Below are positions 1-64,000 of a DNA stretch of 64,000 nucleotides, one piece after another. Made by a program: the position numbers and the translations under genes. This stretch comes from Infirmifilum lucidum (GTDB lineage Archaea; Thermoproteota; Thermoprotei; Thermofilales; Thermofilaceae). The stretch is from positions 372,001-436,000 of the forward strand of contig NZ_CP062310.1 of the NCBI RefSeq assembly GCF_014876775.1, written 5' to 3'. A model generated the notes under the pieces. The model saw only the letters and a program-made list of their open reading frames with translations, searched no databases and was not told where the DNA came from. Every line of letters starts with the position of its first letter. The first letter of the stretch is position 1.

Positions 1-171
1 TGCTAAGATCATGAATGTTAGGTAGTGGAATCCTAAGAAAGTACTCTTAGGACATGATAGTCTCCTAGATAATTTTAGCGATAGTGTTGTTTTTCCCGTA
101 GCCTCAGGGCCTGAAATCAGTATAACGGCTCCCCTCTTCTGGCGATTTCTATACACGCCAAAGCACCGCAT
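1..171 (-). CDS. P-loop NTPase or kinase, N-terminal part, cut by window edge
   Basis: This minus-strand frame is open from an ATG at 171 to base 1, giving 57 codons, and runs out of the window. It contains a Walker A motif, GPEATGKTT, at residues 21-29 after a hydrophobic beta-strand (AVILIS), so it begins a P-loop ATPase or kinase. It overlaps the last 23 bases of the membrane protein gene upstream on the same strand, as operon partners often do. The spacing of the P-loop from the start resembles small nucleotide or sugar kinases, but too little is visible to name the family. The P-loop is seen directly; the gene itself is inferred from it and from the overlap. Confidence 0.6.
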   Translation of the reverse strand, partial: MRCFGVYRNRQKRGAVILISGPEATGKTTLSLKLSRRLSCPKSTFLGFHYLTFMILA

Positions 172-1648
172 ATGTTTCTTGGTCGTAGATTTTATCACGT
201 TTATCAAGAAGGGTGTTGTAGAGCTGATCTGTATTCTCAAGCATCAGCTGCAACTTTAATCCATTACTCAGAATCACCACGTCAGTGCTATGTAGAGCTT
301 TTATTCTAGATTGGGGGTCTTTGAATGTGTAAAGGGCTACTTCATCCACAGGAACAGTGACGTTAAGTTTCATTAAATAGTATCCTGGTGTAAGGGAGAC
401 TCCATGAGATAGATGTTGCAACACCTTATTTAAAGCTATAGTGTATGGTGAATAAACAGCATAGTAGTCTTTTAACGGGACTCTTTCAACCGTGGCTAAA
501 GGCGATGTCGCCAGGCCGATCAAGCACAAGGCCGTGAAAATATGCCTGAAAAGCTCCATTAGCTTGCCCAGTTTCTTCCTCTCCGCAGGCATTAGACTTA
601 AAATATAAAGAGTATAGGGTGGTAATATGACAAAGTGCCATAACCATCTCCCGGTAAAGGCTAGTGTCAATGGCAGTAATGTTAAACCAACAGCCATGTA
701 GAAAGCTACGGAACTAGTTAAACTTACGGTAAAGATTAAGACTGATCTATTCTTCAAGGAAAATCTGTTGAGGAGAAGAGCTATGTAAGGGATGATGAAT
801 ACTACCACAATATATATTTTGACCACGATTGATCCTACGAATGGAAGTAAACCTTGAGGAGGAGGAGTAGTCACTAATTGTGAGTATCTTAAGGACTCAT
901 GTACTAGTAACTCCAAGTGTTTTAAAAATGGAATGTAATCTCTCTTAACGATGTTCATAAGGGTTTCATTAAAAACTGTTGAAGCTATGCTGACTAGAAT
1001 AGAGGAGACACAACACACGTAGAGATTTCTGGAGCCTCTATTACTATGTAAGAGGGATGCTAGGAATAGCATAGCTAGCACGAGCGAAATAAAGTGTATA
1101 AGGGTGAACGGGTGTGATAATGCTAGTGAAGACCCTAGCACTGAAAGCAAGAGGGAGACCCTTCCGTAATCTGCGTCATGTGCAACGAACTTAAAGGCCG
1201 TGTATGAAGTAAAAGCAAAGACCAATACAGCGAACCATTGGTGATGAAACCCAAACTCATATATTGTTGAAGGATAGAGTAGAACAATAGCGGGGCTAAT
1301 AACAGCAAGAGCAGCCAGCCTATGCTGTCGCATAACAGAGACAGACAACATACCTAGCGATGTAAGAAATAGAACGGTAAATAAAAGATTCACATGCATG
1401 ATGTCCATGGCCAAGACCTCAAATACCACTGCACCCCATACAAATGGTACCGGAGTTAGGGGGCAAAACCCTCTAAGGGGGATATGACCACTATGGCTAA
1501 TTTCATAGGAGTCAGCAAGCTGCCCATAGGAAACGTGATGCATAACACTATATAGTCCAAGCAGAAAAATAGGAGCTGCAATGGACGTGACTAGAGAGAC
1601 TGTTATTTGAAGAATTCTATTTTCGTTCTTTGATAATGTAAGTTTCAT
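149..1648 (-). CDS. Polytopic membrane protein, possible GT-C-type glycosyltransferase
   Basis: This is a 499-residue protein with about ten or more hydrophobic helices. A first helix lies at about residues 12-37, and an extracytoplasmic stretch follows (residues 40-60) before the next ones. The C-terminal ~110 residues look soluble. The overall plan of many helices followed by a soluble tail, inside a cluster of glycosyltransferases, resembles GT-C enzymes that use lipid-linked sugars, but I see no diagnostic acidic motif and leave the function open. The gene is visibly more AT-rich than the genes after 2.1 kb. A TATA-like stretch (gaatttaaaa on the minus strand, about 1683-1693) lies about 40 bases upstream of the ATG. 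Confidence 0.65.
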   Translation of the reverse strand: MKLTLSKNENRILQITVSLVTSIAAPIFLLGLYSVMHHVSYGQLADSYEISHSGHIPLRGFCPLTPVPFVWGAVVFEVLAMDIMHVNLLFTVLFLTSLGMLSVSVMRQHRLAALAVISPAIVLLYPSTIYEFGFHHQWFAVLVFAFTSYTAFKFVAHDADYGRVSLLLSVLGSSLALSHPFTLIHFISLVLAMLFLASLLHSNRGSRNLYVCCVSSILVSIASTVFNETLMNIVKRDYIPFLKHLELLVHESLRYSQLVTTPPPQGLLPFVGSIVVKIYIVVVFIIPYIALLLNRFSLKNRSVLIFTVSLTSSVAFYMAVGLTLLPLTLAFTGRWLWHFVILPPYTLYILSLMPAERKKLGKLMELFRHIFTALCLIGLATSPLATVERVPLKDYYAVYSPYTIALNKVLQHLSHGVSLTPGYYLMKLNVTVPVDEVALYTFKDPQSRIKALHSTDVVILSNGLKLQLMLENTDQLYNTLLDKRDKIYDQETYAVLWRV

Positions 1649-2088
1649 TTAAATCTGCACCTTCAGTGTCGCCTGAAATTAATGTTTTTTAAATTCATTA
1701 ACAATATTGCTCTGCTTCTCGTTAGATAAGTAAGGTACCCGCAACCCTTGCTCGGGACTACTAGCAAGGCTTTCATGAGAGTCCTTGTATGCTTTTATAT
1801 GCTTTTATATTCAGAAAATATTAGGATTTGTTCCTGTCTCCCATGTATTTCGTTAATACGGCGAACCTTCTACTTAAGCTAGGGAAGAAGTGCATTGCAT
1901 GGTCGACTAGAATTATTAAAAATCCTTCCTTGCTATACAATGATGAGACTCTCTGAAACCGTTATCTTCGAGGTATTCCTTAAAGGCTTTAAGTGTAGCT
2001 GTCTTTACGTGTCCTGCAAGGCTGTGCGACTTTTTCAAAACCTTGCAGTCTTCTTCATGACTGAGCAAGATTGAATTCTTTCTTTGGT
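1649..2088. other. AT-rich intergenic stretch with a tandem 10-bp repeat
   Basis: No convincing gene is seen in these 440 bases. The 10-bp unit GCTTTTATAT occurs twice in perfect tandem at 1791-1810. On the minus strand a 50-codon open frame runs from a TTG at 2068 to a stop at 1916. Its residue make-up is plausible, but it has no clear start signal or recognisable family, so it may be a decayed gene end. The side nearest 1649 carries the likely promoter of the membrane protein gene. Confidence 0.4.
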
Positions 2089-3165
2089 TTAGATAGTGTA
2101 AAGCTTCTCAATGTATTCTAGGGCTATTTCGTCCCACGTACAAGCACGCTTGTTTGCATTCGCTTTAGCCTGTGACAGGAACCTGTGTACTTCTTCGGCC
2201 AGCTTGCTAACGGGCTCGTCTGCGTCGACTATGAGTACCCTGCCGATCCCCTTGAAGTGCTCTCCCCACGGTTTTGTTATGACTGTTGGAACCCCGATTG
2301 TTACTGCTTCTAGTGGTGTTATCCCGAATGCTTCTCTCCTTGATAGCGTCATAAAGAGGCTTGCATGCGAGAGTAGCTCTAAGTATCTCTTCCTCGGTTG
2401 GAATGGCAGTATGCTGTACTTTAGGCCTATCCTCTCGAGGTTTCTTCGGAGCCTTTCCGCGTAAGGGCCTTCACCGACTACTAGGAACTCCAGGTCTGTG
2501 CCGTAGCGTCTATTCATCTCCGCGATTACCCATGCTACGAGATCTATGTTCTTGTACTTCTCGATCCTCCCAGCGTACATGGCATACCCCCTTGGATCCC
2601 ACTTATAGCTTAACACGTCTTCGTCAACTCCATGCATTATCACAATGGGCTTCACACCGAAGTCCTCTTCAAGCAACATGGCTTCGTATTCTGATACAGC
2701 GTGAATCACGCTTGCACTCCTCAGCATTCTACCCACTACGGTTCTCCAAGGGATCCAGAGTAGTCTTCTGAATATGGTATGCCCGGTTCTATGGTAGTGA
2801 GGCGTGACGACCAGCCTCACCTTACCTACGCACCTCCTCCACCCCCTCCAAGCGTAGTAGGCCGTGATAGCGTGTATGTTATGTATGTGGAGGACGTCGG
2901 CCCCCCTGCAGAGCTCCGCCACTGCCTCCGCGAACTTGCCGGTGGCCTTGGGCATGTGGTAGGCGCCGCCCGGCGCCCAGGTGGGCCATCTGAGCACCTC
3001 CACGCCGTTTATCTCCTCTCTGCCCGGCGCCTCGGCCTCGGGTGAGCCCGCTACCACTGTCACCTCATGGCCTTTGGAGGCTAGCCTCTCGGCCACAGAC
3101 TTCACCACATACTCTACGCCGCCTATCCGCGGGAAATAGCCGGGCGAGACGTAGATTATCCTCAT
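2089..3165 (-). CDS. GT4 family glycosyltransferase
   Basis: A retaining GT-B fold glycosyltransferase that probably transfers a sugar from an NDP-sugar onto a lipid-linked or surface glycan in the cytoplasm. The N-terminal domain starts with RIIYVSPGYFPRIGGVE, the usual GT4 opening with its glycine-rich GGVE loop. The C-terminal domain carries VVGEGP and the donor-binding EX7E motif (EAFGITPLE). I choose the ATG at 3165 because it overlaps the stop of the preceding truncated gene as ATGA; an ATG at 3174 is also open. Length (about 358 residues) is normal for the family. The substrate cannot be read from the sequence. It is the last gene of a minus-strand run from about 5242 down to 2089. Confidence 0.85.
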   Translation of the reverse strand: MRIIYVSPGYFPRIGGVEYVVKSVAERLASKGHEVTVVAGSPEAEAPGREEINGVEVLRWPTWAPGGAYHMPKATGKFAEAVAELCRGADVLHIHNIHAITAYYAWRGWRRCVGKVRLVVTPHYHRTGHTIFRRLLWIPWRTVVGRMLRSASVIHAVSEYEAMLLEEDFGVKPIVIMHGVDEDVLSYKWDPRGYAMYAGRIEKYKNIDLVAWVIAEMNRRYGTDLEFLVVGEGPYAERLRRNLERIGLKYSILPFQPRKRYLELLSHASLFMTLSRREAFGITPLEAVTIGVPTVITKPWGEHFKGIGRVLIVDADEPVSKLAEEVHRFLSQAKANANKRACTWDEIALEYIEKLYTI

Positions 3166-3455
3166 GGTATCCATGTTATATTTTGAGGATTTCCGCGCTG
3201 CGCCTCGAGGGCCTTAGGCAATTCCGCGCTGTACGTACCGTGGCTGTAGGCGAAATCCGGCCTAAGCCTCACCACCTCCACACCGTTTATCTCCTCCCTC
3301 TCCGGCAATCCTCCCGCTCTCCGCCTGTCCCTGTTGTAGGTCAACACGTATACTTCGTGCCCCCTGGACGCCATGTACTCCGCTATTTTCTCCGCGACCT
3401 CCTCGACCCCGCCCACGACCGGGCGGTAGAACGGCGCAATGTGGACTATCCTCAT
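3162..3455 (-). pseudogene. Truncated GT4 glycosyltransferase, N-terminal domain only
   Basis: About 97 codons encode the first third of a GT4 enzyme: RIVHIAPFYRPVVGGVEEV, then RGHEVYVLT and REEINGVEVVRL. These match the opening of the gene just downstream closely (RIIYVSPGYFPRIGGVE, KGHEVTVVA, REEINGVEVLRW). The frame then ends in about 12 unrelated residues, with its TGA overlapping the next ATG. The donor-binding C-terminal domain is missing, so the product cannot be a working GT4 enzyme. The likely origin is a deletion between two tandem paralogues. The ATG at 3455 lies one base after the methyltransferase stop; an in-frame ATG at 3473 would overlap that gene. Confidence 0.7.
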
Positions 3456-3456
3456 T

Positions 3457-4263
3457 TCACCCCCATCTTTCAACTACGGCTTTACACGCTCGTGGCGCCT
3501 TTCTCCCCACTAGGGCCATCAACATCCTAAGGGACGGAACCATCCTCACCACTGGGTAGGCCGCGGCCCTCAGCACGCGGATCTTAGACGGCCTCTTAAT
3601 CGCCGCTTTGAGCAGGTCCACATAGCTCCTCAGCGATTTGTATTCCTCCTCTGAGCAGTCGATGAAGCTCAAATCATTCACCGGCGTGTACTCCTTGAAG
3701 ACGACCTCGAAGCCGCTCTCAATCAATAGTTGTTGTACCTCGTCCATTGTGTATTCGTGGACATGGTATCTGTAGATCGGGTTGCGGCCGATTAAGGCCT
3801 TCAGCCTCCTGAAGAGGCTTGCCACGTTAGGCGTGGTTAGGATGAGGACGCCGCCCGTCCTCAACACCCTACCTATTTCGCAGAGAGTCTTTGGGGCGTA
3901 GTAGGGGTTTAGGTGCTCCAGCACCTCGGAGAATACCGCGCAGTCGAAGGATTCACTGGGTAGATCAATGGCCCTCTCCAAGTCGGACTTCACGACCTCA
4001 ACTCCACATGCCTTTGCCATGCTCTCGTATTTCTCGGGCTCTACATCAACCGCGGTCACGTCGTAGCCTAACGCCCTCAGCATGCAGCTCAAGATGAAGG
4101 GCTGTGCGCCGAGGTCGACGACACGCCTTCCAGGGCAGAACCTCTTCGCTAGGTTTACCACGTAGATCCTCCTGGAGTACTCCAGGTAGAACGACCATAG
4201 GGCCTTGTCGTCTCCCAGCCTCTTCACGATCTCCTCGACATTAAAACCTGGAGAGTAACTCAT
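3457..4263 (-). CDS. SAM-dependent class I methyltransferase
   Basis: A 268-residue Rossmann-fold methyltransferase. Motif I is VVDLGAQPFILS, motif II ends in the acidic VTAVDVEPEKY that binds the SAM ribose, a motif IV-like stretch FDCAVFSEVLEHL follows, then LRTGGVLILTTPN. This is the UbiE/Methyltransf_11 pattern often found among glycan genes, where such enzymes methylate sugars or cap chains. A final helical segment (LLKAAIKRP onward) is probably membrane-facing or substrate-specific. It overlaps the upstream GT4 gene by 23 bases and abuts the truncated GT4 downstream, so it is part of one transcript. The methyl acceptor is unknown. Confidence 0.82.
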   Translation of the reverse strand: MSYSPGFNVEEIVKRLGDDKALWSFYLEYSRRIYVVNLAKRFCPGRRVVDLGAQPFILSCMLRALGYDVTAVDVEPEKYESMAKACGVEVVKSDLERAIDLPSESFDCAVFSEVLEHLNPYYAPKTLCEIGRVLRTGGVLILTTPNVASLFRRLKALIGRNPIYRYHVHEYTMDEVQQLLIESGFEVVFKEYTPVNDLSFIDCSEEEYKSLRSYVDLLKAAIKRPSKIRVLRAAAYPVVRMVPSLRMLMALVGRKAPRACKAVVERWG

Positions 4264-5242
4264 CCCACCTCCTCGCCACGGCCTCTACGTCGTATTTCTT
4301 CGCGTGCTCCAATGCGGCGGCCGACATCCTGCGCCACAGCCCCTCGTCGGTCATCAGCCTCTCCAGCGCATCCGCATACGCCCTGGGGTCTCTGGATCTG
4401 ACGACAATGCCTGTGACGCCGTTTACGACCGCCTCCTCGGGCACCGCGTCGCTCACGACGACAGGCGTGCCTGAGGCCTGCGCCTCCAACGCGACGTAGG
4501 GGAGGGCCTCGTACTCTGAGGGTAGGATTAGGGCGAGGGCGCGGGAGTAGAGCTCCGCCAGCTCGCCGAACTTGTACTCCACGTGTTCGAGCCTCGGCAG
4601 TTGCGGATTAGGAGGCCCCGCCACCACTAGCCTCACGTTGTGGCCCCTGCGCCTCAGCTCCTTCACCGCCTCTATGGATATATCGGCCCTCTTGACGGGC
4701 CTCGTCCCCACGTGCAGGATTAGCCTCTCTCTTTCTTCGAGCGGCCTCGCTCTGTATCTCGCGACTTCAATGGGTATGGGTATTATCTCGCTGCATCTTA
4801 TGCCCAAGGCCTCCAGCTCCCGCACCAGCTTGTGTGAGACGCACACTACCTCGTTGTATTGCCTATAGAGGGGTGCGGCGAATTTCCCAATTAAGCCGAC
4901 CTTGAACACGCCGTGGTTTACCGCCACCTTTGGCTTAAATCTGAGCGGTATTACGCCATTGACCACGGCCGCCTCTGCCCCCAGTCTCCTTAGCAGCCTG
5001 CCTCCTTTCAGCCACCAGTCCAGCGCCATCCCTAGCCATCCCCTGTGCTTCTTCGCCAAAGCTATCACCTCCCTGGCTTTCGGCCCGAATACCCGCGCCG
5101 CAGCCTCCCTATCCTCGGCTGTGTGGCTCACGATGAACACTTCGTGGCCCAGCCTCTCCAGCCCCGCCGCGAGCGTGTACACGAATCTATTCACCCCGTC
5201 GATGTACGTGGCGTCCTTGCGCCTGGTGAACGCTATCCTCAT
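4241..5242 (-). CDS. GT4 family glycosyltransferase
   Basis: A 333-residue GT-B glycosyltransferase. It opens with RIAFTRRKDATYIDGVNRFV, the acceptor-domain strand and loop of GT4. The C-terminal domain has LILHVGTRPVKRADI, VVAGPPN and an EX7E-type motif in SEYEALPYVALEA, followed by SGTPVVVSD. It should use an NDP-sugar in the cytoplasm. It is first in the run GT4, methyltransferase, GT4 fragment, GT4, with a 3' overlap into the methyltransferase gene, which points to one glycan pathway. No promoter is obvious in the short gap to 5310. Confidence 0.84.
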   Translation of the reverse strand: MRIAFTRRKDATYIDGVNRFVYTLAAGLERLGHEVFIVSHTAEDREAAARVFGPKAREVIALAKKHRGWLGMALDWWLKGGRLLRRLGAEAAVVNGVIPLRFKPKVAVNHGVFKVGLIGKFAAPLYRQYNEVVCVSHKLVRELEALGIRCSEIIPIPIEVARYRARPLEERERLILHVGTRPVKRADISIEAVKELRRRGHNVRLVVAGPPNPQLPRLEHVEYKFGELAELYSRALALILPSEYEALPYVALEAQASGTPVVVSDAVPEEAVVNGVTGIVVRSRDPRAYADALERLMTDEGLWRRMSAAALEHAKKYDVEAVARRWDELLSRF

Positions 5243-5310
5243 CTTACCTAAGCCCCGTCCTTAGGGCTATTACGACGTATACGGAGTATATATCAGTCCT
5301 GCCGTGGCCT

Positions 5311-6174
5311 TTATCCATGGGTTTGTCCCTCGGCCTTATTGTATGAGGTATTGTCTTTGCTCAAGTCCTTAATCCATTCCAGGAACTTTGGGGTGATGTG
5401 CCCAACGATTCTCTCCGCGGCTTCGTAGAGCTCCCTCAAATCTATTTCTAAGTATCTATGAACGAGGATGTTTCTCAGCGCCGCTAGCCTAGAGACGTCC
5501 TCCGCTAGATCCCTTGGCATGATGTTTGCGCGGGCTAGCCTGAGCGGGTATTCGCCGTAGCTTTCAACGAGTCCGAGGGAGTGGACTGCTATGAGGTGTC
5601 TACATATGTCTAGTATTGCCTCGATTATTCTGTGGACTGCTCTTTCGAGGGCTAAAACATCTTTGTATGTGAGTTCCTCGACCTTTTTAGTGAGTATCTC
5701 GCTCCTTAGGAAGTCCCTGTTCCTCCTAATCTCCTCGACTCTCGAGGATATGATGACCTCATCCACCTTGGGCTCTGGGTCGAGTGTGCCCCAGAGCCTG
5801 GTCTCCATTAGTTGGTCAGTGCCTAGGAGTGCCTTCTCTAGAAGCTTCATTAAGGCATCCTCGCTGCCCTTCACCACCACGCCTTCCTTTAACACCTTGA
5901 ATAAGAGCAGGGGCTTTGCCCCTCCCAGATCCACTATGTCTATGGCCTCTACCCCAACACCAAGCTTTTCAGCGATCCTCACGGCGAGCTCTGACAGGTC
6001 TAGGAGTGATTTCTCGGCGGAAAACCTCACGGCAATATCGATGTCGCGCGGGTTCGGGGAGCCGCGCGCCAACGAGCCGAACAGCACGGCCACTTCGACA
6101 TCCCTCAGCTCCGAGAACAGCTCCGATAGCCTCCTAACAACTTCACCCCTGTCAACAGCGCCTCCGCCCACCAT
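5311..6174 (-). CDS. MNT nucleotidyltransferase-HepT (HEPN) fusion
   Basis: One reading frame joins an MNT-type minimal nucleotidyltransferase to a HepT-like HEPN domain. The first ~100 residues carry FGSLARG followed by DID, the metal-binding pattern of MntA antitoxins, which AMPylate their partner. The last ~140 residues are helical and end with RNILVHRY, the R-x4-H-x-Y catalytic motif of HepT RNase toxins. The two are usually separate adjacent genes. I choose the ATG at 6174; a TTG at 6240 would overlap the ATPase gene upstream by 14 bases, but those extra residues look unlike a protein domain. It is the last gene after two ATPases. Cis-silencing of the RNase by its fused partner is inferred from the family. 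Confidence 0.75.
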   Translation of the reverse strand: MVGGGAVDRGEVVRRLSELFSELRDVEVAVLFGSLARGSPNPRDIDIAVRFSAEKSLLDLSELAVRIAEKLGVGVEAIDIVDLGGAKPLLLFKVLKEGVVVKGSEDALMKLLEKALLGTDQLMETRLWGTLDPEPKVDEVIISSRVEEIRRNRDFLRSEILTKKVEELTYKDVLALERAVHRIIEAILDICRHLIAVHSLGLVESYGEYPLRLARANIMPRDLAEDVSRLAALRNILVHRYLEIDLRELYEAAERIVGHITPKFLEWIKDLSKDNTSYNKAEGQTHG

Positions 6175-6226
6175 GGCTGGCTCACGGCTTAGCATGCCTG
6201 GCCTATGCGAACGACCAGCCTGCACT

Positions 6227-7252
6227 CTACCGCGCCTCAAGTGCCCTCCTAGCGGCCTCTCTGTGTAGGGGTGTCTGCCATGCGAAGTCCTCGCCTACGC
6301 CTAGCTCCCTGTCCACGGGAGGCGGCTGGTCTATCCACAGGAGCCGCTCCCTGGGAGGCAAGTAGGTCACGACTAGGTTTTGTTCCACTAACTTATTTAT
6401 CAAGTCTATCATTGGCCTCTTGTCCTCAGCCTCTCTAAGCCTGCGCAGGAGCGTATCTGGGTCATCTACGGCTTCCTCAAGAGCCGCTTGCTGGAGCGGC
6501 GTGAGCTCGCTCACAAGGGGCTTTACCCCCGCCACAAATATCCTCCTCACGACCGCCTCCACATCCCACCCGGCCTCATATAGCTCGCTCAAGTACCTAG
6601 GATTTCCACCTGTCCACATCCATACTTCCTCGAAGCCGGGCTTCTCACCTGGTAACTGCTCGTAGAGCAGCCTAAACCCCTCTCTCGGCATATTCCACAT
6701 ACCCCAAATCGTGGCCCAGTTATGCCTACCGATCCTTGATCTAGTCATCCCTTCACTGGAGCCTACGAGGATCACTACTTTTTCTATCGGTGTATTTGGG
6801 TACTCTATTAGGTTCAGCAACATCTTTACGTACATCTCAGCTTTACCAAGACCAATAGCCTGAAAAATGTCGTCAGCTAGAACAGCAATCTTCTCCCTAT
6901 ACCTCATGAGCATGGCAGCTATTTCTATAGCTTTCTCAACAAACCTAGCACCACTCTCCCCCAATGCCACTGACAATACAGGTTCAACCAACTCTCTAGC
7001 GTCCTCAGTAATGCTCAGTCTCCACATAGCTTCCTTTTCAAGGGGGCTAAAGTATACTACATAGTACCCCCACTCCTCCAACGCAGCCTTTGCCTGTCTG
7101 AATAAGGCTGTTTTCCCGCAGCCCTCAGGACCATATATAACATATACAGGGTAGGTACCTCTATCAGCTAATTCTTCTATCTGCCTAACCGCTATATCTC
7201 TATCGGTAAACACGACATTTAGGTCAGCTAATCTCAGTTTAATCCTCTTCAT
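6227..7252 (-). CDS. AAA ATPase of the archaeal ATPase family, paralogue 1
   Basis: A 341-residue P-loop ATPase. Walker A is GPEGCGKTAL (K47), Walker B is IAVLADD followed by IF, and VVILVGSSEG looks like a sensor strand. WTGGNPRYLSELY is typical of the archaeal ATPase_2/STAND-like families, and a helical C-terminal region follows. The C-terminus carries a motif shared by all copies here: WIDQPPPVDRELG, then FAWQTPLHREAARRAL. It overlaps paralogue 2 upstream by four bases, and its 3' end meets the MNT-HepT fusion. Members of this family often act as NTP-dependent switches, and linkage to HEPN-MNT genes suggests a role in controlling a toxin. That role is inference. Confidence 0.8.
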   Translation of the reverse strand: MKRIKLRLADLNVVFTDRDIAVRQIEELADRGTYPVYVIYGPEGCGKTALFRQAKAALEEWGYYVVYFSPLEKEAMWRLSITEDARELVEPVLSVALGESGARFVEKAIEIAAMLMRYREKIAVLADDIFQAIGLGKAEMYVKMLLNLIEYPNTPIEKVVILVGSSEGMTRSRIGRHNWATIWGMWNMPREGFRLLYEQLPGEKPGFEEVWMWTGGNPRYLSELYEAGWDVEAVVRRIFVAGVKPLVSELTPLQQAALEEAVDDPDTLLRRLREAEDKRPMIDLINKLVEQNLVVTYLPPRERLLWIDQPPPVDRELGVGEDFAWQTPLHREAARRALEAR

Positions 7253-8250
7253 GAACCAATCTCCCTCAATATCCTCCTAACGGCCTCCCTATGTAAAGGA
7301 GTCTGCCAAGCATATTTCTCTCCAATACCAAGCTCCTTATCTACAGGTGGCGGCTGATCTATCCATAGGTATGTATCTCTATAGCCAGTCTCAGATAGTA
7401 GGTTTAGCTCGGTGAGCTCTTGAATCAATCCCTCGGTTCTCGGATACTCGTCCCATAGATAATCAGGGTCCTCCACAGCCCTCTCAAGGCCCTGTCTCCA
7501 TTTTTTAGCTAGTTTATCAAGTCCCTTCCTCCTGACTAGGCCCTTCACGACTACTTCCACATCCCACTCAGCCTTATACAGTTCTGCTAAATATCTAGGG
7601 TTTCCTCCAGTCCACCTCCAGACCTCATCGAACGATGGCTTTTCACCAGATATTTGCTCATATAGCTCTCTAAATCCGTCTCTAGACATATTCCACATAC
7701 CTCTTAGCAATGCCCAGCTATGTCTACCAACCCTCACCCTGGTTGTCCCCTCGCTAGAACCCACCAATACCACAACCCTCTCTATAGGTGCAGAAGGATA
7801 TTCTATTAGGTTCAGCAACATCTTTACGTATATCTCAGCTCTCTCTAGGCCTACAGCCTGGAAGATGTCATCTGCTAAAACAGCAACTCTTTCTCTATAC
7901 CTCATAACCCTAGACGCTAGCTCTATAGCCCTCTCAACAAATTTAGCACCGTTTTCTCCTAGAAGAACCTCGAGAACAGGTTTTACGAGCTCTTTAGCAT
8001 CATCAGATACACTTAATCTGTATTCAAACTCCTTCTCCATTGGGCTAAAATATATTACTATGTAGCCATGCTCCTCAAGTATGGCCTTTGCCTGTCTAAA
8101 TAAGGCTGTTTTCCCGCAGCCCTCAGGTCCATATATAACATATACAGGGTAGGTACCTCTCTCAGCAAACTCCTCAACTTGTCTAAGAGCAGTATCCCTA
8201 TCAGCAAACTCCACATCTAGATCAGCCAGCCTCAGCTTAACCCTCCTCAC
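7249..8250 (-). CDS. AAA ATPase of the archaeal ATPase family, paralogue 2
   Basis: A 333-residue paralogue of the neighbouring ATPase with the same layout: Walker A GPEGCGKTAL, Walker B VAVLADDIF, VVVLVGSSEG, WTGGNPRYLAELY, and a C-terminal WIDQPPPVDKELGIGEKYAWQ block. The region between the ATPase core and that block (about residues 235-290) differs most between copies, so it may set the partner. The start is a GTG at 8250 that overlaps the TGA of a fourth, fragmentary copy, the GTGA coupling common in this window. Base composition is somewhat more AT-rich than in paralogue 3, so the copies probably did not arise by very recent duplication. Confidence 0.8.
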   Translation of the reverse strand: MRRVKLRLADLDVEFADRDTALRQVEEFAERGTYPVYVIYGPEGCGKTALFRQAKAILEEHGYIVIYFSPMEKEFEYRLSVSDDAKELVKPVLEVLLGENGAKFVERAIELASRVMRYRERVAVLADDIFQAVGLERAEIYVKMLLNLIEYPSAPIERVVVLVGSSEGTTRVRVGRHSWALLRGMWNMSRDGFRELYEQISGEKPSFDEVWRWTGGNPRYLAELYKAEWDVEVVVKGLVRRKGLDKLAKKWRQGLERAVEDPDYLWDEYPRTEGLIQELTELNLLSETGYRDTYLWIDQPPPVDKELGIGEKYAWQTPLHREAVRRILREIGS

Positions 8251-8312
8251 GGGTTACCCTCCTCACTCAATGCACTCCTAGCGGCCTCCCCGTGTAGTGG
8301 CGCCTGCCACGC
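8247..8312 (-). pseudogene. C-terminal remnant of a fourth ATPase paralogue
   Basis: Directly after the stop of the GT2 gene, and in the same frame, 21 codons read AWQAPLHGEAARSALSEEGNP followed by TGA. This matches the last residues of the three intact ATPases (AWQTPLHREAARRAL and variants). The TGA overlaps the GTG of paralogue 2, keeping the stop/start coupling of an operon. The rest of this copy is gone, replaced by the end of the glycosyltransferase gene. It is direct evidence that the ATPase array was longer and was cut by a rearrangement. Confidence 0.75.
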
Positions 8313-9419
8313 CTATCTCTTCGCTGTTTTCTCCCACGCTATCCCCTTGCCGGAGAGGTTCCTCAGCGACCCGAGGATTAGGTATAGCTGTGACGCTATC
8401 CACGTCCTGTAGGGCTTGAGGGCTAGCAGTAGTATGCCCGCAGACAGCGCCGCCGCCGCTAGCACGTCCCCCTTTGCCGCCGCAGCGGACAGTAGTATTG
8501 CCGCTGCTAGCAGTAGCCATGGGTTTAGCAGGTGCAAGTATGCCTCCGCTACGAGTATTGGCTTCAAGCCCCTTGGGGCTCGCGGTACGCGCTTTAGCGT
8601 GTACGCGAAGTGCTGTACCAGGTGCTGGGCTCTCCTGACCCTCCAGGACGTGTAGCCCCTAGTGGGCAGGAACTCCACGCAAACGAGATCTTCGAGCGCC
8701 ACGGCCCTGTAGCCCTTCAAGGCTATGAGCGTCGCTGTGTGGCTGTCGTCAGAGCCCGTGTAGGTTGGGAAAGCTTTTACTTCATCAAGGAGCTTCCTCC
8801 TGAACGCCGCGAGCTCCCCGTGGAAGACGGGCGTCGAGTGCTTCTTGCTCTCGGCTACTCTGAGGGTGTTGTAGTAGCCCCTGTAGGTCTCCTCGACTCT
8901 CCCGGGGCTCCTGCCTGCAGGCACTTTGATGCACGTGACTGCTCCTACGGACGGGTCTGCGAGAACTGCTACGGCCCTCCTGAGCGTGTCCCTTGTAGCC
9001 CACGTCGAGTCTGCGTCTGAGACCACGACAACCTCTCCGGTCGCGTGGCTTAAGGCCGTGTTCAGTGCATGGGCTTTCCCCCTCCTCACGGGCTCCCGGA
9101 GCACTTTCACCTGGAGGTTGTTCCCCCTAGCCCACTCCTCCGCTATCTCCGGTGTTCTGTCGGTGCTCGCCGAGTCGACTACTATGACTTCTAGGCTGTC
9201 TCTCGGATAGTCTTGTGCCGCGATATCGTCGAGTTTCTGCTGTATTAGGGTTGCCTCGTTGTACGTTGGGACTATGACCGTGACCCTAGGGGTGTAGTTG
9301 AGGTCAGCTTTTATGTTCCAGGGCTTCTTGAGCCACACGGCCTTAGCGTACCAGTAGTATGCTAGCGGGATGCTAAAGTGTATGAACGCTAGTAGTAAGG
9401 CTACAGCCTCGAATATCAT
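8313..9419 (-). CDS. GT2 glycosyltransferase with membrane helices
   Basis: A 368-residue GT-A fold enzyme of the cellulose synthase/hyaluronan synthase-like GT2 group. One hydrophobic helix lies at residues 1-25 and two or three near the C-terminus (about 300-345). The catalytic domain has VTVIVPTYNEATLI, VIVVDSASTDRT, a DxD-type VVVSDADSTW, and the acceptor-side GSDDSHTATL with RVRRAQHLV in place of the usual QxxRW. It probably extends or starts a surface polysaccharide at the membrane. The gene sits between ATPase paralogue 3 and the remnant of a fourth, so it looks inserted into the ATPase array. Its last codons run straight into the ATPase remnant. Confidence 0.82.
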   Translation of the reverse strand: MIFEAVALLLAFIHFSIPLAYYWYAKAVWLKKPWNIKADLNYTPRVTVIVPTYNEATLIQQKLDDIAAQDYPRDSLEVIVVDSASTDRTPEIAEEWARGNNLQVKVLREPVRRGKAHALNTALSHATGEVVVVSDADSTWATRDTLRRAVAVLADPSVGAVTCIKVPAGRSPGRVEETYRGYYNTLRVAESKKHSTPVFHGELAAFRRKLLDEVKAFPTYTGSDDSHTATLIALKGYRAVALEDLVCVEFLPTRGYTSWRVRRAQHLVQHFAYTLKRVPRAPRGLKPILVAEAYLHLLNPWLLLAAAILLSAAAAKGDVLAAAALSAGILLLALKPYRTWIASQLYLILGSLRNLSGKGIAWEKTAKR

Positions 9420-9519
9420 TTTTTCTCTGCGGCTTCCGCGGGGAGGACTCCACCGCCACGTCTATGTGTTGAGGTGCTGCGCGCCGCCGTCTTGAGGCCA
9501 CGTCCGCCGGCGTCCACCT

Positions 9520-10581
9520 TCATAGGGCCTCGAGCGCCCTCCTAACAGCCTCCCTATGCAGGGGCATCTGCCATGCGAAAAATTCCCCAATGCCCAGCTC
9601 CCTGTCCACCGGCGGCGGTTCGTCAATCCACCCATGGGGCTCCCTAGACGGCAGATAGTCAACTATTAAGTTCTCCTCCACCAGCCTGTTTATCAGGTCT
9701 ACCATTGGCCTCTTGTCCTCAGCCTCCCTAAGCCTACGCCTAAGCACGTCGGGATCCTCCACAGCCTCCGCCAGCACCTCACGCTGAAGCGGAGTAAGCC
9801 TGTCCACGAAAGACCTAAGCTTCCTCTCACGTATGAAATTGCTGATAAAGACCTCAACGTTCCACCTGGCCTCGCAAAGCTTGGCTAGGTACCCGGGGTT
9901 CCCCCCGGTTACTCTCCACATGTCCTCGAGTGGGGGTTTCTCCCCCGGCAGTTGATCGTACAACCGCTTGAACCCCTCCCTTGGCATATTCCACATGGCT
10001 ACTATATGAGACCATCTATGTCTGCCGATCTTCTCCCTAGTCTCCCCCTCGCTTGAGCCCACCAGCACGACTATCTTCTCTACCGGCCTTGAGGGGTACT
10101 CTATGAAGTTGAGCAATATCTTCACGTATATCTCTGCCTTGTCTAAGCCAACCGCCTTGAATATGTCGTCCGCCAGAACAGCGATCCTCCTTTTGCCCCT
10201 CCTTATTGCCCATGTAATTAAGTTGAGAGCATACTCGACCAGAGCGGCGGGGGCCTCGCCGCCGACGGCCCCCGTCAGCCTCGTCAAGAGGCGTGCAAGC
10301 TTGTCCACAGCCAGCTTAGGCTTGAAATCGTCGGTGGCGATTAGCCTATCTCTAGCCTCCCTCTCGAGGGGGCTTATGTACACAACGCTGTAGCCCCTCT
10401 CGCGGAGCACCTCGAAGGCCTGCCTGAACAAAGCGGTCTTGCCGCAGCCCTCCGGCCCGTAGACCACCAGGGGGAAGCGGGTGCCCCTCTCTGCGAAGTC
10501 CCCGACCTGGCGGATGGCCACATCCCTATCCACGAACTCAACGTCCACACCCGGGACGAAGCGGAGCCTGATCCGCATCAT
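9520..10581 (-). CDS. AAA ATPase of the archaeal ATPase family, paralogue 3
   Basis: A 353-residue ATPase of the same family as those at 6.2-8.3 kb. It has Walker A GPEGCGKTAL, Walker B IAVLADDIF, VVVLVGSSEG, a VTGGNPGYLAKL stretch, and a closing WIDEPPPVDRELG and FAWQMPLHREAVRRAL. Its ATG lies on the stop codon of the MNT gene at 10581, so translation of the two is coupled. Here the order is HepT, MNT, ATPase, the reverse of the 5.3-8.3 kb module (ATPase, ATPase, MNT-HepT). The repeated association in both orders argues that ATPase and HEPN-MNT work together. The exact role of the ATPase is unknown. Confidence 0.8.
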   Translation of the reverse strand: MMRIRLRFVPGVDVEFVDRDVAIRQVGDFAERGTRFPLVVYGPEGCGKTALFRQAFEVLRERGYSVVYISPLEREARDRLIATDDFKPKLAVDKLARLLTRLTGAVGGEAPAALVEYALNLITWAIRRGKRRIAVLADDIFKAVGLDKAEIYVKILLNFIEYPSRPVEKIVVLVGSSEGETREKIGRHRWSHIVAMWNMPREGFKRLYDQLPGEKPPLEDMWRVTGGNPGYLAKLCEARWNVEVFISNFIRERKLRSFVDRLTPLQREVLAEAVEDPDVLRRRLREAEDKRPMVDLINRLVEENLIVDYLPSREPHGWIDEPPPVDRELGIGEFFAWQMPLHREAVRRALEAL

Positions 10582-10964
10582 TACCGCTCCACCGCCTCGA
10601 TCAGCCTTAGCTCGTCCAGCGCCCTGCTCAGCAACGCCTCGTAGAGCCCCGGTGCCTTCTCCACGACCACGATCCCCTTCAGCGCCCTTATTGTTAGCGT
10701 GGGCGGCGCCTCGTCTAGAGGGACTAGATCCACTGGCACTCCCAGCTCCATCTCCAGCCTCGCGCCCAGTGTTAGGTAGTAGTGCAGGTCGGCGTCAACA
10801 GCGTAGACTGCAACGTCTACGTCTCTGTACACCTCGCCCTCCGCGAAGCTCCCGAAGACCGTGGCCAGGAGGACTTTTGGCTCCGTCCCCAGAATCCTCC
10901 TCAGCCCTCCTAGCACCTCCTCCCTCCTCCCCCTGTAGTAGGTGTACCTCTCCTCAAACTCCAT
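10581..10964 (-). CDS. MNT-type nucleotidyltransferase (MntA-like antitoxin)
   Basis: About 127 residues with the minimal nucleotidyltransferase signature VFGSFAEGEVYRDVDVAVY, where the GS loop and paired aspartates bind metal and ATP. In characterised HepT-MntA pairs this protein AMPylates a tyrosine of the HepT RNase to silence it. I prefer the ATG at 10964, which overlaps the end of the HepT gene by 11 bases; an upstream in-frame start at 10985 adds seven residues. The gene ends on the start codon of ATPase paralogue 3. Family assignment is firm, and the antitoxin role is from known relatives. Confidence 0.78.
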   Translation of the reverse strand: MEFEERYTYYRGRREEVLGGLRRILGTEPKVLLATVFGSFAEGEVYRDVDVAVYAVDADLHYYLTLGARLEMELGVPVDLVPLDEAPPTLTIRALKGIVVVEKAPGLYEALLSRALDELRLIEAVER

Positions 10965-11217
10965 AGAGCCTTTTAATCCTCTCAACGAGGCTTACTACCT
11001 TTTTAAAATTCCTTCTCGCTTCGTCATGTATTTTCTTGTCGTCCACGACCCAGTACCTGTGGACGAGGAGGTTCCTCAACCTTATGAGCCTAGCCACGTC
11101 CTCCACCTCATCCACGGTTACAAGCCCCCTCTCGGCGAGGAGCCTCAACGTCGCAGTCGGAGTCTCTGGGGCTAGGCTAAAGCCCCTCCTGGCTATGTGG
11201 TGTAGAGCCGCGGTCAA
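10954..11217 (-). CDS. HepT-like HEPN protein, N-terminally shortened
   Basis: An 87-residue product with the HepT motif LRNLLVHRYW (R-x4-H-x-Y) and a following helix, so the RNase active site is present. Full HepT proteins are about 130-140 residues. Here only about eight more in-frame codons precede the TTG at 11217 before a stop, so most of the first helices is missing. The adjacent end of the flippase gene (stop at 11262) may mark the point where the 5' part was lost. It overlaps the MNT gene downstream. It is either a reduced but working toxin or a remnant, and the sequence alone does not decide. Confidence 0.6.
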   Translation of the reverse strand: MTAALHHIARRGFSLAPETPTATLRLLAERGLVTVDEVEDVARLIRLRNLLVHRYWVVDDKKIHDEARRNFKKVVSLVERIKRLYGV

Positions 11218-11261
11218 CGCCTCGACGAGCCCTCGACGAGCACCGCTTTAGCGTGCCTAGC

Positions 11262-12719
11262 TCAGTGGCAGTGCTGCTTCTTCCCTGGCGTCTCCGCCGG
11301 GCCGGCTGTAAGGCTGTGGAATTGCCTGAGTAGTACCGCCACGTCTGCTGGGGCGAGTGCGCCGGTTTTCAGGGCTAGGATGGCATATGCGGCGGCGTAG
11401 ATTGCGAGGCCTAGGGCTGCCTTGAGTAGCTGGTGCGCCTGGAGTAGTAGTGGCAGTGCTGCCGGCAGCGCGGCTAGTAGTGCCGGGGGTAGTGGCTTGA
11501 GCGTGTAGGCTTTCACCCCTGCTTTTAGAGCCGTGTAGGCGAGCCACGCAGCCTGGGACGCTGCTAGTGTTGCCGCGACTCCCAGGGCGTGTAGCGCCCG
11601 GGTGAGGGGGTATACTGTTGCTAGCTGTACGAGGTTTGCGAGGACGGATGCCTCCAGTACTGTCATGTTGTCTCCCTTGGCTACCAGGTACTGCGCGAGC
11701 CCTGCGGAGCCCGCTAGTGGGAGCAGGTACTGCAGGGCCAGTATCCTGAGGGGCCACGCGGCGCCCGCGTACTCCGCGCCGTAGACTGCGTGAACTAGGG
11801 GTTCTGCGTAGAGTAGGGTGTAGACTGCCAGCGGTGTTGCCACTAGGGCTGAGCTTTTCACGACGTGGCTTAGAGCTCTCTCCTCGCTGTTGTTTGAGGC
11901 TGAGATGTAGGGTAGGGCCATGGAGGAAAAAGGCGCGACCAGAACCCCCAGTAGGGCGGTGAAGTTCATCGCTACTGCCAGCCCTCCTATGTCTGTATTG
12001 CTCAGGAGCATGCCCATTATAGCCGTGCGGGTAAATGCTACGAGTGCCCCGATGACTCCTGGCAGCCAGAGCGGGATACCGAAGGCGAGCACGCGCCCCA
12101 GCCCCGAGAGAGTCGGCCTCCATGCCCCTATGGTTCTCGAGTAGACCGCGAGTACGAGTAGGGACGCCGCGACGTACGCCAGGCTGTGGCCCAGCACCGC
12201 GCCGTAGTAGCCTGCTAGCAGGGCTAGGCTTGTCACCAGGAGGGCTCTCAGGAGCTGCAACGCAACGCCAGCCTTGGCAGTCACGTCTGGCCTGCCTACG
12301 GCTGTGAGGAGACCCGACGTCGAGAAGAGTACCGAGAAGGCTAGAGCTATCGAGGCGAGAGAGACCAGCTGTGCTAGCTGAGGCCTGTTGACTGCTGACG
12401 CTAGTAGCCGTGAGGCCGCCGTGCCGAGGGCTGCTAGAGCTAGAGTGTTTATTATTGCGAGTGTCACGGCAGCGTCCAGGTAGCGTTTAGCCTTTTGCTT
12501 CTCCCGGGAGGCATACCTTACTGTAGCCTGGTCTACGCCAAACCACGAGAACACTGCTAGGAGGCTCGCGGCGGAGATCGAGAGGCTGTAGAGCCCGTAC
12601 CCGTCGGGCCCGAGGATCCTGGCGACGAGTATCGAAGCTATCCCGGCTACGAGCGTGGCTGTTAGCTGGCCTGCCGTGAGCCAGAAGGCGCCTCTTAGGA
12701 AGTACTCTGGTTCAGCCAT
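11262..12719 (-). CDS. Wzx/MATE-like oligosaccharide flippase
   Basis: A 485-residue protein with about 12-14 transmembrane helices, starting EYFLRGAFWLTAGQLTATLVAGIA, the opening typical of RfbX/Wzx flippases of the MOP superfamily. These move lipid-linked oligosaccharides across the membrane. Here it would carry the glycan built by the surrounding glycosyltransferases to the outside for S-layer or surface attachment. The length is normal for the family. The ATG at 12719 lies 43 bases after the stop of the next upstream gene, so it is probably part of the 15174-to-11262 transcript. The cargo is not determined. Confidence 0.82.
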   Translation of the reverse strand: MAEPEYFLRGAFWLTAGQLTATLVAGIASILVARILGPDGYGLYSLSISAASLLAVFSWFGVDQATVRYASREKQKAKRYLDAAVTLAIINTLALAALGTAASRLLASAVNRPQLAQLVSLASIALAFSVLFSTSGLLTAVGRPDVTAKAGVALQLLRALLVTSLALLAGYYGAVLGHSLAYVAASLLVLAVYSRTIGAWRPTLSGLGRVLAFGIPLWLPGVIGALVAFTRTAIMGMLLSNTDIGGLAVAMNFTALLGVLVAPFSSMALPYISASNNSEERALSHVVKSSALVATPLAVYTLLYAEPLVHAVYGAEYAGAAWPLRILALQYLLPLAGSAGLAQYLVAKGDNMTVLEASVLANLVQLATVYPLTRALHALGVAATLAASQAAWLAYTALKAGVKAYTLKPLPPALLAALPAALPLLLQAHQLLKAALGLAIYAAAYAILALKTGALAPADVAVLLRQFHSLTAGPAETPGKKQHCH

Positions 12720-12762
12720 GGTGTCCTTGGGGTCTACCGGTGTTTGCCCTGTTGAGGGGGCC

Positions 12763-13224
12763 TCACAGCACCACCCTGTAGAATGAAGGCGTGTTCAAGT
12801 AGCTCAGCCCAACAAGGACTACTCTCCTCGCGTCTCCCGCCAGGGCTAGTAGCCCCTCAGCCGCGGCCCTCGCCCCAAGCCTCAGTGCTAGGCCCACCTT
12901 GTAGCTTATGTAGCGTAGCCCTGCCTCGTAGGCCCTTATCACCAGGGCTTTCTGGGGCCACACCTTCTCGAGTATGGAGAGTATGGAGTCCAGGAGGACT
13001 GGGCTCCTTATGTAGTTGAGGCGGGACGCGAGGACGAGTATTGCCCGCTCCGCGGGCTTGAGCTTCCAGTATGCCCCTGTACGCCTTGCCTTAGTGAGGG
13101 CGGCGCGCACAAGCCTCGGCGTTACCTGTACCTCGATGCTGGTGTTGAGTTGTTGCCCGCGGAGACGGGCTGAGCCCTCGCACCCCGCCATAAACGAGCC
13201 TGGGGTATAATTCACTGAACGCAT
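12763..13224 (-). CDS. Small protein of unknown function
   Basis: I do not recognise this 153-residue protein. From about residue 35 it is helical and basic, with VTPRLVRAALTKARRTGAYWKLKPAERAI, and it ends in a stretch with moderate hydrophobicity but no clear membrane helix. The ATG at 13224 is 21 bases downstream of the end of the GT-C-like gene, and the flippase gene follows after 43 bases, so it probably works with the glycan genes. The first ~30 residues look poorly structured, and the ATG at residue 12 is an alternative start. Confidence 0.55.
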   Translation of the reverse strand: MRSVNYTPGSFMAGCEGSARLRGQQLNTSIEVQVTPRLVRAALTKARRTGAYWKLKPAERAILVLASRLNYIRSPVLLDSILSILEKVWPQKALVIRAYEAGLRYISYKVGLALRLGARAAAEGLLALAGDARRVVLVGLSYLNTPSFYRVVL

Positions 13225-13245
13225 AAATAATTTTCTAGTGAGTGC

Positions 13246-15174
13246 CTAGGGTTTTACGAGGTACACTTTGAACGTAGCGTTAGTGTCTACCGGCACGATT
13301 GTGGCGTTACAGGGGCCTCGTTGGAGCTCTCCCTGCGTGACGATCAAGGTGGGCGTGACTGTAATGTTGCACGGGAGCGTCGCAGAGCTACTCCAAAGCC
13401 ACGCGAGCTGTTGCGGAGAGGGGTTCCTCATGTAGAGGTGTATGAACCTGGCTATACTGGGCTCTGCGGCTATAGCTGTGTGGTTTCCCGCCGCTACGAG
13501 CCAGGCTGTCTTGTTCATCTCGGCCAGCACGTGGGGCGCATTGCCCGGAACCATCGCGTAGGGGAACTCGCGTATGCTCGAGGCGTACTTTGAAGTCATT
13601 GGCGAGCCCGCTATGTAGTATGCCGATGGGAGCGCTACGGCCGCCGCCAGCGCGGCGGCTACTAGCCTCCCGTCTGCCCGGGTTTCTAAGAGGGCCAGGA
13701 AGGCTACTGGCGCCAGGATCGGGGAGACCTGTATTAGGAACCTGTACCACGTCGCCGCGGCCGTGTAGGGGGCGATTAGAGGCGAGGTTCCAGCGAGCAG
13801 GAGTGCTAGCGCAGCCACGGCAGTATACCTGGGCTTGTGCCGCGACAGGGAGGCGGGGAGCAGTAGGGGCGCTAGGCCTGCTACGAGGTACGCCAGGGTT
13901 TGTGGGGCCTCGCTGTAGTAGTCGTAGGGCACGAGGCCGGGTGGGACTACCTGCGTGTAGGGGTTTGGGGTTACGGGGGCTCCCCAGTACCAGAGTTCGA
14001 GGAGCGTTGAGGCGGTTAGGGCTACTAGCGGCGGTGCGGGTTTCTCACGCCTCTTTAGGGCCTCCCAGAGCCAGTAGGCCGATACTGCTACTGCCGCGAA
14101 GGCTGTTACTTCGTGCGACAGCGCCGTGAGGACGAGCAGTGTAGCCTTGGAGAGCGGGCCTAGGGCTGCAGTGTCGAGAGCCGCCAGTGTTGCCAGCAGG
14201 AGTATGCTTCCGAGGAGCTGCCTCTGGTAGTCCCAAGATATTCTGAGGTTGAGGATGTAGAGCGCTGAGAGGAGCGAGGCTACGTAGCCCTTCCTCCAGT
14301 CCTTCGAGAGCCTCGCGGCGAACACGCATGTAACGGCAGCTAGGGCCCCGTAGGCTATGGGCGGGTATAGCTTGAAGGCTAGCCAGGCGCCGGCGAGCCT
14401 TGCTGGTAGGGCGAGGACGATGTCCAGGAGCGGGGGTATGTGCCTCATCCCTCCCATCCAGTAGTGGGGGGCGAAGGGGTTGGGCTTCTCGAGAAAGTCG
14501 CTGAGGTGGGCTACGTACTCGACGGTATCCCAGCCTACGTGCCACGGCCAGTACTTCAGCTCTGGGTACAGCCTCACGATGAATGCTGTCAGGAAGGCTA
14601 GGGGTATAGCCCTGCGGGGCGTGCCTATGTCCAGTCTCCTGGCTAGGGTGGGCTTCGCCCTCTCTAGCACCTGATGTAGAGTGTACGCGTCTGCGAGGGC
14701 TACCGGTCGCGAGAGTAGCAGGTGTACTAGCGAGGGTACGAGGTTTAGGGCCGAGAGAACTACTACGAGTAGGGCCAGCGGTAGGGCTCTGGGCGTGTAC
14801 ACCGTGCCTACCGGTGGGTTCATGAGGTCGTAGTCCAGCATCGACTGGAGGGTTGAGGCTAGTCGGGCGTAGAGCAGGAGGACGGCGTAGACGAGGTTGA
14901 GCACGTAGGTTGAGGCAACGCTGTGGCTCGCCGAGAACACCTTGACGTTGATTGCCACGGCTGCGAGGGTGAGGGCGAAGTCCGCCCACAGCAGGTAGTC
15001 TAGGCGCACTATTGTGTCGAGGCTTGGGTTGTCCTTGAAAGCCAGCACGCCGTAGAGGCCCGCTAGTAGGCCGAGCGCGTTCATGAGGACTGCGGCTAGT
15101 AACTGTAAACGCTTGCTACAGGGCCTCACGCGCACTTCAATCTTCCTGGGAGTAATGCGATAAATGTTTTTCAT
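13246..15174 (-). CDS. Large polytopic membrane protein, GT-C-like
   Basis: A 642-residue protein with about 12-13 hydrophobic helices across residues 25-520 and a final ~130-residue part outside the membrane bundle. The first long loop after the early helices carries YPELKYWPWHVGWDTVEYVAHL. An acidic residue at that place is typical of the first extracytoplasmic loop of GT-C enzymes, which take sugars from polyprenyl-phosphate donors. No WWDYG motif is present, so it is not an AglB-type oligosaccharyltransferase. A glycosyltransferase role is inference from topology and neighbours. It is first in its operon, divergent from the gene at 15.26 kb, with about 80 bases between. Confidence 0.65.
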   Translation of the reverse strand: MKNIYRITPRKIEVRVRPCSKRLQLLAAVLMNALGLLAGLYGVLAFKDNPSLDTIVRLDYLLWADFALTLAAVAINVKVFSASHSVASTYVLNLVYAVLLLYARLASTLQSMLDYDLMNPPVGTVYTPRALPLALLVVVLSALNLVPSLVHLLLSRPVALADAYTLHQVLERAKPTLARRLDIGTPRRAIPLAFLTAFIVRLYPELKYWPWHVGWDTVEYVAHLSDFLEKPNPFAPHYWMGGMRHIPPLLDIVLALPARLAGAWLAFKLYPPIAYGALAAVTCVFAARLSKDWRKGYVASLLSALYILNLRISWDYQRQLLGSILLLATLAALDTAALGPLSKATLLVLTALSHEVTAFAAVAVSAYWLWEALKRREKPAPPLVALTASTLLELWYWGAPVTPNPYTQVVPPGLVPYDYYSEAPQTLAYLVAGLAPLLLPASLSRHKPRYTAVAALALLLAGTSPLIAPYTAAATWYRFLIQVSPILAPVAFLALLETRADGRLVAAALAAAVALPSAYYIAGSPMTSKYASSIREFPYAMVPGNAPHVLAEMNKTAWLVAAGNHTAIAAEPSIARFIHLYMRNPSPQQLAWLWSSSATLPCNITVTPTLIVTQGELQRGPCNATIVPVDTNATFKVYLVKP

Positions 15175-15257
15175 TTCGCAAAAGGGCTGGAAGCCTTGCT
15201 CTCGCGCCTGCTATAACAAAGTATAAGTACTCGCTTAGGGGCTTGCCCAGTGTAGCG

Positions 15258-15956
15258 ATGACGAGGGTTTCGGCGTACCAGGGTTTCGGCGTCTCCCTAG
15301 TAGTGGCTGGCTCTATCCTGGCTACTGCCACCTACCTCTTCATGGGCTTTACGCCCCTCGTGGCGCTCTGGTTTGGGCTTGCAGTGGTGGGCGCCAGTAT
15401 GGCTTTGACGCCCCAGCGCATTACTCTCTCGAGGGAGCTGCTCGGGCTTGTGGAGTCTTCTCTCGTGAACATGGCCGTTGCACTGGAGTTCTTCAGGGTT
15501 GGTAGCTACAACGCGTACGCGTCCTACGGGGGCGACGTGTACGTCTTCGTCTCCAAGAAGCCCCTCTCAAGCTTGCCCAGGGAGAGGCCCGAGTTCTTCG
15601 TGAGGGTCGAGGGCGATAACGTCCTCGTTGCCCTCAGGTCTCCTGTTAGCGGGCTTATCCCGGGGGCTGGGGACTTCTGTAGCCTCGTCGAGGAGGTTGC
15701 CGTGGACAGGCTCGGGCTCGCGGAGTGGGTTAGGTGCGTTGAGAGAGGTGAGGGGGCGCTCGTCGAGTTTAGGGGTGTTAAGACCTCTTCGCCTTACAGG
15801 CTTTCGACGAGTGCAGGTAGTGTCTACGGCATTATAGCGGGGAGCGTCATGGCTGTGGTGAGGGGTAGCGCTACTGTTGTAAGCGATACCCTGGAGGGTG
15901 ACTTGAGGAGGGTTGTCGTGAGGGGTGGGGTTGGTGGAGAGGGACTACCTGGCTAA
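15258..15956 (+). CDS. Membrane-anchored protein of unknown function
   Basis: About 232 residues. Two adjacent hydrophobic helices (residues ~12-55 from the preferred start) are followed by a soluble domain of about 150 residues with many beta-like stretches and two cysteines, and then a weak hydrophobic segment near residue 190. I do not recognise the family. The start is uncertain: a TTG at 15243 is open, but the ATG at 15258 fits better with a TATA-like element (agtataagta, about 15219-15228). It overlaps the next small membrane gene and precedes the MoxR operon, so it may belong to that functional group. Confidence 0.55.
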   Translation: MTRVSAYQGFGVSLVVAGSILATATYLFMGFTPLVALWFGLAVVGASMALTPQRITLSRELLGLVESSLVNMAVALEFFRVGSYNAYASYGGDVYVFVSKKPLSSLPRERPEFFVRVEGDNVLVALRSPVSGLIPGAGDFCSLVEEVAVDRLGLAEWVRCVERGEGALVEFRGVKTSSPYRLSTSAGSVYGIIAGSVMAVVRGSATVVSDTLEGDLRRVVVRGGVGGEGLPG

Positions 15957-16185
15957 CACCGTGCTCGCACTCGCCGTTTTCCTGGCTTTCTGGGCTCTGT
16001 ACTCGCTGGGCGAGGGCAGGGTTGACGCCTATATATCGGTCTATACTCTTGAGTACTTTGTCGTGAAGGCTTTGTTCAGGCCTAGGCGTGTCACGAGGGA
16101 CTACCTGGCTGCCGTCCTCTTCGCTGTATTCGTGGCTATAGTTGTCTACAGGGTGCTCGAGGTGCTCGGCTTACACGCTGTTTAA
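15934..16185 (+). CDS. Small membrane protein, unknown
   Basis: About 84 residues with two hydrophobic helices, one at roughly residues 6-24 and one at 57-76, separated by a short loop with FRPRR. No family is recognised. The GTG at 15934 is preferred because the coding-like sequence starts there (VERDYLANTV); a GTG at 15925 adds three residues. It overlaps the 3' end of the preceding gene, so both are probably translated from one message. It could be a partner of the preceding membrane-anchored protein. Confidence 0.5.
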   Translation: MERDYLANTVLALAVFLAFWALYSLGEGRVDAYISVYTLEYFVVKALFRPRRVTRDYLAAVLFAVFVAIVVYRVLEVLGLHAV

Positions 16186-16287
16186 GCGCCTGAGCACCTT
16201 CTATGTCTCGGCCGGGGCTCAGCGGACACGACTCCGTAAGGGCCATTGCGGGTTCGTCAAAAGTTATTTAAGGGCGTGCTGGGAATC

Positions 16288-16297
16288 AGGAGGGGGG
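16288..16297 (+). promoter_or_regulatory. Shine-Dalgarno-like site and upstream TATA element
   Basis: The purine-rich AGGAGGGGGG at 16288-16297 lies just before the TTG at 16302 and supports that start. A TATA-like gttatttaag at 16263-16272 lies upstream and could be the promoter of the MoxR operon. Spacing would put the transcript start very near the ribosome site, so one of the two calls may be imprecise. Confidence 0.4.
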
Positions 16298-16301
16298 CTT
16301 T

Positions 16302-18077
16302 TTGAGGCGTTTACTCCCGCCAGTCGTGCTTGCTCTGCTGGTTTTTGTTCTCGCCCAGCCTTCTCTGGTGAGGCATGTCGACCCGTCTCTCGTACCCGAG
16401 GCGGGGCCCGACGCTTTCGCGCTTGCCAGGCTGTACATGTCTTACTCCTCGTACCTGGCGAGCTTTAACTTCTCCCAGGCGAGGGGCATTCTCGCCAATG
16501 CTTCAGCGGCCTACGTGCCCGAGCGTCTTAGGCTGGCTTACCGGAGGATGAACGAGCTCCTCGACTCCTATACGAGTACACTGAACAGGAGCAAGGCGTT
16601 GCTAGACCTTGCAGAGGCTTTTTACGTGAGGGGTGACTGCAATGCGTCTCTCGCCGTGCTTAGGAACGCCTCCACAAGTATAAGGGTTGCGGAGACGCAG
16701 TACTACGACGTTGAGGCGGCTGTGAGTGTCCTACGCTCTCTGGGCCTGCCTGGAGAGGCGTTGAACCAGGTGCTCTCTAGACTCAGGGCCGCGCTCGACG
16801 CGCTCGAGGAGAGGTATTATAGGCTTCTCGACGAGGTTCAGAGAGCCTCTGACACCTCCATCGGGGCGTCTCTAGAGATTGAGGTTTCTCGGACTGAAGT
16901 ATTCTACGGCGAGTACTTGGGCGTTAGTGGGAGGCTTGTCTCGGTGTACGGGTGGGGTGTTGCTGGCAGGCCTGTCTACGTGTACTTCGGCTCGGAGAAG
17001 TATACTGTTGTTACTGACGGGGACGGCAGGTTTAGCGTGTGGTTCCCTGTTAGGGTTTACCAGACCCCTGTTAGAGTGTACGCAGAGTTCCTGTCAGATG
17101 GTGTTTACAAGTATGCGAGGTCTCCCGAAGTCTACGTCAATGTCGTCTTCTTCAAGCCCACACTGGAGGCCTGGCTTGATAACTCTACATGCCTCCCCGG
17201 GAGGAGTTTCTCGCTTCACGTGAGGGCAGAGGAGGGGTTAGAAGTGGCTGTTGATGGGCCGTTCGGGTTTAACGCGAGCTTCATCTCAGACGGCTCGATC
17301 CACAACTTCTCAGTGCCTGTCCCCGCCTCGGCCCGGGAAGGCCTGTACACCATTAGGGTTACGAGCTCCCCTCTGGGCAGAATTGCCCCCGGGCTTGTCA
17401 GCTTGAGCGTAAAAGTTGCCAGGCTTACGCCACGCGTCGAGGTCAGTGCTCCCAGTTTCCTACTCACGGGCTTTACCTATACTCTCTCTGTCTCGCCTAG
17501 TGTGGAGTCACGAGTCGATGTTTACCCTGCCCCGGGGGTCTTCGCTTCAGCCACGGGGTACAACGTCTCTCTAAGCGTCCCCTACACTTACCTTGACAGG
17601 AGTGTTAGAGTCGTCCTGCACATCTCCCCCCTAGACCCGGGGTACAGGGACGTCGATGTAGAGCTAGAGCTACCGGTCTACAACACCTTGGCCTTCCTCC
17701 CCGCCGTGGGCGTGACGCTCCTCGCATTCCTAGTCATGCTCCCCAGACCAGTGGAGGCCATCCGGGCGCGTCGTGTTGCCGAAGAGCCTCAGCCCGCGCG
17801 TGCAGTGACGGCACGCGAGGAGGAGGGGTTAAAGGGCCTCTTCCAGTCTCTGGTACAGCTTCTAGAGAGGGTCACTGGTGTAAGGTTTGAGCCTAGCTAC
17901 ACTCTAAGAGAGTATCTGAGCGCAATTAAGGGTAGAGTCTCTGAGGCTCTGTGGGCACCTGTGAGATCCTTCATGCTGAAGCTCGAAGTCGTGCTTTACA
18001 GCCAGCTTGAGGGCGAGAGGCACCTGATTGAGAGGATAATTAGGGCATTTACGAGCATTCTAGGTGGTGGGGGTTGA
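16302..18077 (+). CDS. Secreted/membrane protein with Ig-like region and DUF4129-like tail
   Basis: A 591-residue protein starting at TTG. A signal-type helix (residues 3-19) is followed by an extracytoplasmic helical region rich in N-x-S/T sites (about 35-185), and a beta-rich part follows (about 190-455) that looks like repeated Ig/carboxypeptidase-regulatory-like modules (GRPVYVYFGSEKYTVVTDGDGRF). A transmembrane helix at about 462-482 leads to a cytoplasmic tail of ~105 residues. The tail resembles the DUF4129 region found beside MoxR/DUF58 genes in archaea and actinobacteria. It overlaps the next gene by four bases. The cluster is thought to serve folding or assembly of surface complexes; the exact role is unknown. 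Confidence 0.65.
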   Translation: MRRLLPPVVLALLVFVLAQPSLVRHVDPSLVPEAGPDAFALARLYMSYSSYLASFNFSQARGILANASAAYVPERLRLAYRRMNELLDSYTSTLNRSKALLDLAEAFYVRGDCNASLAVLRNASTSIRVAETQYYDVEAAVSVLRSLGLPGEALNQVLSRLRAALDALEERYYRLLDEVQRASDTSIGASLEIEVSRTEVFYGEYLGVSGRLVSVYGWGVAGRPVYVYFGSEKYTVVTDGDGRFSVWFPVRVYQTPVRVYAEFLSDGVYKYARSPEVYVNVVFFKPTLEAWLDNSTCLPGRSFSLHVRAEEGLEVAVDGPFGFNASFISDGSIHNFSVPVPASAREGLYTIRVTSSPLGRIAPGLVSLSVKVARLTPRVEVSAPSFLLTGFTYTLSVSPSVESRVDVYPAPGVFASATGYNVSLSVPYTYLDRSVRVVLHISPLDPGYRDVDVELELPVYNTLAFLPAVGVTLLAFLVMLPRPVEAIRARRVAEEPQPARAVTAREEEGLKGLFQSLVQLLERVTGVRFEPSYTLREYLSAIKGRVSEALWAPVRSFMLKLEVVLYSQLEGERHLIERIIRAFTSILGGGG

Positions 18078-18967
18078 AGGGTTATATTCTGCTGGGCGTG
18101 GGGCTGTCTCTGGCTGTACTGCTCCTACTGGTGGCCTTTATACCCTCTACAGACGACTTCTCGCCTGATAACCCTCTCTGGAATGGGCTCACAACGTTCT
18201 GCCAGGAGTTTAACGCTAGTGTTGTAGACGTCGGGAACATAAGGGGGCTCCCGCGCGGGGTTGTCCTGTTCATAGTGGGGCCCTCGGCTAACCTCTCTAC
18301 AGTCAATGCTCTCGAGCTGAGGAGGTTCGTAGAGAGGGGCGGGGTGCTCGTAGTTGCAGACGACTTCGGCTCCGGGAACTCTATACTGGGGGCTTTAGGG
18401 GCGTCGACGCGTATTAGGGGTGGGCTCCTGGAAGACGGGGTCTTCATGTATAGGTCTCCTTACCTTCCACGGGCTCTCGCGCGTGTAAATGGTAGTACAC
18501 TGGAGCTCTACCTGAACTATGCTAGTGTACTGGAGCCCGGTGGCAGTGGTGTCTGCCTCGCCTACTCTTCGCCTTTCAGCTGCCTAGACGTAGATTTTAA
18601 CGGGGTTTGCGACAGGGGGGAGCCTCACGGGCCTTTCTGTGTAGCCTACATGGAGCCTATTGATTCTGGCAGGCTTGTCGTGTTTTCGGATGCGTCAATT
18701 TTTATTAACTCGATGGTTAATCTAGGTGGGAACTCTGCTATGATCAAAAATTTAGTTGGTTCTAGGAGTGTCTACGTGCTAGTAGGCCTCTGGGACGCCG
18801 GCACGTATACTCGCGCTAGGTCTCTGCTTTTAGGGGTTCTAGGCCTGGTTTATGGTTCCTCCCTGAGGTACATAAGCGTCCCTCTCACAGGCCTGTTAAT
18901 GTACGCTCTTTCCCTGGCGATTTCTAGGAGGATTCGAAAGCTTATTGGTGCCAGGCATGGAGTATAA
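18074..18967 (+). CDS. DUF4350-like membrane protein of the MoxR operon
   Basis: A 297-residue protein. A helix at residues 5-22 is followed by STDDFSPDNPLWNGL, then a Rossmann-like extracytoplasmic domain with VVLFIVGPSANLS, LRRFVERGGVLVVADDFGSGN and RLVVFSDASIFIN. This is the pattern of DUF4350 proteins, which resemble a GATase-like fold and occur in MoxR-DUF58 operons. A hydrophobic stretch near 273-287 anchors the C-terminus. The TTG start at 18074 sits on the preceding stop, and its own 3' end overlaps the MoxR gene, so all are co-translated. The family match is from sequence pattern; biochemical function is unknown in the family. Confidence 0.7.
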   Translation: MKGYILLGVGLSLAVLLLLVAFIPSTDDFSPDNPLWNGLTTFCQEFNASVVDVGNIRGLPRGVVLFIVGPSANLSTVNALELRRFVERGGVLVVADDFGSGNSILGALGASTRIRGGLLEDGVFMYRSPYLPRALARVNGSTLELYLNYASVLEPGGSGVCLAYSSPFSCLDVDFNGVCDRGEPHGPFCVAYMEPIDSGRLVVFSDASIFINSMVNLGGNSAMIKNLVGSRSVYVLVGLWDAGTYTRARSLLLGVLGLVYGSSLRYISVPLTGLLMYALSLAISRRIRKLIGARHGV

Positions 18968-19985
18968 GGTGGGTGCTTTGCGGGAGGAGAGTGTAGGAAA
19001 CTCTGCTTTCACGGCTGAGGCTAAGGCTTTCCTAGTGCGGGCTTCTGAAATTCTGAATAAGCTTGACTCCTACATTGTGGGCTACGACGACCTTAAGAAG
19101 CTACTCCTCGTGGCCGCGCTGACAGGGGGGCATATTTTCATCGAGGGACCCCCCGGGACTGGGAAGACTAGCGTTGCCAGAGTCTTCGCGAGCCTGATTG
19201 GGGGCTCGTTCAAGCGTGTCCAGATGACGCCCGACCTCCTGCCGAGCGACATCATAGGTACGTACTACTTCGACTTGAAGAGGGGTGAGTGGGTTCTGAG
19301 AAAAGGCCCCATTTTTACGAACGTATTGTTTATCGATGAGTTGAATAGGGCGCCTCCCAGAACCCAGAGCGCCCTCCTCCAGGCCATGCAGGAGAGGGAG
19401 GTTAGCATCGAGGGCGTTAGACACGCACTGCCTAAGCCATTCCTCGTGCTTGCATCCCAGATGCCAGTTGGGAGTGAGGGCACCTACCCTTTAACGCCCG
19501 TGCTTGTTGACAGGTTTGCTTACGGGTACCAGACGTCCTACCCTGACGAGGGGCTTGAGGCCACGATCATTGATATCTCAGACGCTGTGGAGTCTGTCTT
19601 AGAGGTGCCTTCGGGTGAGGCACCTTCAAAGCTTAGGCCTGTTATTAGCCAGGAGGAGCTTCTCAGGGCCTCAGAGCTCATGAAGACAGTCTACGTCTCG
19701 GAGAAGATCACGAGGTACATCGTTAGCCTTGTGGGCTTCATTAGGCGCTCTAGCGAGGTTCTCCTGGGGCCCTCGCCTAGGGCTAGTATCTGGCTCTACA
19801 GGGGGGCTAGGGCTCTCGCATTCCTGGAGGGTAGGGGGTTCGTCGTCCCGGACGACGTGAAGAGTGTTGCGCGTTACGTCCTAGCGCATAGGATTGTTTT
19901 GAAGCCTGAGTCCCAGTCTGAGGGTGTCTCGCCTCTAGACGTCGTGGAGAGGGCTCTGAAGAGCGTGGAGGTTCCAAAGGTATGA
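18945..19985 (+). CDS. MoxR-type AAA+ ATPase
   Basis: A 346-residue MoxR-family AAA+ ATPase. Walker A is GPPGTGKTSVARVFASLIGG, Walker B is VLFIDELNRAPPRTQSALLQAMQE, and the sensor-1/helix-2 insert region reads LASQMPVGSEGTYPLTPVLVDRF. A lid domain with RASIWLYRGARALAFLEGR completes the family plan. MoxR proteins act as chaperone-like ATPases for assembly or maturation of protein complexes, typically with a DUF58/VWA partner as here. The TTG at 18945 follows an AGGAGG at 18927-18932 at about 12 bases; an ATG at 18957 is the alternative. It overlaps the DUF58 gene by four bases (ATGA). Confidence 0.92.
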   Translation: MVPGMEYKVGALREESVGNSAFTAEAKAFLVRASEILNKLDSYIVGYDDLKKLLLVAALTGGHIFIEGPPGTGKTSVARVFASLIGGSFKRVQMTPDLLPSDIIGTYYFDLKRGEWVLRKGPIFTNVLFIDELNRAPPRTQSALLQAMQEREVSIEGVRHALPKPFLVLASQMPVGSEGTYPLTPVLVDRFAYGYQTSYPDEGLEATIIDISDAVESVLEVPSGEAPSKLRPVISQEELLRASELMKTVYVSEKITRYIVSLVGFIRRSSEVLLGPSPRASIWLYRGARALAFLEGRGFVVPDDVKSVARYVLAHRIVLKPESQSEGVSPLDVVERALKSVEVPKV

Positions 19986-21262
19986 AGGTCTCCCCCACGG
20001 AGCGCGGCGTAGCTTTCCTAGCCATGTTGTCTTTCTTCTGGGCTTCAACTATTCTCCTCCAGGACCAGTTACTGGCTTTGTTTGCCGCCGTAGCGTCTGT
20101 TGTCTACGTCTTCGACTTATCCAGGCTTCTCCTCGACGCGCGCAGGCTAGTGCTCGAGGTTAGGGGTGAGCCTGTCCAAGAGGTGTGGGTGTGGGAGAGG
20201 CCGGGGTTTGAGGTCTTGGCTGGGCTATTCTTCGAGCCCGTAGGCTTGCCGGCGTGGCTGGCCGTCGGGGACGTTGAGGCTAGGGGTAGAGTGTTGGCGT
20301 ACCGTTTTGAAGCCGCGTTCAAGTACAGTGGAGTTTACAGTGTCGAGAAGATTACCGCTAGGGTGTACAGCAGGCTGGGCTTATTCGAGCTACTGGAGGA
20401 AGTGCCCGTGGGAGTCACCTTCCGCGTCAAGCCCGCCACGCTGCTCTGGCTTCAAAGAGCGCTCGCGCTGCTCGGGGTTGGGGGTAGCTTTAAGGCTGCT
20501 GTACCGCAGGAGGCTTTGTCCCAGGTTGTCTACTTGAGGTCTACGCCGGAGGAGTACGTTGGCAGCAGAGAGTACCAGCCTGGCGACGACCTGAAGTTTA
20601 TCGACTGGAAGTCTACAGCGAGGAGGCAGTTGCTGTTCGTGAAGGAGTTCCGGGGAGGGTTCGGGTTCCAGCCTCTCTTGGTATTCGACCTCAGGTGTAC
20701 GGGCCCCTACACGTGCGACGCTGTTGCCTCGGCTGTTCTGTCGCTGGCCGTAGGGCTTGTCTCACACGGTGTACAAGCCTCCGGCGTTTATGAGACTGAC
20801 ACGGGGAGGTTCTTTTCTTTCAACACTACTCAGGGGCTTCTCGCCTACGTTGTGGGGAGGGTTCTAGAGTCCAGAATTGTGGAGGAGCTGGATATATACG
20901 AGTTTATCGAGCCACAGACGATCGACGAGATACGTGGAGTTTTGAAGAAAGTTGCCGGCTTGAACCCTGGGTTTGGGGCGCAGGAGGGGACTCTAGCCCA
21001 CGGGAATGTTGTCTACGTCACCTCGCTCCTACACGCTACCGGCGAGGTGCTGGACTTCGCATCCCGCGTTGCCAGGAGTGGCGGGATCTTGAGCCTTGTT
21101 GTGCCAGCTGAGCCCTGGCTGGACGCCCGCGACGATGTTGAGGCTGAGAGAGTTAAGTCCAGTTTTCATAAGGCGACGAGGAAACTGTCTTCTCTGGGCG
21201 TTAACGTGTTTCTCTGCAGGAAGGAGATCCAGAAGACTCTCGTCATCGAGCCTTCCATCTGA
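19982..21262 (+). CDS. DUF58 protein, MoxR partner
   Basis: A 426-residue protein with one or two N-terminal helices (residues 10-45), a beta-rich middle domain, and the DUF58 hallmark REYQPGDDLKFIDWKSTARR at about residues 196-215. The VWA-like fold after it (LLVFDLRC) would bind metal or substrate. DUF58 proteins almost always pair with MoxR ATPases and are proposed to mediate target recognition. The ATG overlaps the MoxR stop as ATGA, so the two are translated together. The gene ends the MoxR operon; the next 320 bases have no plus-strand gene. Confidence 0.88.
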   Translation: MKVSPTERGVAFLAMLSFFWASTILLQDQLLALFAAVASVVYVFDLSRLLLDARRLVLEVRGEPVQEVWVWERPGFEVLAGLFFEPVGLPAWLAVGDVEARGRVLAYRFEAAFKYSGVYSVEKITARVYSRLGLFELLEEVPVGVTFRVKPATLLWLQRALALLGVGGSFKAAVPQEALSQVVYLRSTPEEYVGSREYQPGDDLKFIDWKSTARRQLLFVKEFRGGFGFQPLLVFDLRCTGPYTCDAVASAVLSLAVGLVSHGVQASGVYETDTGRFFSFNTTQGLLAYVVGRVLESRIVEELDIYEFIEPQTIDEIRGVLKKVAGLNPGFGAQEGTLAHGNVVYVTSLLHATGEVLDFASRVARSGGILSLVVPAEPWLDARDDVEAERVKSSFHKATRKLSSLGVNVFLCRKEIQKTLVIEPSI

Positions 21263-21586
21263 AGAAGTGACGGGAAATCATGCCGGGTTTTTCCGTCAGG
21301 GAGTGCCGCGGACGCACTATCCCATCTAAGTGCGTGGAGAGAGCGGGTGGCTACGACCACTCGAGCTCCTCTAGGAGCCTTTCTGCACTTCTTAGAGCTT
21401 TCGCCTGGAACCAGCCCTCATAGTAAAACACATGTACTGCTATAACCTCCGGGGTATCGTCCTTCCACCTTCTCGTATGGCGCTGCAGTAGCCCCCAGTT
21501 TTTCTCTTCACACGGGAGAGCTTGGCTCCAAGGAGAGGTTTTTAAGGGAGGTAGTAATATGGGTGATGGGTTGAGGTCTTTCAGGG
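21263..21586. other. Intergenic stretch with promoter of the exporter operon
   Basis: No well-supported gene. A minus-strand open frame of 89 codons (21620-21351) has a plausible last third but a low-complexity first half, no start signal, and overlaps the permease gene, so I do not call it a gene. On the plus strand a TATA-like gtttttaag at about 21537-21545 lies some 45 bases upstream of the permease ATG and is the probable promoter of the ABC exporter operon. Confidence 0.35.
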
Positions 21587-22528
21587 ATGTCCTGTTGGGG
21601 CAGGGTGCTAAGGTCTTCACTACTCTTGGCGAGAGTCTGCTTGAGGGGAGAAGTCCTCAGGATAACCCTGCTCGTCGTCTCCCTGCCGCTTACATTGTCG
21701 TCTATCTACATCGTGGGCTCCTCGGCGCTCGTCCACGAGCTGAGCTTTGTGGCTACTGCAGGCCTCCACTACGCGCCCCGGGAGGCTGGCTGTGTCTGGG
21801 CTAGGGTAGTTTACCTAAACGTGAATGAAGTTAGAGCTGTACCGGTATATCTCGTCGAAGACCTTAATGTCTTCCTTAGCCTCTACGGGTGCAGGGCTAC
21901 ATATGCTAGGGGAGAGAGAAGCGGTGCCCTCGTCAGTGCAGAGCTGTGGGTTCCCGGGTTCATCGCTGAGCTCTCTCTCAACAGGGGGATCTTTAATGCT
22001 AGTGCGGTTGGCTTCGTTGAATGCAGGTACCTTAAAGGCGGCTTTATCGTCGTGAATGCCTCGAGAGGCGTTGGGTGGGTTAAGCTGTGCCCCAGGCACT
22101 CGACTCAGCTTGAGGTTGTAAGCGACTTCGGCGAGAGCTTCTCGGGGGCGATGCTCTTATTAGCGTTCCTTTCTCTCTTGCCATTCGCTGCGGTCTCGCC
22201 CCTGACGCTGTCTAGGGCTGTCGAGTCTCTCTCGAGAGAGCTCTGCGTACTCAGGGGCCAGGGGCTGGGGGTGGACGAGCTTAAGTGCTCTCTCTCCCTG
22301 TCGCTTGCAGCTGTAGCTCTACTCTCGTCCGCCTATGGAGTTGCGGCAGGTGTTGTGCTTGCGCATGGAGCCCTGTGGGCTTTGAGGTTCTTCGGGGTGA
22401 CAGTGTTCTCCAGGCCCCTCCCCCTCTCCTCGCTGCTTCTGCCCTCTGGCGTCTACGCCGCTGTACTGCTCCTGCTCGTTCCGCTGGTAGTCCAGAGCAG
22501 GGTGGGAGAGCTTGAGAATACTTGCTGA
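21587..22528 (+). CDS. FtsX/MacB-like ABC exporter permease 1
   Basis: A 313-residue protein with the FtsX plan. One helix lies near the N-terminus (about residues 24-47), an extracytoplasmic domain of ~140 residues with five cysteines follows, and three C-terminal helices lie at about 187-205, 234-258 and 277-300. The loop LSRELCVLRGQGLGVDELKCSL matches the FtsX segment that contacts the ATPase (compare REIGVLRALGA in the family). It overlaps the second permease by 17 bases. With the ATPase at 25.1 kb it should form a MacB/LolCDE-type machine that acts on lipids, lipoproteins or glycolipids at the outer face. The cargo is unknown. Confidence 0.7.
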   Translation: MSCWGRVLRSSLLLARVCLRGEVLRITLLVVSLPLTLSSIYIVGSSALVHELSFVATAGLHYAPREAGCVWARVVYLNVNEVRAVPVYLVEDLNVFLSLYGCRATYARGERSGALVSAELWVPGFIAELSLNRGIFNASAVGFVECRYLKGGFIVVNASRGVGWVKLCPRHSTQLEVVSDFGESFSGAMLLLAFLSLLPFAAVSPLTLSRAVESLSRELCVLRGQGLGVDELKCSLSLSLAAVALLSSAYGVAAGVVLAHGALWALRFFGVTVFSRPLPLSSLLLPSGVYAAVLLLLVPLVVQSRVGELENTC

Positions 22529-23609
22529 AGTTGCTCGCGTCCTGGGCTTTAAGCTCCACTTGCTAATAATTCTCCAAGTGCTCGTAATGGAGCTGGCAAT
22601 CATTGCCTCTGGCTCTCTCCTACTGGACGTACAGAACTTCTATGACAGCATCCTAGATGCTAGAGGCCCTAGTGTTGTTGTAACGAGCATCTCACTGGCA
22701 CCGTTCACGTCTATAGTAGATGTAGACCAGTTGCGGGGTAAGTTGAAGGGCGTCGAGGGCGTCGCACTGGAGGAAAGGGTCTATGCGCTGGTTAAAATTC
22801 AGCATTCTTCAGCAATCCTCGTGGGCCTTGAAGACCGCGAGCTCGGGAAAATTGCCTCATCGGATAGCCGTGAGGCTAATTGCGTGTTTGTGGGGGAGGA
22901 TTTGGCCCATAAACTGGGCCTAGCTCCTGGAATGGACGTTGTTGCGTACTCGCCCTATACCTCGCTCCCATATGTTCTCCGGATCTGCGGCTTTGCGGGG
23001 AGGCAGCCCTATTCGTGGATGCTTGTCTCGAGGCTCGAGCTTGCCCGCTCTCTCCGCGGCTTGAGGGGTTCACAGGCTTCAGTCGTAGTTGTGCACTCCG
23101 AGGGGGGCGCAGAGGCCGTGCTGGGCGCTCTAGGTATAAGTTCTGCTAGGAGGAGCATCGGTGAGAGAATTTTCTTGGCTGTCAGGAGTACCGGTGGTAA
23201 TTTCAGTGCTAGGCTCTACTCGGCCTATGCTGGGGAGGTTCTCGAGAGGCTTGGCGTACCAGTAGAGGTCTTCTATGCCGTAGTTGTAACTGTGTGCGCG
23301 ACGCTGGCTGTTTCGGCCTCGATGCTGGGGGGCTTTGTGCTCAGTGCTAGAGCCCGCGAGCTCGCAGTCTTGCGGTTATCGGGGGCATCTTCCAGAGCTC
23401 TGAGGGCCTCCCTGATCCTAATGCTTCTAGCCTACTCGTTGCTGGGCGGTGTGCTCTCAAGCCTCGTCCTCAGCCTGCTACCACTTGAGCTACAGCTCCT
23501 GGGCTTCGGCATGAAACTCGGGCCTAAACCGGCGGGCCTGGTGGCGGGCGTAGTACTCGTGTGGGGCTTCGCGTCAGCAAGTATAGCGAGGGGGGAAGCC
23601 TTTGAGTAG
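22512..23609 (+). CDS. FtsX/MacB-like ABC exporter permease 2
   Basis: A 365-residue permease of the FtsX family, clearer than its partner. The N-terminal helix is at about 12-36, the MacB-like periplasmic domain at 40-245 (DVQNFYDSILDARGPSVVVTS, VALEERVYALVKI, VGLEDREL), and three helices follow. The coupling segment is ARELAVLRLSGASSRALRASL. The TTG start at 22512 lies inside the end of permease 1, and its 3' end overlaps the GT-C gene by eight bases, so the operon is tightly packed. Two different permeases with a single ATPase is the LolCDE-like arrangement. Confidence 0.78.
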   Translation: MRILAEVARVLGFKLHLLIILQVLVMELAIIASGSLLLDVQNFYDSILDARGPSVVVTSISLAPFTSIVDVDQLRGKLKGVEGVALEERVYALVKIQHSSAILVGLEDRELGKIASSDSREANCVFVGEDLAHKLGLAPGMDVVAYSPYTSLPYVLRICGFAGRQPYSWMLVSRLELARSLRGLRGSQASVVVVHSEGGAEAVLGALGISSARRSIGERIFLAVRSTGGNFSARLYSAYAGEVLERLGVPVEVFYAVVVTVCATLAVSASMLGGFVLSARARELAVLRLSGASSRALRASLILMLLAYSLLGGVLSSLVLSLLPLELQLLGFGMKLGPKPAGLVAGVVLVWGFASASIARGEAFE

Positions 23610-25161
23610 ACTAGGTGCTTTTCTCCTAGGGCTGGTTCTCTGCACAGGCCTACTACTGCGCCTCGTGCCCTTTCTGGTCACATGGGAGCCTTTCTCGACG
23701 GACGTCTGGCCTCTCATCAGGGCTTCTGAGAAGATTGTTTCCAACCCCGGCGTCAGGATATGGGATGACGCCGCTTTCGACGGGTACAATAACAGGTGGC
23801 CTGGCGTCATTCTGGCGGCAGCGCTAGTCTCCCGAGTCACAGGTGCCAGCCAGTGGTTGGCTTACAGCTTCCTCCTCCTCTCTGCATCCCTCTCGGCCTC
23901 CTCGCTCCTGTTCTACGCCCTTGGGAGACGGGTGTTCAGGGAGAGAATACCTGCCTTAGTCTTGCTCGCTACCTGGCTCTTCTACCCGCCTGTCGCTGTT
24001 TTCTCGGCTACTCTCCTCAAGGAGGTTTACGCGTATCCCTTCCTCTTCGCCCTGCTTCTCATAGCCGCGGGGGGCTCGCGCCGGGACACGCTTCTTGCAG
24101 GTCTCCTCGCAGGGGCGCTAGTCCTGAGTCACCACTTGGCGTCTGTAATGGCCTCTTCGCTACTCCTGGGCACAGCTGTAGTCTGCTTTGCCTTGAAGAA
24201 CGTGGGCTACTGTAGAGGGTCATGCCCTGTGAAGGCTGGCAGGAGTGCCATGCTCGGGCTCCTTGCAGGGGCGTTTTTCTCAGCATACTACCTTGCGTAC
24301 GGCGGAAAGGCCATGCCCTTAAAGCTGGGGCTTCTAGACGCTGTCATGCTCGCCGTCTACGCGTGCTACCTCACCCTGGGAACCGTGGTATATTTGAAGT
24401 TCTCTAGGGTTGGTTACGTCGAAGGGCTTGTCGGCATAGCCGTTGTCGTGTTGTTGCTGTTTTCCTCGAGAACCCCCATCGTCGAAGGGCTCGGAGTTAA
24501 CTACCGGGAGCTACTACCGTATGTGGCCCCCGCTTTCGCCCCGTACGTCTTCCTGGTATCGAGAAAGTACTCCTCCAGGGAGCACTTAGCCCTTGTGTAC
24601 GCGCTGGCAGTCCCGCCGAGCGTTTTTTCGCTATACGTATTCCTTGCAAGGCCCGAGCTGGCCTCTACGCTGCACAGGTTTATGAACTACTACTTCCTCC
24701 CGGCAGGCATACTCCTGGGCGTCGTGGCAAACATGAGGCGGCGAGTCTTCAGAGCTGGTGTAGCGGCCGTCGTGCTTGCGCTCGTCCTCTCTTCCGCGAG
24801 TCTCGTGGCCCTCTCGGCCAGCGGGCGTGGCCCTGCCTTCTACTGGCGGTATAGCAGGTCAGAAGTTTGGGGCCTTGAAGCCATCTCCAAGTTTCTGCCA
24901 GGGGGCTCTGCATGTGGAGACGATAAGGTGTACTACTTTTACGCGGGTGCCGTTAGGGTCGACACTGGCTGTATTTTGGCCCGCTCCTACGCTGGCAAAG
25001 CCACTTCTCCGGGCGCCCCGCTCATCGTCCTCCGGGAGTACTACCTGAGGGGCTACGTTAGCGGCCTGAGCGTCTACCAGGTAGACTCTTTCCTGGCCTC
25101 ACTAGTCGGGTCTAGCAGGGTGTTCGACTCGGGTGAGGTTCTTGTCGCCCTGGACGGATGA
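23602..25161 (+). CDS. GT-C-like polytopic membrane protein inside the exporter operon
   Basis: A 519-residue protein with about 11-12 helices. The first extracytoplasmic loop holds TWEPFSTDVWPLIRASEKIV and DDAAFDGYNNRWPG, with acidic residues in the position typical of GT-C catalytic loops. A soluble C-terminal part of ~100 residues follows the last helix (from about 415). GT-C enzymes take sugars from polyprenyl-phosphate carriers on the outer face. The TTG at 23602 overlaps permease 2, and the ATPase gene starts inside its 3' end. This gene is thus locked between the parts of one ABC exporter, which suggests that the exporter and this enzyme serve one task. The enzyme class is inferred from topology. 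Confidence 0.65.
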   Translation: MSRLGAFLLGLVLCTGLLLRLVPFLVTWEPFSTDVWPLIRASEKIVSNPGVRIWDDAAFDGYNNRWPGVILAAALVSRVTGASQWLAYSFLLLSASLSASSLLFYALGRRVFRERIPALVLLATWLFYPPVAVFSATLLKEVYAYPFLFALLLIAAGGSRRDTLLAGLLAGALVLSHHLASVMASSLLLGTAVVCFALKNVGYCRGSCPVKAGRSAMLGLLAGAFFSAYYLAYGGKAMPLKLGLLDAVMLAVYACYLTLGTVVYLKFSRVGYVEGLVGIAVVVLLLFSSRTPIVEGLGVNYRELLPYVAPAFAPYVFLVSRKYSSREHLALVYALAVPPSVFSLYVFLARPELASTLHRFMNYYFLPAGILLGVVANMRRRVFRAGVAAVVLALVLSSASLVALSASGRGPAFYWRYSRSEVWGLEAISKFLPGGSACGDDKVYYFYAGAVRVDTGCILARSYAGKATSPGAPLIVLREYYLRGYVSGLSVYQVDSFLASLVGSSRVFDSGEVLVALDG

Positions 25162-25834
25162 GCCTGTCCTCGTGCTCGAGGGCGTCTCAAAAACCCTGGG
25201 CAACACCAGGGTGCTCAAGGGGGCTAGCCTCAGCGTAGCAGTGGGAGAGTTTGTAGTCGTGAGGGGGAAGAGCGGCGTCGGGAAGTCTACTCTTGCACGG
25301 ATAGCGGCCCTAATGCTCAAGCCCGACTCTGGGCGCGTGCTGTTTAGGGGTGTTGACGTAACAGGGCTGGGTGATAGCGGGCTTTCCCAGGTCAGGTTGA
25401 AGTACATCGGCTACGTTGACCAGTTCTTCTCGCTGATAGACTCCTACACTGTCTACGAGAATGTAGAGCTCCCACTCAGGATTATGGGTCTTCCTGAGAA
25501 AGAGAGGCGTAGGCGAGTAGCCGATGCCTTGAGGCTCCTGGAGATTGAGGAATTAGCGGGTTCTCTCCCGGGCGAGCTTAGCGGTGGGCAGAGGCAGAGA
25601 GTTGCTATTGCCAGGGCTATCGCTAAGAGGCCTGTACTCCTGGTGGCGGACGAGCCGACATCTAACCTCGACAACTACTCCGAGGCTCTAGTGGTGTCGC
25701 TCTTCAGGAGGCTCGCCGCAGAGGGTAGGGTGGCCGTGCTCATGACCACGACCGACCTTGTTACAGATTTCCCAGCTGATAGGGACATGGTTCTCCTTGA
25801 TGGCAGAATTGTCGAGAGAGCAGCGATAAGGTAA
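25133..25834 (+). CDS. ABC transporter ATPase of the LolD/MacB type
   Basis: A 233-residue nucleotide-binding domain. Walker A is GKSGVGKSTLARIAALM, the Q-loop region reads GYVDQFFSL, the signature is LSGGQRQRVAIARAIA, Walker B is LLVADEPTSNLD, and the switch His is replaced: the usual TH pair reads TTTD (MTTTDLV). It matches ATPases that drive FtsX-type permeases, so it should pair with the permeases at 21.6-23.6 kb. The GTG at 25133 overlaps the GT-C gene by 29 bases; the first ~10 residues may not be part of the protein. The missing switch histidine is worth noting, since it usually supports ATP hydrolysis. Confidence 0.85.
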   Translation: MRFLSPWTDEPVLVLEGVSKTLGNTRVLKGASLSVAVGEFVVVRGKSGVGKSTLARIAALMLKPDSGRVLFRGVDVTGLGDSGLSQVRLKYIGYVDQFFSLIDSYTVYENVELPLRIMGLPEKERRRRVADALRLLEIEELAGSLPGELSGGQRQRVAIARAIAKRPVLLVADEPTSNLDNYSEALVVSLFRRLAAEGRVAVLMTTTDLVTDFPADRDMVLLDGRIVERAAIR

Positions 25835-25872
25835 TATAGTGACTTTTCGTTGAGGAGAGAGGTGCGTCCCTT

Positions 25873-26289
25873 TTGCTTAGAGCTCTCTGGCCTGTAGTCT
25901 TAGTATTACTTGTAGCGTACACGGCTCTCTGCGACCCGCTAGACGACAGGGTCTCAGCGTTGCTTAGAGACGTTGAGTACCTTGACAGCCGAGGAGTCGA
26001 CGTCTCGAATATCACGAAGAGCCTTGATGCCGCTATCAGGCTCTACGATGCAAACAGGACTAGCGAGACCATGGGCATGTTGGACAGCATCTCTTCGGAG
26101 GTTGACGCCTTGAAGTCGCAGGCCGAGGGCATTTACCTTAGGCGCACGGTGGCTAGGTATGGTGTTGCGGCCCTCGCCCTCTCCCTGCCTCTAATCGCCT
26201 ACCTCGCAGTCCCGCGGGCCTACCTCTACTTGTGGTTCAGGCTCCGTCGTGGCTGGCTCGTCAGGAAGAGGAGGGGTGGCGGGAAGTGA
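25873..26289 (+). CDS. Small membrane protein with helical ectodomain
   Basis: A 138-residue protein. A signal-type helix at 3-20 is followed by a helical outside part (about 22-90) with heptad-like spacing and N-x-S/T sites, then a transmembrane helix at about 95-112 and a very basic tail (RLRRGWLVRKRRGGG) facing the cytoplasm. No family is recognised. The TTG at 25873 fits the signal sequence. Its TGA overlaps the GTG of the next gene, so it is coupled to the DUF1616 halves that follow and probably acts with them at the cell surface. Confidence 0.6.
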   Translation: MLRALWPVVLVLLVAYTALCDPLDDRVSALLRDVEYLDSRGVDVSNITKSLDAAIRLYDANRTSETMGMLDSISSEVDALKSQAEGIYLRRTVARYGVAALALSLPLIAYLAVPRAYLYLWFRLRRGWLVRKRRGGGK

Positions 26290-26780
26290 TATTGGATGAG
26301 GAGGTCTTTGCTGTAGTACTGGCCATAATCACTGTGGCCTCGGTGTTTGCGGCTGCTCAGATACTGCGGCAGGAGGTCACAGAGCCTTTTACTGCTCTAG
26401 GCCTGCTGAACTCGCAGTGCAGGATAGGAGATTACCCGAGGAGGGTAGTCCCCGGGCAGCCTGTCGACTTGTGTGTTTTCGTGGGTAACTACGAGGGCAA
26501 GCCGATATACTACAAGGTTGTGTTTAAAGTCGGGACAAACCAGACGATTCCCTCGAACTCCTCGCCTTCTCCAGACCCTCCCCTCAAGGCGTGGAGGGGT
26601 GTCCTGGCACACGGCGAGAATGCTACTTTCAAGGTCTCTGTGGTAGTCCCACCGAGCCTCAACAGCAGTAGGGTGGCTCTGATATTCGAGCTCTGGGTCT
26701 ACGACACGAGCACAGGGAGGTGGCGGTACACTGGTAGGTGGACGCATCTCTATGTGGATGTAGTGAAGCCGGGCGTGTAG
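26286..26780 (+). CDS. DUF1616 C-terminal ectodomain as a separate protein
   Basis: A 164-residue protein starting at GTG 26286, which overlaps the preceding TGA; a longer open frame from 26232 runs through the upstream gene and is not used. A helix at about 8-25 anchors a beta-sandwich ectodomain with FTALGLLNSQCRIGDYPRRVVPG, VFVGNYEGKPIYYKVVFKVG and LIFELWVYDTSTGRWRYTGRW. This is the pattern of the C-terminal half of archaeal DUF1616 proteins, which are linked to S-layer glycosylation clusters. The N-terminal half lies in the next gene, so the usual single protein is split and its halves are in swapped order. Confidence 0.65.
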   Translation: MILDEEVFAVVLAIITVASVFAAAQILRQEVTEPFTALGLLNSQCRIGDYPRRVVPGQPVDLCVFVGNYEGKPIYYKVVFKVGTNQTIPSNSSPSPDPPLKAWRGVLAHGENATFKVSVVVPPSLNSSRVALIFELWVYDTSTGRWRYTGRWTHLYVDVVKPGV

Positions 26781-26781
26781 T

Positions 26782-27333
26782 ATGCCTACCCTCGAGGAGT
26801 ACGTGTTGGAGAAGTCCAGGGGGAGGAGTAGCTTCAGGGTGCTCAGGGAGGTCTACAGTGAAGTCAGCAGAGGCGAGTTAGAGCTCGTAGACCTTTCACC
26901 GCCTACCAGCCTTAGGGGGTACCTCTCGAGGCTCGACTACAGCCTATGGTTCTGGTCTGTCATCGCCCTCTCGACGGCGACACTGCTCCTCATATACTCC
27001 AGCTGGGCCCACCCCGCGTTGACAATCCTCAGGTACGTTTTCGGCTCGCTCTTCGTGCTTTACCTTCCTGGCTACGTGGTTGTGGAAGCCTTATACCCGT
27101 CTGAGGGGGAGTTGAGTCCTCTAGAGCGCCTTGCCCTGTCGATAGGGCTGTCGCTCGCGATAGTGCCTCTGCTTGGGCTCTTTCTCAACTACACGCCCTG
27201 GGGGATAAGGCTCACACCCGTCGCATACACCTTATTCGCGTTCATACTAGCTGTCGCTGTAGTTGCCGCCTACAGGAAAACAATCGTAACTGTGCTTGGA
27301 GCTGAGCTCATCCGCCGGGAAAAATATAAGTGA
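26782..27333 (+). CDS. DUF1616 N-terminal membrane domain as a separate protein
   Basis: A 183-residue protein. A soluble helical N-terminus (residues 1-50) is followed by four helices between about 54 and 165. The segment RYVFGSLFVLYLPGYVVVEALYP followed by LSPLERLALSIGLSLAIVPLLGL is the core DUF1616 signature, including the conserved PGY and the LERLALSIGLS stretch. It starts one base after the stop of the gene carrying the ectodomain half. The two probably assemble into a DUF1616-like unit. Function in the family is not established; neighbours point to surface glycoprotein work. Confidence 0.7.
   Translation: MPTLEEYVLEKSRGRSSFRVLREVYSEVSRGELELVDLSPPTSLRGYLSRLDYSLWFWSVIALSTATLLLIYSSWAHPALTILRYVFGSLFVLYLPGYVVVEALYPSEGELSPLERLALSIGLSLAIVPLLGLFLNYTPWGIRLTPVAYTLFAFILAVAVVAAYRKTIVTVLGAELIRREKYK
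27322..27330 (+). promoter_or_regulatory. TATA element for the GT2/Dpm-like gene
   Basis: The sequence aaatataag lies inside the last codons of the DUF1616 gene, about 28 bases before the ATG at 27354. At normal archaeal spacing this would give a leaderless transcript for the glycosyltransferase. Confidence 0.45.
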
Positions 27334-27353
27334 AATGAAAATGATTTTAAATT

Positions 27354-28271
27354 ATGTCCTCGGGTTCACCGTCTAAAAGCGACGTCACAGCTGTTATCCC
27401 GACCCTCCAGGAGGAGGAGGGGATCGGCCTGGTAATTGACGAGCTTAAGGCTAATGGCGTCGAGAAGATAATAGTCGTCGACGGGGGCTCCACTGACAGA
27501 ACCCGTGAAGTAGCTTCTTCCAAGGGGGCTAGAGTCGTGTTACAGGAGGGTAGGGGCAAGGCTCTCGCCATAAAGACTGCACTAAAGTACGTTGAAACCC
27601 CCTGGATGCTTGTCATCGACGGCGACTACACGTACGACGCCTCTTACGTCGACGCCATGCTCAGCGTTGCAAAGGACTACGACGAGATTATAGGTGCGAG
27701 GCTCCTGGGCAGGGAGAACATACCGCTCTTAAACAGGTTCGGCAACTGGGTTATAACGAAGGCCTTTAACGTCCTCTTCGGCGTGAGACTCTCTGACGTC
27801 TGCTCGGGCATGTACCTCGTGCGCACGGAGATAGCGAGGGAGGTGTGGTTTGAGGGTAAGGGCTTCAGCGTCGAAGTCGAGATAGCAGCGCACGTAGCTA
27901 ATACGACTAGGAGGATAGCAGAGGTGCCGATACGCTACCGCAGGCGCGTCGGTAAGGGGAAGCTGGGTAAACGGCACGGCTTCCTAATACTCTTCGACAC
28001 CGTGAGGCTCGCGTGGCGCTACAACCCCACGCTGGTCATATTCCTGCTCGGCTCGCTGTCACTGATGCCTGGCGTCCCGATATTCCTCTGGGTCTTCTAC
28101 GAGTACGTTTTCAGGGGAGTGGAGCACTTCGTCTGGGCTATTATATCGCTACAGATGGTAAGCGTGGGCCTAGTTTCAGTACTGCTCTCAATACTGTCTC
28201 TCTACCTTAAACGCCTAGAGTACAGGCTCATAGAGAAGATTGAGAAGAGGCTCAGGCAGGTTCAGGCATAG
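27354..28271 (+). CDS. GT2 dolichyl-phosphate glycosyltransferase-like, with two C-terminal helices
   Basis: A 305-residue Dpm1/AglJ-like enzyme. The GT-A domain has VTAVIPTLQEEEGI, IIVVDGGSTDRT, GRGKALAIKTAL, and the metal-binding LVIDGDYTYD, followed by DVCSGMYLVRTEI and the RYRRRVGKGKL region. Two helices near 225-250 and 262-285 anchor it in the membrane. Such enzymes charge dolichyl phosphate with mannose or glucose, or start N-glycan assembly, and the charged lipid feeds GT-C enzymes like those nearby. The ATG at 27354 has a TATA element ~28 bases upstream, so the gene may have its own promoter. The sugar cannot be told. Confidence 0.82.
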   Translation: MSSGSPSKSDVTAVIPTLQEEEGIGLVIDELKANGVEKIIVVDGGSTDRTREVASSKGARVVLQEGRGKALAIKTALKYVETPWMLVIDGDYTYDASYVDAMLSVAKDYDEIIGARLLGRENIPLLNRFGNWVITKAFNVLFGVRLSDVCSGMYLVRTEIAREVWFEGKGFSVEVEIAAHVANTTRRIAEVPIRYRRRVGKGKLGKRHGFLILFDTVRLAWRYNPTLVIFLLGSLSLMPGVPIFLWVFYEYVFRGVEHFVWAIISLQMVSVGLVSVLLSILSLYLKRLEYRLIEKIEKRLRQVQA

Positions 28272-28384
28272 TGCAACTAGAGGGGGGTCAGGGCTGGAGG
28301 CGTTAGCGAGTCTCCACTAGAGGGCCGTAAGCCTGCAGTCCGCGTGTGCTCGCCTGGAGACTTGGCTCTCACTCGTGGCGCTCG

Positions 28385-28879
28385 CTACTTGCTTCCTGGT
28401 GGTATTTCGCCCAGCATCTTTTCAAGCTCGCTTTTGGGAATCTTCCTCCTTATCCTCCATCCCTCACCGTACCTCTCTATCCCTAACGCATTTCTAACTT
28501 TCTCGTAAAGTGCTCTAGCCCTGCTCCACGTTCCGTCGTCCACGAGAACCTTGCCGTACTCAAAGGCCTCTATTATCTCGACTTCAGCCCTCATTATCCC
28601 CTCTACTAGTTCCTCCCACGTATACGGCCTTGCATCGACGACCCCAAAGCCCTTCGTGCTCCACAGGGCCTCCCCCAACTTACAGTCGGATACTATGACC
28701 AGGTCTATGTCGCTCCACTTCTTCCAGGCCCCCCTAGCCCTAGACCCGATAACAACTGCAGACCTTATCCTAGCGTGTTTTGAGAGCTCTCCTAGAAACT
28801 TCATTGCAAAATCAACGGCCTTGCTCCCGTCCCAGATTTCCCCAATATCTACGCTAGATGCCTCCCCAGCACCCGCCAT
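28385..28879 (-). CDS. MNT-type nucleotidyltransferase, partner of HEPN protein
   Basis: A 164-residue protein with the minimal nucleotidyltransferase motif AVVIGSRARGAWKKWSDIDLVIV, where GS and the DID aspartates form the active site. The C-terminal ~60 residues are longer than in MntA alone and contain RRKIPKSELEKML. It overlaps the HEPN gene upstream by 31 bases. In characterised pairs the nucleotidyltransferase modifies and silences the HEPN RNase. Unlike the two loci at 5-11 kb, no ATPase is adjacent here. Confidence 0.78.
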   Translation of the reverse strand: MAGAGEASSVDIGEIWDGSKAVDFAMKFLGELSKHARIRSAVVIGSRARGAWKKWSDIDLVIVSDCKLGEALWSTKGFGVVDARPYTWEELVEGIMRAEVEIIEAFEYGKVLVDDGTWSRARALYEKVRNALGIERYGEGWRIRRKIPKSELEKMLGEIPPGSK

Positions 28880-29256
28880 AACTCATCCATCACCTCTACA
28901 CACATCCTAGCCACACCCTCGTCGTACGTTATACTAAACCTCGTGGCAGCGTCAGGGTAGCGGGAAGCATAGTAGTGGACGGTGAGTTTTCCCAGGGACT
29001 CCACCAATTCCACCAATTCGACAACCCTACTCGAGGCCTCTTCAGCGAGCCTCCCTAAATCGTGTACAGGCATGAAAACCCCCTCTTTGATCAAGAGCGC
29101 CTTTAGAAGCTTCTCACAAGACTGCTGAGCGTGGAAGCAAGCCTCGCTCCAGGATCCCCTCTCGACAGCATTGTGGGCCTCAACCCTATCCCGGCGCGCG
29201 TAAACGACCCAGCTCCTCCACTCATCATCATTTAGCCTCGGCAAACCACTCACCAA
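28849..29256 (-). CDS. HEPN-domain protein (archaeal type)
   Basis: A 135-residue helical HEPN protein. WVVYARRDRVEAHNAVERGSW, then CFHAQQSCEKLLKALLIKEG, then HDLGRLAEEA and YYASRYPDAA fit the classic HEPN family. This branch lacks the R-x4-H-x-Y motif of HepT, so RNase activity is less certain; some such proteins only bind nucleotides. The ATG at 29256 has a TATA-like gtaaatttaacg about 20-27 bases upstream on the minus strand, suggesting a short leader. It is co-translated with the MNT gene. A toxin-antitoxin role is inference from the family. Confidence 0.75.
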   Translation of the reverse strand: MVSGLPRLNDDEWRSWVVYARRDRVEAHNAVERGSWSEACFHAQQSCEKLLKALLIKEGVFMPVHDLGRLAEEASSRVVELVELVESLGKLTVHYYASRYPDAATRFSITYDEGVARMCVEVMDELWRVLGRHLA

Positions 29257-29495
29257 CTAGCGTCATGCACGCGTTAAATTTACCATTTACTTAAGCTTTA
29301 GCACAGCCAGGAATAATTTTAACGACTCAAATCCCTCCCTGACCACGTGCCTCCTTCTCTAAGAAACAATACTGGCAGCCTTTAAGGAGGCCTCACTCTC
29401 TATTTGCCACGTGGAATGTTACAACCGGAGGCCTCTCCCGGGTGCGAGGACTCCAGCCCCATGGGCCGGCCCACGAGGCCCAGGGGCGGCCAGAC

Positions 29496-30518
29496 TTAGA
29501 GGGGGCTCTTAAGGTACACATCTAGGTACTGTTGGAAGACGACGTCCCAGTTGTACCTGGACACTACCCTATCGTAGGCGGTTCTGGCCAAATTCTCGGC
29601 TAGCCTCCTGTCGCTCAAGAGCTCTCTAATTCTCTCTGCTAGCTCGGCCGGCCTGCCGGGCTCGACGAGGAGCCCCGCTCCCCCCTCTAGCAACTCTACG
29701 TTGCCCCCCACTCTCGTCGCCACGCAGGGGACTCTCAGGGCCATCGCCTCTAGGAGCGCGGTGCTCAAGCCCTCGTGGTACGAGGGTAGCACGAACACGT
29801 CGCTGCCTTTAAGTAGTTTAAGCGCCTCGCTGCGGGGCCTATAGCCTAGGACGTGTATCCTGGGGCTCCTAGCGGAGAGCTTGTCGACTAGCGGCCGCAG
29901 GGGGCCGTCACCCACAATAAGTAGGTCTGCGTCAACGTCGTGTAGCAGGAAAGCCTTGACCAGGTCTAATACCCCCTTCTCTTTTGAAAGCCTCCCAACG
30001 TACACTACCTGCCTGTCGTACAGCCTCACAGCTTCACGCGGAAGATCCCTTAGGTCTATAGCATTTGGAACGTGGTTGACGCTGAATCCCATCCTCCTGT
30101 ACTTCTCCGTAACATCCCTCGAGACAGCAGTGATGGCATCAGCCCAGCCCAGAGCGACGCGCTCAACAGCACGCGCCAGATGGCCAAGCCCGCGCCCATA
30201 GAGGAATGATATCTGGTCAGAAAAAACACCGTGGAGAGTGAGAACCCTCCTCCCACTCACAACCCTCATAGCAAAGGCGGACGGGATGTTATGTGCATGC
30301 ACGACATCGTAACTCTTCCTCTTAGAAATCAACATGAGGCTAGATAATGCAATGAAACTTAAATTAGCTAGGCCTTTTTTCCTTAGACAACCGACTTTCC
30401 CGCAGGCTAAGACTTCTACTTCAAAATTCCTCTCAATAAGCTTTTTGACAAGTTTTGAAACATGCTGAGCGACACCTCCAATGCCACTAAATGTAGGAGA
30501 TATAATTAGTATTTTCAA
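29496..30518 (-). CDS. GT4 family glycosyltransferase
   Basis: About 340 residues of a GT-B enzyme. It starts KILIISPTFSGIGGVAQHVSKL with the GT4 glycine loop, followed by DVVHAHNIPSAF. The C-terminal domain has VVYVGRLSKEKGVLDLVKAFL, LIVGDGPLRP and the EX7E motif EGLSTALLEAM. I prefer the TTG at 30518 because the protein fold starts there; an upstream in-frame TTG at 30545 adds nine residues. It is divergent from the GT2 gene at 30.6 kb and lies at the border of an AT-rich stretch: the 5' part of the gene is AT-rich and the 3' part is not, hinting at a composite origin. Confidence 0.83.
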   Translation of the reverse strand: MKILIISPTFSGIGGVAQHVSKLVKKLIERNFEVEVLACGKVGCLRKKGLANLSFIALSSLMLISKRKSYDVVHAHNIPSAFAMRVVSGRRVLTLHGVFSDQISFLYGRGLGHLARAVERVALGWADAITAVSRDVTEKYRRMGFSVNHVPNAIDLRDLPREAVRLYDRQVVYVGRLSKEKGVLDLVKAFLLHDVDADLLIVGDGPLRPLVDKLSARSPRIHVLGYRPRSEALKLLKGSDVFVLPSYHEGLSTALLEAMALRVPCVATRVGGNVELLEGGAGLLVEPGRPAELAERIRELLSDRRLAENLARTAYDRVVSRYNWDVVFQQYLDVYLKSPL

Positions 30519-30590
30519 AGTATATAACACCTTTTGTGCACTCAAGGGAGATATTTTTATATTTGTCGTAATTTAAACCTAACTTACGCT

Positions 30591-31577
30591 ATGAGAAGGC
30601 CTTATGAGTATAAGGTCTCCTGTGTTATGATGGTTAAGAGTCCAGACACCTATACACTTAAAATTTCACTCTCATCAGTATGCAATGCTGATTGCCTTGA
30701 TGAAATAATCCTAGTTACACCTTTCCCTGAAAAGTTTATATGGGTAGAGGAAGTTTGCCCAAAAGCGAGGCTTGTAAAAGATCCAGGGTGTGGAATCGGG
30801 ATTGCAAGAAATTATGGCATAGCTAGTTCGAGAAACGAAATAGTAGCTTTTGTTGATCCAGATGCTGTAGTAGGGGAAAACCATTTCTGCACGATTCTTA
30901 AAACTTTTGATGACCCATCCGTAGGACTCGTCGATGTTATAAGTACCTTCAGTCCAAAATCATTTAAAAACTATACTAAAGTCCAACTTCTCGAGAATTT
31001 TGTTTGGAAATATGGAAGAGTCGCACAACTCAGAAGCGAGAACGTCATATATGCTGGTGGAACTTTTATGGCATTACGGAAAAGCTTGTGGAAGGAAGTG
31101 GGCGGTTTCTGGAAATATCCTCCTTATGGCTCAGACGACATGGACTTCAGCTATAGAGTGTATAAAAAAGGTTATAAATGCAAGAGAATAAGAGTTCATG
31201 GATCCTTTCATATTCCCAGACCGACACTAAGGGAACTATTTCGTGAACAATATGGCTGGGGGAAAGGCTTTGCTATCCTCTTGCTAAAATACAACCAGGA
31301 GAAAGAATTTTGGCTCTCACTTCGCTATAGTAAGATCCTATACAATATTATTCCAAGCTGTTATTGGTTTTTAATCCCTGTATTAAGAGCAATTGCGGCT
31401 CCCATAGGTGGGTTAGTGAATTCAATCCGCCTTGGAAACATGAGCTTCTTACCTTTCTGGGTCTTTAGGAGGTACGCATTCTTACTGGGCTTTATTAGAG
31501 GTTTACATGATTATATGCTGTTTACTAAACTTTCAAGGAATAAGGCTAGTCTCTGCGCTAAGATACGCCACTCGTAG
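30591..31577 (+). CDS. GT2-like glycosyltransferase
   Basis: A 328-residue GT-A enzyme from the ATG at 30591; 19 extra codons upstream are open but look non-coding. It has VSCVMMVKSPDTYTLKISL, ARNYGIASSRNEIVAFVDPDAVV with a DPD metal site, GGTFMALRKSLWKEVGGF and GSDDMDFSYRVYKKGYK, the order found in GT2 family enzymes, with a hydrophobic C-terminal part near 265-310. A TATA-like tttttatatttg at about 30551-30562 fits a short leader. The gene is clearly AT-rich compared with its surroundings, and its 3' end overlaps the convergent GT4 gene by 67 bases. Confidence 0.78.
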   Translation: MRRPYEYKVSCVMMVKSPDTYTLKISLSSVCNADCLDEIILVTPFPEKFIWVEEVCPKARLVKDPGCGIGIARNYGIASSRNEIVAFVDPDAVVGENHFCTILKTFDDPSVGLVDVISTFSPKSFKNYTKVQLLENFVWKYGRVAQLRSENVIYAGGTFMALRKSLWKEVGGFWKYPPYGSDDMDFSYRVYKKGYKCKRIRVHGSFHIPRPTLRELFREQYGWGKGFAILLLKYNQEKEFWLSLRYSKILYNIIPSCYWFLIPVLRAIAAPIGGLVNSIRLGNMSFLPFWVFRRYAFLLGFIRGLHDYMLFTKLSRNKASLCAKIRHS

Positions 31578-32680
31578 TTCTGTAAAATATCATTGTACGC
31601 GTTTTCACCTAGTTGTAATCGCAAATCTCTATCTTCTATTAAAGTGACTATTTTTTCAGAAAAATCTTCTACATCGTTTAATTTCGTAAGCGAGGCATTA
31701 AACCCATTCCTTAGAACACCTTTTGCTCCAGGGGTTTCCTCGGCTACTATGGCTTTTCCTGCAGCCATATACTCAAACATTTTCATACGCTCGGCATAGT
31801 AAATTGATGGGTAAGTCGATGCCGGTAGGATACATATGTCTGCGGCACTAAACATACTCTGCCTAATAATAGATGATGATGGCAGAGGAGGGATCCATAA
31901 AACTTGATTGAGTGTTGCAGTCTCCTTAAAAGCTTTGTAGAGTATTCTATCTAATGGAGAATTTAGGATTAATGTAACTTTTTTACTCGGTAAATATTTC
32001 CTAAGTCTGTCTAGAATGTTAGGTAATTTGTCGACACCTTGGTAGTCTTCTCCTCTCGATCCACGCCAAATCCCTCCGCTGTATAAAAGCTTAAATCTGT
32101 TCTTTAAAAACGGATATTTATTAATAAATATTGAGTCCCCTATTTTCCTCGGATTAAATAAATTAAGTGAGACACCAAATGGTAGATACAGTGAGCGTAT
32201 ATTGGGTATGATTCCCTTCAAACGGCTCATAAAAGCTTTGCTCCAGAAAATAACGCCATCAGAATTTTTTAAATTAAGATAGTGATAGTAGGGTAGTTCT
32301 GCACCTTCTTCAAGGATAACGTCCATATAATCTATTATCGCTAAGCCTTTGAAAATGCTTTTCTTTAACTCTAAAGCTCCCATAGGGTTAAGTAGGAAAG
32401 CAATATGGTACTCGGTGCTATATAAACTTAAGAGGAATCCTTGAAGTGACCAAGTTATAGGTCTAAAAGGCCTGAGTTTATCCAGTCCAGCGATAAGTGG
32501 CCACGTTAGCGATTTCTTTAATATTGACTTGTATGTGATAAAGTGCATGGAATAACCTAGATTCTTTAAGGCTTGATGGAAAAGTAAAGGTCGGGAAATG
32601 TTCTTTATATCCCGGAAGGACACGTAGATGCTCTTCCTATTAGACAACATAGTTCCACAACTAATAGTTGTTGTGTTCAA
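31511..32680 (-). CDS. GT4-like glycosyltransferase, AT-rich
   Basis: A 389-residue GT-B type enzyme. The acceptor domain starts at SIYVSFRDIKNISRPLLFHQ. The donor domain has FKLLYSGGIWRGSRGEDYQGV, ADICILPAS and ERMKMFEYMAAGKAIVAEETPG, which takes the place of the EX7E motif. The ATG at 32680 is given; the ATG at 32650 is a good alternative because the fold begins just after it. The base composition is like the convergent GT2 gene and unlike the GC-rich genes on either side, so the two were probably acquired together. The substrate is unknown. Confidence 0.75.
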   Translation of the reverse strand: MNTTTISCGTMLSNRKSIYVSFRDIKNISRPLLFHQALKNLGYSMHFITYKSILKKSLTWPLIAGLDKLRPFRPITWSLQGFLLSLYSTEYHIAFLLNPMGALELKKSIFKGLAIIDYMDVILEEGAELPYYHYLNLKNSDGVIFWSKAFMSRLKGIIPNIRSLYLPFGVSLNLFNPRKIGDSIFINKYPFLKNRFKLLYSGGIWRGSRGEDYQGVDKLPNILDRLRKYLPSKKVTLILNSPLDRILYKAFKETATLNQVLWIPPLPSSSIIRQSMFSAADICILPASTYPSIYYAERMKMFEYMAAGKAIVAEETPGAKGVLRNGFNASLTKLNDVEDFSEKIVTLIEDRDLRLQLGENAYNDILQNYEWRILAQRLALFLESLVNSI

Positions 32681-32754
32681 TATTTCATTTTTAACTCTGC
32701 CTCTTAGGGGAAGCTTCCGATTAAAATTTATTAAGGAAATGTATTGGAAACTCT

Positions 32755-33507
32755 GTGATTGTTGTTTTAACCCATGACGTGGACTACTCGAGAAGGGGGC
32801 CCGGACTCGACCATATTCTGAGGCGTAGGGAGAGGTTTGAGGAGTGGGTTGTCGAGCGTGTTCTCCGCGAGGGCTTCAACCCGTACTTCGGCGTGCCGAG
32901 GGTTGTCGAGGTTGAGGAGGGCTTTGGGGTTAGGTCTACGTTTTTCTTCAGGGCTTTCTACGACGACGGCGAGACCGTGGAGGGGTACGCGGGGGTTATA
33001 AGGGACTTGCTGGGGAGGGGGTGGAGTGTGGGCTTGCACTACAATGATCCGGGCCGTGTGGGGGAGGAGAAGGCTTTCATGGAGGGGGTTCTGGGCTTCA
33101 GGGTGGAGGGGACTAGGGGGCACTTTCTCCGCGTCGCGGACTTTAGCGTCTTAAGGGAGTTGGGCGTGAAGTTCGACTCCAGTGTCGTGTATAGCAGGGG
33201 TGGGTGCGACGCCAGGAACGCCGGCTTCTTCGACGCTGGCGGCGTTGTAGAGTTCCCCGTGACGTTCATGGACGCGTACATGTTTACTTACGACGGGATG
33301 TCTGAGGAGAGGGTTACCTCTTTTATCGTGAGCTGCGTCGAGAAGCTCAGGGAGGGCGGTGTAAAGCTCGCCACCATACTCTGGCACGACAGCTCCGTGT
33401 ACATGAGGGGTGGCCGTGTCTACCCGGAGGTTCTCAGGGCGCTGTCGAGGTTCGAGCTCCTGGACATGGCGACTGCCTATAGGATGGTTGCTGGTAACGA
33501 GCTCTGA
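32755..33507 (+). CDS. Polysaccharide deacetylase-like (NodB-type) protein
   Basis: A 250-residue protein from a GTG at 32755. VVLTHDVDYSRR resembles the first motif of NodB/CE4 enzymes, where the second aspartate binds metal. GVRSTFFFRAFYDD, GWSVGLHYND, VEGTRGHFLR and a final ATILWHDSS complete the order seen in the family. The usual HxxxH pair is reduced (GLHYN keeps one His), so metal binding may differ from standard CE4. It would deacetylate or otherwise trim an amino-sugar glycan. GC-rich composition returns here after the AT-rich pair. It is transcribed divergently from the GT4 gene at 32.68 kb. Confidence 0.68.
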   Translation: MIVVLTHDVDYSRRGPGLDHILRRRERFEEWVVERVLREGFNPYFGVPRVVEVEEGFGVRSTFFFRAFYDDGETVEGYAGVIRDLLGRGWSVGLHYNDPGRVGEEKAFMEGVLGFRVEGTRGHFLRVADFSVLRELGVKFDSSVVYSRGGCDARNAGFFDAGGVVEFPVTFMDAYMFTYDGMSEERVTSFIVSCVEKLREGGVKLATILWHDSSVYMRGGRVYPEVLRALSRFELLDMATAYRMVAGNEL

Positions 33508-33606
33508 GCAGTCTTCGGGGATCTTGCGCCCGTGTCTTCCAGGGGCGTTTTCCCAGTACCGTCTCCTCAGGGGCGAAAAGCTGGAGCCGCCTCCTGCGCC
33601 TGGAGG

Positions 33607-34290
33607 CTAGCTCTTCTCTCCCTGTTGTTTCTCGCGCTCCTTCATCCTCTTGTAGGCTAGCCCTACCATTATAGCCGCGTACATGTGTAGCTTCCACGCC
33701 TCCGGGTACTCCCCGTACTCCATTACGGCCTTCCTCGCGAGGTTTAGGAGTTCCTGGGCTTCCTCTAGCGTCAACTCCTCCTTCTCGCTCTTGTCCAGGA
33801 GGTCGCCGAGCCTCTTCCACTCGTCCTTCGTGAACGGGTTCGAGACTGCGAGCCTCATGAGGTTCCTGGCCTCCGTCACGACTAAGCTAGCAGCGCTCGG
33901 CTTTAGAACCCCCTCCGAGACGAAGTACCCTGTGAGAAACTCCTGGTAGCTTATGAAGGCATAGGCGAGCCTCTCGAGCCTCCTGTCAACCCTCTCCTCT
34001 AGCCTGGAGAGCCTCTCCTCCAGCCCCTCGATCCTCCTGTTCACGTCATCGAACCTTCTATCTATGGCGTCGAACTTCTTGTCCACTTCATTAAACCTTT
34101 TATTAATTTCTTCAAATCTTCTATCTACTTCTCTGAATCTTGCACTGAACTCCTCAAACCTCATGTCTATCTCTTTGAACCTCATGTCTATTTCTCTGAA
34201 TTTGCCCCCTAGCCAGTACGACAGGTAGAGTACTGTTGCTAGCCCGCCTATCCCGCCAATCGCCGAGAGGATGCTAAGTATGTCTTCCAT
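33607..34290 (-). CDS. Membrane-anchored coiled-coil protein
   Basis: A 227-residue protein. A helix at about residues 4-27 is followed by a long coiled coil (28-108) built of seven-residue units of the type RFxEIDx, such as RFKEIDMRFEEF and RFREVDRRFEEI. At DNA level this shows as imperfect 21-bp repeats around 34050-34200. A helical C-terminal domain (110-215) follows, with NPFTKDEWKRLGDLLDKSEKEELT. Similar coiled-coil proteins are common in crenarchaea, with no known function. A TATA-like cgtataagt lies about 35 bases upstream of the ATG on the minus strand. It is probably a single-gene unit. Confidence 0.65.
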   Translation of the reverse strand: MEDILSILSAIGGIGGLATVLYLSYWLGGKFREIDMRFKEIDMRFEEFSARFREVDRRFEEINKRFNEVDKKFDAIDRRFDDVNRRIEGLEERLSRLEERVDRRLERLAYAFISYQEFLTGYFVSEGVLKPSAASLVVTEARNLMRLAVSNPFTKDEWKRLGDLLDKSEKEELTLEEAQELLNLARKAVMEYGEYPEAWKLHMYAAIMVGLAYKRMKEREKQQGEKS

Positions 34291-34390
34291 CCCTGGTGAA
34301 CGGTGCCGTAGAGTTACTTATACGTTTTTTGGACTCAGGGATTTTGCAAGCTGTTTTACGGGGTTACGTGAGACGCCTCCCGGAGTGAAA

Positions 34391-34398
34391 GTATAATA
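34391..34398 (+). promoter_or_regulatory. TATA element of the ATP-grasp/HAD gene
   Basis: The sequence gtataata lies about 40 bases upstream of the GTG at 34435 in a divergent gap, at the place expected for an archaeal promoter with a short leader. Confidence 0.4.
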
Positions 34399-34434
34399 CT
34401 CAGGCGTGAGATCTAGTCCTAGTGCCTAAGACGG

Positions 34435-36177
34435 GTGGCTGGTTTGGGGTACAAAGTCGTGCTCGCCTCAATAGCCTCGCGCAAGGCCCTCGCTATCGGC
34501 AGTTCCCTCAGGACTGCTCTGGGGGCTACAGTTGTCGGCGTGTCGCACAGGAAGCACCCCTTTGTGTATTCGAGGCTCTTCGACGAAGTCTTCGTACTGG
34601 AGGGCGCCCCGAGAGGAGGTTTAGAATGGGGCCTTGCTGTCCTCGAGGTCGCTGAGAGAGTTGGCGCTGAGGTTATCGTGCCCGTGGACTTCCTGGACGT
34701 CGTCTCGCTGTCCAGGGTCAAGGGCCGCGCCAGGGCTACGGTGGCGGCCCCCGCTTACGAGTCTGTTGCCGCGGCCTCGAACAAGGCTAGCCTTGGGGGT
34801 CTCCTGGGGGACGGAGTCGTCCCGGCCTCTGTAGTAGTACCGGACAGTTCAGGGGTCGACGCGGTTTACAGCCTCAGGCCCCCTCTCGTCGTTAAGGGTC
34901 TAAGCGACGCTGCCAGCCCCGAGTTCTTCCCCGACGCTAGCAGTGCAGCAAGGGCGGCTGCGGCCAGAGCCCCCTGCCTCGTGCAGGAGTACGTGCCGGG
35001 GAGAGGTAGGGGCTACGAGGTGGTGGCCTTCGAGGGTGAGCCTCTACTTGAGTTTGCACACGAGAGAGTTGTCGAGTACGACCCTGGGGGCGGGGCTAGC
35101 CTGGGGGCTAGGGGCCCTGTTTTAGACCCGGAGCTCTACAGGCTTGGCAGGTTTGTCGTCTCCAGGCTACGCTGGACTGGGCCGCTCATGGTTGAACTCA
35201 AGTGGATCCCGGCTGAGGGCAGGTACTTCGTCATCGAGCTTAACCCGAAGTTCTGGGGGAGCCTCGACCTCCCAGTATCGCTTGGCTACCACTTCCCCGC
35301 TGTACTCGTAAAGGCCTTTCTAGAGGGGGTAGAGGAGGCGAGGAGGTTTGCTGGAGAGCTCAGAGTGGGGAGCGGGGAGTTCTACTGGCTCCTCGACGGC
35401 TTCAGGTACATGGCCAAGCTACCGGGAACATGGCTCTACATGGCCCGGAGGGCTAGGCGTAGCGACTTCAGCCTGTTAGACCCCGCTAGGGTTGCTCTCC
35501 AGGTAGTGGCTGCCGCCAAGAGGCTGGAGACCGAGAAGAGTAGCTGGGCGCATTCGCTTGAGAGGGACTACGCGAAGCTGAGAGAATTCTACAGGGGGCT
35601 GTTCAGGGGAGGGAGGCCCCTCGTAATCCTGGACTTCGACGGCGTCATCGCGAGGCTGCATGTGGACTGGAAGCGTGTGTACAGGGTTCTCGAGGAGAGA
35701 AGCTACCGCAGGCGGTGGGAGACTGTGGTAGGCATGTTCCGCAGGCTGTGGCTTGAAGACGTATACAAGTTCGAGGAGGCCTCCCGCACAGTGGAGGAGT
35801 TCGAGCGTGTAGCCCGCGCTGAAAGGATCCTAGATGAAGGCGTGCTCAGAGGCCTAGACTTCTGCGTAGCTAGCATGCAACCCGAGTCTGTCCTGAGGAA
35901 GTTCATAGGGGAGGGCGTCGTATTGGGGCGCGACAGCGGCCTCGGCCCCCTAAAGAGCGAGATGTTCCGGGAGTGCGTCAGGAGGGCTGGGGGGAGGGGG
36001 CCTGTCGTAGTGTTCGACGACGACCTCTACAACTGCGTGGTTGCCATGAGGATGGGCTTCTACCCCGTGAGGGTTGTGGATAACCCCTACAGGGCGGTCG
36101 AGGCCCTGAGGCTAGGTATACTGCCCGTGGATACAAGCCTCCTTGGGAAGTTCCTGCACAAGCTGAAGTCCCCGTAG
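34435..36177 (+). CDS. ATP-grasp ligase fused to a HAD-like phosphatase domain
   Basis: A 580-residue two-domain protein from a GTG. Residues 1-330 form a carbamoyl-phosphate-synthase-like ATP-grasp: an N-terminal Rossmann part (VVLASIASRKALAIGSSLR), PPLVVKGL and PCLVQEYVPGRGRGYEVVAF in the nucleotide-binding part, and the metal ligands in LMVELKWI and YFVIELNPKFWGS. A helical linker follows (~335-395). Residues ~398-570 are HAD-like: VILDFDGVIARL (motif I, nucleophile Asp about 401), FCVASMQPESVLRKF, and VVVFDDDLYNC (motif IV). ATP-grasp enzymes join a carboxylate to an amine; here the product may be a modified sugar or glycan precursor. The fusion is uncommon and the substrate is unknown. 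Confidence 0.75.
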   Translation: MAGLGYKVVLASIASRKALAIGSSLRTALGATVVGVSHRKHPFVYSRLFDEVFVLEGAPRGGLEWGLAVLEVAERVGAEVIVPVDFLDVVSLSRVKGRARATVAAPAYESVAAASNKASLGGLLGDGVVPASVVVPDSSGVDAVYSLRPPLVVKGLSDAASPEFFPDASSAARAAAARAPCLVQEYVPGRGRGYEVVAFEGEPLLEFAHERVVEYDPGGGASLGARGPVLDPELYRLGRFVVSRLRWTGPLMVELKWIPAEGRYFVIELNPKFWGSLDLPVSLGYHFPAVLVKAFLEGVEEARRFAGELRVGSGEFYWLLDGFRYMAKLPGTWLYMARRARRSDFSLLDPARVALQVVAAAKRLETEKSSWAHSLERDYAKLREFYRGLFRGGRPLVILDFDGVIARLHVDWKRVYRVLEERSYRRRWETVVGMFRRLWLEDVYKFEEASRTVEEFERVARAERILDEGVLRGLDFCVASMQPESVLRKFIGEGVVLGRDSGLGPLKSEMFRECVRRAGGRGPVVVFDDDLYNCVVAMRMGFYPVRVVDNPYRAVEALRLGILPVDTSLLGKFLHKLKSP

Positions 36178-36315
36178 TCGCCTCTCACCTATTCAGAGAG
36201 TTCTGGGGCACACACTCTTATTATATCATTGTTTTACTTAATGCAAACGTTGTTTTGTTAGGATATAATATTGTTTGTTTAGAACAAAACTATGGTATGT
36301 TGCAGTATAACCTTG
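36178..36315. other. AT-rich gap with an 8-bp inverted repeat
   Basis: Convergent gene ends. GTTTTGTT at 36252-36259 and AACAAAAC at 36283-36290 form a perfect inverted repeat around a 23-base AT-rich loop. It could act in transcript ends of the two convergent genes, but AT-rich repeats arise easily by chance. Confidence 0.3.
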
Positions 36316-36597
36316 TTACTGCTGTGGCTTCTCCTGCTTCTGCTGCTCCTGCTCAAGCTTCTTCAGCTCCTCCTCTATCTCCTTCTCTATCTCCTCTATG
36401 GGCTTCGGCGGCGGGGTTGTTGCGAGCGTGTAGCCTATCCACGCCAGTATTCCGAATACTCCTGCTACCGCTAGGAAGACTGTCAGCTGTATTACTAGCT
36501 GGCTCCAGGGCGTGAAGAATACGAGCCAGGCGTACGCCAGTATTACTGCTACTGACAAGAGCAATAGGACTGCCCCTACGATCTGGTCTCTCGACAT
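36316..36597 (-). CDS. Small two-helix membrane protein with charged tail
   Basis: A 93-residue protein. Helices at about 6-28 and 33-58 are followed by TTPPPKPIEEIEKEIEEELKK and a Gln/Lys-rich tail. Proteins of this size and plan occur widely in crenarchaea and are highly conserved in the second helix and TPPPKPIEEI part, as far as I recall; the function is unknown. A good TATA element (gtataagt on the minus strand, 36622-36629) lies about 29 bases upstream of the ATG, so the mRNA is probably leaderless and the gene independent. Confidence 0.65.
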   Translation of the reverse strand: MSRDQIVGAVLLLLSVAVILAYAWLVFFTPWSQLVIQLTVFLAVAGVFGILAWIGYTLATTPPPKPIEEIEKEIEEELKKLEQEQQKQEKPQQ

Positions 36598-36714
36598 ACA
36601 CTTCTGTCGTGTCTTTACTTGTACTTATACTTTTCCCATGTTCTCCCAAGCCCTGGAACCTCCATGAGATGGAAGCTTAGTAAAGAATATTTTTGACGGC
36701 TTCGCTTTTAGGCT

Positions 36715-37422
36715 GTGCCCAAAGCAGTTATCCTGGCTGGGGGGCCCGGGAAGAGGCTGAAGCCGCTTACGGATGATAGGCCCAAGCCCCTCGTCGAGGT
36801 CGGCGGCAGGCCCATCGTCGCCTGGCAGGTTGAGTGGCTGAGGAGGCAGGGCGTCTCGGCCTTCATAGTGTGTGTCGGCTACCTCAAGGAGAAGTTCCTC
36901 GAGGTGATCGGCAACGGCTCGAGGCTCGGCGTGAAGGTGTACTACTCGGTTGAGGAGGAGCCCCTGGGGACTGGGGGCGCGCTCAAGAACGCCGAGCCCC
37001 TGCTGGGGGGCGAGGAGGTCTTCCTCGTCGTCAACGGAGACGTCCTGACGGACATCGAGGTCTCCAGGCTCCTCGAGAAGGCCAGGAACGCTGTCGGCGC
37101 GATTGCACTAGTGCCTCTGCCCAGCCCGTACGGCGTGGTGGAGACCGAGGGGGACGTGGTGACGAGCTTCGTCGAGAAGCCCCTGCTGAGGGGCTACTGG
37201 ATCAACGCTGGCGTCTACGCCTTCACCCCCAGGGTCTTCGAGTACCTGCCCGAGAAGGGGGACATCGAGCGCGAGGCGTTCCCGAGGATCGCCAGGGAGG
37301 GGTTCTTGAGGGCCGTGAAGTACGAGGGCGCGGCGTGGAAGAGCGTCGACACGCACAAGGACATCGAGGAGGCTGAGAGGAACGTCGTGCCGCGGTTGAA
37401 GGCCTTCCTGGGGGAGAGCTAG
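36715..37422 (+). CDS. Sugar-1-phosphate nucleotidyltransferase
   Basis: A 235-residue GT-A-like nucleotidyltransferase. The signature AVILAGGPGKRLKPLTDDRPKPL binds NTP (GG and the KR pair). FIVCVGYLKEKF, EEEPLGTGGALKNAEPLL, VVNGDVLTD with the metal Asp, and VTSFVEKP follow in family order. It makes an NDP-sugar such as GDP-mannose or dTDP/UDP-glucose. The short length without a left-handed beta-helix domain fits the single-domain mannose-1-phosphate guanylyltransferase or RmlA-like groups. It starts with GTG. It would supply a donor to the glycosyltransferases of this region. Confidence 0.87.
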   Translation: MPKAVILAGGPGKRLKPLTDDRPKPLVEVGGRPIVAWQVEWLRRQGVSAFIVCVGYLKEKFLEVIGNGSRLGVKVYYSVEEEPLGTGGALKNAEPLLGGEEVFLVVNGDVLTDIEVSRLLEKARNAVGAIALVPLPSPYGVVETEGDVVTSFVEKPLLRGYWINAGVYAFTPRVFEYLPEKGDIEREAFPRIAREGFLRAVKYEGAAWKSVDTHKDIEEAERNVVPRLKAFLGES

Positions 37423-37510
37423 CTCTTTAGCCCCCGCGTGTTGGGAGAGCACCGGGAGGAAGGGCCCCAGGGAGGGGCAAGCTTGTAGCCCGCTCTTTAC
37501 AGCTGAAAGC

Positions 37511-37530
37511 CTCGCCCTTTAGGGCGGGGA
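37511..37530 (+). repeat. Left-end hairpin of the insertion sequence
   Basis: CTCGCCCTTTAGGGCGGGGA contains the stem CGCCC/GGGCG around TTTA. The identical 20 bases occur at the right end. Such subterminal hairpins are what TnpA recognises in single-stranded DNA. Confidence 0.8.
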
Positions 37531-37583
37531 TGCTGACAATAGGTTTATAAGGTGTATATTCTAGTATATTCAGTGGGGGCGCC

Positions 37584-38015
37584 TTGGGGGACAACCCCCA
37601 AACGTGGACGAGATTGAGGAGCACTAGACACGTCAAGTACTGGTGCGCTTATCACTTCGTCTGGGTTCCGAAGTACCGCAGAGACGTCTTAATTAATGGG
37701 GTTAGGGAATATGCTAGGGAGGTCTTGTCCCAAATACTTAAAGAGCTGGGCTGTGAGCCCCTGGCGCTAGAGGTCATGCCCGACCACGTCCACGTCTTCA
37801 CCATATGTCCCCCGAGGCACTCCCCATCATACGTGGCGCGGTACCTAAAGGGTAAGAGTGCGAGGAAAATACTGCAGAAGTTCCCGGAGTTGAGGGCAAG
37901 GGTGAAAAGCGGCAAGTTGTGGAGTAGGAGCTACTTCGTGGCAACGGTGGGAAACGTGACCGCGGACGTTGTAAGGAAGTACGTGGAGGAGCAGTGGAAA
38001 CATGAGGAGGACTAG
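37584..38015 (+). CDS. tnpA: TnpA, IS200-type Y1 transposase
   Basis: A 143-residue HUH single-strand transposase. The metal-binding pair is in PDHVHVF (His-x-His), the catalytic tyrosine is in VRKYVEEQ (about residue 135), and the N-terminal HVKYWCAYHFVWVPKYRR is the usual opening of the family. It cuts and rejoins single-stranded DNA at the element ends. The open frame starts at TTG 37584; a TATA-like gtttataagg lies at 37542-37551. Its end overlaps tnpB by 14 bases. Full length, with no inactivating change seen. Confidence 0.92.
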   Translation: MGDNPQTWTRLRSTRHVKYWCAYHFVWVPKYRRDVLINGVREYAREVLSQILKELGCEPLALEVMPDHVHVFTICPPRHSPSYVARYLKGKSARKILQKFPELRARVKSGKLWSRSYFVATVGNVTADVVRKYVEEQWKHEED

Positions 38016-39255
38016 TGTTGTTAGGCTACTACCGAATAAAGGCGAGGAGGGTAAGTTAAAGTTGCTCTGCTCCCTCTCGGCTAGGCTGTGGAACGAAGTG
38101 AACTATGAGAGGAGGAGGCAGTTCTTCTCCAAAAAGGGCGTCGACATGAGAGGCACGTATAAGACGTACTACGAGAAATATAAGGTGCTGATCGGCTCGG
38201 CCACGGCGCAACAAGTGCTCAATAAGAACGACGAGGCCTGGAGATCCTTCTTCGCCTCGCTGAGGAAAAAGAAAACTGGTGGACTGCCTAGGCACATAAC
38301 CAAGGTGGATCCACCCGGGTACATGAAGGACGGGGGGAGGAGGAAGCTGTGGGCCGTGCTCAGAAATGACCAGTACAAGATCGAGGGCGACAAGCTTATC
38401 CTCAAGGGGCTGGGTGCAATCGGCAGGCTCGAGGTCGAGTATAGGGGCGAGATCCACCTGAGGGGGGAGCAGGGCAGGCTTGAGATAATAAACGTAGACG
38501 GAGCATGGTATGCCCACATCAGCTTCGAGGCCGAGGAGAAGGCCGTGAGGGGGGCCTGGCGCGAGGTGCCCGGGACGCCCAGAGGCGGTTTAAGGGCCGG
38601 CGTCGACGTCGGCATAAACAACCTCTTGGCCGTATACGTTGAGGACGGCAGAACCGCGCTGTACAGCGGGAGGCCGCTTAAGGCTATCGCCTTCTACTAC
38701 AGACGCAAAATCGCCGATTATCAATCCACGCTTAACGGGTCGAGAACGTCCAAGAGGCTTAGGAGGCTCTACAGGAAGTGGCTTAGGAAGGCAAGGCACT
38801 TCATAAACACTCAGGTCAGGAGGGCTATCGAGTGGCTCTACGAGGGTGGCGTGTCCACAATATACGTTGGCTATCCGAAGGAGATAGCGCGGAATAATGG
38901 CAACTTCTATACGGTGAACCTATGGCACTACGGCTACTTGCTTAAGAGGGTCGTCGAGGTGGCCGAGGAGTACGGGATCAATGCGGTTCTCGTCCCCGAG
39001 GAGGGGACATCAAAGAGATGCCCAATACACGGCGAGGGTTGCGGCATTAGGATAAAAAGAGGGCTATTTAAATGTACGAAGTCGGGCATCGTATTCAACG
39101 CAGACCTGGTGGGCGCATACAACATAATGGCCAAGTCCATAGCCCCGAGTCCCGCGGGGGATAGGGGTAATGGGCCGGACACCCGGCCCGGGGCTGAACC
39201 CGACGGGAATGTAGCCCCAAACCTCCCCGCCCTGGCAGGAACCCTCGCCCTTTAG
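38002..39255 (+). CDS. tnpB: TnpB, RNA-guided nuclease-type transposon protein
   Basis: A 417-residue TnpB/OrfB. The first RuvC aspartate is in AGVDVGINNLLAVY, the last in NADLVGAYNI, and the zinc-binding part reads RCPIHGEGC and later FKC. The mid RuvC strand reads IYVGYPKEIARNNG instead of the usual VExL form, as in a subgroup of archaeal TnpBs. TnpB uses an RNA made from the element's right end to cut DNA and help the element persist. The stop codon is part of the right-end hairpin (LAL then TAG in CTTTAG). The ~70-residue tail after NADLVGAYNI is proline- and glycine-rich. Confidence 0.9.
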   Translation: MRRTSVVRLLPNKGEEGKLKLLCSLSARLWNEVNYERRRQFFSKKGVDMRGTYKTYYEKYKVLIGSATAQQVLNKNDEAWRSFFASLRKKKTGGLPRHITKVDPPGYMKDGGRRKLWAVLRNDQYKIEGDKLILKGLGAIGRLEVEYRGEIHLRGEQGRLEIINVDGAWYAHISFEAEEKAVRGAWREVPGTPRGGLRAGVDVGINNLLAVYVEDGRTALYSGRPLKAIAFYYRRKIADYQSTLNGSRTSKRLRRLYRKWLRKARHFINTQVRRAIEWLYEGGVSTIYVGYPKEIARNNGNFYTVNLWHYGYLLKRVVEVAEEYGINAVLVPEEGTSKRCPIHGEGCGIRIKRGLFKCTKSGIVFNADLVGAYNIMAKSIAPSPAGDRGNGPDTRPGAEPDGNVAPNLPALAGTLAL

Positions 39256-39263
39256 GGCGGGGA
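39244..39263 (+). repeat. Right-end hairpin of the insertion sequence
   Basis: Exact copy of the 20-bp left-end sequence CTCGCCCTTTAGGGCGGGGA. It spans the tnpB stop codon. In this family the guide RNA of TnpB ends near this border, so the sequence after it would serve as guide; that point is from known relatives. Confidence 0.75.
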
Positions 39264-39282
39264 GGAGGTCAGCCGTAGGCGG

Positions 39283-40121
39283 CTAGGGGAGTAGTGAGAG
39301 GCCTGTCTTCTTCCTAGTTATGACGAACTCGCAGTAGGGGTCTCCCCTCTTTATGCACTTAGTCTCCCGTGGCTCGATATCCCCCTGTCTACGCCCCAGC
39401 TGGCGGCCACGGAGCCCGCGAGCAGGCCCCGGATCATCATGCTCTCGGCCTCCTCGAACTCCCCCAGGTGCTTGCACTCGATGCTGTCGTAGACTCTCGC
39501 CACAAACCTCCTGTCAGTGTACTCGACTACCTCGAGTATGCCGTAGCCCGCGAGCCTGAACACGTGCTCGGCGAGCTTGGCCTGATCCTCCCTCCTCTTG
39601 GCGAACACGGAGTAAAACTCCCTGTAGGCTTCTGCGCCGGCGTCGAAGAAGGTGTGGTAGAGTATGGAGCCGAAGCCCGTGCCCATCTGCCGCCACCCGT
39701 ACTGCAGGAAAGCCCGGAAAACAGGCTCTCGCAGCATGACTGCGCGGACGCCGCCCAGGAGGGGCGGGTACCCCCACACGTCCACTGCTACGCCCTCGGT
39801 TATCGGGGGCGAGTACTCCGCGTTCCTCACGTAGGGCACTGCCTTCACGCAGGCAAGGATGCCTTCTGCTCTCCGGGGGTCTTGGAGGTCGCAGGCTATG
39901 AAAGCCCATAGGGGCTCGTCGGGCTTGCCTGCGACGTGGAGGGAGAGTATTGGTGTATCGTACTTCGCGAAGCAGTTTGAAATAGAGGCCAGGATCCCCC
40001 TGGCTGTTAGCGCCTGTGGGTCGAACTCCACCTTGAACGTGAACGGCTTCCTGCCGGGGATTATTACAATCCTGCCACTATGAAAGGGTAGAAACTTCCT
40101 CGCCGGCTTCATGCATGTCAT
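39283..40121 (-). pseudogene. V4R-domain regulator-like protein with a frameshift
   Basis: The first frame (40121-39351) encodes 256 residues: an ACT-like N-terminal part (FTFKVEFDPQALTARGILASI, TPILSLHVAG), then the start of a V4R domain (YDSIECKHLGEFEEAESMMIRGLLAGSVAASWG). It then runs out of frame. The rest of the V4R domain, ETKCIKRGDPYCEFVITRK, is in the neighbouring frame and ends at 39283. One extra base in the run of five C at 39381-39385 restores the frame: SWGVDRG then DIEPRETKC. V4R domains bind small molecules or metal through cysteines. The break is a real mutation, a slippage site or a sequencing error. The ATG at 40121 has TATA-like gttatact ~28 bases upstream. Confidence 0.72.
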
Positions 40122-40178
40122 AGTTTCCAGGCATTGATGCTTTATTAGTATAACGTTTCATGAAGTTGTATTTTTATC

Positions 40179-40240
40179 GGAAAGTCCTTTCCTCTACGAG
40201 TGAAACATAAAAACTCTTAGTTTTAGAATAAGGAAAGTCT
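40179..40240. promoter_or_regulatory. Palindrome and half-site, possible operator
   Basis: GGAAAGTCCTTTCC at 40179-40192 is a perfect inverted repeat (GGAAAG/CTTTCC, two-base spacer). GGAAAGTC recurs at 40232-40239. Both lie in the divergent gap between the V4R-domain gene and the SIS gene, so they may be binding sites of a regulator, possibly of the V4R protein itself. Confidence 0.4.
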
Positions 40241-40357
40241 ATTGGGCCGGTGCTCCGACCAGGGGCTAGGCTTTCGGCTGTAAGGTTGTCGCTGGGTGGC
40301 GCTAGAGTGAAGGTTTTAAATAGATCTTTGGCGGTGTTTGTCACGGGGTGTTGGTGG

Positions 40358-41101
40358 TTGCCGGGTACTGCCCTGGAGAAGTTTTACGTTAGTGTTACTG
40401 ATCTCCTGGGGCACGTCTTCTTCTCGGAGGAGGGGAACCTTGAGAAGGCGGCCCAGCTTATAGCCGACTCCCTGGCCAGGGGAGGGTTTGTGTACGTCTT
40501 CGGGACTGGCCATTCCATGGTCATGGCGTTGGAGATGTTCTACAGGGCTGGGGGGCTTGTGAGGGTTTACCCGCTCTTCGACTTGAGCTTGTCTGGTTTT
40601 GGAGGGGCTTTGAGGAGTACTCTCCTCGAGCGCACTCCTGGCTATGCGAGGGCTATTCTGGACTCCGTGCCAATCTACCCCAACTCCGTCCTCATCATCG
40701 TATCGAACTCCGGGAAGAACGCCGTGCCCGTCGAGATGGCGGAGGAGGCTAGGAGGAGGGGGTTGAAGGTTATAGCTGTCACGAGCGTCGAGTACAGCAG
40801 GAGCGTGCCGGCGTCTAACCCGCTTGGGAAGAAGCTCTACGAGGTTGCAGACGTAGTCATAGACAACAAGGTTCCCGCTGGGGACGCGATCCTCAAGCTC
40901 GAGGGGTTCCCGCAGAGGGTCGCGCCTGTCTCTACGATTGTCTGCGCCTTCATACTCCAGTCTATCGTCGCGAGGGTTGTCGAGATACTCTTGGAGAAGG
41001 GTGTCCAGCCCGAGGTGTGGATGAGTGCTAACGTGCCTGGGGGCGATGAGGCGAACAAGAAGTACGTTGAAAAGTACCTTGAGAAGCTTAAACCGCTTTA
41101 A
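40358..41101 (+). CDS. SIS-domain protein of the UPF0309 type
   Basis: About 247 residues of a phosphosugar-binding SIS fold: [31 protein letters not shown], then [32 protein letters not shown], and [15 protein letters not shown], matching UPF0309/SIS proteins with GTGHS and SNSG phosphate loops. These bind or isomerise sugar phosphates. The open frame reaches a GTG at 40250, but the first 36 codons do not look like protein and a TATA-like ttttaaata lies at about 40314-40322, so the TTG at 40358 is the better start. It ends two bases before the convergent glnA stop. Confidence 0.78.
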
Positions 41102-41103
41102 AG

Positions 41104-42390
41104 CTACCTGTCGAAGTACTTTTCAAGCTCCCACTCTGTCACCTCTGTTGAGTCAGGGCTTGCCCCCGTGGCTTTGAGGTAGTTTTCCCACTCCTCGGCT
41201 TTAGAGGCTACTAGCATTTCTAGAGCCTTCCTGGCGTCCCCGCTGAGTAGTGTCGCCTGCCTGGCGAGGCTTACTGCCTCGGCAAGTGTACGGGGGATGG
41301 CTTCTAGCCCCGACAGCCTGTAGGCGTTTTCGCTGCAGGGCGGCGGGGCTTTAAGCCTCTTCTCGAGCCCCTCTACCCCCGCTAGTATGGCAGCGGTCAG
41401 CGCCAGGTAGATGTTCCCGGACGAGTCGGGCAGCCTGTACTCTACTGTCTTGGAGGCCCCTTTCAGGCCTCTGGGGACGCGGACTAGTACAGACCTGTTT
41501 CCTATGCCCCACGCTACTAGAACTGGGGCCTCGAATCCCGGCACGAGGCGCTTGTAGGAGTTTACCGTCGGGTTTGTCAGGAGGGCGGTTGTTCTAGCGT
41601 TGGCTAGTAGCCCTGCTATGAAGTTCAGGCCCTCCTCTCTGAGCTGGCCGTCCTCCGACAAGATATTCCTCCCGTTTTTGTGGGCGCTTAAGTGCAGGTG
41701 TAAGCCGTTGCCGGGTAGGCCTGTAAATGGTTTCGGCATGAACGTCGCCTTCAGGCCGTACTTCGCGGCTACGCTCCAGATCGCCTTCTTCACGAGAAGC
41801 AGCGTGTCGGCTGCAGCTACAGGGCTCATAGGAGCTGGGAGCACCTCGTACTGGCCGGGTCCTACTTCGTGGTGTGCTGAGCGCACTTCCACCCCGGTGC
41901 TGCTGAGCTCTTCGAGGATCTCTGCTATGGCATGGAGCGCTGTATTGTCTATTGGTGACCAGTAGTACCCGCTATCTGCGGGCTTGCCACCTCGTGTAAG
42001 GTAGAACTCTACTTCGAACCCGACGAGAACCTCGAAGTTCAGGTTCTCAGCTACGCTCTTCAAGATGTAGCGGGGGTGGTAGGGTAGCGGCTTGGACTCA
42101 TAGTAGATGTCGCCCACGAGGAAGGCTGTTCTGCCGAAGGGTGAATTGTACACTCTCAGCGTCGCGAAGTCTGGTTTAACCAGGAGGTCTGAGTCTTCAA
42201 TGTTTGCTAGACCGACAGAGTAGCCGTCCACCCGGAATCCTTCCTCGAGTTCTCCAGCATTAGTGGCTCTCAGTATTCTCTCATGCAGCCTGCCTTCTAG
42301 ATCCTGGAACACTACAGAGTAGTACTTCGCGCTACTCCTGGACAGAAGCCTCTCCCTTTCCTCCGGCTCAAGAGCTTCTGCCGCCTGCAT
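41104..42390 (-). CDS. glnA: Glutamine synthetase, type I
   Basis: A 428-residue enzyme joining glutamate and ammonia with ATP. The active-site blocks are VGFEVEFYL (metal Glu), HHEVGPGQYEV, NGLHLHLSAH (metal His), NPTVNSYKRLVPGFEAPV and VEYRLPDSSGN. This order is GSI. The adenylylation-loop tyrosine region of bacterial GSI-beta is not evident. Thermoproteota GlnA are usually ~430-450 residues, so the length fits. It lies downstream of the nuo operon on the same strand but behind a 150-base gap with its own TATA element and a palindrome in the leader, so it is probably separately controlled. Confidence 0.9.
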   Translation of the reverse strand: MQAAEALEPEERERLLSRSSAKYYSVVFQDLEGRLHERILRATNAGELEEGFRVDGYSVGLANIEDSDLLVKPDFATLRVYNSPFGRTAFLVGDIYYESKPLPYHPRYILKSVAENLNFEVLVGFEVEFYLTRGGKPADSGYYWSPIDNTALHAIAEILEELSSTGVEVRSAHHEVGPGQYEVLPAPMSPVAAADTLLLVKKAIWSVAAKYGLKATFMPKPFTGLPGNGLHLHLSAHKNGRNILSEDGQLREEGLNFIAGLLANARTTALLTNPTVNSYKRLVPGFEAPVLVAWGIGNRSVLVRVPRGLKGASKTVEYRLPDSSGNIYLALTAAILAGVEGLEKRLKAPPPCSENAYRLSGLEAIPRTLAEAVSLARQATLLSGDARKALEMLVASKAEEWENYLKATGASPDSTEVTEWELEKYFDR

Positions 42391-42412
42391 ATTTTGCGGA
42401 CAGGGAGATTGT

Positions 42413-42426
42413 AGAAAAGATTTTCT
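42413..42426. promoter_or_regulatory. Palindrome in the glnA leader
   Basis: AGAAAAGATTTTCT is an inverted repeat (AGAAAA/TTTTCT, two-base spacer) between the TATA element and the ATG of glnA. It would lie downstream of the transcript start and could be a repressor site; short AT-rich palindromes can also occur by chance. Confidence 0.35.
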
Positions 42427-42470
42427 CTAAGAGTGTTGTAGATTTTTCTAGCCCTTCTAGGGTGCTGTTG

Positions 42471-42479
42471 TATAAAAAA
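42471..42479 (-). promoter_or_regulatory. TATA element of glnA
   Basis: On the minus strand tttttatac lies 80 or so bases upstream of the glnA ATG, giving a leader of about 55-60 bases that includes the palindrome at 42413-42426. Confidence 0.4.
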
Positions 42480-42540
42480 CATGTACTATAGTCAGACTCA
42501 GCCGCATTCAAGATTATTTATTTTCCTCGCAAGCTCGTGT

Positions 42541-43899
42541 TTAGGGCTGTAGGAAGAGTGGTATTACCCCTGACGCGAGTGTTAGGGCCGCGCACGCCTC
42601 CACAGCCAGAGTTGTCGCTCTATAACCTTGCAGCTTGGTGCTCCCGGGTTCGAAGTAGACCGCCTTTACCAGCCGGGCGTAGTACGCTGCAGCAATACCC
42701 GTGTTGATGAGTGCCAGTGCTGTGAGCCACGGGGCCACGTACACGGGTGCTAGGAACAGGTAGAGCTTGCCCCAGAAGCCTGCTAGTGGCGGCATTCCCA
42801 TTAGGCTTAGAACGAGTATTGCAGTCGACGCCGCTAGGGCTGGGTTAGCCTGGGCTAGGCCTCTGAGCCCGTCGAGCGTGGGGGGCTCGTCTCCATACCT
42901 GCGTATCGCCCTTGCTAGCAGGAATAGACCTGTTTTCGCCAGGGAGTATGCCAGTAGCTGTAGTGCTAGGCCGTAGAGCGCTACCCTCTTTGCCTCGGGT
43001 ACTGCGAGCGCCGCTAGGCCCACGAGCAGGTAGCCCGCCTGGGCTATGCTGCTGAAGGCCAGTAGGCTTTGGAGGCCTCTCTGAAGGAGGGCTGTGATGT
43101 TGCCGTAGGTCATTGTCAGGAGCGCGAAGAGTCCCAGGAGCGCGAGCCACTTGTCAGTGATCTGTGGGGCTAGGAGGGGCGATAGCTTGTAGACTGCTAG
43201 TATTGTAGCAGCTTTCGACAGCGGGGCTACTACTGAGACGGGGAGCGGATCCGAGTACCCGTAGGCGTCTGGTAGCCACGCGTGGAACGGGAAGACTCCT
43301 ATTTTGAAGCCTAGGGCTGCCAGTAGAAGTGCCGTAGCGCCCAGCGCTATTACTAGAGGAATTCTGGCTGATTCCGTCAGTGCAAGGGTTTTGGTCTCGA
43401 GGGAGGCGACGCCGAGTGAGAGGAGAAGGAGGTTTGAGGCGGCTAGGCTCATCAAGCCGTACTTCACGGCGCCGGATGCCGAGTACGAGTCCCGCGGGAC
43501 AGCGATGAGGGCATAGCTCGACACTGAGAATAGGGTCCACGAGGTGAAGAGCGTTAGCATGTTGCCGGACCACGCTACGCCCAGGAGACCCATTGCGCCC
43601 GCGAGGGCTAGTATGTATGCTCCACTCTCGTACTTGTACTCGCCTGCCGGCCCGCGGAAGCCTACGACGGCGATAATCACGTCTACTAGGGCTACGGTGG
43701 CCACTGCGAGGGGGAAACAGTCTGCTACGGCTCCGCCCGGCCGGGTTTGGCCTCTATACCAAGCGCTTGCCGTTAGTGTGAGTGCTGCCGCGAGGGCTGC
43801 GAGCGTGAGCGCGTGCGCTAGTCCTCTACGATTCCCTGCGAATAGTACAGCGACCATCGCCGCGGCTATAACTCCTATGCTAGCGTACACCGCTACCAC
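42541..43899 (-). CDS. nuoN: Complex I-like subunit N (antiporter-like)
   Basis: A 452-residue membrane protein of the proton-pumping antiporter-like family, about 14 helices. The key proton-channel parts are LFTSWTLFSVSSYALIAV (Glu normally before the SS is absent here), FKIGVFPFHAWLPDAYGYSDPLPVSVVAPLSKAATI, and GMPPLAGFWGKLYLF. The lysine after PLS (LSKAATI) and the K in GFKIG are the conserved channel lysines of the family. It is last of the 11-gene set and overlaps the L gene by seven bases. Placement in the distal pump module is inferred from complex I. Confidence 0.85.
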   Translation of the reverse strand: MVAVYASIGVIAAAMVAVLFAGNRRGLAHALTLAALAAALTLTASAWYRGQTRPGGAVADCFPLAVATVALVDVIIAVVGFRGPAGEYKYESGAYILALAGAMGLLGVAWSGNMLTLFTSWTLFSVSSYALIAVPRDSYSASGAVKYGLMSLAASNLLLLSLGVASLETKTLALTESARIPLVIALGATALLLAALGFKIGVFPFHAWLPDAYGYSDPLPVSVVAPLSKAATILAVYKLSPLLAPQITDKWLALLGLFALLTMTYGNITALLQRGLQSLLAFSSIAQAGYLLVGLAALAVPEAKRVALYGLALQLLAYSLAKTGLFLLARAIRRYGDEPPTLDGLRGLAQANPALAASTAILVLSLMGMPPLAGFWGKLYLFLAPVYVAPWLTALALINTGIAAAYYARLVKAVYFEPGSTKLQGYRATTLAVEACAALTLASGVIPLFLQP

Positions 43900-45971
43900 T
43901 TAAACCACCCCGCTGCTAGCAACAGCAACACTACCGACGCCCCGAGCCAGAAGTATATCAAGTAGTGGGGGGCCCTCCCCGTCTGCATCTTCCTGAAGCT
44001 TGACCAGAGGCCCTTGAAGAGGCCTACGAGGCGGACGTGGAGTAGCGAGTCGTAGCTGGCCTCGACAAGCCTCGAAGCTATGCCTGAAAGGCGTGCGAAG
44101 AGTGTCGGCAGGAGTCTGTGGTAGAACCTGTCCACGATGCCCGTATCGACGAGCCGGCTCGTAAGGCTCGAGACCTGCTTGGCTCCCGCCACAATGAACC
44201 TGTAGTACAGGGAGTTTATGAGCCACCTGTCGTAGAGGAAGCTGTAGACGCTGTACAGTAGCTCGCTTCCCTTCACTCTTACATAGGGGCTCCAGCCCCT
44301 AAAAGCGTACAGGTATAGAGTAGCCGAGAATCCCAGCAGGGCCAGGACTAGAGTGGCCTCAGTGGCTCCCACAAGGGGGCTCGCCTTCAGGAGCTGATGG
44401 CTTTCTACCGCTCCTAGTGTGTGTTCGAGTAGAGCTTCGAGGCTGTGGCCTACGAGAGGCCACGCCAGGCCGAGAGCTAGGCTGAGAAATCCTAAAGTCA
44501 GGTAGGGCGCAAGCATTGCCAAGCCTGGCTCGTGGGCGTGGAGTTCGTGGCGTTTACCCGAAAACACTCGTGCGAAGGCGCGGGCAGAGTATGTGGCTGT
44601 GAGCCCAGCAGTGACTACGGCGAGTACTGTCGGGGCTAGCAGGCCTGCCTCGGCCGAGAGGTGGATTATCTCGTCTTTCGTCCAGAATCCCGCGAAGGGC
44701 GGTATGCCTGATAGGCTCAGTGTGGCTAGGAGGAATGCTAGCGCCGTTAGTTTCATGGAGGAGGCTAGCCCTCCCATGTCGTCTATGAAGCGGCTGTGCA
44801 CGGCGTGTATGACTGCTCCAGCGGCTAGGAAGAGCGTGGCCTTGAAGACTGCATGGCTCATCAAGTGTGCAAACCCCGCCACGAGCCCGCCGACTGAGCC
44901 TAGAGCGAGGGTTCCGACAGCCACCCCCATGAACATGTAGCCTAGCTGGCTCGCCGTGGAGTACGCGAGTATTAGTTTCAGCTCTCTGCTCACGAGGGCC
45001 ATTGTAGCCATCATGAATGCCGTTAGGGCACCGAGTAGGGCGAGGCCCTCCAAGAACGACGGTATAGCCTGTGGGGCTCCTGACGCCGAGAGCAGGGTGT
45101 GAGCAACCACTAGCACCGGGGCGAAGCGGAGTAAGAAGTAGACGCCTGCTTTGACCATTGTGGCGGCGTGTATCAGCGCGCTGACGGATGTGGGGCCTGT
45201 CATTGCCGTTACTAGCCACTCGTGGAACGGGAACTGGGCGCTCTTGGCTATGGCTCCAAGGAAGAGGAGCCACAGGAATACAGGTAGAACCCCCCTCGCC
45301 AGCAGGCTTGTGGCCCATGCGCCCTCAGCGATTGTGGCGAGTAGGGTGGTGCCGAGCAGCGTGTGGAGGGTTGCTACCCCGAATATCATGCCGACGTCCC
45401 CGAGCCTCGTGAATACGAGTGCTCTGAGGCCAGAGTGACTCGGCTCGAACCACATCGGCACTCCTAGGGCTCTCCGGCCTGGGTCTCCAACCCACCTCTC
45501 CTCTTCGTCTGTGAACCAGTGGCCTATGAGAGCGTAGCTCGCCAGGCCCGTTCCCTCCCAGCCTATGAACATTGCGAGGAGGTTGTCTGAGAGGACTAGT
45601 AGCATCATGCTCCCGACGAAGAATGTGAAGAACAGCCAGTACCTCGTCTCCCCGCCTTCCCCCCTCATGTACTCGTGGCTGTAGACTGCTATGAGGAAGC
45701 TCAGCCAGGAGACTACTACTGCCATGAGCGATGAGAGGCCGTCGAACAAGACACCTATATTTACGCCTAGCGTCTTAACCCACTGGAAAGCTACGCGGAC
45801 TTCATGTCCCCGAGCTACTTCGAGAAGACCTACAGCCGAAGCTATAGCTGATGCGAAAATAGCTGTTATTGAGACGAGGGACTTCACCCGCCATGATGCT
45901 CTGTTTAGAGCTATGATGGCGGCCGTAGCAAGGTACGGTGCAAGCCAAGCGAGTACGAGTGCTTCCTGCAA
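43893..45971 (-). CDS. nuoL: Complex I-like subunit L (antiporter-like)
   Basis: A 692-residue antiporter-like subunit, the longest of the set, as expected for NuoL with a C-terminal extension. Landmarks are FIGWEGTGLASYALIGHWF (channel Glu), KSAQFPFHEWLVTAMTGPTSVSALIHAATMVKAGVYFLLR (channel Lys), HAVFKATLFLAAGAVIHAVHS, and GIPPFAGFWTKDEI. The long final part (about 560-660) with YSVYSFLYDRWLINSLYYRF corresponds to the lateral helix and last helix of NuoL. It starts 15 bases after the M gene. It would act as the most distal ion pump. Confidence 0.9.
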   Translation of the reverse strand: MQEALVLAWLAPYLATAAIIALNRASWRVKSLVSITAIFASAIASAVGLLEVARGHEVRVAFQWVKTLGVNIGVLFDGLSSLMAVVVSWLSFLIAVYSHEYMRGEGGETRYWLFFTFFVGSMMLLVLSDNLLAMFIGWEGTGLASYALIGHWFTDEEERWVGDPGRRALGVPMWFEPSHSGLRALVFTRLGDVGMIFGVATLHTLLGTTLLATIAEGAWATSLLARGVLPVFLWLLFLGAIAKSAQFPFHEWLVTAMTGPTSVSALIHAATMVKAGVYFLLRFAPVLVVAHTLLSASGAPQAIPSFLEGLALLGALTAFMMATMALVSRELKLILAYSTASQLGYMFMGVAVGTLALGSVGGLVAGFAHLMSHAVFKATLFLAAGAVIHAVHSRFIDDMGGLASSMKLTALAFLLATLSLSGIPPFAGFWTKDEIIHLSAEAGLLAPTVLAVVTAGLTATYSARAFARVFSGKRHELHAHEPGLAMLAPYLTLGFLSLALGLAWPLVGHSLEALLEHTLGAVESHQLLKASPLVGATEATLVLALLGFSATLYLYAFRGWSPYVRVKGSELLYSVYSFLYDRWLINSLYYRFIVAGAKQVSSLTSRLVDTGIVDRFYHRLLPTLFARLSGIASRLVEASYDSLLHVRLVGLFKGLWSSFRKMQTGRAPHYLIYFWLGASVVLLLLAAGWFKW

Positions 45972-45986
45972 CCATCTTCACCCTTT

Positions 45987-47510
45987 CTAGCTGCGAATAA
46001 CCTGCGACAGCTGCGTTACCAGGGGATCTATCAGTGGGGACGCGAGGAGGAAGGAGAACACACCCATTGCGGCCAGCACTGCCAGGGGGACTATTAGCTG
46101 CTTCCCCGCCTCGTGGGCCTCGCTTACCCGCAGTGGCCCGTAGAATATCCTCCTCATGGTCAGGAAGGAGTAGGCTGTTGAGAGGCCTATGCCGACGAGC
46201 AACGCCAGCGCCGTGCCTATGTACCACGCGGAGCCCATTTGTAGTGTCCGCTCTACTGCCCCCCTTACGATGAGGTACTCGCTCCAGATCCCTGCTGTGG
46301 GCGGGATCCCTGTTATGTGCATGAAGCCTAGAAGTGCGATTGAGGCTGTGTACGGCATCTTCTCTGCCAGGCCCCCCATCTTCGTTATATCGCGGAGCCC
46401 GTGGTAGGTTGCTATCAGCACTCCGGCTACTCCGAAGAGTACTGCCTTACCGAACGCGTGAACCATGTAGTGCAGGAATACCCCCGCAACCCCGTATACT
46501 GTGGCCGTTGATAGCCCTAGGAGGAGGTAGCCCATCTGGGAGATGCTACTGTATGCGAGTAGTCTTTTGAAGTCGGTCTGGCTTAGGGCCATTAAGCCGC
46601 CGTAGATTATTGTCGCTAGAGCCCAGACTGCCAGTACCGGTCCGCTTGCCTCGAAAGTCTTCGGGAACAGGACGTAGACTATCTTGAAAATCATGGCTCC
46701 GCCGAGCCCTATGAGGTTGGGGCTCAGGAGAGCAGAGATAGGGGTTGGGGCTTCGGCGTGTGCGTAGGGTAGCCACATGTGTACTCCTAGGACTGCTAGC
46801 TTTACTGCGAGCCCTACGACCATCAGCCAGAACGCGTAGACTGCTAGCGGTATGCTCTCGCCCACTCCAAGCCTGTACGAGCCCGTAGCGTCTATGAAGT
46901 CGAAGCCCTTCTGGAACCCTACTGTGAGGGCCCCGATGAGGAATAGGAGTGCGCCTATATGGGTCCACAGCAGGTACATTATCGCTATCCTGATCCTGTC
47001 GCCGTAGCCGTAGAAGGCTATGAGGAGGAAGCTAGGTATGAGTGTGAGCTCGAGGAACACGTAGAACTCGATTATATTTGTTGATAGTACAGTCCCTATC
47101 ATTGCCAGCGAGAAGAGCGTGTAGAGGAAGTAGTAAGACCTCCAACCTGGCGGCTGCAGGCCCTCGTGCCTCATCTCCTCGAAGCGGTGCTCCATGTAGG
47201 GCATACTGTACAGTGCGATTAGGGCTGTTGTCACGGCTATGGAGAATGCTACTAGGAACGAGGGTGCGTCTAGGAGCATGCCGAAGGTCCCGAGGCCGTC
47301 TACGGTGAAGCTAATGGGGTCTAGCCACGGCTTGCTAGACCCATGGAGAATGTATGCGGCCAGGAGAGAGAGCGCTGAAGCGAAAAGTGCTAGCGAGTTT
47401 ATTACTCCAGCAATTCTCTTCCTGTCTCCAAGGAATACCGTTATGACGGCCGATGCTAGTGGCACTAGGACAGACACCCACAATAACGGTATACTACTCA
47501 CTCCCACCAC
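45987..47510 (-). CDS. nuoM: Complex I-like subunit M (antiporter-like)
   Basis: A 507-residue antiporter-like subunit. It has IIEFYVFLELTLIPSFLLIAFYG (channel Glu in FLELT), LAVKLAVLGVHMWLPYAHAEAPTPISALLSPNLIGLGGAMIFKIV, HAFGKAVLFGVAGVLIATYHG and GIPPTAGIWSEYLIV, the standard NuoM series. The GTG start at 47510 lies 17 bases inside the K gene. The order M before L is the reverse of most bacterial nuo operons. Confidence 0.9.
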   Translation of the reverse strand: MVGVSSIPLLWVSVLVPLASAVITVFLGDRKRIAGVINSLALFASALSLLAAYILHGSSKPWLDPISFTVDGLGTFGMLLDAPSFLVAFSIAVTTALIALYSMPYMEHRFEEMRHEGLQPPGWRSYYFLYTLFSLAMIGTVLSTNIIEFYVFLELTLIPSFLLIAFYGYGDRIRIAIMYLLWTHIGALLFLIGALTVGFQKGFDFIDATGSYRLGVGESIPLAVYAFWLMVVGLAVKLAVLGVHMWLPYAHAEAPTPISALLSPNLIGLGGAMIFKIVYVLFPKTFEASGPVLAVWALATIIYGGLMALSQTDFKRLLAYSSISQMGYLLLGLSTATVYGVAGVFLHYMVHAFGKAVLFGVAGVLIATYHGLRDITKMGGLAEKMPYTASIALLGFMHITGIPPTAGIWSEYLIVRGAVERTLQMGSAWYIGTALALLVGIGLSTAYSFLTMRRIFYGPLRVSEAHEAGKQLIVPLAVLAAMGVFSFLLASPLIDPLVTQLSQVIRS

Positions 47511-47808
47511 CCCTCAAACCGGGAATCTCGTAAACATCAACACTCCTAGTCCTCCTAAACAGGAGGACAAAAATCGAAACCAGTACACCGACTTCAACAC
47601 CGCTAAGTGAGATTGCTATGAGAGCCAGAGATGAAGCCTCGTTGGGTATCCTGGTGGCCAGCATCAGGAGGGCTAGTAGAGCCCCGTTGAACATTACTTC
47701 GAGTGATATTAGCACCTTAACGGCACTTCTAGCTGTAATAGCGCCCAGTGCACCTAGACCGATTAGAACAGCCGGTACAAGCAACACTGTAGAATCCATG
47801 TGCATCAC
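47494..47808 (-). CDS. nuoK: Complex I-like subunit K
   Basis: A 104-residue protein with three helices. ISLEVMFNGALLALLMLA has the conserved Glu of the middle helix (about residue 37), and ISLSGVEVGVLVSIFVLLFRR the second Glu. Both form part of the proton path near the E-channel. It starts at a GTG that overlaps the J stop (GTGA) and ends inside the M gene, so coupling is tight. Size is normal for NuoK (about 100). Confidence 0.88.
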   Translation of the reverse strand: MMHMDSTVLLVPAVLIGLGALGAITARSAVKVLISLEVMFNGALLALLMLATRIPNEASSLALIAISLSGVEVGVLVSIFVLLFRRTRSVDVYEIPGLRGGGSE

Positions 47809-48302
47809 CTCTTCAACTCAGGAGTATCCCCCGATGCTATCATTATCCCAGCAACTACAAGCACCGCGAGCGACACGCCTAGGAAAAACACCGTGAGCGG
47901 GTCTCTAAATAGAACTTCCTGGATCCTGGAAGGGTCTATCGACGCTGTGGCCACGGCCCCCCGCCCTACACTGTAGAAGAAAACGTAGAGGGCTAGTGTT
48001 AGGAGTAAGGAGGTTAGAGCAGCGGGCAAGAGGCTTCTCTTCTCGAAGCCGCCCGTACGGCCTATCAGCACGACGCCGAAGACCACGAACATTACTGTAG
48101 CCCCTACGTACACGAACGCATGGAACACTGCAACGAAGCCATAGCCTATTAACGCCATGAGGGACGCTGTTGCGAGGCCTGTTAGCCCGAGCATGATGGC
48201 TGAGTAGAAGTCCTCGCGCGACCTCACGGCTAGGGCCGCTGACACTACTGCTACTAGCGACGCTAAAGCAAGGTAAACGTCCAACAAGCTAAACCCGTTC
48301 AT
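47805..48302 (-). CDS. nuoJ: Complex I-like subunit J
   Basis: A 165-residue protein with about five helices. The conserved helix region with glycines and Tyr reads YGFVAVFHAFVYVGATVMFVVFGVVLIGR, where other NuoJ proteins have a pi-bulge helix ending VYVGAI. It ends in VLVVAGIMIASGDTPEL. Start ATG at 48302 overlaps the I gene end by 14 bases. It is part of the membrane arm near the quinone/Fe-S interface. Confidence 0.87.
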   Translation of the reverse strand: MNGFSLLDVYLALASLVAVVSAALAVRSREDFYSAIMLGLTGLATASLMALIGYGFVAVFHAFVYVGATVMFVVFGVVLIGRTGGFEKRSLLPAALTSLLLTLALYVFFYSVGRGAVATASIDPSRIQEVLFRDPLTVFFLGVSLAVLVVAGIMIASGDTPELKR

Positions 48303-48765
48303 GCCTCAACCCCCTCTCCTCGTCGAATACTGGTTTAAGCTTCCTAGCCCCGCCTGCAACCGCAGGGGATATAGGTTCCTGCGAAAACTTCTCGGGCGGC
48401 AGTATCATCTCCTCGAGGCTCTTGTACGCGACGTCATGCACCTTGGTCGTTTCGAGCGCGTTCTGCGGGCATATGTCTACGCAGAAGCCACAGAAAATGC
48501 ACCTCTGGTAGTTTATACCCGGCCTACCCTTCCTGTCCGTCTTTGTCCTGTACATCTTCATGGCCGAAGCCGGGCATATCATCGCGCAGAGCCCGCACTG
48601 TATGCACCTGTCTGGGTAGTAGCGTATCAACCCCCTGTAACCCTCTGGGAGCTCGATGTACTCCTCGGGGTAGTAGACCGTTATCCTGTTCGGGAGGAAC
48701 AAGTACTTCAAGCCAGTCGCTACTGCTCTCAAGTGTAGCTTGAACGAGGCCAGTTGCCTAGACAC
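48289..48765 (-). CDS. nuoI: Complex I-like subunit I, 2x[4Fe-4S]
   Basis: A 158-residue ferredoxin-like subunit. Two CxxCxxCxxxCP motifs are present: CIQCGLCAMICP and CIFCGFCVDICP, each binding one [4Fe-4S] cluster (N6a/N6b in complex I). The N-terminal LKYLFLPNRITVYYPEEYIELPEGYRG is the usual NuoI lead with a conserved RG. It passes electrons to subunit B. Since no NuoEFG genes follow, the electron donor is not NADH via the standard module; a ferredoxin donor is the natural guess. Confidence 0.9.
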   Translation of the reverse strand: MSRQLASFKLHLRAVATGLKYLFLPNRITVYYPEEYIELPEGYRGLIRYYPDRCIQCGLCAMICPASAMKMYRTKTDRKGRPGINYQRCIFCGFCVDICPQNALETTKVHDVAYKSLEEMILPPEKFSQEPISPAVAGGARKLKPVFDEERGLRHERV

Positions 48766-49789
48766 ATCCCACCACCTTTACAACTACAGATATAAGCAGG
48801 GATATTAGCGAGAGAGGCAGGAACACCCTCCACCCGGCCCTCAGGGCCTGATCCAGCCTGTACCTGCCGTAGACTGATCTGAGGAATGCCACGAAGAGCA
48901 TTAGGAGGTAGGCCTTTACGAATAGGAAGATGCCGGCGATGCCTGGGTACACGCTGTAGAGGGGTGCTACTAGGGGCTCCCAACCCGAGAGGAAGAGCAG
49001 GGTGTAGAGCAGCGAGAGCGAGTACAGCTTGAGGTATGCCAGGCCCATTCCTATGCCGAATATTATCCCGCTATATTCGACGAAGGGGCCGGCGACTATC
49101 TCCTGCTCGCCCTCCACGATGTCGAAGGGCAGCCTCCCAGCACTCATAACCATGCCCACAAAGAACGTGAAGGCCGCTACAGGGTTCAGGACTATGCCTG
49201 GGAGCCACTGCCTGGCCACTGCCTCTTCTAGATCCAGGGTGCCGTATAGGACTCCCATGGAGAGTGCACTGATGAAGACTACTGCCTCGTACGCAAGGCC
49301 CATGAATGCTTCCCTGACAGCCCCCTGTATGGCGAACTTGTTGTTTGAGGCCCACCCCATGAGCAGGACTGAGAGGGGTATGGCTGAAATAGCCGCTAGG
49401 GCTGCCGGGAGGGAGTATGGGGACTTTATGGGAGAGAAGCCGGGGGCAGAGGGGATGAACGCAAACGGTATGATGGCTAGAGTAAGCGCGAGTATGGGGG
49501 CGAAGAGGAACGGCACCCTGTCTGCTGTTACAGGGATTATGAACTCCTGGAACATGTAGCGCGTGCCGTCCGCGAGCATCTGCAGTACGCCGCCGAGCCT
49601 CCTAGTTACGTACAGCGGGCCTACACGCATCTGCACGCGGGCGGCAATCTTCCTCTCCGCCCATATAACCGTCAACAGTACGACGAGTGCAGTTGCAAGC
49701 CCCGGGAACACGACGGGGGCGAAGACTTGTGGGCTTAGCAGGAGCCTTAAAACCCAAGGCAGTACGCCTGCTACATCCATCTCAATCAC
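48758..49789 (-). CDS. nuoH: Complex I-like subunit H
   Basis: A 343-residue protein with eight or so helices. It has WAERKIAARVQMRVGPLYVTRRLGGVLQMLADGTR, in NuoH the quinone-tunnel loop with ERK and R residues, then VREAFMGLAYEAVVFISALSMGVL and PFDIVEGEQEIVAGPFVEYSGIIFG, the conserved Glu-rich loop. It ends in RYRLDQALRAGWRVFLPLSLI. It joins the Fe-S arm to the pumps. It overlaps the D and I genes by four and eight bases. Confidence 0.92.
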   Translation of the reverse strand: MIEMDVAGVLPWVLRLLLSPQVFAPVVFPGLATALVVLLTVIWAERKIAARVQMRVGPLYVTRRLGGVLQMLADGTRYMFQEFIIPVTADRVPFLFAPILALTLAIIPFAFIPSAPGFSPIKSPYSLPAALAAISAIPLSVLLMGWASNNKFAIQGAVREAFMGLAYEAVVFISALSMGVLYGTLDLEEAVARQWLPGIVLNPVAAFTFFVGMVMSAGRLPFDIVEGEQEIVAGPFVEYSGIIFGIGMGLAYLKLYSLSLLYTLLFLSGWEPLVAPLYSVYPGIAGIFLFVKAYLLMLFVAFLRSVYGRYRLDQALRAGWRVFLPLSLISLLISVVVKVVGCV

Positions 49790-51012
49790 CTGTCTGCTTC
49801 TGGCGGGAAGTAGTCTAGACTTCCGTATATTGCGGGGAAGTCCATAAACCTGTGCCCGGGCGCGAGGTACCTGAAGAGGATGACGTTGCGGAAGGATGGT
49901 GTTACGACGCGAAGCCTATACGGCTTAGTCGAGCCGTTGCCCGTCACGTGGTAAAATATTTCCCCGTGGCCCATCTCCACCCTGCTAACGGCGTCGCCCT
50001 CGGGGAGCTTGAGCGTGGCGAATATTCCCGGGAACTTCACCCGTCCGGTCTTCGCGACCTGCTCGCGTAGGGGTGGCGGTAGCAGCCGCACGTATTTATC
50101 CGCAAGGATCGAACCGTCCGGAATCTTTCTTAGGATCTGCCTTATGATATTCATGCTCTGCTTTATCTCTTCGATTCTCACGAGCATCCTCGCCATAGCG
50201 TCGCCCTCCTCGTGTGTCGGAACTTCAAACTCGAGCTCGCTGTAGGCCGCGTAGTCTTCGGCTAGCCTGGCGTCGTATTTGATGCCGCTAGCCCTGAGGT
50301 TTGGCCCTACAATCCCAAGCCTGCTGGCCTCGCTCTTCTTTAACACCCCTACGCCCTCGTACCTCGCACGCACCTGGGGGTTCTCGAAGAATACTGCCAT
50401 GTAGTCTTTAAGCCTCCTCTCCATGTACCTCACAGCTTTCTCGGCCTTGTCTGCGAAGCCCTGCGGGAGGTCTCGCCTCACGCCGCCGGGTATGCTGTAG
50501 GTGTGCGTTAGCCTTGCACCCGTCAGCTCTTCTGCGAGCTGGAGCCAGACTTCTCTGTCCCCGAAGGCCCACATGAACATCGTCGAGTGGTTTAGCATTA
50601 TCCCCGCGATACCCATCCCGTAGAGGTGGCTCGCAATCCTGTTTATCTCGCTCAAGAGCGTGCGCAGGTACCTGGCTCGCGGGGGTGGCTCAACGTCTAG
50701 CAGCTTCTCGATCGCCCTGACAAGGCCCAGAGTCACGTTGTGGCTGTCGATTATAGTCATCCTCTCCAGGAGCGGTATCGACTTGATCACTTCCCGCCCC
50801 TCAGCGAGCTTCTCCATTGTCCTGTGAACGTAGCCTATGTCTGGATCCACGCTCACGATAACGTCTCCCTCCAGCCTCACGATGAAGCGCATGTGGCCTG
50901 AGGCAGGGTGTTGTGGGCCGATGAACAGCTCGTAGGTTGACTCGTCCCCCTCTCTGGCGATCAGCCTGCTGTAAATTACTCCACCCTGCTCACTCAACGT
51001 CGACATAGACAC
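49786..51012 (-). CDS. nuoD: Complex I-like subunit D (49 kDa type)
   Basis: A 408-residue relative of [NiFe]-hydrogenase large subunits. The N-terminal GPQHPASGHMRF matches the HPxxHG loop but is shifted by one residue. At the place of the first hydrogenase CxxC it reads LLERMTIIDSHN, and at the second YFPPEADR; both nickel cysteine pairs are absent, so it is a complex I-type protein. By hand alignment with human NDUFS2 the quinone-contact Tyr is Ile here. The usual IPGGVRRDLPQGF is present. It starts inside the C gene and ends on the H start. Confidence 0.9.
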   Translation of the reverse strand: MSMSTLSEQGGVIYSRLIAREGDESTYELFIGPQHPASGHMRFIVRLEGDVIVSVDPDIGYVHRTMEKLAEGREVIKSIPLLERMTIIDSHNVTLGLVRAIEKLLDVEPPPRARYLRTLLSEINRIASHLYGMGIAGIMLNHSTMFMWAFGDREVWLQLAEELTGARLTHTYSIPGGVRRDLPQGFADKAEKAVRYMERRLKDYMAVFFENPQVRARYEGVGVLKKSEASRLGIVGPNLRASGIKYDARLAEDYAAYSELEFEVPTHEEGDAMARMLVRIEEIKQSMNIIRQILRKIPDGSILADKYVRLLPPPLREQVAKTGRVKFPGIFATLKLPEGDAVSRVEMGHGEIFYHVTGNGSTKPYRLRVVTPSFRNVILFRYLAPGHRFMDFPAIYGSLDYFPPEADR

Positions 51013-51469
51013 CCTCCTCTACGACCTTGAAGTCCTTCCTGAGAGGCGGGGGCCCCGACCAGTCCGGGGGCAGGAGGAGCTGGCGTAAGTCCGGGTTCCC
51101 CTCGAATACTACTCCAAGCATCTCCCAAGTCTCCCGCTCCAAGAGTATGGCATTCGGCCACACGTCGATGAGGCTCGGAAGCCTAGGAGTGTCCCTGGGG
51201 GCGCGGACTCTAATTTCAACGAGTACGCCTCGCAGGTCTTCCCGGTAGCTCTCAGCGTGGTACACCACTTCTATGACTCCGTCTTGTGGCCAGTCTATGC
51301 CCTCGATGGAGGCGAGGTGGTCGAACCCCATTCTGAGCACCTCCTCTGCCAGCTCGCGTAGCCTCTCTGGAGTAGCCTTAACCTTGACTACGCTGCGCAC
51401 AGCCTGTGCTTCGAAACCCCTCTCCCTCAGTCGTTGTTCAACCAAGCTAGCTAGTTCTACTCCACTCAC
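50990..51469 (-). CDS. nuoC: Complex I-like subunit C (30 kDa type)
   Basis: A 159-residue protein. The 30-kDa subunit signature LLERETWEMLGVVFEGNPDLRQLLLPPDWSG lies near the C-terminus, followed by PPLRKDF, as in NuoC. The N-terminal half (FDHLASIEGIDWPQDGVIEVVYH) is the common alpha/beta part. It overlaps B and D by 23 bases each. It supports assembly of B and D and carries no cofactor. Here it is a separate gene, while in the neighbouring operon it is fused to the large subunit. Confidence 0.88.
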   Translation of the reverse strand: MSGVELASLVEQRLRERGFEAQAVRSVVKVKATPERLRELAEEVLRMGFDHLASIEGIDWPQDGVIEVVYHAESYREDLRGVLVEIRVRAPRDTPRLPSLIDVWPNAILLERETWEMLGVVFEGNPDLRQLLLPPDWSGPPPLRKDFKVVEEGVYVDVE

Positions 51470-51965
51470 CTCTCCTCACCTTCTCTTGGAGCATTATAAT
51501 AGCACGTGCAACCGCTTCAGGTCTTGGGGGGCAACCCGGGATGAAATACTCTACCGGTAAGATGTCCTTAGGCCTCACAATATTATAGCTGTTATAGAAC
51601 AGGCCCCCGTCAATAGCGCAGGCGCCCATTGCTATCACGAACTTGGGCCACGGCATCTGGTCGTAGACTATCTTCGCCGCTTCACCCATCTTCCTCGTGA
51701 GCGTCCCCTCGACCACGAGCAAGTTTGTCTGCCTAGGCGAGTTGAAGGGCAGGAACCCGAAGCGCTCTGCGTCAAAGCGGGGGGCACTCGCGGCCGCAAA
51801 CTCTGCCCCGCAACAAGACGTCGTGAAGTGGACGGGCCAGAGGCTGAACGCTATAGCCCAGTCCCGGAGAGACCTCACTGGGGTCTTCTCAACAAGCCAC
51901 TTCGTGGCCTTCCTGGCCGACTCCTCGAGATTCCCGATGAGAACGAGTCCAAACGGGCACGACAT
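51447..51965 (-). CDS. nuoB: Complex I-like subunit B, [4Fe-4S] N2
   Basis: A 172-residue protein. TTSCCGAEFAAASAPRFDAERFG gives the tandem cysteines, GACAIDGGLFYNSYNI the third and IPGCPPRPEAVARAI the fourth ligand of cluster N2, the complex I form with adjacent CC rather than the CxxC of hydrogenase small subunits. It accepts electrons from subunit I. The ATG at 51965 lies 13 bases downstream of the A stop. Confidence 0.92.
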   Translation of the reverse strand: MSCPFGLVLIGNLEESARKATKWLVEKTPVRSLRDWAIAFSLWPVHFTTSCCGAEFAAASAPRFDAERFGFLPFNSPRQTNLLVVEGTLTRKMGEAAKIVYDQMPWPKFVIAMGACAIDGGLFYNSYNIVRPKDILPVEYFIPGCPPRPEAVARAIIMLQEKVRRGEWSRTS

Positions 51966-51978
51966 AGGCCTGACCCAG

Positions 51979-52335
51979 CTAGATCCTCCACTCGTTAATT
52001 TTTTCCGACATAGCGACGCCCCAGGCGATGACGGGTAGAAGCACTGCTAGGAGGGAGGCTAGAGTGATTAGAGAGTTGTATGAGTGGGAGAACGGCAACA
52101 GGTAGAGCAGCACTATTAACGGCTCTACACCCAAATACAAGATGACGTAACCGTAGTACTGGAAGGGTAGCCGGGTCTTAGCCTCGCCCGAGGGGATGTT
52201 CCCGGCTTCGTACCGGGCTCTCTTAAACCTGCCCTCAGGGCCTCTCTCGAGGAGTAGGGCAAGAATGATAACAAGCAAACCGGCTAGAAGCCCGAGCACT
52301 GTAACTAGGAGGAGTGTCGTAGCGGGGCTAGGCAT
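51979..52335 (-). CDS. nuoA: Complex I-like subunit A
   Basis: A 118-residue protein with three helices. RYEAGNIPSGEAKTRLPFQYYGYVILYLGVEPLIVLLYL is the NuoA hallmark, with the conserved Y-E-x-G loop and the acidic residue in the second helix (usually FDVE, here LGVE). It is first in the 11-gene operon and preceded by a TATA-like element; the ATG at 52335 would follow the start by only a few bases. Confidence 0.88.
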   Translation of the reverse strand: MPSPATTLLLVTVLGLLAGLLVIILALLLERGPEGRFKRARYEAGNIPSGEAKTRLPFQYYGYVILYLGVEPLIVLLYLLPFSHSYNSLITLASLLAVLLPVIAWGVAMSEKINEWRI

Positions 52336-52365
52336 GAAACACCCTTGTGTATGACGTCCTTGTGT

Positions 52366-52372
52366 ATTTAAA
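52366..52372 (-). promoter_or_regulatory. TATA-like element of the 11-gene complex I operon
   Basis: On the minus strand tttaaat lies about 34 bases upstream of the nuoA ATG, which suggests a very short leader. The 136-base gap between the two operons (52336-52471) also has runs of A/T; a second candidate, ttatatat, lies at about 52391-52398. Confidence 0.45.
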
Positions 52373-52471
52373 CTTTAGCATAGTGATATATAAGACAGGG
52401 GGATACAGAATTGTGTAAAAACAGTTTCAAAATTTTTATCTGTAGTAGTTTTTATTTTACGAAATAAAAGG

Positions 52472-53761
52472 TTATATTGAAAAGTATTCAATAATTGTGC
52501 TGTAAATTGGAGAAGCTGCAATGCCTACTACTATGAGGGTTAGAGCTAGAATTACTGGGAGATTCTCTCTCAGCCCGCCTTCGCGGCTACCTGTGACCAG
52601 GGTGTACATGACCCGGAAGTAGTATGCGAACGACACGACGACCGAGAGGAGAAAGCCCAGCCCGAGGACAGTGCTGTACTGGAATAGTCCAACCCCGATG
52701 TACAGTTCACTCCAGAACGTGGGGAGCGGGGGCGCGCCCGTAAGCCCTAAAGCTGCGAAGACTACAGTGAGTCTTAGAGCATTATTCTTTGACGCAGCTC
52801 CAGACAGTTTTGAGAGTAGCCTCGTCCCGTAGGCTGTCAAGAGCACGCCAGCCACTATGAACAGTGAGGCTTTCAGTAGCCCGTGCGCGAAGATGTGTAG
52901 GAAGGCGAATTTTGTGGCGAGAGCGTTCCCGGAGGCCCAGGCTAGCAGGATGTAGTTCACGTTTGCCACACTGCTGAAGGCTAGAAGCCTCTTGAGGTCG
53001 TCCTGCCTGTAGGCCGAGAAGTTGCCCACCAGGGCTCCTGCTAGCGCGAGTGGGGCTACAACTGCTCTCGCAAAGGCATCGCTCCCGACAAGCCTGAACA
53101 CTAGGACAGCCGCAGATTCTATGGCCACTCCCGATAGGACTGCACTGGCCGTGCTCGGCGCAGCCATATGTGCATCTGGTAGCCAGAAGTGGAGGGGGAA
53201 GATTGCGGCCTCGACGCCGAAACCCGTGAGTAGTAATACTTTTGCCAGTGGGCTCGCGGAATATACGGCTTCTAGGGACGTACTACCCGTCTCCACGACC
53301 ACTAGCGTTACTCCGGATAGTGCTAGTGCTGTTCCGGCGCCGCAGAGCATGACATATTTCATAGCAGCCTCCGCCCCCTCTCTGTCTCTATGGTATGCCG
53401 TCAAGGCTACAACGGATGCGCTGAGGATCTCCCATGCCATGAAGAGCCTTATGAGGTCAGTCGAAGTTGCGAGCAACACTGAGGACGAGCAGAGGGCGAG
53501 GATTAGTGCATTGTGTGCTGACACGTCCTCGTCTACGAGGCTATAGGCTGAGAGCACGGCTACTAGCCCTATGAGTGAGGACGTTAGTCCGATGAGGCCT
53601 GCGGGTGATCTCTCTAAGATTGAGCATTGAAGCAAGAAAGCCAGCGCGCACGCAGCGATTGCCGTTGACAGCGCTCTCCGTACTCTCCCTCTAGCCGCCC
53701 GGGCCAGGACTAGTAAGAGTCCTCCGGAAAGCGCTGTATAAACCACTAATTCTTCAAACAT
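52472..53761 (-). CDS. Hydrogenase complex antiporter-like subunit (NuoN/M-like)
   Basis: A 429-residue antiporter-like subunit with about 13 helices: IRLFMAWEILSASVVALTAYH (channel Glu in WEIL), GVEAAIFPLHFWLPDAHMAAPSTASAVLSGVAIESAAVLVFRLV, HIFAHGLLKASLFIVAGVLLTAYG (channel Lys), and GAPPLPTFWSELYIG. The lysine expected in the first broken helix (usually GxK) is changed (GVEAA). It starts three bases after the L-like gene and ends the hydrogenase operon. Only two antiporter-like proteins are in this set, against three in the adjacent operon. Confidence 0.85.
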   Translation of the reverse strand: MFEELVVYTALSGGLLLVLARAARGRVRRALSTAIAACALAFLLQCSILERSPAGLIGLTSSLIGLVAVLSAYSLVDEDVSAHNALILALCSSSVLLATSTDLIRLFMAWEILSASVVALTAYHRDREGAEAAMKYVMLCGAGTALALSGVTLVVVETGSTSLEAVYSASPLAKVLLLTGFGVEAAIFPLHFWLPDAHMAAPSTASAVLSGVAIESAAVLVFRLVGSDAFARAVVAPLALAGALVGNFSAYRQDDLKRLLAFSSVANVNYILLAWASGNALATKFAFLHIFAHGLLKASLFIVAGVLLTAYGTRLLSKLSGAASKNNALRLTVVFAALGLTGAPPLPTFWSELYIGVGLFQYSTVLGLGFLLSVVVSFAYYFRVMYTLVTGSREGGLRENLPVILALTLIVVGIAASPIYSTIIEYFSI

Positions 53762-53764
53762 TTG

Positions 53765-55444
53765 TCACGTCACCCCTAGAATAACCGTCAGGAGGATTAG
53801 GAACAGGCCCATTAACCATAGAGTGTTGACCGAGGGAATACCTCTCTGGAGCTTGACGGAAAGGCTTGAGAGAGACCCCATAATCCTGGAGGCTACTAGC
53901 GTGTAGAGAGCATCCACGTAGAACCCTCTGTCGGCAATCCGGGCTAGTGGTAGTACTGCCCTCCTGATGGGCTCTCCCCTCATTTTAACCCAGACTGAAT
54001 AGGATAGTAGCATGCCTGCGACAACTCCCAGGACTGCGGTTGGGTTTACCTCGGAGAGCTCCGGCTCGACGCCTAGTAGACTGGACGCTGCTACTAGTAG
54101 GAAGTAGCCGCCAAGAGTCAGCAGGGCTAGCGCTAGGATAGGTAGCAACATGGACAACTCTTTCTCGCGGGCTCTCCTCGCACCGCAACAGCCCGTGAAC
54201 AGCCTGAAATAGAGTCTAAAGATGTAGAGTGTCGATAAAAACGAGACAATGAAGACCAGTACTTCCCCCCATGAACCCATGAACCTGTTCCCGAGTGCTG
54301 TGAGGATGAGCTCTTTTGAGAAGTAGCCGGGAAGCGGGGGAACGCCGGCGAGACTAAGCGAGCCTATGAGGAAAGCTACCCCTGTTATTCTCAAGCCGCT
54401 ACTCCACAAGCCCCACACTTTGTCTAGGTCTCGAGTGCCCGACTCGTGGATTATGAGGCCGGCGCACAGGAATAAGAGCGCCTTGAAGAGGGAGTGGGAT
54501 ACCAGGTGGAGCTGGGCCGCCGTCCACGCCCCGAGCCCTAGTGCTAGGAACATGAGTCCGAGGTGGTTAATCGTGCTATAGGCTAGGACTTTCTTGACAT
54601 CAGAGGCCCCCAGCGCTGAGAGAGCAGATAGGAGCACGGTCGTTATCGAGATCCATGTAATGGCGCTGAGCGCGGCCTCGCTCGAAGATATCAACGGGTA
54701 GAATCTAGAGAGCAGGTACACGCCTGCCTTAACCATTGTAGCTGCGTGTATCAAGGCACTCACAGAGGTAGGCCCCTCCATCGCGTCAGGGAGCCACACG
54801 AAGAGCGGGAACTGTGCGGATTTGCCAATGGCGGCGAGGACGAGTAAGAGCGCGACTGCTTGCACCTGGCTCCCGAGGCTGGAGAAGGATAATAGTACTG
54901 CTGGTATATGCGTAGTTTTGAGTGTTGTCAGCATCATCGCAATGGCTATTATAAGGCCGATGTCCCCAATCCGCGTAACCGTGAAGGCTTTAAGCCCTGC
55001 CCTTCTCGCCTCCGGCTTCTCCCACCAGAACGAGATCAGGAGAGCACTACAGACGCCTACGAGCTCCCAGGAGAGGTATAGGATGACTATGTCTGTTGAG
55101 AGTACTAGTAGGCTCATGGACGCCACGAAGAGGAGGATTAGAGAATAGTACCTTGTATAGCCTGGGTCGCGCCCCATGTATCCTAGGCTGTAGACAACTA
55201 TTAGGAACCCGAGGACGTTGACGACGCACAACATAAGTTTCGATAAAGGATCATTGTATAAGGGAAGGCCTATAAGCTGAGACTGCTCCGTGAATACCGC
55301 ATAGAGTAATGAGAGCACTGCCGCCAGGAGCGACGACGCTACGCTCAAGGCTTCTACAATCCTCCTATTTCTCCCCAGGAGGAGTACAAGTACAGGGGCG
55401 GTGAACAGTTCGAGGACGAGTATGTCTGCGTACATGCCTACCAC
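53765..55444 (-). CDS. Hydrogenase complex antiporter-like subunit (NuoL-like)
   Basis: A 559-residue antiporter-like subunit. It has ILYLSWELVGVCSALLISFWWEKPEARRAGLKAF (channel Glu), KSAQFPLFVWLPDAMEGPTSVSALIHAATMVKAGVYLLSRF, HSLFKALLFLCAGLIIHESG and GVPPLPGYFSKELIL, the NuoL series. The C-terminal part ends with a helix near 543-557 and is shorter than in the neighbouring NuoL (692 residues). It overlaps the K-like gene by seven bases. Confidence 0.88.
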   Translation of the reverse strand: MVGMYADILVLELFTAPVLVLLLGRNRRIVEALSVASSLLAAVLSLLYAVFTEQSQLIGLPLYNDPLSKLMLCVVNVLGFLIVVYSLGYMGRDPGYTRYYSLILLFVASMSLLVLSTDIVILYLSWELVGVCSALLISFWWEKPEARRAGLKAFTVTRIGDIGLIIAIAMMLTTLKTTHIPAVLLSFSSLGSQVQAVALLLVLAAIGKSAQFPLFVWLPDAMEGPTSVSALIHAATMVKAGVYLLSRFYPLISSSEAALSAITWISITTVLLSALSALGASDVKKVLAYSTINHLGLMFLALGLGAWTAAQLHLVSHSLFKALLFLCAGLIIHESGTRDLDKVWGLWSSGLRITGVAFLIGSLSLAGVPPLPGYFSKELILTALGNRFMGSWGEVLVFIVSFLSTLYIFRLYFRLFTGCCGARRAREKELSMLLPILALALLTLGGYFLLVAASSLLGVEPELSEVNPTAVLGVVAGMLLSYSVWVKMRGEPIRRAVLPLARIADRGFYVDALYTLVASRIMGSLSSLSVKLQRGIPSVNTLWLMGLFLILLTVILGVT

Positions 55445-55737
55445 CTCAACTCCGAGACTCTTCGAGGATCTATCGTCTTGAAGCGCTCCCAGACCAGGAG
55501 GACTATAGCCATCACGAGAGCCTCAGAGGCCGCGGCTGTCGTGGCGACAAGGAGGAATAAGTCTTGGGCTACTACCCCTGAACCCCTACATGCAAGCCCA
55601 AAGAGGAGGAGGGAGCCGAGCACCATGGACTGGATCCCCATAACAACCTTGATCATGTTCCTCGTAGCCGCTATAGCCGCGAGACCTGCTACAACCAGCG
55701 TTAGAGCCGTAGATACGACTATGATTTCGCCGCTCAC
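55438..55737 (-). CDS. Hydrogenase complex NuoK-like subunit
   Basis: A 99-residue protein with three helices: IIVVSTALTLVVAGLAAI, then MIKVVMGIQSMVLGSLLLFGLAC, and LFLLVATTAAASEALVMAIVLLVWERFK. The Glu in the third helix (ASEALVMA) is kept. In the second helix the Glu of NuoK (LEVM) is Gln (IQSM). Thus one of the two conserved membrane Glu is missing, which may alter proton movement. Start overlaps the J-like gene by four bases. Confidence 0.83.
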   Translation of the reverse strand: MSGEIIVVSTALTLVVAGLAAIAATRNMIKVVMGIQSMVLGSLLLFGLACRGSGVVAQDLFLLVATTAAASEALVMAIVLLVWERFKTIDPRRVSELRW

Positions 55738-56171
55738 CCCCTACCACCCCGGACGACGTGAAGCCCTCCAAGAAGAACTGTTAACAACAAGACTGCTAAG
55801 AGAGCAAAGTCGGTATCTTCTGCAACCCTCAAAGAAACCCCACCCCCCACTTTTATCCGGTTCGTCCCTATCAGTAATAGGAGTGAAAATAGTGTGAGGA
55901 ACATGAACACTAGAGCTAGGGTGTATACGGTGTCTGTTCTCGCCTCCTCCCTCACGACAACCACCAGCCACACCACCATGAGCGCTACGAGAGCGCCCGC
56001 AAAGAAAGCAGCTACGAGCAGCGCCGGAACCCAGCCTGCTAGCTCTGAGATTGCGAGAGCAACTATGGTGCTACCGGCAGACATTGTCAGCAGGCTGAAC
56101 GTTGTTCTCCTGGAGAACAGAGCCCAGACCACCAAGGCAAGACCTAGTAAACAAGACAATTCCAACATCAT
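55734..56171 (-). CDS. Hydrogenase complex NuoJ-like subunit
   Basis: A 145-residue protein with about four to five helices: LELSCLLGLALVVWALFSRR, TTFSLLTMSAGSTIVALAI, and VPALLVAAFFAGALVALMVVWLVVVV. The ATG at 56171 overlaps the stop of the H-like gene (ATGATG), which decides the start; the open frame extends upstream to 56420 but only in another gene. The typical VYVGA stretch of NuoJ reads AAFFAGALVALMV here. It is assigned by position and topology between H and K. Confidence 0.75.
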   Translation of the reverse strand: MMLELSCLLGLALVVWALFSRRTTFSLLTMSAGSTIVALAISELAGWVPALLVAAFFAGALVALMVVWLVVVVREEARTDTVYTLALVFMFLTLFSLLLLIGTNRIKVGGGVSLRVAEDTDFALLAVLLLTVLLGGLHVVRGGRG

Positions 56172-57136
56172 ACGAGCCACCTCAAGAGGAATGCAAGCGA
56201 TAACTGGAGAAGCATGAGGGGGAAAAGCCTCCCCCAGAAACGCCTGGCGAGACCAACCGTCCTGACGCGGGTACTCGAGGCGCTCACCAGTGTAATTACG
56301 ACGCTTACCAGGAGTGCTTTGAGCCCAAACCAGAAGAAACCGGCTGGCGGGCCAAGCACGGGGTAGCCTGGCCCCAGGGGGCCTCCCAGGTAGAACACCG
56401 TTACCAACGAGATGCCCCAAGTCATGCTCAGGTCACTGTAGAGCCTCATGTACGCCAGGTTCCTCCCCGAGAACTCTGTGAGCCACCCTGCCGCTATCTC
56501 CTGCTTGGCGTGGGGTAAGTCAAAAGGCCTCTTTTCGAGCTTTGCTAGGAGGGCTATCAGCGAGATAATAAACCCTATGGGCTGGTATATTGCTAGAGGC
56601 GCGTGCTCTGCCTGGTATCTTACTATGCCCTCCAGGCTTACAGACGATGCCTGGACAACCACAGCGGCTAGGCATAGCGCGAAAACGCTCTCGTACATGC
56701 TGTACTGTATTAACAACCTTCCAACGCCCAGCGAAGTATACGGGGTTATAGCGCTGTAGCCTGCTATGGCTATTGTTAAGGTGGACAGTGCCAACAACAG
56801 GAAGACTAGTAGAACGTCTCCCTGGAAGTTCAACGGCATAGAGGTTGAAGCTACGGGTATGTATGCCATGCCGAAGATCGGTATTGTTACCGCGAGGACA
56901 GGAGCTAGGCGGAGAAGCAGTTTGTCCGCTCCTCTGGGCTCTAGCTCCTCCTTTCCGAGGAGCTTTAGGAAGTCAACCACTGGCTGCAGTAGCCCTCTAG
57001 GCCCCGTGTAGAGGGGCCCTACACGGGACTGTACCCTTGCAGTTACCTTCCTCTCGATATACTCGAACCAGAAGGCCATGGCCACCGTGAAGAGTAGGCC
57101 CGGGAACACCAGCGCCTGGAATATTACTTCCAGCAA
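56168..57136 (-). CDS. Hydrogenase complex NuoH-like subunit
   Basis: A 322-residue protein. FEYIERKVTARVQSRVGPLYTGPRGLLQPVVDFLKLLGKEE matches the NuoH/HyfC quinone- or hydrogenase-facing loop, and KRPFDLPHAKQEIAAGWLTEFSGRNLAYMRLYSDLS is the conserved loop in the second half. In group 4 hydrogenases this subunit anchors the catalytic arm and links it to the pumps. It starts seven bases after the I-A fusion gene. Confidence 0.9.
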   Translation of the reverse strand: MLEVIFQALVFPGLLFTVAMAFWFEYIERKVTARVQSRVGPLYTGPRGLLQPVVDFLKLLGKEELEPRGADKLLLRLAPVLAVTIPIFGMAYIPVASTSMPLNFQGDVLLVFLLLALSTLTIAIAGYSAITPYTSLGVGRLLIQYSMYESVFALCLAAVVVQASSVSLEGIVRYQAEHAPLAIYQPIGFIISLIALLAKLEKRPFDLPHAKQEIAAGWLTEFSGRNLAYMRLYSDLSMTWGISLVTVFYLGGPLGPGYPVLGPPAGFFWFGLKALLVSVVITLVSASSTRVRTVGLARRFWGRLFPLMLLQLSLAFLLRWLV

Positions 57137-57143
57137 GCAGGGA

Positions 57144-57839
57144 TCACCTCTCCTCGAACAGGTTTATACCTTCGATAAGGATCGCAACCAGGAGAACGAG
57201 GAAGAGTAGTAGTGTTTGAGGAGTAGGCTTTAGTACCAGTATAAATGCGACTGCTTCGACTATGAGAAAGAACAGTACAAAGGCGAAAATTCCTGGCACG
57301 TAGTACTTCTCCCAGCGCGGGTTAGACGGCATGCCACCCGTGAACGGTTCGTAAGCTTTCTCGGAGTGCCTGCCTTTGGGCGCCAGAAAACCAGAAATAA
57401 CGTACACTGCTAACACTACGAACAGTATTGAGAGAAAAGCCACAACAGCCCCTACTCTAGGGTCTAGAGGGCCTGCTACCAGGATGGCTCCGGGCAACAC
57501 CTCCAGTGGAGACCTTCTGACCATTTCGACGGCCTTGGCAGGGCATACATCTGCACACATGCCGCAGTAGATGCACTTGTAGTAGTCGAACTCTGGCGCC
57601 TGCTTCTCTACCTCCCTGCCGCCAACTACTCTCTTGCCTACGCTCTTCATGGATATTGCCCCTGGGGGGCACGAGCGGGCGCAGAGCCCACAGCCCAGAC
57701 ACTTCTCCTGGCTGACCCTAGGGTAGCCTCGGCTTGCACCGTTTCCCGTCGCGAGCCCCAAGTCCGCTGTTAGGGGTTTCTCGAAGAGGTTCCTAACAGA
57801 CATCGCCATTATCCTTACTAGTGAACTGTTCGCCCTCAC
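57144..57839 (-). CDS. Fused ferredoxin-like (NuoI) and NuoA-like subunit
   Basis: A 231-residue protein that joins two complex I subunits. The N-terminal part (about 1-130) has two [4Fe-4S] motifs, CLGCGLCARSCP and CIYCGMCADVCP, as in NuoI. The C-terminal part (about 130-231) starts with helix AVVAFLSILFVVLAVYVISGFL and has KAYEPFTGGMPSNPRWEKYYVPGIFAFVLFFLIVEAVAFILVL, the NuoA hallmark with YEPFxGG loop and the acidic helix (LIVEAV). The start is a GTG at 57839 overlapping the large-subunit TGA (GTGA); the upstream open frame lies within that gene. I know of no such fusion in standard complex I; it would fix the Fe-S arm to the membrane arm. Confidence 0.85.
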   Translation of the reverse strand: MRANSSLVRIMAMSVRNLFEKPLTADLGLATGNGASRGYPRVSQEKCLGCGLCARSCPPGAISMKSVGKRVVGGREVEKQAPEFDYYKCIYCGMCADVCPAKAVEMVRRSPLEVLPGAILVAGPLDPRVGAVVAFLSILFVVLAVYVISGFLAPKGRHSEKAYEPFTGGMPSNPRWEKYYVPGIFAFVLFFLIVEAVAFILVLKPTPQTLLLFLVLLVAILIEGINLFEER

Positions 57840-59464
57840 TTTCTCACCCTTCTCTTCTTCACCTCTGCTAGCAGATCCTCTAGGGTCAAAGTGCGGGAAG
57901 TATTCGTGGCAGCGTTGTAGACTTGGATACGATCCATGCAACTAAAGCATGGATCGATGCTCGTCACGATGAGCGGCAAATCTGACAGCGTGGCTCCCTC
58001 CAGTATACTGGCCGCGAGCTGGATGTTGGGCAGAGTGGGTGTCCTGATCTTCACTCTATAGGGCGTGTGTGTATTGTTTGAGTTGACGTAGTAGAAGAGC
58101 TCGCCCCTGGGGGCTTCTGTTCTCGCGTAGGCTTCGCTCTCCCGGACAGTCCCCATGAAGTACCTCTGGGGAACCGGGTTGCCCGAGGGGATCTTCTCGG
58201 CGATCTGCTGGATAATCCTTGCAGACTCCTGTAGCTCCTTCAGCCTTACCAGGACGAGGTTGTACACGTCGCCTCTGTCCGCAGTTACGACCTCGAACTC
58301 CAGCTCGCCGTAGGCCCCGTAGGGCTCTATTTTTCTTATATCGTACGGGTCGCCGGCAGCACGCCTCACCGGGCCCACTGTAACATACTTACGGGCTTGT
58401 TTGAGGCTGTAGGAGCCGATGTCCCTCGTCCTCTCGACAAACTCGTCTACACTCACTATCTCTTCGAGTACCCTGCTAACTGACTTCTCGAAGTCTGCAG
58501 CCCTGCGCGCAATGCCTTTCACGGCCTCGTCGCTTACATCTCTCCTCACTCCACCGATCGTGACAAATGACTTGTGAACTCTATTCCCCGTGATCTCCTC
58601 GAGAATATCCATTATTGCCTCCCGCATCCCCCAGACCCACATGAACATCGTCTCGAAGCCCATCCAGTAGCCTACTAGTCCGAGCCAGAGGGAGTGCGAG
58701 TGCATTCTCTCAAGTTCGGCTACTAGAGTGCGCAGGTAGAGTGCCCTTTTCGGAGGCCCCAGGTCTAAGAGCTTCTCGACAGCTTCCACGAACGTCCACG
58801 CGTGGTGGGTGCTACATATTCCGCAGACCCTCTCGAGTAGGAAAATATCTCTTAGGTATGTCCTAGACTCGGCGGCCTTCTCGATCCCCCTGTGCACGAA
58901 CCCTATCCTTAGGAAAGCCTTCTTGATAACCTCTCCCTCAACCACCAAACTTATGTGCTCTGGCTCTTTAAGGGCAGGGTGGTAGGGGCCGAACGGGACA
59001 ACCACGCTCTCGGGAGAGAGGGGTGCAGGCTGCGTGAAGGCTTGAACCTCGCAGCTCTGTGCCTGGGAGATGTATTCCTTTACTGATTCAGGTTTCACTT
59101 CTCTAAGAAGGGGAGGCGGGGCTTCCTTGGGGTAGCAGTCTGGCAAGATGAACCTGCCTTGACTGTCCAAGCCTTCGAACTTCACCCCAAAGAGGTCGCT
59201 GATTTCTCTCTCGTAGAAAAGTGAGCCGGGAAGCAACGGAGAAATATCTGGTAGAACAGCATTGCTCTTGGGTATTTCGGCTGATAGGTGTTCAACTCTG
59301 CCGTTTAGATCCCCGAGGTGGTAGAGGACTTCGAGGTGATCCCCCCTGTCTACAGCAGTTATAGCTATCAAGTGTGAAAAGCCTTGAGCTAGTAGACTGA
59401 GTAGTCTCTGCTTTAGTTCGCTAGGAATTACCTGGTGTTTCGCCTGGATTTTAGCGCTCCCCAT
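57836..59464 (-). CDS. [NiFe]-hydrogenase large subunit, NuoCD/HycE-type fusion (group 4)
   Basis: A 542-residue protein. Residues 1-125 are NuoC-like (YEREISDLFGVKFEGLDSQGRFILPD). The rest is the catalytic large subunit: GPYHPALKEPEHISLVVEGE, the first nickel motif ERVCGICSTHH (C214 and C217), and the second SIDPCFSCMDR (C506 and C509). All four nickel ligands are present, so it is a true hydrogenase, not a complex I-type protein. A tail of about 30 residues after DPCFSCMDR should be removed by a maturation protease, which is not encoded in the window. The C-large fusion is as in HycE/HyfG. It overlaps the small subunit gene by 14 bases. Confidence 0.92.
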   Translation of the reverse strand: MGSAKIQAKHQVIPSELKQRLLSLLAQGFSHLIAITAVDRGDHLEVLYHLGDLNGRVEHLSAEIPKSNAVLPDISPLLPGSLFYEREISDLFGVKFEGLDSQGRFILPDCYPKEAPPPLLREVKPESVKEYISQAQSCEVQAFTQPAPLSPESVVVPFGPYHPALKEPEHISLVVEGEVIKKAFLRIGFVHRGIEKAAESRTYLRDIFLLERVCGICSTHHAWTFVEAVEKLLDLGPPKRALYLRTLVAELERMHSHSLWLGLVGYWMGFETMFMWVWGMREAIMDILEEITGNRVHKSFVTIGGVRRDVSDEAVKGIARRAADFEKSVSRVLEEIVSVDEFVERTRDIGSYSLKQARKYVTVGPVRRAAGDPYDIRKIEPYGAYGELEFEVVTADRGDVYNLVLVRLKELQESARIIQQIAEKIPSGNPVPQRYFMGTVRESEAYARTEAPRGELFYYVNSNNTHTPYRVKIRTPTLPNIQLAASILEGATLSDLPLIVTSIDPCFSCMDRIQVYNAATNTSRTLTLEDLLAEVKKRRVRK

Positions 59465-59882
59465 CTGTCTCGACCCCGTAAAGCCTTGCTAGGGCCTTGA
59501 GAAACATCCCCGGGCGGACTGGGCACCCCGGGATCTTTATGTTCACGGGAATAACCTTCTCAGCTCCGCCCACCACGTTGTAGCAATTGGAGAATATGCC
59601 CCCGGAGCAAGCACAGGTTCCCAGCGCGACTACAAGTCTCGGCTCTGGCATCTGGTCGTAAATAGTTCTCAGGGACTGGGCCGATTGAGTGGTTACAGGC
59701 CCTGTCACGACGAGGACGTCTGCGTGTCTGGGGCTCGGTACTAGTTGTATTCCAAGTCTCTCAATATCGTACCTGGGTGTAAGAGAGGCGACGAATTCTA
59801 TATCGCAACCATTGCAGCCGCCCGAGTTGAAGTGGTAGACCCATAAGCTCTTACGCCTCAAACGGGACACACCATACTCCAC
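59451..59882 (-). CDS. [NiFe]-hydrogenase small subunit, NuoB-like (group 4)
   Basis: A 143-residue protein. GGCNGCDIEFVASLTPRYDIERLG, GTCACSGGIFSNCYN and IPGCPVRPGMFLKAL give the four ligands of the proximal [4Fe-4S] cluster. The CNGCD form is that of hydrogenases, not the adjacent CC of NuoB. It carries electrons between the Fe-S fusion protein and the nickel site. It is first in the operon; a TATA-like gatatatc about 25 bases upstream would give a leaderless message. Confidence 0.9.
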   Translation of the reverse strand: MEYGVSRLRRKSLWVYHFNSGGCNGCDIEFVASLTPRYDIERLGIQLVPSPRHADVLVVTGPVTTQSAQSLRTIYDQMPEPRLVVALGTCACSGGIFSNCYNVVGGAEKVIPVNIKIPGCPVRPGMFLKALARLYGVETDGER

Positions 59883-59903
59883 GATTTAATCTATTTCAAA
59901 AAA

Positions 59904-59911
59904 GATATATC
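59904..59911 (-). promoter_or_regulatory. TATA element of the hydrogenase operon
   Basis: On the minus strand gatatatc lies about 25 bases from the ATG at 59882, so transcription would start almost at the start codon. The 194-base divergent gap to the PhoU-like gene is AT-rich. Confidence 0.5.
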
Positions 59912-60038
59912 AAGTGATTTTAATATCATCTCTTATTAAAAAATCTTTACTCAAATTTTTACATATGACAAAACAAGTCAAGGGCAGAAATCCCTGTTTT
60001 TCTCTAACTCAACTAACCTACATAGTCATACAGTAAAC

Positions 60039-60048
60039 TATATATTTA
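60039..60048 (+). promoter_or_regulatory. TATA element of the AbrB-PhoU gene
   Basis: TATATATTTA preceded by aaac (possible BRE part) lies about 34 bases upstream of the ATG at 60077, pointing to a leader of only a few bases. Confidence 0.5.
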
Positions 60049-60076
60049 CGTTATGTGAATAGAAATTTTTAGAAAA

Positions 60077-61090
60077 ATGAGTACTATGAGGCTCGTTAGA
60101 AGAGTGCAACTAACTGGTGGTTCAACATACATAGTCTCTATACCGAAAGAGTGGGCGGCAAGCGTGGGCATATCTAAGGGTAGCCTCGTGACTCTAACCC
60201 TAGAGCACGACGGTACTATCAGAGTTATCCCGAGTGCCAAGAAACCCCAGGCAGCCACCACAGCTGAGGTCACCGTCGCTAAGGACACCTCGCAGGGAGC
60301 TGTCGTGCGCGAGGTCATGTCCAAGTACCTCGTTGGGTACAAGACTATACACCTGAAGTTTCTACGAGACGACCCCGAGCTAAGAAGAGTTTTGAAGGAG
60401 GTCGCCGTTAAAAAGCTCATAGGGGCTGAAGTCCTACACGAGGACTCGCACGAGATGACAATACAGGTTCTAGTCAACATTGAAGACCTCCCTATTTCGA
60501 GCATCATCCTCAAGATGAGAGACACGAATAGGAGTGTGCTTAAAGACGCTATGGACGCTATCAGGAGGAGAGCCGCTGGCTCTCTAAACCTCGAGGAGCT
60601 CCTCGCACGGGACGACATTGTCGACAAACTCTACCTCTACGGGCTCAGGCAACTTAACACGGCGCTCAAGGGTTATATCAGCCTAGAGGAAATTGGCCTG
60701 TCGCGCTCTGAGGAGGTTTTATCGTACAGCATGGTTCTGAAGAACCTGGAGCGCATCGGCGACCATGCAGTAAACATAGCTATTAATACCAGAAATATTC
60801 CGGGCGAGTTCCCGGGCCTTGAAGACCTCCTCCTATACGGCGAGGAGGTGACGGCATTCTTCGAGAAGAGTGTAAAAACCTTCCTTAACAGAGACAAGAA
60901 AACTGCCAACGATCTACTCGACGCCAAGGCTGTGGAATTGAGGGAGATCGAGAAGAGGCTCACTAGCATATATTCAATCGGTGACGCTCAGCTCCTCACT
61001 ACTCTCAGGATAATCGCAGGGAGCTACAGGCGCGTGGCAGACTACAGCTCCGACATCTTGGAAGCCACGATCGACCTCTACGACTTGTAG
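60077..61090 (+). CDS. AbrB-PhoU phosphate uptake regulator
   Basis: A 337-residue archaeal-type regulator. Residues 1-52 form a SpoVT/AbrB DNA-binding fold (RRVQLTGGSTYIVSIPKEWAASVGISKGSLVTLTLEHDG). The rest holds two PhoU helical repeats, with KKLIGAEVLHEDSHEMTIQVLV, MVLKNLERIGDHAVNIAINT and IAGSYRRVADYSSDILEA; the E/D-x-x-x-D patterns bind metal clusters in PhoU. It probably represses or tunes phosphate uptake. No Pst transporter genes are in the window. A second family member lies at the right edge. Confidence 0.87.
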   Translation: MSTMRLVRRVQLTGGSTYIVSIPKEWAASVGISKGSLVTLTLEHDGTIRVIPSAKKPQAATTAEVTVAKDTSQGAVVREVMSKYLVGYKTIHLKFLRDDPELRRVLKEVAVKKLIGAEVLHEDSHEMTIQVLVNIEDLPISSIILKMRDTNRSVLKDAMDAIRRRAAGSLNLEELLARDDIVDKLYLYGLRQLNTALKGYISLEEIGLSRSEEVLSYSMVLKNLERIGDHAVNIAINTRNIPGEFPGLEDLLLYGEEVTAFFEKSVKTFLNRDKKTANDLLDAKAVELREIEKRLTSIYSIGDAQLLTTLRIIAGSYRRVADYSSDILEATIDLYDL

Positions 61091-61137
61091 CCGCGGAACC
61101 CCACGTCCTCCCTGTAGTAGCCTAGAGTAAAGAATAT

Positions 61138-61599
61138 ATGGTACTGAAATACTCATTTATGTACATGCTTGATCTGAAAGTTTCATTACTGAACATTTAT
61201 TTAATAAAGCCACATGAGATGTACATTGAAGAACGAGTTAGAGCTATTATGGAGGATATGACAGGGAGGGGGGTTCTAATAAAGCCTGTAGTCGTAGAGC
61301 GCGGAGAATTCGTCCTGCTCGACGGTCATCACAGGTTTGAGGCTCTCAAGAGGCTGGGCATTAGCATTATCCCGGCAGTCCTGGTGGACTACTGGGATCC
61401 AAGAATAGTAGTGAAAAGCTGGGTCAATGGCGCTACTTGCAGTAAGCAAGAAGTCATAAGGCGTGCACTGAGGGGGGATCTCTTCCCACCCCGCACGACA
61501 CGCCACGTATTTATTGATGGGCTCTACGAGAAGCACATTTCGGAGATTGTTCCTGAAGTGAACATAAATATCTCTAACCTCAAGGCTCTAACTCGATAA
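61138..61599 (+). CDS. ParB/Srx-fold protein, SerK-like
   Basis: A 153-residue protein. LIKPHEMYIEERVRAIMEDM, then GVLIKPVVVE, then VLLDGHHRFEALKRLGISIIPAVLVDYW is the ParB/sulfiredoxin fold. The DGHHR form resembles archaeal ADP-dependent serine kinase SerK and related free-standing proteins rather than chromosome-partition ParB (which has GERR). SerK proteins are longer as far as I recall, so the serine kinase role is a guess. The ATG at 61138 is open, but ATGs at 61159 and 61165 fit the family start better. It overlaps the convergent gene by 20 bases. Confidence 0.65.
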   Translation: MVLKYSFMYMLDLKVSLLNIYLIKPHEMYIEERVRAIMEDMTGRGVLIKPVVVERGEFVLLDGHHRFEALKRLGISIIPAVLVDYWDPRIVVKSWVNGATCSKQEVIRRALRGDLFPPRTTRHVFIDGLYEKHISEIVPEVNINISNLKALTR

Positions 61600-62014
61600 A
61601 CTCCGTGTAGCTACAGTCGCTGCACAGCTCTAGCCCCACAACGTCGAAGAAGCCCGTGAGCTCCAGCCGCACGTCTTCACCCTCGAGGATTGGTAGTTTC
61701 AGTGTGATCCTCCTCTCCTTGTCGGAGGGGGCTAGTTGGAGGACAAACCACTTGCCACCGTCTGGAATGCTCCCCTCAAGGCCGCTGGGACCTGACTTCG
61801 CGACCACGGAGAATACACGTTCAAACGCTATTTCCCCTTCGCTTTCGAACCCCCCGCTACCGTTTCTTCTCCCGAGGTTCATAAGCATCTTGCCGTCGGC
61901 TATCAAGACGAAAAAACCTCTGTAGACCTTCCTACCTCTCCGGACGCGTTTGTGCAGCTCTCCGGATATCCTGAGCCTTGCCAAAGGACTCCTCAAGAAG
62001 GCGAGCCTGAACAC
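61580..62014 (-). CDS. Small beta-rich protein, unknown
   Basis: A 144-residue protein. The N-terminal half is basic (LRISGELHKRVRRGRKVYRGFFVLIADGKMLMNLG). The C-terminal half looks beta-stranded (RRITLKLPILEGEDVRLELTGFFDVVGLELC) and ends with a CSDC pair. I do not recognise the family. The coding pattern and clear domain-like composition make it a likely real gene. It starts 23 bases after the GlmU-like gene on the same strand, so the two are probably co-transcribed. Confidence 0.55.
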   Translation of the reverse strand: MFRLAFLRSPLARLRISGELHKRVRRGRKVYRGFFVLIADGKMLMNLGRRNGSGGFESEGEIAFERVFSVVAKSGPSGLEGSIPDGGKWFVLQLAPSDKERRITLKLPILEGEDVRLELTGFFDVVGLELCSDCSYTEFIELEP

Positions 62015-62037
62015 GTAGTAAATAAAGCTATCGTTTT

Positions 62038-63303
62038 CTAGCCGTAACGCTCCGCGTAGAATTTCATGTAGTACTTCCTCTCCTCCGCTGTTGACTCGTG
62101 TATGTGTCTCAGGACTGCGATTTCTTCTTGGGAGAGCTTCCTCCCTCTTCTCTCCATCATCCTGTTAATCGCGGCTAGCGCCTCGTCAAGCGGTATTTCC
62201 TCCAGCCTCCTCCTGTAGAAGCGCGTGAAGCTCGGTATGTATTTCGGGGCCATTTCTGGTGCAATGACGTTCGACGCTACTCCAATTATTGTCCCGGCAT
62301 TGAGCATTGTCCCGATGCTTACCCTTGCGTGGTCGCCGATAAACGACCCAACCTTGATTTCGCCGGTTCTGATAGACCCTTTCAGGGTATACAATACGAT
62401 CTCGCCGTAATCGTTCCTGAGGTTACCGGTTATCGCCCCGGCCGCTATGTTGACCCACTCCCCAACATAGGAGTCCCCGAGGAATCCGTCGTGGGCCTTG
62501 TTACTGTGCCCGTGTACAATGCTCTCAGAAACTTCTCCGCCGATCCTGCACTTCTCACCGATGCTTGTACCAGCCCTTATTACCGTCGAGGCCCTAACAG
62601 TCGTCCCGGCCCCGATGTACGCTGGCCCCTCTATGTACGTGAATGAACCTACTACTGCTCCGGCCTCGATGATCACCGGACCCTTGCTCGTGTCAACAGT
62701 GACAGGCGGGATTACCCTGCTCTCAGGGTGAACGTAAAGACGGGAGGGCTCCCCGACTAGGCTTACACCGCTAGGGGTGGCTGGAGTCCAGGGAAGGCGT
62801 TTAGCTTCGCGCGGTATAGTGGCGTGCGCGAGCCTAGGGAGATCCCAGAGCCTGATCACCGTAAGCGCTTCCTTCAACTCCTGTGCCCCGAGCCTAGTCG
62901 AGGCCTCGGCTACTACTTCCGCCGCATTGGAGGGCTCGTCTATCACGAGCTCCCTTATGCAGGCGTAGACAAGCTTACCCCTGTAGAAGTAGGCCTCGCC
63001 GAAGCCGCATTCCACCCCTCCCAGGGGGATGTAGCTCGCGTTTACAGCGATGACGTTCCGCAGGCGGCCCTTCAAGTTTACAGGTATGCCTGTCTGCCTG
63101 AACACCAGCTCTGCGAGGTAAGGCCTCGTATAAAGGACGCTAGGTGTGCCCAGGGTTAGTTTTATCTCCTCTAGTACTGTCCTAGGGCCGGCTTTGAGGA
63201 GGAAAACAGGGCGGGTAAGGGTTAGCGGCTCTAGGTTTGCCGCGTCCTCGGGGCTTTCGAAAACCACTAGGGTTCTCTCCCTTCCTTCAGCGATAGTGAA
63301 CAC
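62038..63303 (-). CDS. GlmU-type bifunctional UDP-GlcNAc synthesis protein (alternative family)
   Basis: A 421-residue protein resembling the alternative GlmU group. The N-terminal part reads LVVFESPEDAANLEPLTLTRPVFLLKAG (compare the FDD...NLLPLTFTRP opening of that group) and is not the normal LAAGxGTRM signature, so its nucleotidyl activity is uncertain. Residues ~205-365 are a left-handed beta-helix with hexapeptide repeats (VTVDTSKGPVIIEAGAVVGSF, IGAGTTVRASTVIRAG, GHSNKAHDGFLGDSYVGEWVNI), as in GlcN-1-P acetyltransferases. The C-terminal helical part is extra. Starts at GTG 63303. It would make amino-sugar donors for glycans. Confidence 0.72.
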   Translation of the reverse strand: MFTIAEGRERTLVVFESPEDAANLEPLTLTRPVFLLKAGPRTVLEEIKLTLGTPSVLYTRPYLAELVFRQTGIPVNLKGRLRNVIAVNASYIPLGGVECGFGEAYFYRGKLVYACIRELVIDEPSNAAEVVAEASTRLGAQELKEALTVIRLWDLPRLAHATIPREAKRLPWTPATPSGVSLVGEPSRLYVHPESRVIPPVTVDTSKGPVIIEAGAVVGSFTYIEGPAYIGAGTTVRASTVIRAGTSIGEKCRIGGEVSESIVHGHSNKAHDGFLGDSYVGEWVNIAAGAITGNLRNDYGEIVLYTLKGSIRTGEIKVGSFIGDHARVSIGTMLNAGTIIGVASNVIAPEMAPKYIPSFTRFYRRRLEEIPLDEALAAINRMMERRGRKLSQEEIAVLRHIHESTAEERKYYMKFYAERYG

Positions 63304-63329
63304 CTATTAGAAGTGTATAGCCTGCGAAA

Positions 63330-64000
63330 TTAAGGTTGCGATATGTAGTTTGAAAACTCTTCGAAGACCTCCATCTCAACTCTTGACTCCAGCATGTCGA
63401 GCGCTAGGGACAGTATGTTCCCGACCAGGTGGTCTAGGAGGCTTGAGGGCTCGAAGTGGCTGAAATAGTCCCTGTAGGCTTTCATTATCTCGAGCTTAGC
63501 CCCCTCCTCGCCCGTCTTGAAGGCTCTTACGGCGTTCTCGAAGGAAGACCTTATCAGCTGGACGTAGTCTGCGCTTATGTTCACTAGGTGGGCTATCCTA
63601 GCTATGCTCGCTATCACGTCTCCAACTCTCTCCAGGGTCTTCCCGTAATTGAAGAGGGGGAGTAGGAGGGCCTTATTCCGGACGCCTACTTTCGGAGAGT
63701 ACCAGCTGTACATTATGGATAAGGCTACCTGTCGGCTTAGGAGGAAGTAGAACTTGTCTATTTCCTCGTCTCTCTCTATGATGTCCCTGAGGTACGACGT
63801 ATCGCCCGTAGCTACGAACTCCTCTAAATCCCTTATGCTATTGAGTACTAGAACCTCCATCCTGCCCAAGACCTTCGGTATCTCAATCAAGGACGCGTCA
63901 GCAACCATCTGCAGGAGGATGTAGTCAGACCCTTCCTCGAACACTTCGAGGCCAACAAGCCTCTTAAGGGTCTTTCGCACGCTGTCGCGGAGCTCTGGAG
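63330..64000 (-). CDS. AbrB-PhoU-like regulator, partial at window end
   Basis: The frame runs to the window edge without an upstream stop; a GTG at 63980 is possible but the residues PELRDSVRKTLKRLVGLEVFEEGSDYILLQMVAD align with an internal part of the regulator at 60.1-61.1 kb (DPELRRVLK...KKLIGAEVLHEDSHEMTIQVLV). So the AbrB-like N-terminus is probably outside the window. The rest has PhoU-type repeats: YGKTLERVGDVIASIARIAHLV. The 3' end is at 63330. The role is probably phosphate-related regulation. Confidence 0.78.
   Translation of the reverse strand, partial: PELRDSVRKTLKRLVGLEVFEEGSDYILLQMVADASLIEIPKVLGRMEVLVLNSIRDLEEFVATGDTSYLRDIIERDEEIDKFYFLLSRQVALSIMYSWYSPKVGVRNKALLLPLFNYGKTLERVGDVIASIARIAHLVNISADYVQLIRSSFENAVRAFKTGEEGAKLEIMKAYRDYFSHFEPSSLLDHLVGNILSLALDMLESRVEMEVFEEFSNYISQP

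Follow-up and report, generated by a model that had tools for sequence, protein, structure and literature searches.

An ATP-grasp ligase and a HAD phosphatase, each with its active-site residues intact, are predicted to be joined in one protein of the archaeon Infirmifilum lucidum. We tentatively propose that this fusion carries out two of the three steps in a sugar-tailoring module, the third of which would fall to a WbmS-like hydrolase encoded upstream (Table 1). The fusion gene lies within a window of 64,000 nucleotides (positions 372,001 to 436,000 of contig NZ_CP062310.1) of a 1.63-Mb genome assembled as a single contig. Direct support for the proposal consists of the intact active-site residues, the recurring genomic linkage between the three activities, and the occurrence of unrelated stand-ins for the phosphatase or the hydrolase.

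Table 1 Features of the fusion locus; positions are those of the window.
Feature	Position	Strand	Basis or remarks
Fused ATP-grasp–HAD gene	34435..36177	+	Open frame, 580 aa, GTG start
ATP-grasp half	34450..35598	+	Placed by profiles; K154, E254, E268, N270 invariant 17/17; PDB profile match 2pn1
HAD half	35611..36165	+	Placed by profiles; D400, D402, D529 invariant 17/17; PDB profile matches 3sd7, 3s6j
WbmS-like NodB-type hydrolase (probable deacetylase), recurring partner, 250 aa	32755..33507	+	Relatives adjoin fusion; family profiles; invariant His/Asp/Arg
Coiled-coil-like gene between hydrolase and fusion	33607..34290	-	Also in L018 and L020; absent from other fused loci compared
Glycosyltransferase PF00534 (context)	31511..32680	-	Relatives of 35-38% identity in split-module loci L026 and L019
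Glycosyltransferase PF00534 (context)	29496..30545	-	Relatives in L020 (70%) and L026 (40%)

The initial annotation had described an ATP-grasp ligase fused to a HAD phosphatase-like domain, with catalytic signatures kept in both parts, and this description held. The frame was open, the motifs IELNPKFWGS, DFDGV and VFDDD were all present, and the acidic catalytic residues, together with N270, were invariant across an alignment of 17 fused proteins. The ATP-binding Lys and metal-binding Glu/Asn that define the ATP-grasp superfamily were found in 17/17; we take K154 to be the former and E254, E268 and N270 to be the latter. All four motifs that define the HAD superfamily (DxD, Ser/Thr, Lys/Arg and an acidic motif IV) were also found. 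An alignment of fused and operon HADs (29 rows) kept both Asp residues of motif I, the Ser/Thr, the Lys/Arg and the Asp of motif IV (D529) in all 28 rows that had a residue at each position. The frame is not a chance one, since relatives with 73% identity (G001, G006) and 48-51% identity (G002, G009, G012, G024) keep the same architecture over their full length. A TTG at 34444 may serve as an alternative start, because close relatives, read by eye, begin at the matching Met-Gly-Tyr. These results confirmed, at the level of sequence, that one chain joins two intact enzyme halves.

Assignment of the protein to a well-known family, which the initial annotation had named as the outcome that would count against it, did not follow from domain searches. 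A Pfam scan of the whole window protein matched 0 families, and NCBIfam linked the first half weakly to carbamoyl-phosphate-synthase-like proteins (best E 2.1e-4). The HAD half by itself matched PF00702 weakly (E 0.0036). A profile of the 17 fused proteins was more sensitive against the PDB, with matches to the ATP-grasp structure 2pn1 (E 7.4e-7) and, as the best HAD phosphatase, to 3sd7 (E 1.4e-8), and Pfam searches with individual fused proteins matched PF15632 (11/17), PF13419 (9/17), PF00702 (9/17) and PF02655 (6/17). Predicted structures of the window fusion and the L018 fusion, with mean pLDDT of 34.1 and 42.5, were too poor for use. The closest known relatives of the first half are ATP-grasp carboxylate–amine ligases of the carbamoyl-phosphate-synthase-like type (2pn1, PF15632, PF02655), which share its profile and keep the Glu/Asn and Lys; the window protein, however, falls below the Pfam models and has a HAD domain attached. 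The second half shares all four motifs and a profile match with HAD phosphatases of PF13419/PF00702 (3sd7, 3s6j, 2nyv), whereas the fused HADs are linked to a ligase and form their own group on the HAD tree (96/97).

The same architecture was sought in other genomes, as the initial annotation had advised, and was found. In a first set of 61 genomes (host included), 15 had any match and seven of these were full length; the nearest named relative found, with 73% identity, was in the MAG 'Thermofilum sp. NZ13', and a contig scan gave a single relative (L018). Sampling of 398 Thermoproteota genomes gave matches of some kind in 253. At least 16 of the 398 carried the full-length fusion among the matches listed, and the listed matches that were not full length covered one half. 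One fusion locus (G064) came in through its hydrolase, and 17 fused proteins were aligned. All fused ATP-grasps fell to the same side of a branch with support of 98/100. With the fused HADs likewise grouped together, a single fusion event is the simplest reading of these trees, which were midpoint-rooted with thin outgroup sampling.

The initial annotation missed the recurring partner of the fusion, the WbmS-like hydrolase. This gene adjoined the fusion in 14 of 17 fused genomes, a count that includes the window and G001, where one opposite-strand gene intervenes, and G002, whose hydrolase gene runs into a contig end. In G006, a weaker NodB gene lay 2.7 kb from the fusion and overlapped a weakly FemAB-like gene (E 0.0013; L018). 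The fusion of G262 had no adjoining hydrolase; a fragment with a stop in frame was found on another contig (L144:5407-5577), and G262 has apparently lost this partner. A different gene occupied the hydrolase position in G379. The intervening coiled-coil-like gene of the window is probably outside the module.

The window hydrolase itself matched 0 families in Pfam, while 10 of 21 relatives matched PF22537 (WbmS-like) and 4 of 21 matched PF01522. Its family profile matched 3rxz in the PDB (E 1.7e-8); the match to the structure of WbmS, 3hft, was weak (E 0.13). H7, D8, D10, H95, H123, D173 and H211 were invariant in all 21 aligned sequences, with Arg also among the invariant residues, and these residues would suit a metal site. 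NodB proteins take acyl groups off amino sugars. The window copy is described here as a NodB-type, probable deacetylase, the deacetylase activity of the family resting on its name. A search of the host genome with PF22537 gave no match and was uninformative, as 0 of 14 control genomes gave one either. No function for Bordetella WbmS was found in the literature searched, including passages of PMC3849452 and PMC12407052.

Linkage was also counted from the hydrolase side, with a strong hydrolase defined by E 1e-40 or better. An ATP-grasp gene lay less than 3 kb away from 27 of 31 strong hydrolases. Those without a counted neighbour were G063, in which the fusion is split over two contig pieces and the hydrolase adjoins the broken-off HAD end of its own fusion; G014 and G115, where contig ends leave one side visible and no ATP-grasp gene lies there; and G204, where the neighbour is truly absent. 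Some of the 31 loci had been fetched via the ligase, so the hydrolases first found by hydrolase profile give a cleaner figure, with an ATP-grasp neighbour in 13 of 14 testable cases. This figure combines 6/6 (eight strong new hydrolases, G063 and G014 set aside) with 7/8 (nine strong new ones, G115 set aside and G204 negative), and is biased to one branch of the family because the profiles were built mostly from neighbour-positive members. As a control, 0 of 14 weak-NodB loci found via the hydrolase (L066-L070, L135-L143) had an ATP-grasp gene, several of these stretches being short; six further weak NodB genes, fetched via their ATP-grasp, have such a neighbour. NodB-type deacetylase genes were also seen beside an annotated formyltransferase gene in Haloarcula halobia (L121:8977-10601) and beside a formyltransferase gene in G399 (L143:4882-6907; PF02911, E 2.8e-20).

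Split neighbours, through which the initial annotation had hoped to name the pathway, were found and point to a carbohydrate route. In eight genomes (G005, G018, G135, G215, G232, G276, G347, G360), separate genes on one strand encode the hydrolase, the ATP-grasp and the HAD, in that order. The ATP-grasps of these sets form a distant class, a 100/99 branch away from the fused class. The HAD may have been recruited independently in the fused and operon forms, on a tree that does not resolve how generic and operon HADs part. Among the seven ATP-grasp-positive new hydrolase loci of the second profile round, six also had a HAD gene, the exception being G259. Together with G259, the genomes G022, G061, G027 and G020 had a hydrolase and an ATP-grasp with no HAD within the fetched stretch, which in G022 stops at a contig edge.

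The phosphatase position can be filled by an unrelated enzyme. Eight stand-alone ATP-grasp loci (L106-L113) were fetched from the part of the tree that holds the fused ligases, and in five of them (G195, G182, G202, G132, G093) a PHP-domain gene was adjacent to the ATP-grasp or within ~1.3 kb of it; no PHP gene lay near the ATP-grasp in L107, L108 and L109. PHP genes were seen at the place expected for the HAD, beside or near ATP-grasps akin to the fused class, in L106, L110, L111, L112, L113 and L117. On a haloarchaeal plasmid of Natribaculum luteum, genes annotated as a deacetylase, a PHP protein and an ATP-grasp overlap; this deacetylase is of another NodB type, as its match to the WbmS-like profile did not reach E 1e-4. 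No other tight trio was seen among the 10 annotated plasmid regions viewed; the hydrolase and ATP-grasp genes were 5 kb apart in Haloprofundus and 7 kb apart in Halorussus, and the remaining regions held one of the two. De-N-acetylases of the PIG-L family were found in two ATP-grasp clusters (L109, L110).

The hydrolase position is also exchangeable. A gene of ~290 aa, here called gene B, was found in 9 of 398 genomes, and none of these was among the 45 WbmS-like hydrolase matches. Gene B is weakly GH43-like: two of six members matched PF04616 (glycosyl hydrolase 43; best E 0.0024), the other four matched nothing in Pfam, and its profile had no match in the PDB. In eight genomes (G047, G049, G056, G070, G071, G072, G074, G077), gene B lies upstream of an ATP-grasp and a HAD gene on the same strand, and in G379 a B-related piece (33% identity over 120 aa) precedes the fused gene. 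The gene B frame had stops or breaks in G070 and G072, and the ATP-grasp match was broken between frames in G070, G071, G072 and G074. The gene B loci are L019:8671-9540, L150-L154 and L083:2-538, in genomes from which the WbmS-like hydrolase is absent. The hydrolase and ligase trees, midpoint-rooted and with few outgroups, were discordant. The hydrolases of fused systems occupied at least three places of the hydrolase tree, forced by supported branches, and the fused ligases formed one group, so the partners have probably re-associated over time, an outcome more in keeping with a shared pathway than with passive co-inheritance. With the three-gene sets, the PHP genes in place of HAD, and gene B in place of the deacetylase, the hydrolase, ligase and phosphatase appear to make up a three-part module with exchangeable components.

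ATP-grasp ligases use ATP to activate a carboxylate, which they then transfer to an acceptor such as an amine, and both HAD and PHP proteins hydrolyse phosphate esters. In the proposed module, the hydrolase would strip the N-acetyl group from an amino sugar, the ATP-grasp half would spend ATP on acylating the exposed amine with a carboxylic acid (possibly an amino acid), and the HAD half would remove phosphate from the sugar or the acyl part, before or after acylation. The fusion may couple amide or ester formation with phosphate hydrolysis in one protein, as the initial annotation had envisaged. A sugar is the likeliest substrate, because both kinds of hydrolase partner (NodB and GH43-like) are carbohydrate-type enzymes. 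The NodB genes that adjoin formyltransferase genes (L121, L143) and the weakly FemAB-like gene (L018) favour a sequence in which an amine is exposed and then acylated at the expense of ATP. The linkage counts of 27/31 and 13/14, the eight three-gene genomes, the PHP and GH43-like stand-ins, and the tree discordance all support the three-step proposal. Set against it are the G262 fusion without an adjoining hydrolase, the G204 hydrolase without a ligase, the five pairs without HAD, the match of PF22537 to just 10/21 hydrolases, and the possibility that the GH43-like stand-in differs in chemistry. Also against it, the neighbours in several loci, judged by eye, are unlike glycan genes, and the 10 plasmid regions yielded one tight trio and two spaced pairs (5-7 kb).

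The three-step logic resembles that of mycothiol synthesis, which relies on a phosphatase, a deacetylase and a Cys ligase to process an amino-sugar conjugate (PMC4360819). The order of chemistry proposed here is common to mycothiol and bacillithiol (MshA2, MshB, MshC; BshB, BshC), with a phosphatase in mycothiol only (PMC4360819). The likeness is one of steps and not of enzyme families. Deacetylation and ligation in mycothiol and bacillithiol synthesis are performed by enzyme families other than those of the archaeal module.

Sugar tailoring would also be retained if the ATP-grasp half joined its carboxylate to a different acceptor, as in uronic acid amidation or ester formation, with the WbmS-like protein acting as another kind of carbohydrate hydrolase. 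NodB-type proteins include non-deacetylases, and gene B, which can replace the hydrolase, would not deacetylate; we nevertheless consider this unlikely, since NodB relatives beside formyltransferase and FemAB-like genes, and PIG-L proteins in two ATP-grasp clusters, suit the exposure of an amine. It is more doubtful still that the HAD half has a house-cleaning role, removing phosphorylated by-products of the ATP-grasp half and taking no part in the pathway. The five hydrolase–ligase pairs without HAD, one of them at a contig end, are compatible with such an accessory role, and generic HADs are common, most of the 253/398 matches being the HAD half alone or other ATP-grasps. Fused HAD, operon HAD and PHP proteins, however, each recur beside the ligase, beyond what an optional repair need would produce.

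We regard it as quite improbable that these are independent glycan genes brought together merely by residence in glycan clusters. Several of the loci are glycan clusters, the window being one by Pfam and others by eye, yet the pair also occurs where the neighbours are, by eye, unlike glycan genes (L025, L059, L100-L104). The hydrolase and ligase genes, moreover, overlap or sit within tens of bases of each other in most loci, and do so in three arrangements (19 hydrolase-first, four ligase-first and four divergent). Membership of a Ter-type pathway was set aside as scarcely credible. Such tellurite-associated pathways are proposed to build a nucleoside-like compound with an ATP-grasp and a HAD phosphatase. 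PF15632 (ATPgrasp_Ter) matched 11/17 fused proteins but was also matched in 13/14 control genomes, and its best matches in fused genomes were mostly frames of ~1,030-1,100 aa other than the fusion, and PRTase_2 (PF15609), the sole marker tested, was over cut-off in 0/17 fused genomes, with 2/17 sub-threshold.

The three-step module may, more broadly, represent an undescribed route to sugar conjugates that was assembled repeatedly in Thermoproteota and has a counterpart in at least one haloarchaeon, although this wider reading is somewhat unlikely as a whole. All three activities would have been swapped in such a pathway (NodB or GH43-like, two ATP-grasp classes, HAD or PHP) and two of them fused in the window lineage, and the product could be a free mycothiol-like conjugate. 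The module was not described in any title or abstract start among the papers listed by the searches, which is weak evidence because subscription papers fell mostly outside the search. A set of uncharacterised archaeal genes gains a testable function, and several kinds of genomic evidence connect the three activities. Should the product be an acyl or aminoacyl amino sugar, the module would represent new tailoring chemistry for archaeal glycans, or else a new conjugate from organisms with a little-known small-molecule repertoire. With two active sites expected to work on neighbouring intermediates, the fusion offers a natural probe.

Downstream of the fusion, the nucleotidyltransferase gene at 36715-37422, which the initial annotation had mentioned as lying near the promoter of the fusion, was rejected as a conserved partner: it recurs in the two closest loci (84-85% identity) and otherwise as one 36% match in L019. 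In L018, the nucleotidyltransferase and the fusion are on opposite strands. A putative promoter of its own for the fusion gene, which had also been suggested, is reasonable because the gene upstream of it is divergent. Just downstream of the nucleotidyltransferase gene sits an IS200/IS605-type pair on the plus strand, in which a Y1 transposase gene (37584-38015; PF01797, E 3.5e-39) overlaps a TnpB-like gene (38002-39255; PF01385, PF07282). Elsewhere in the window are an overlapping nucleotidyltransferase/HEPN pair on the minus strand (28385-28879 with 28849-29256; PF01909, PF05168), a gene listed as a Polbeta and HepT-like fusion (5311-6240, minus) and a lone nucleotidyltransferase gene (10581-10985, minus). 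These nucleotidyltransferase/HEPN genes are possible toxin-antitoxin systems. Three archaeal ATPase paralogues, similar by eye, are encoded on the minus strand at 6227-7252, 7249-8250 and 9520-10581, the first of which matches PF01637 (E 8.7e-63).
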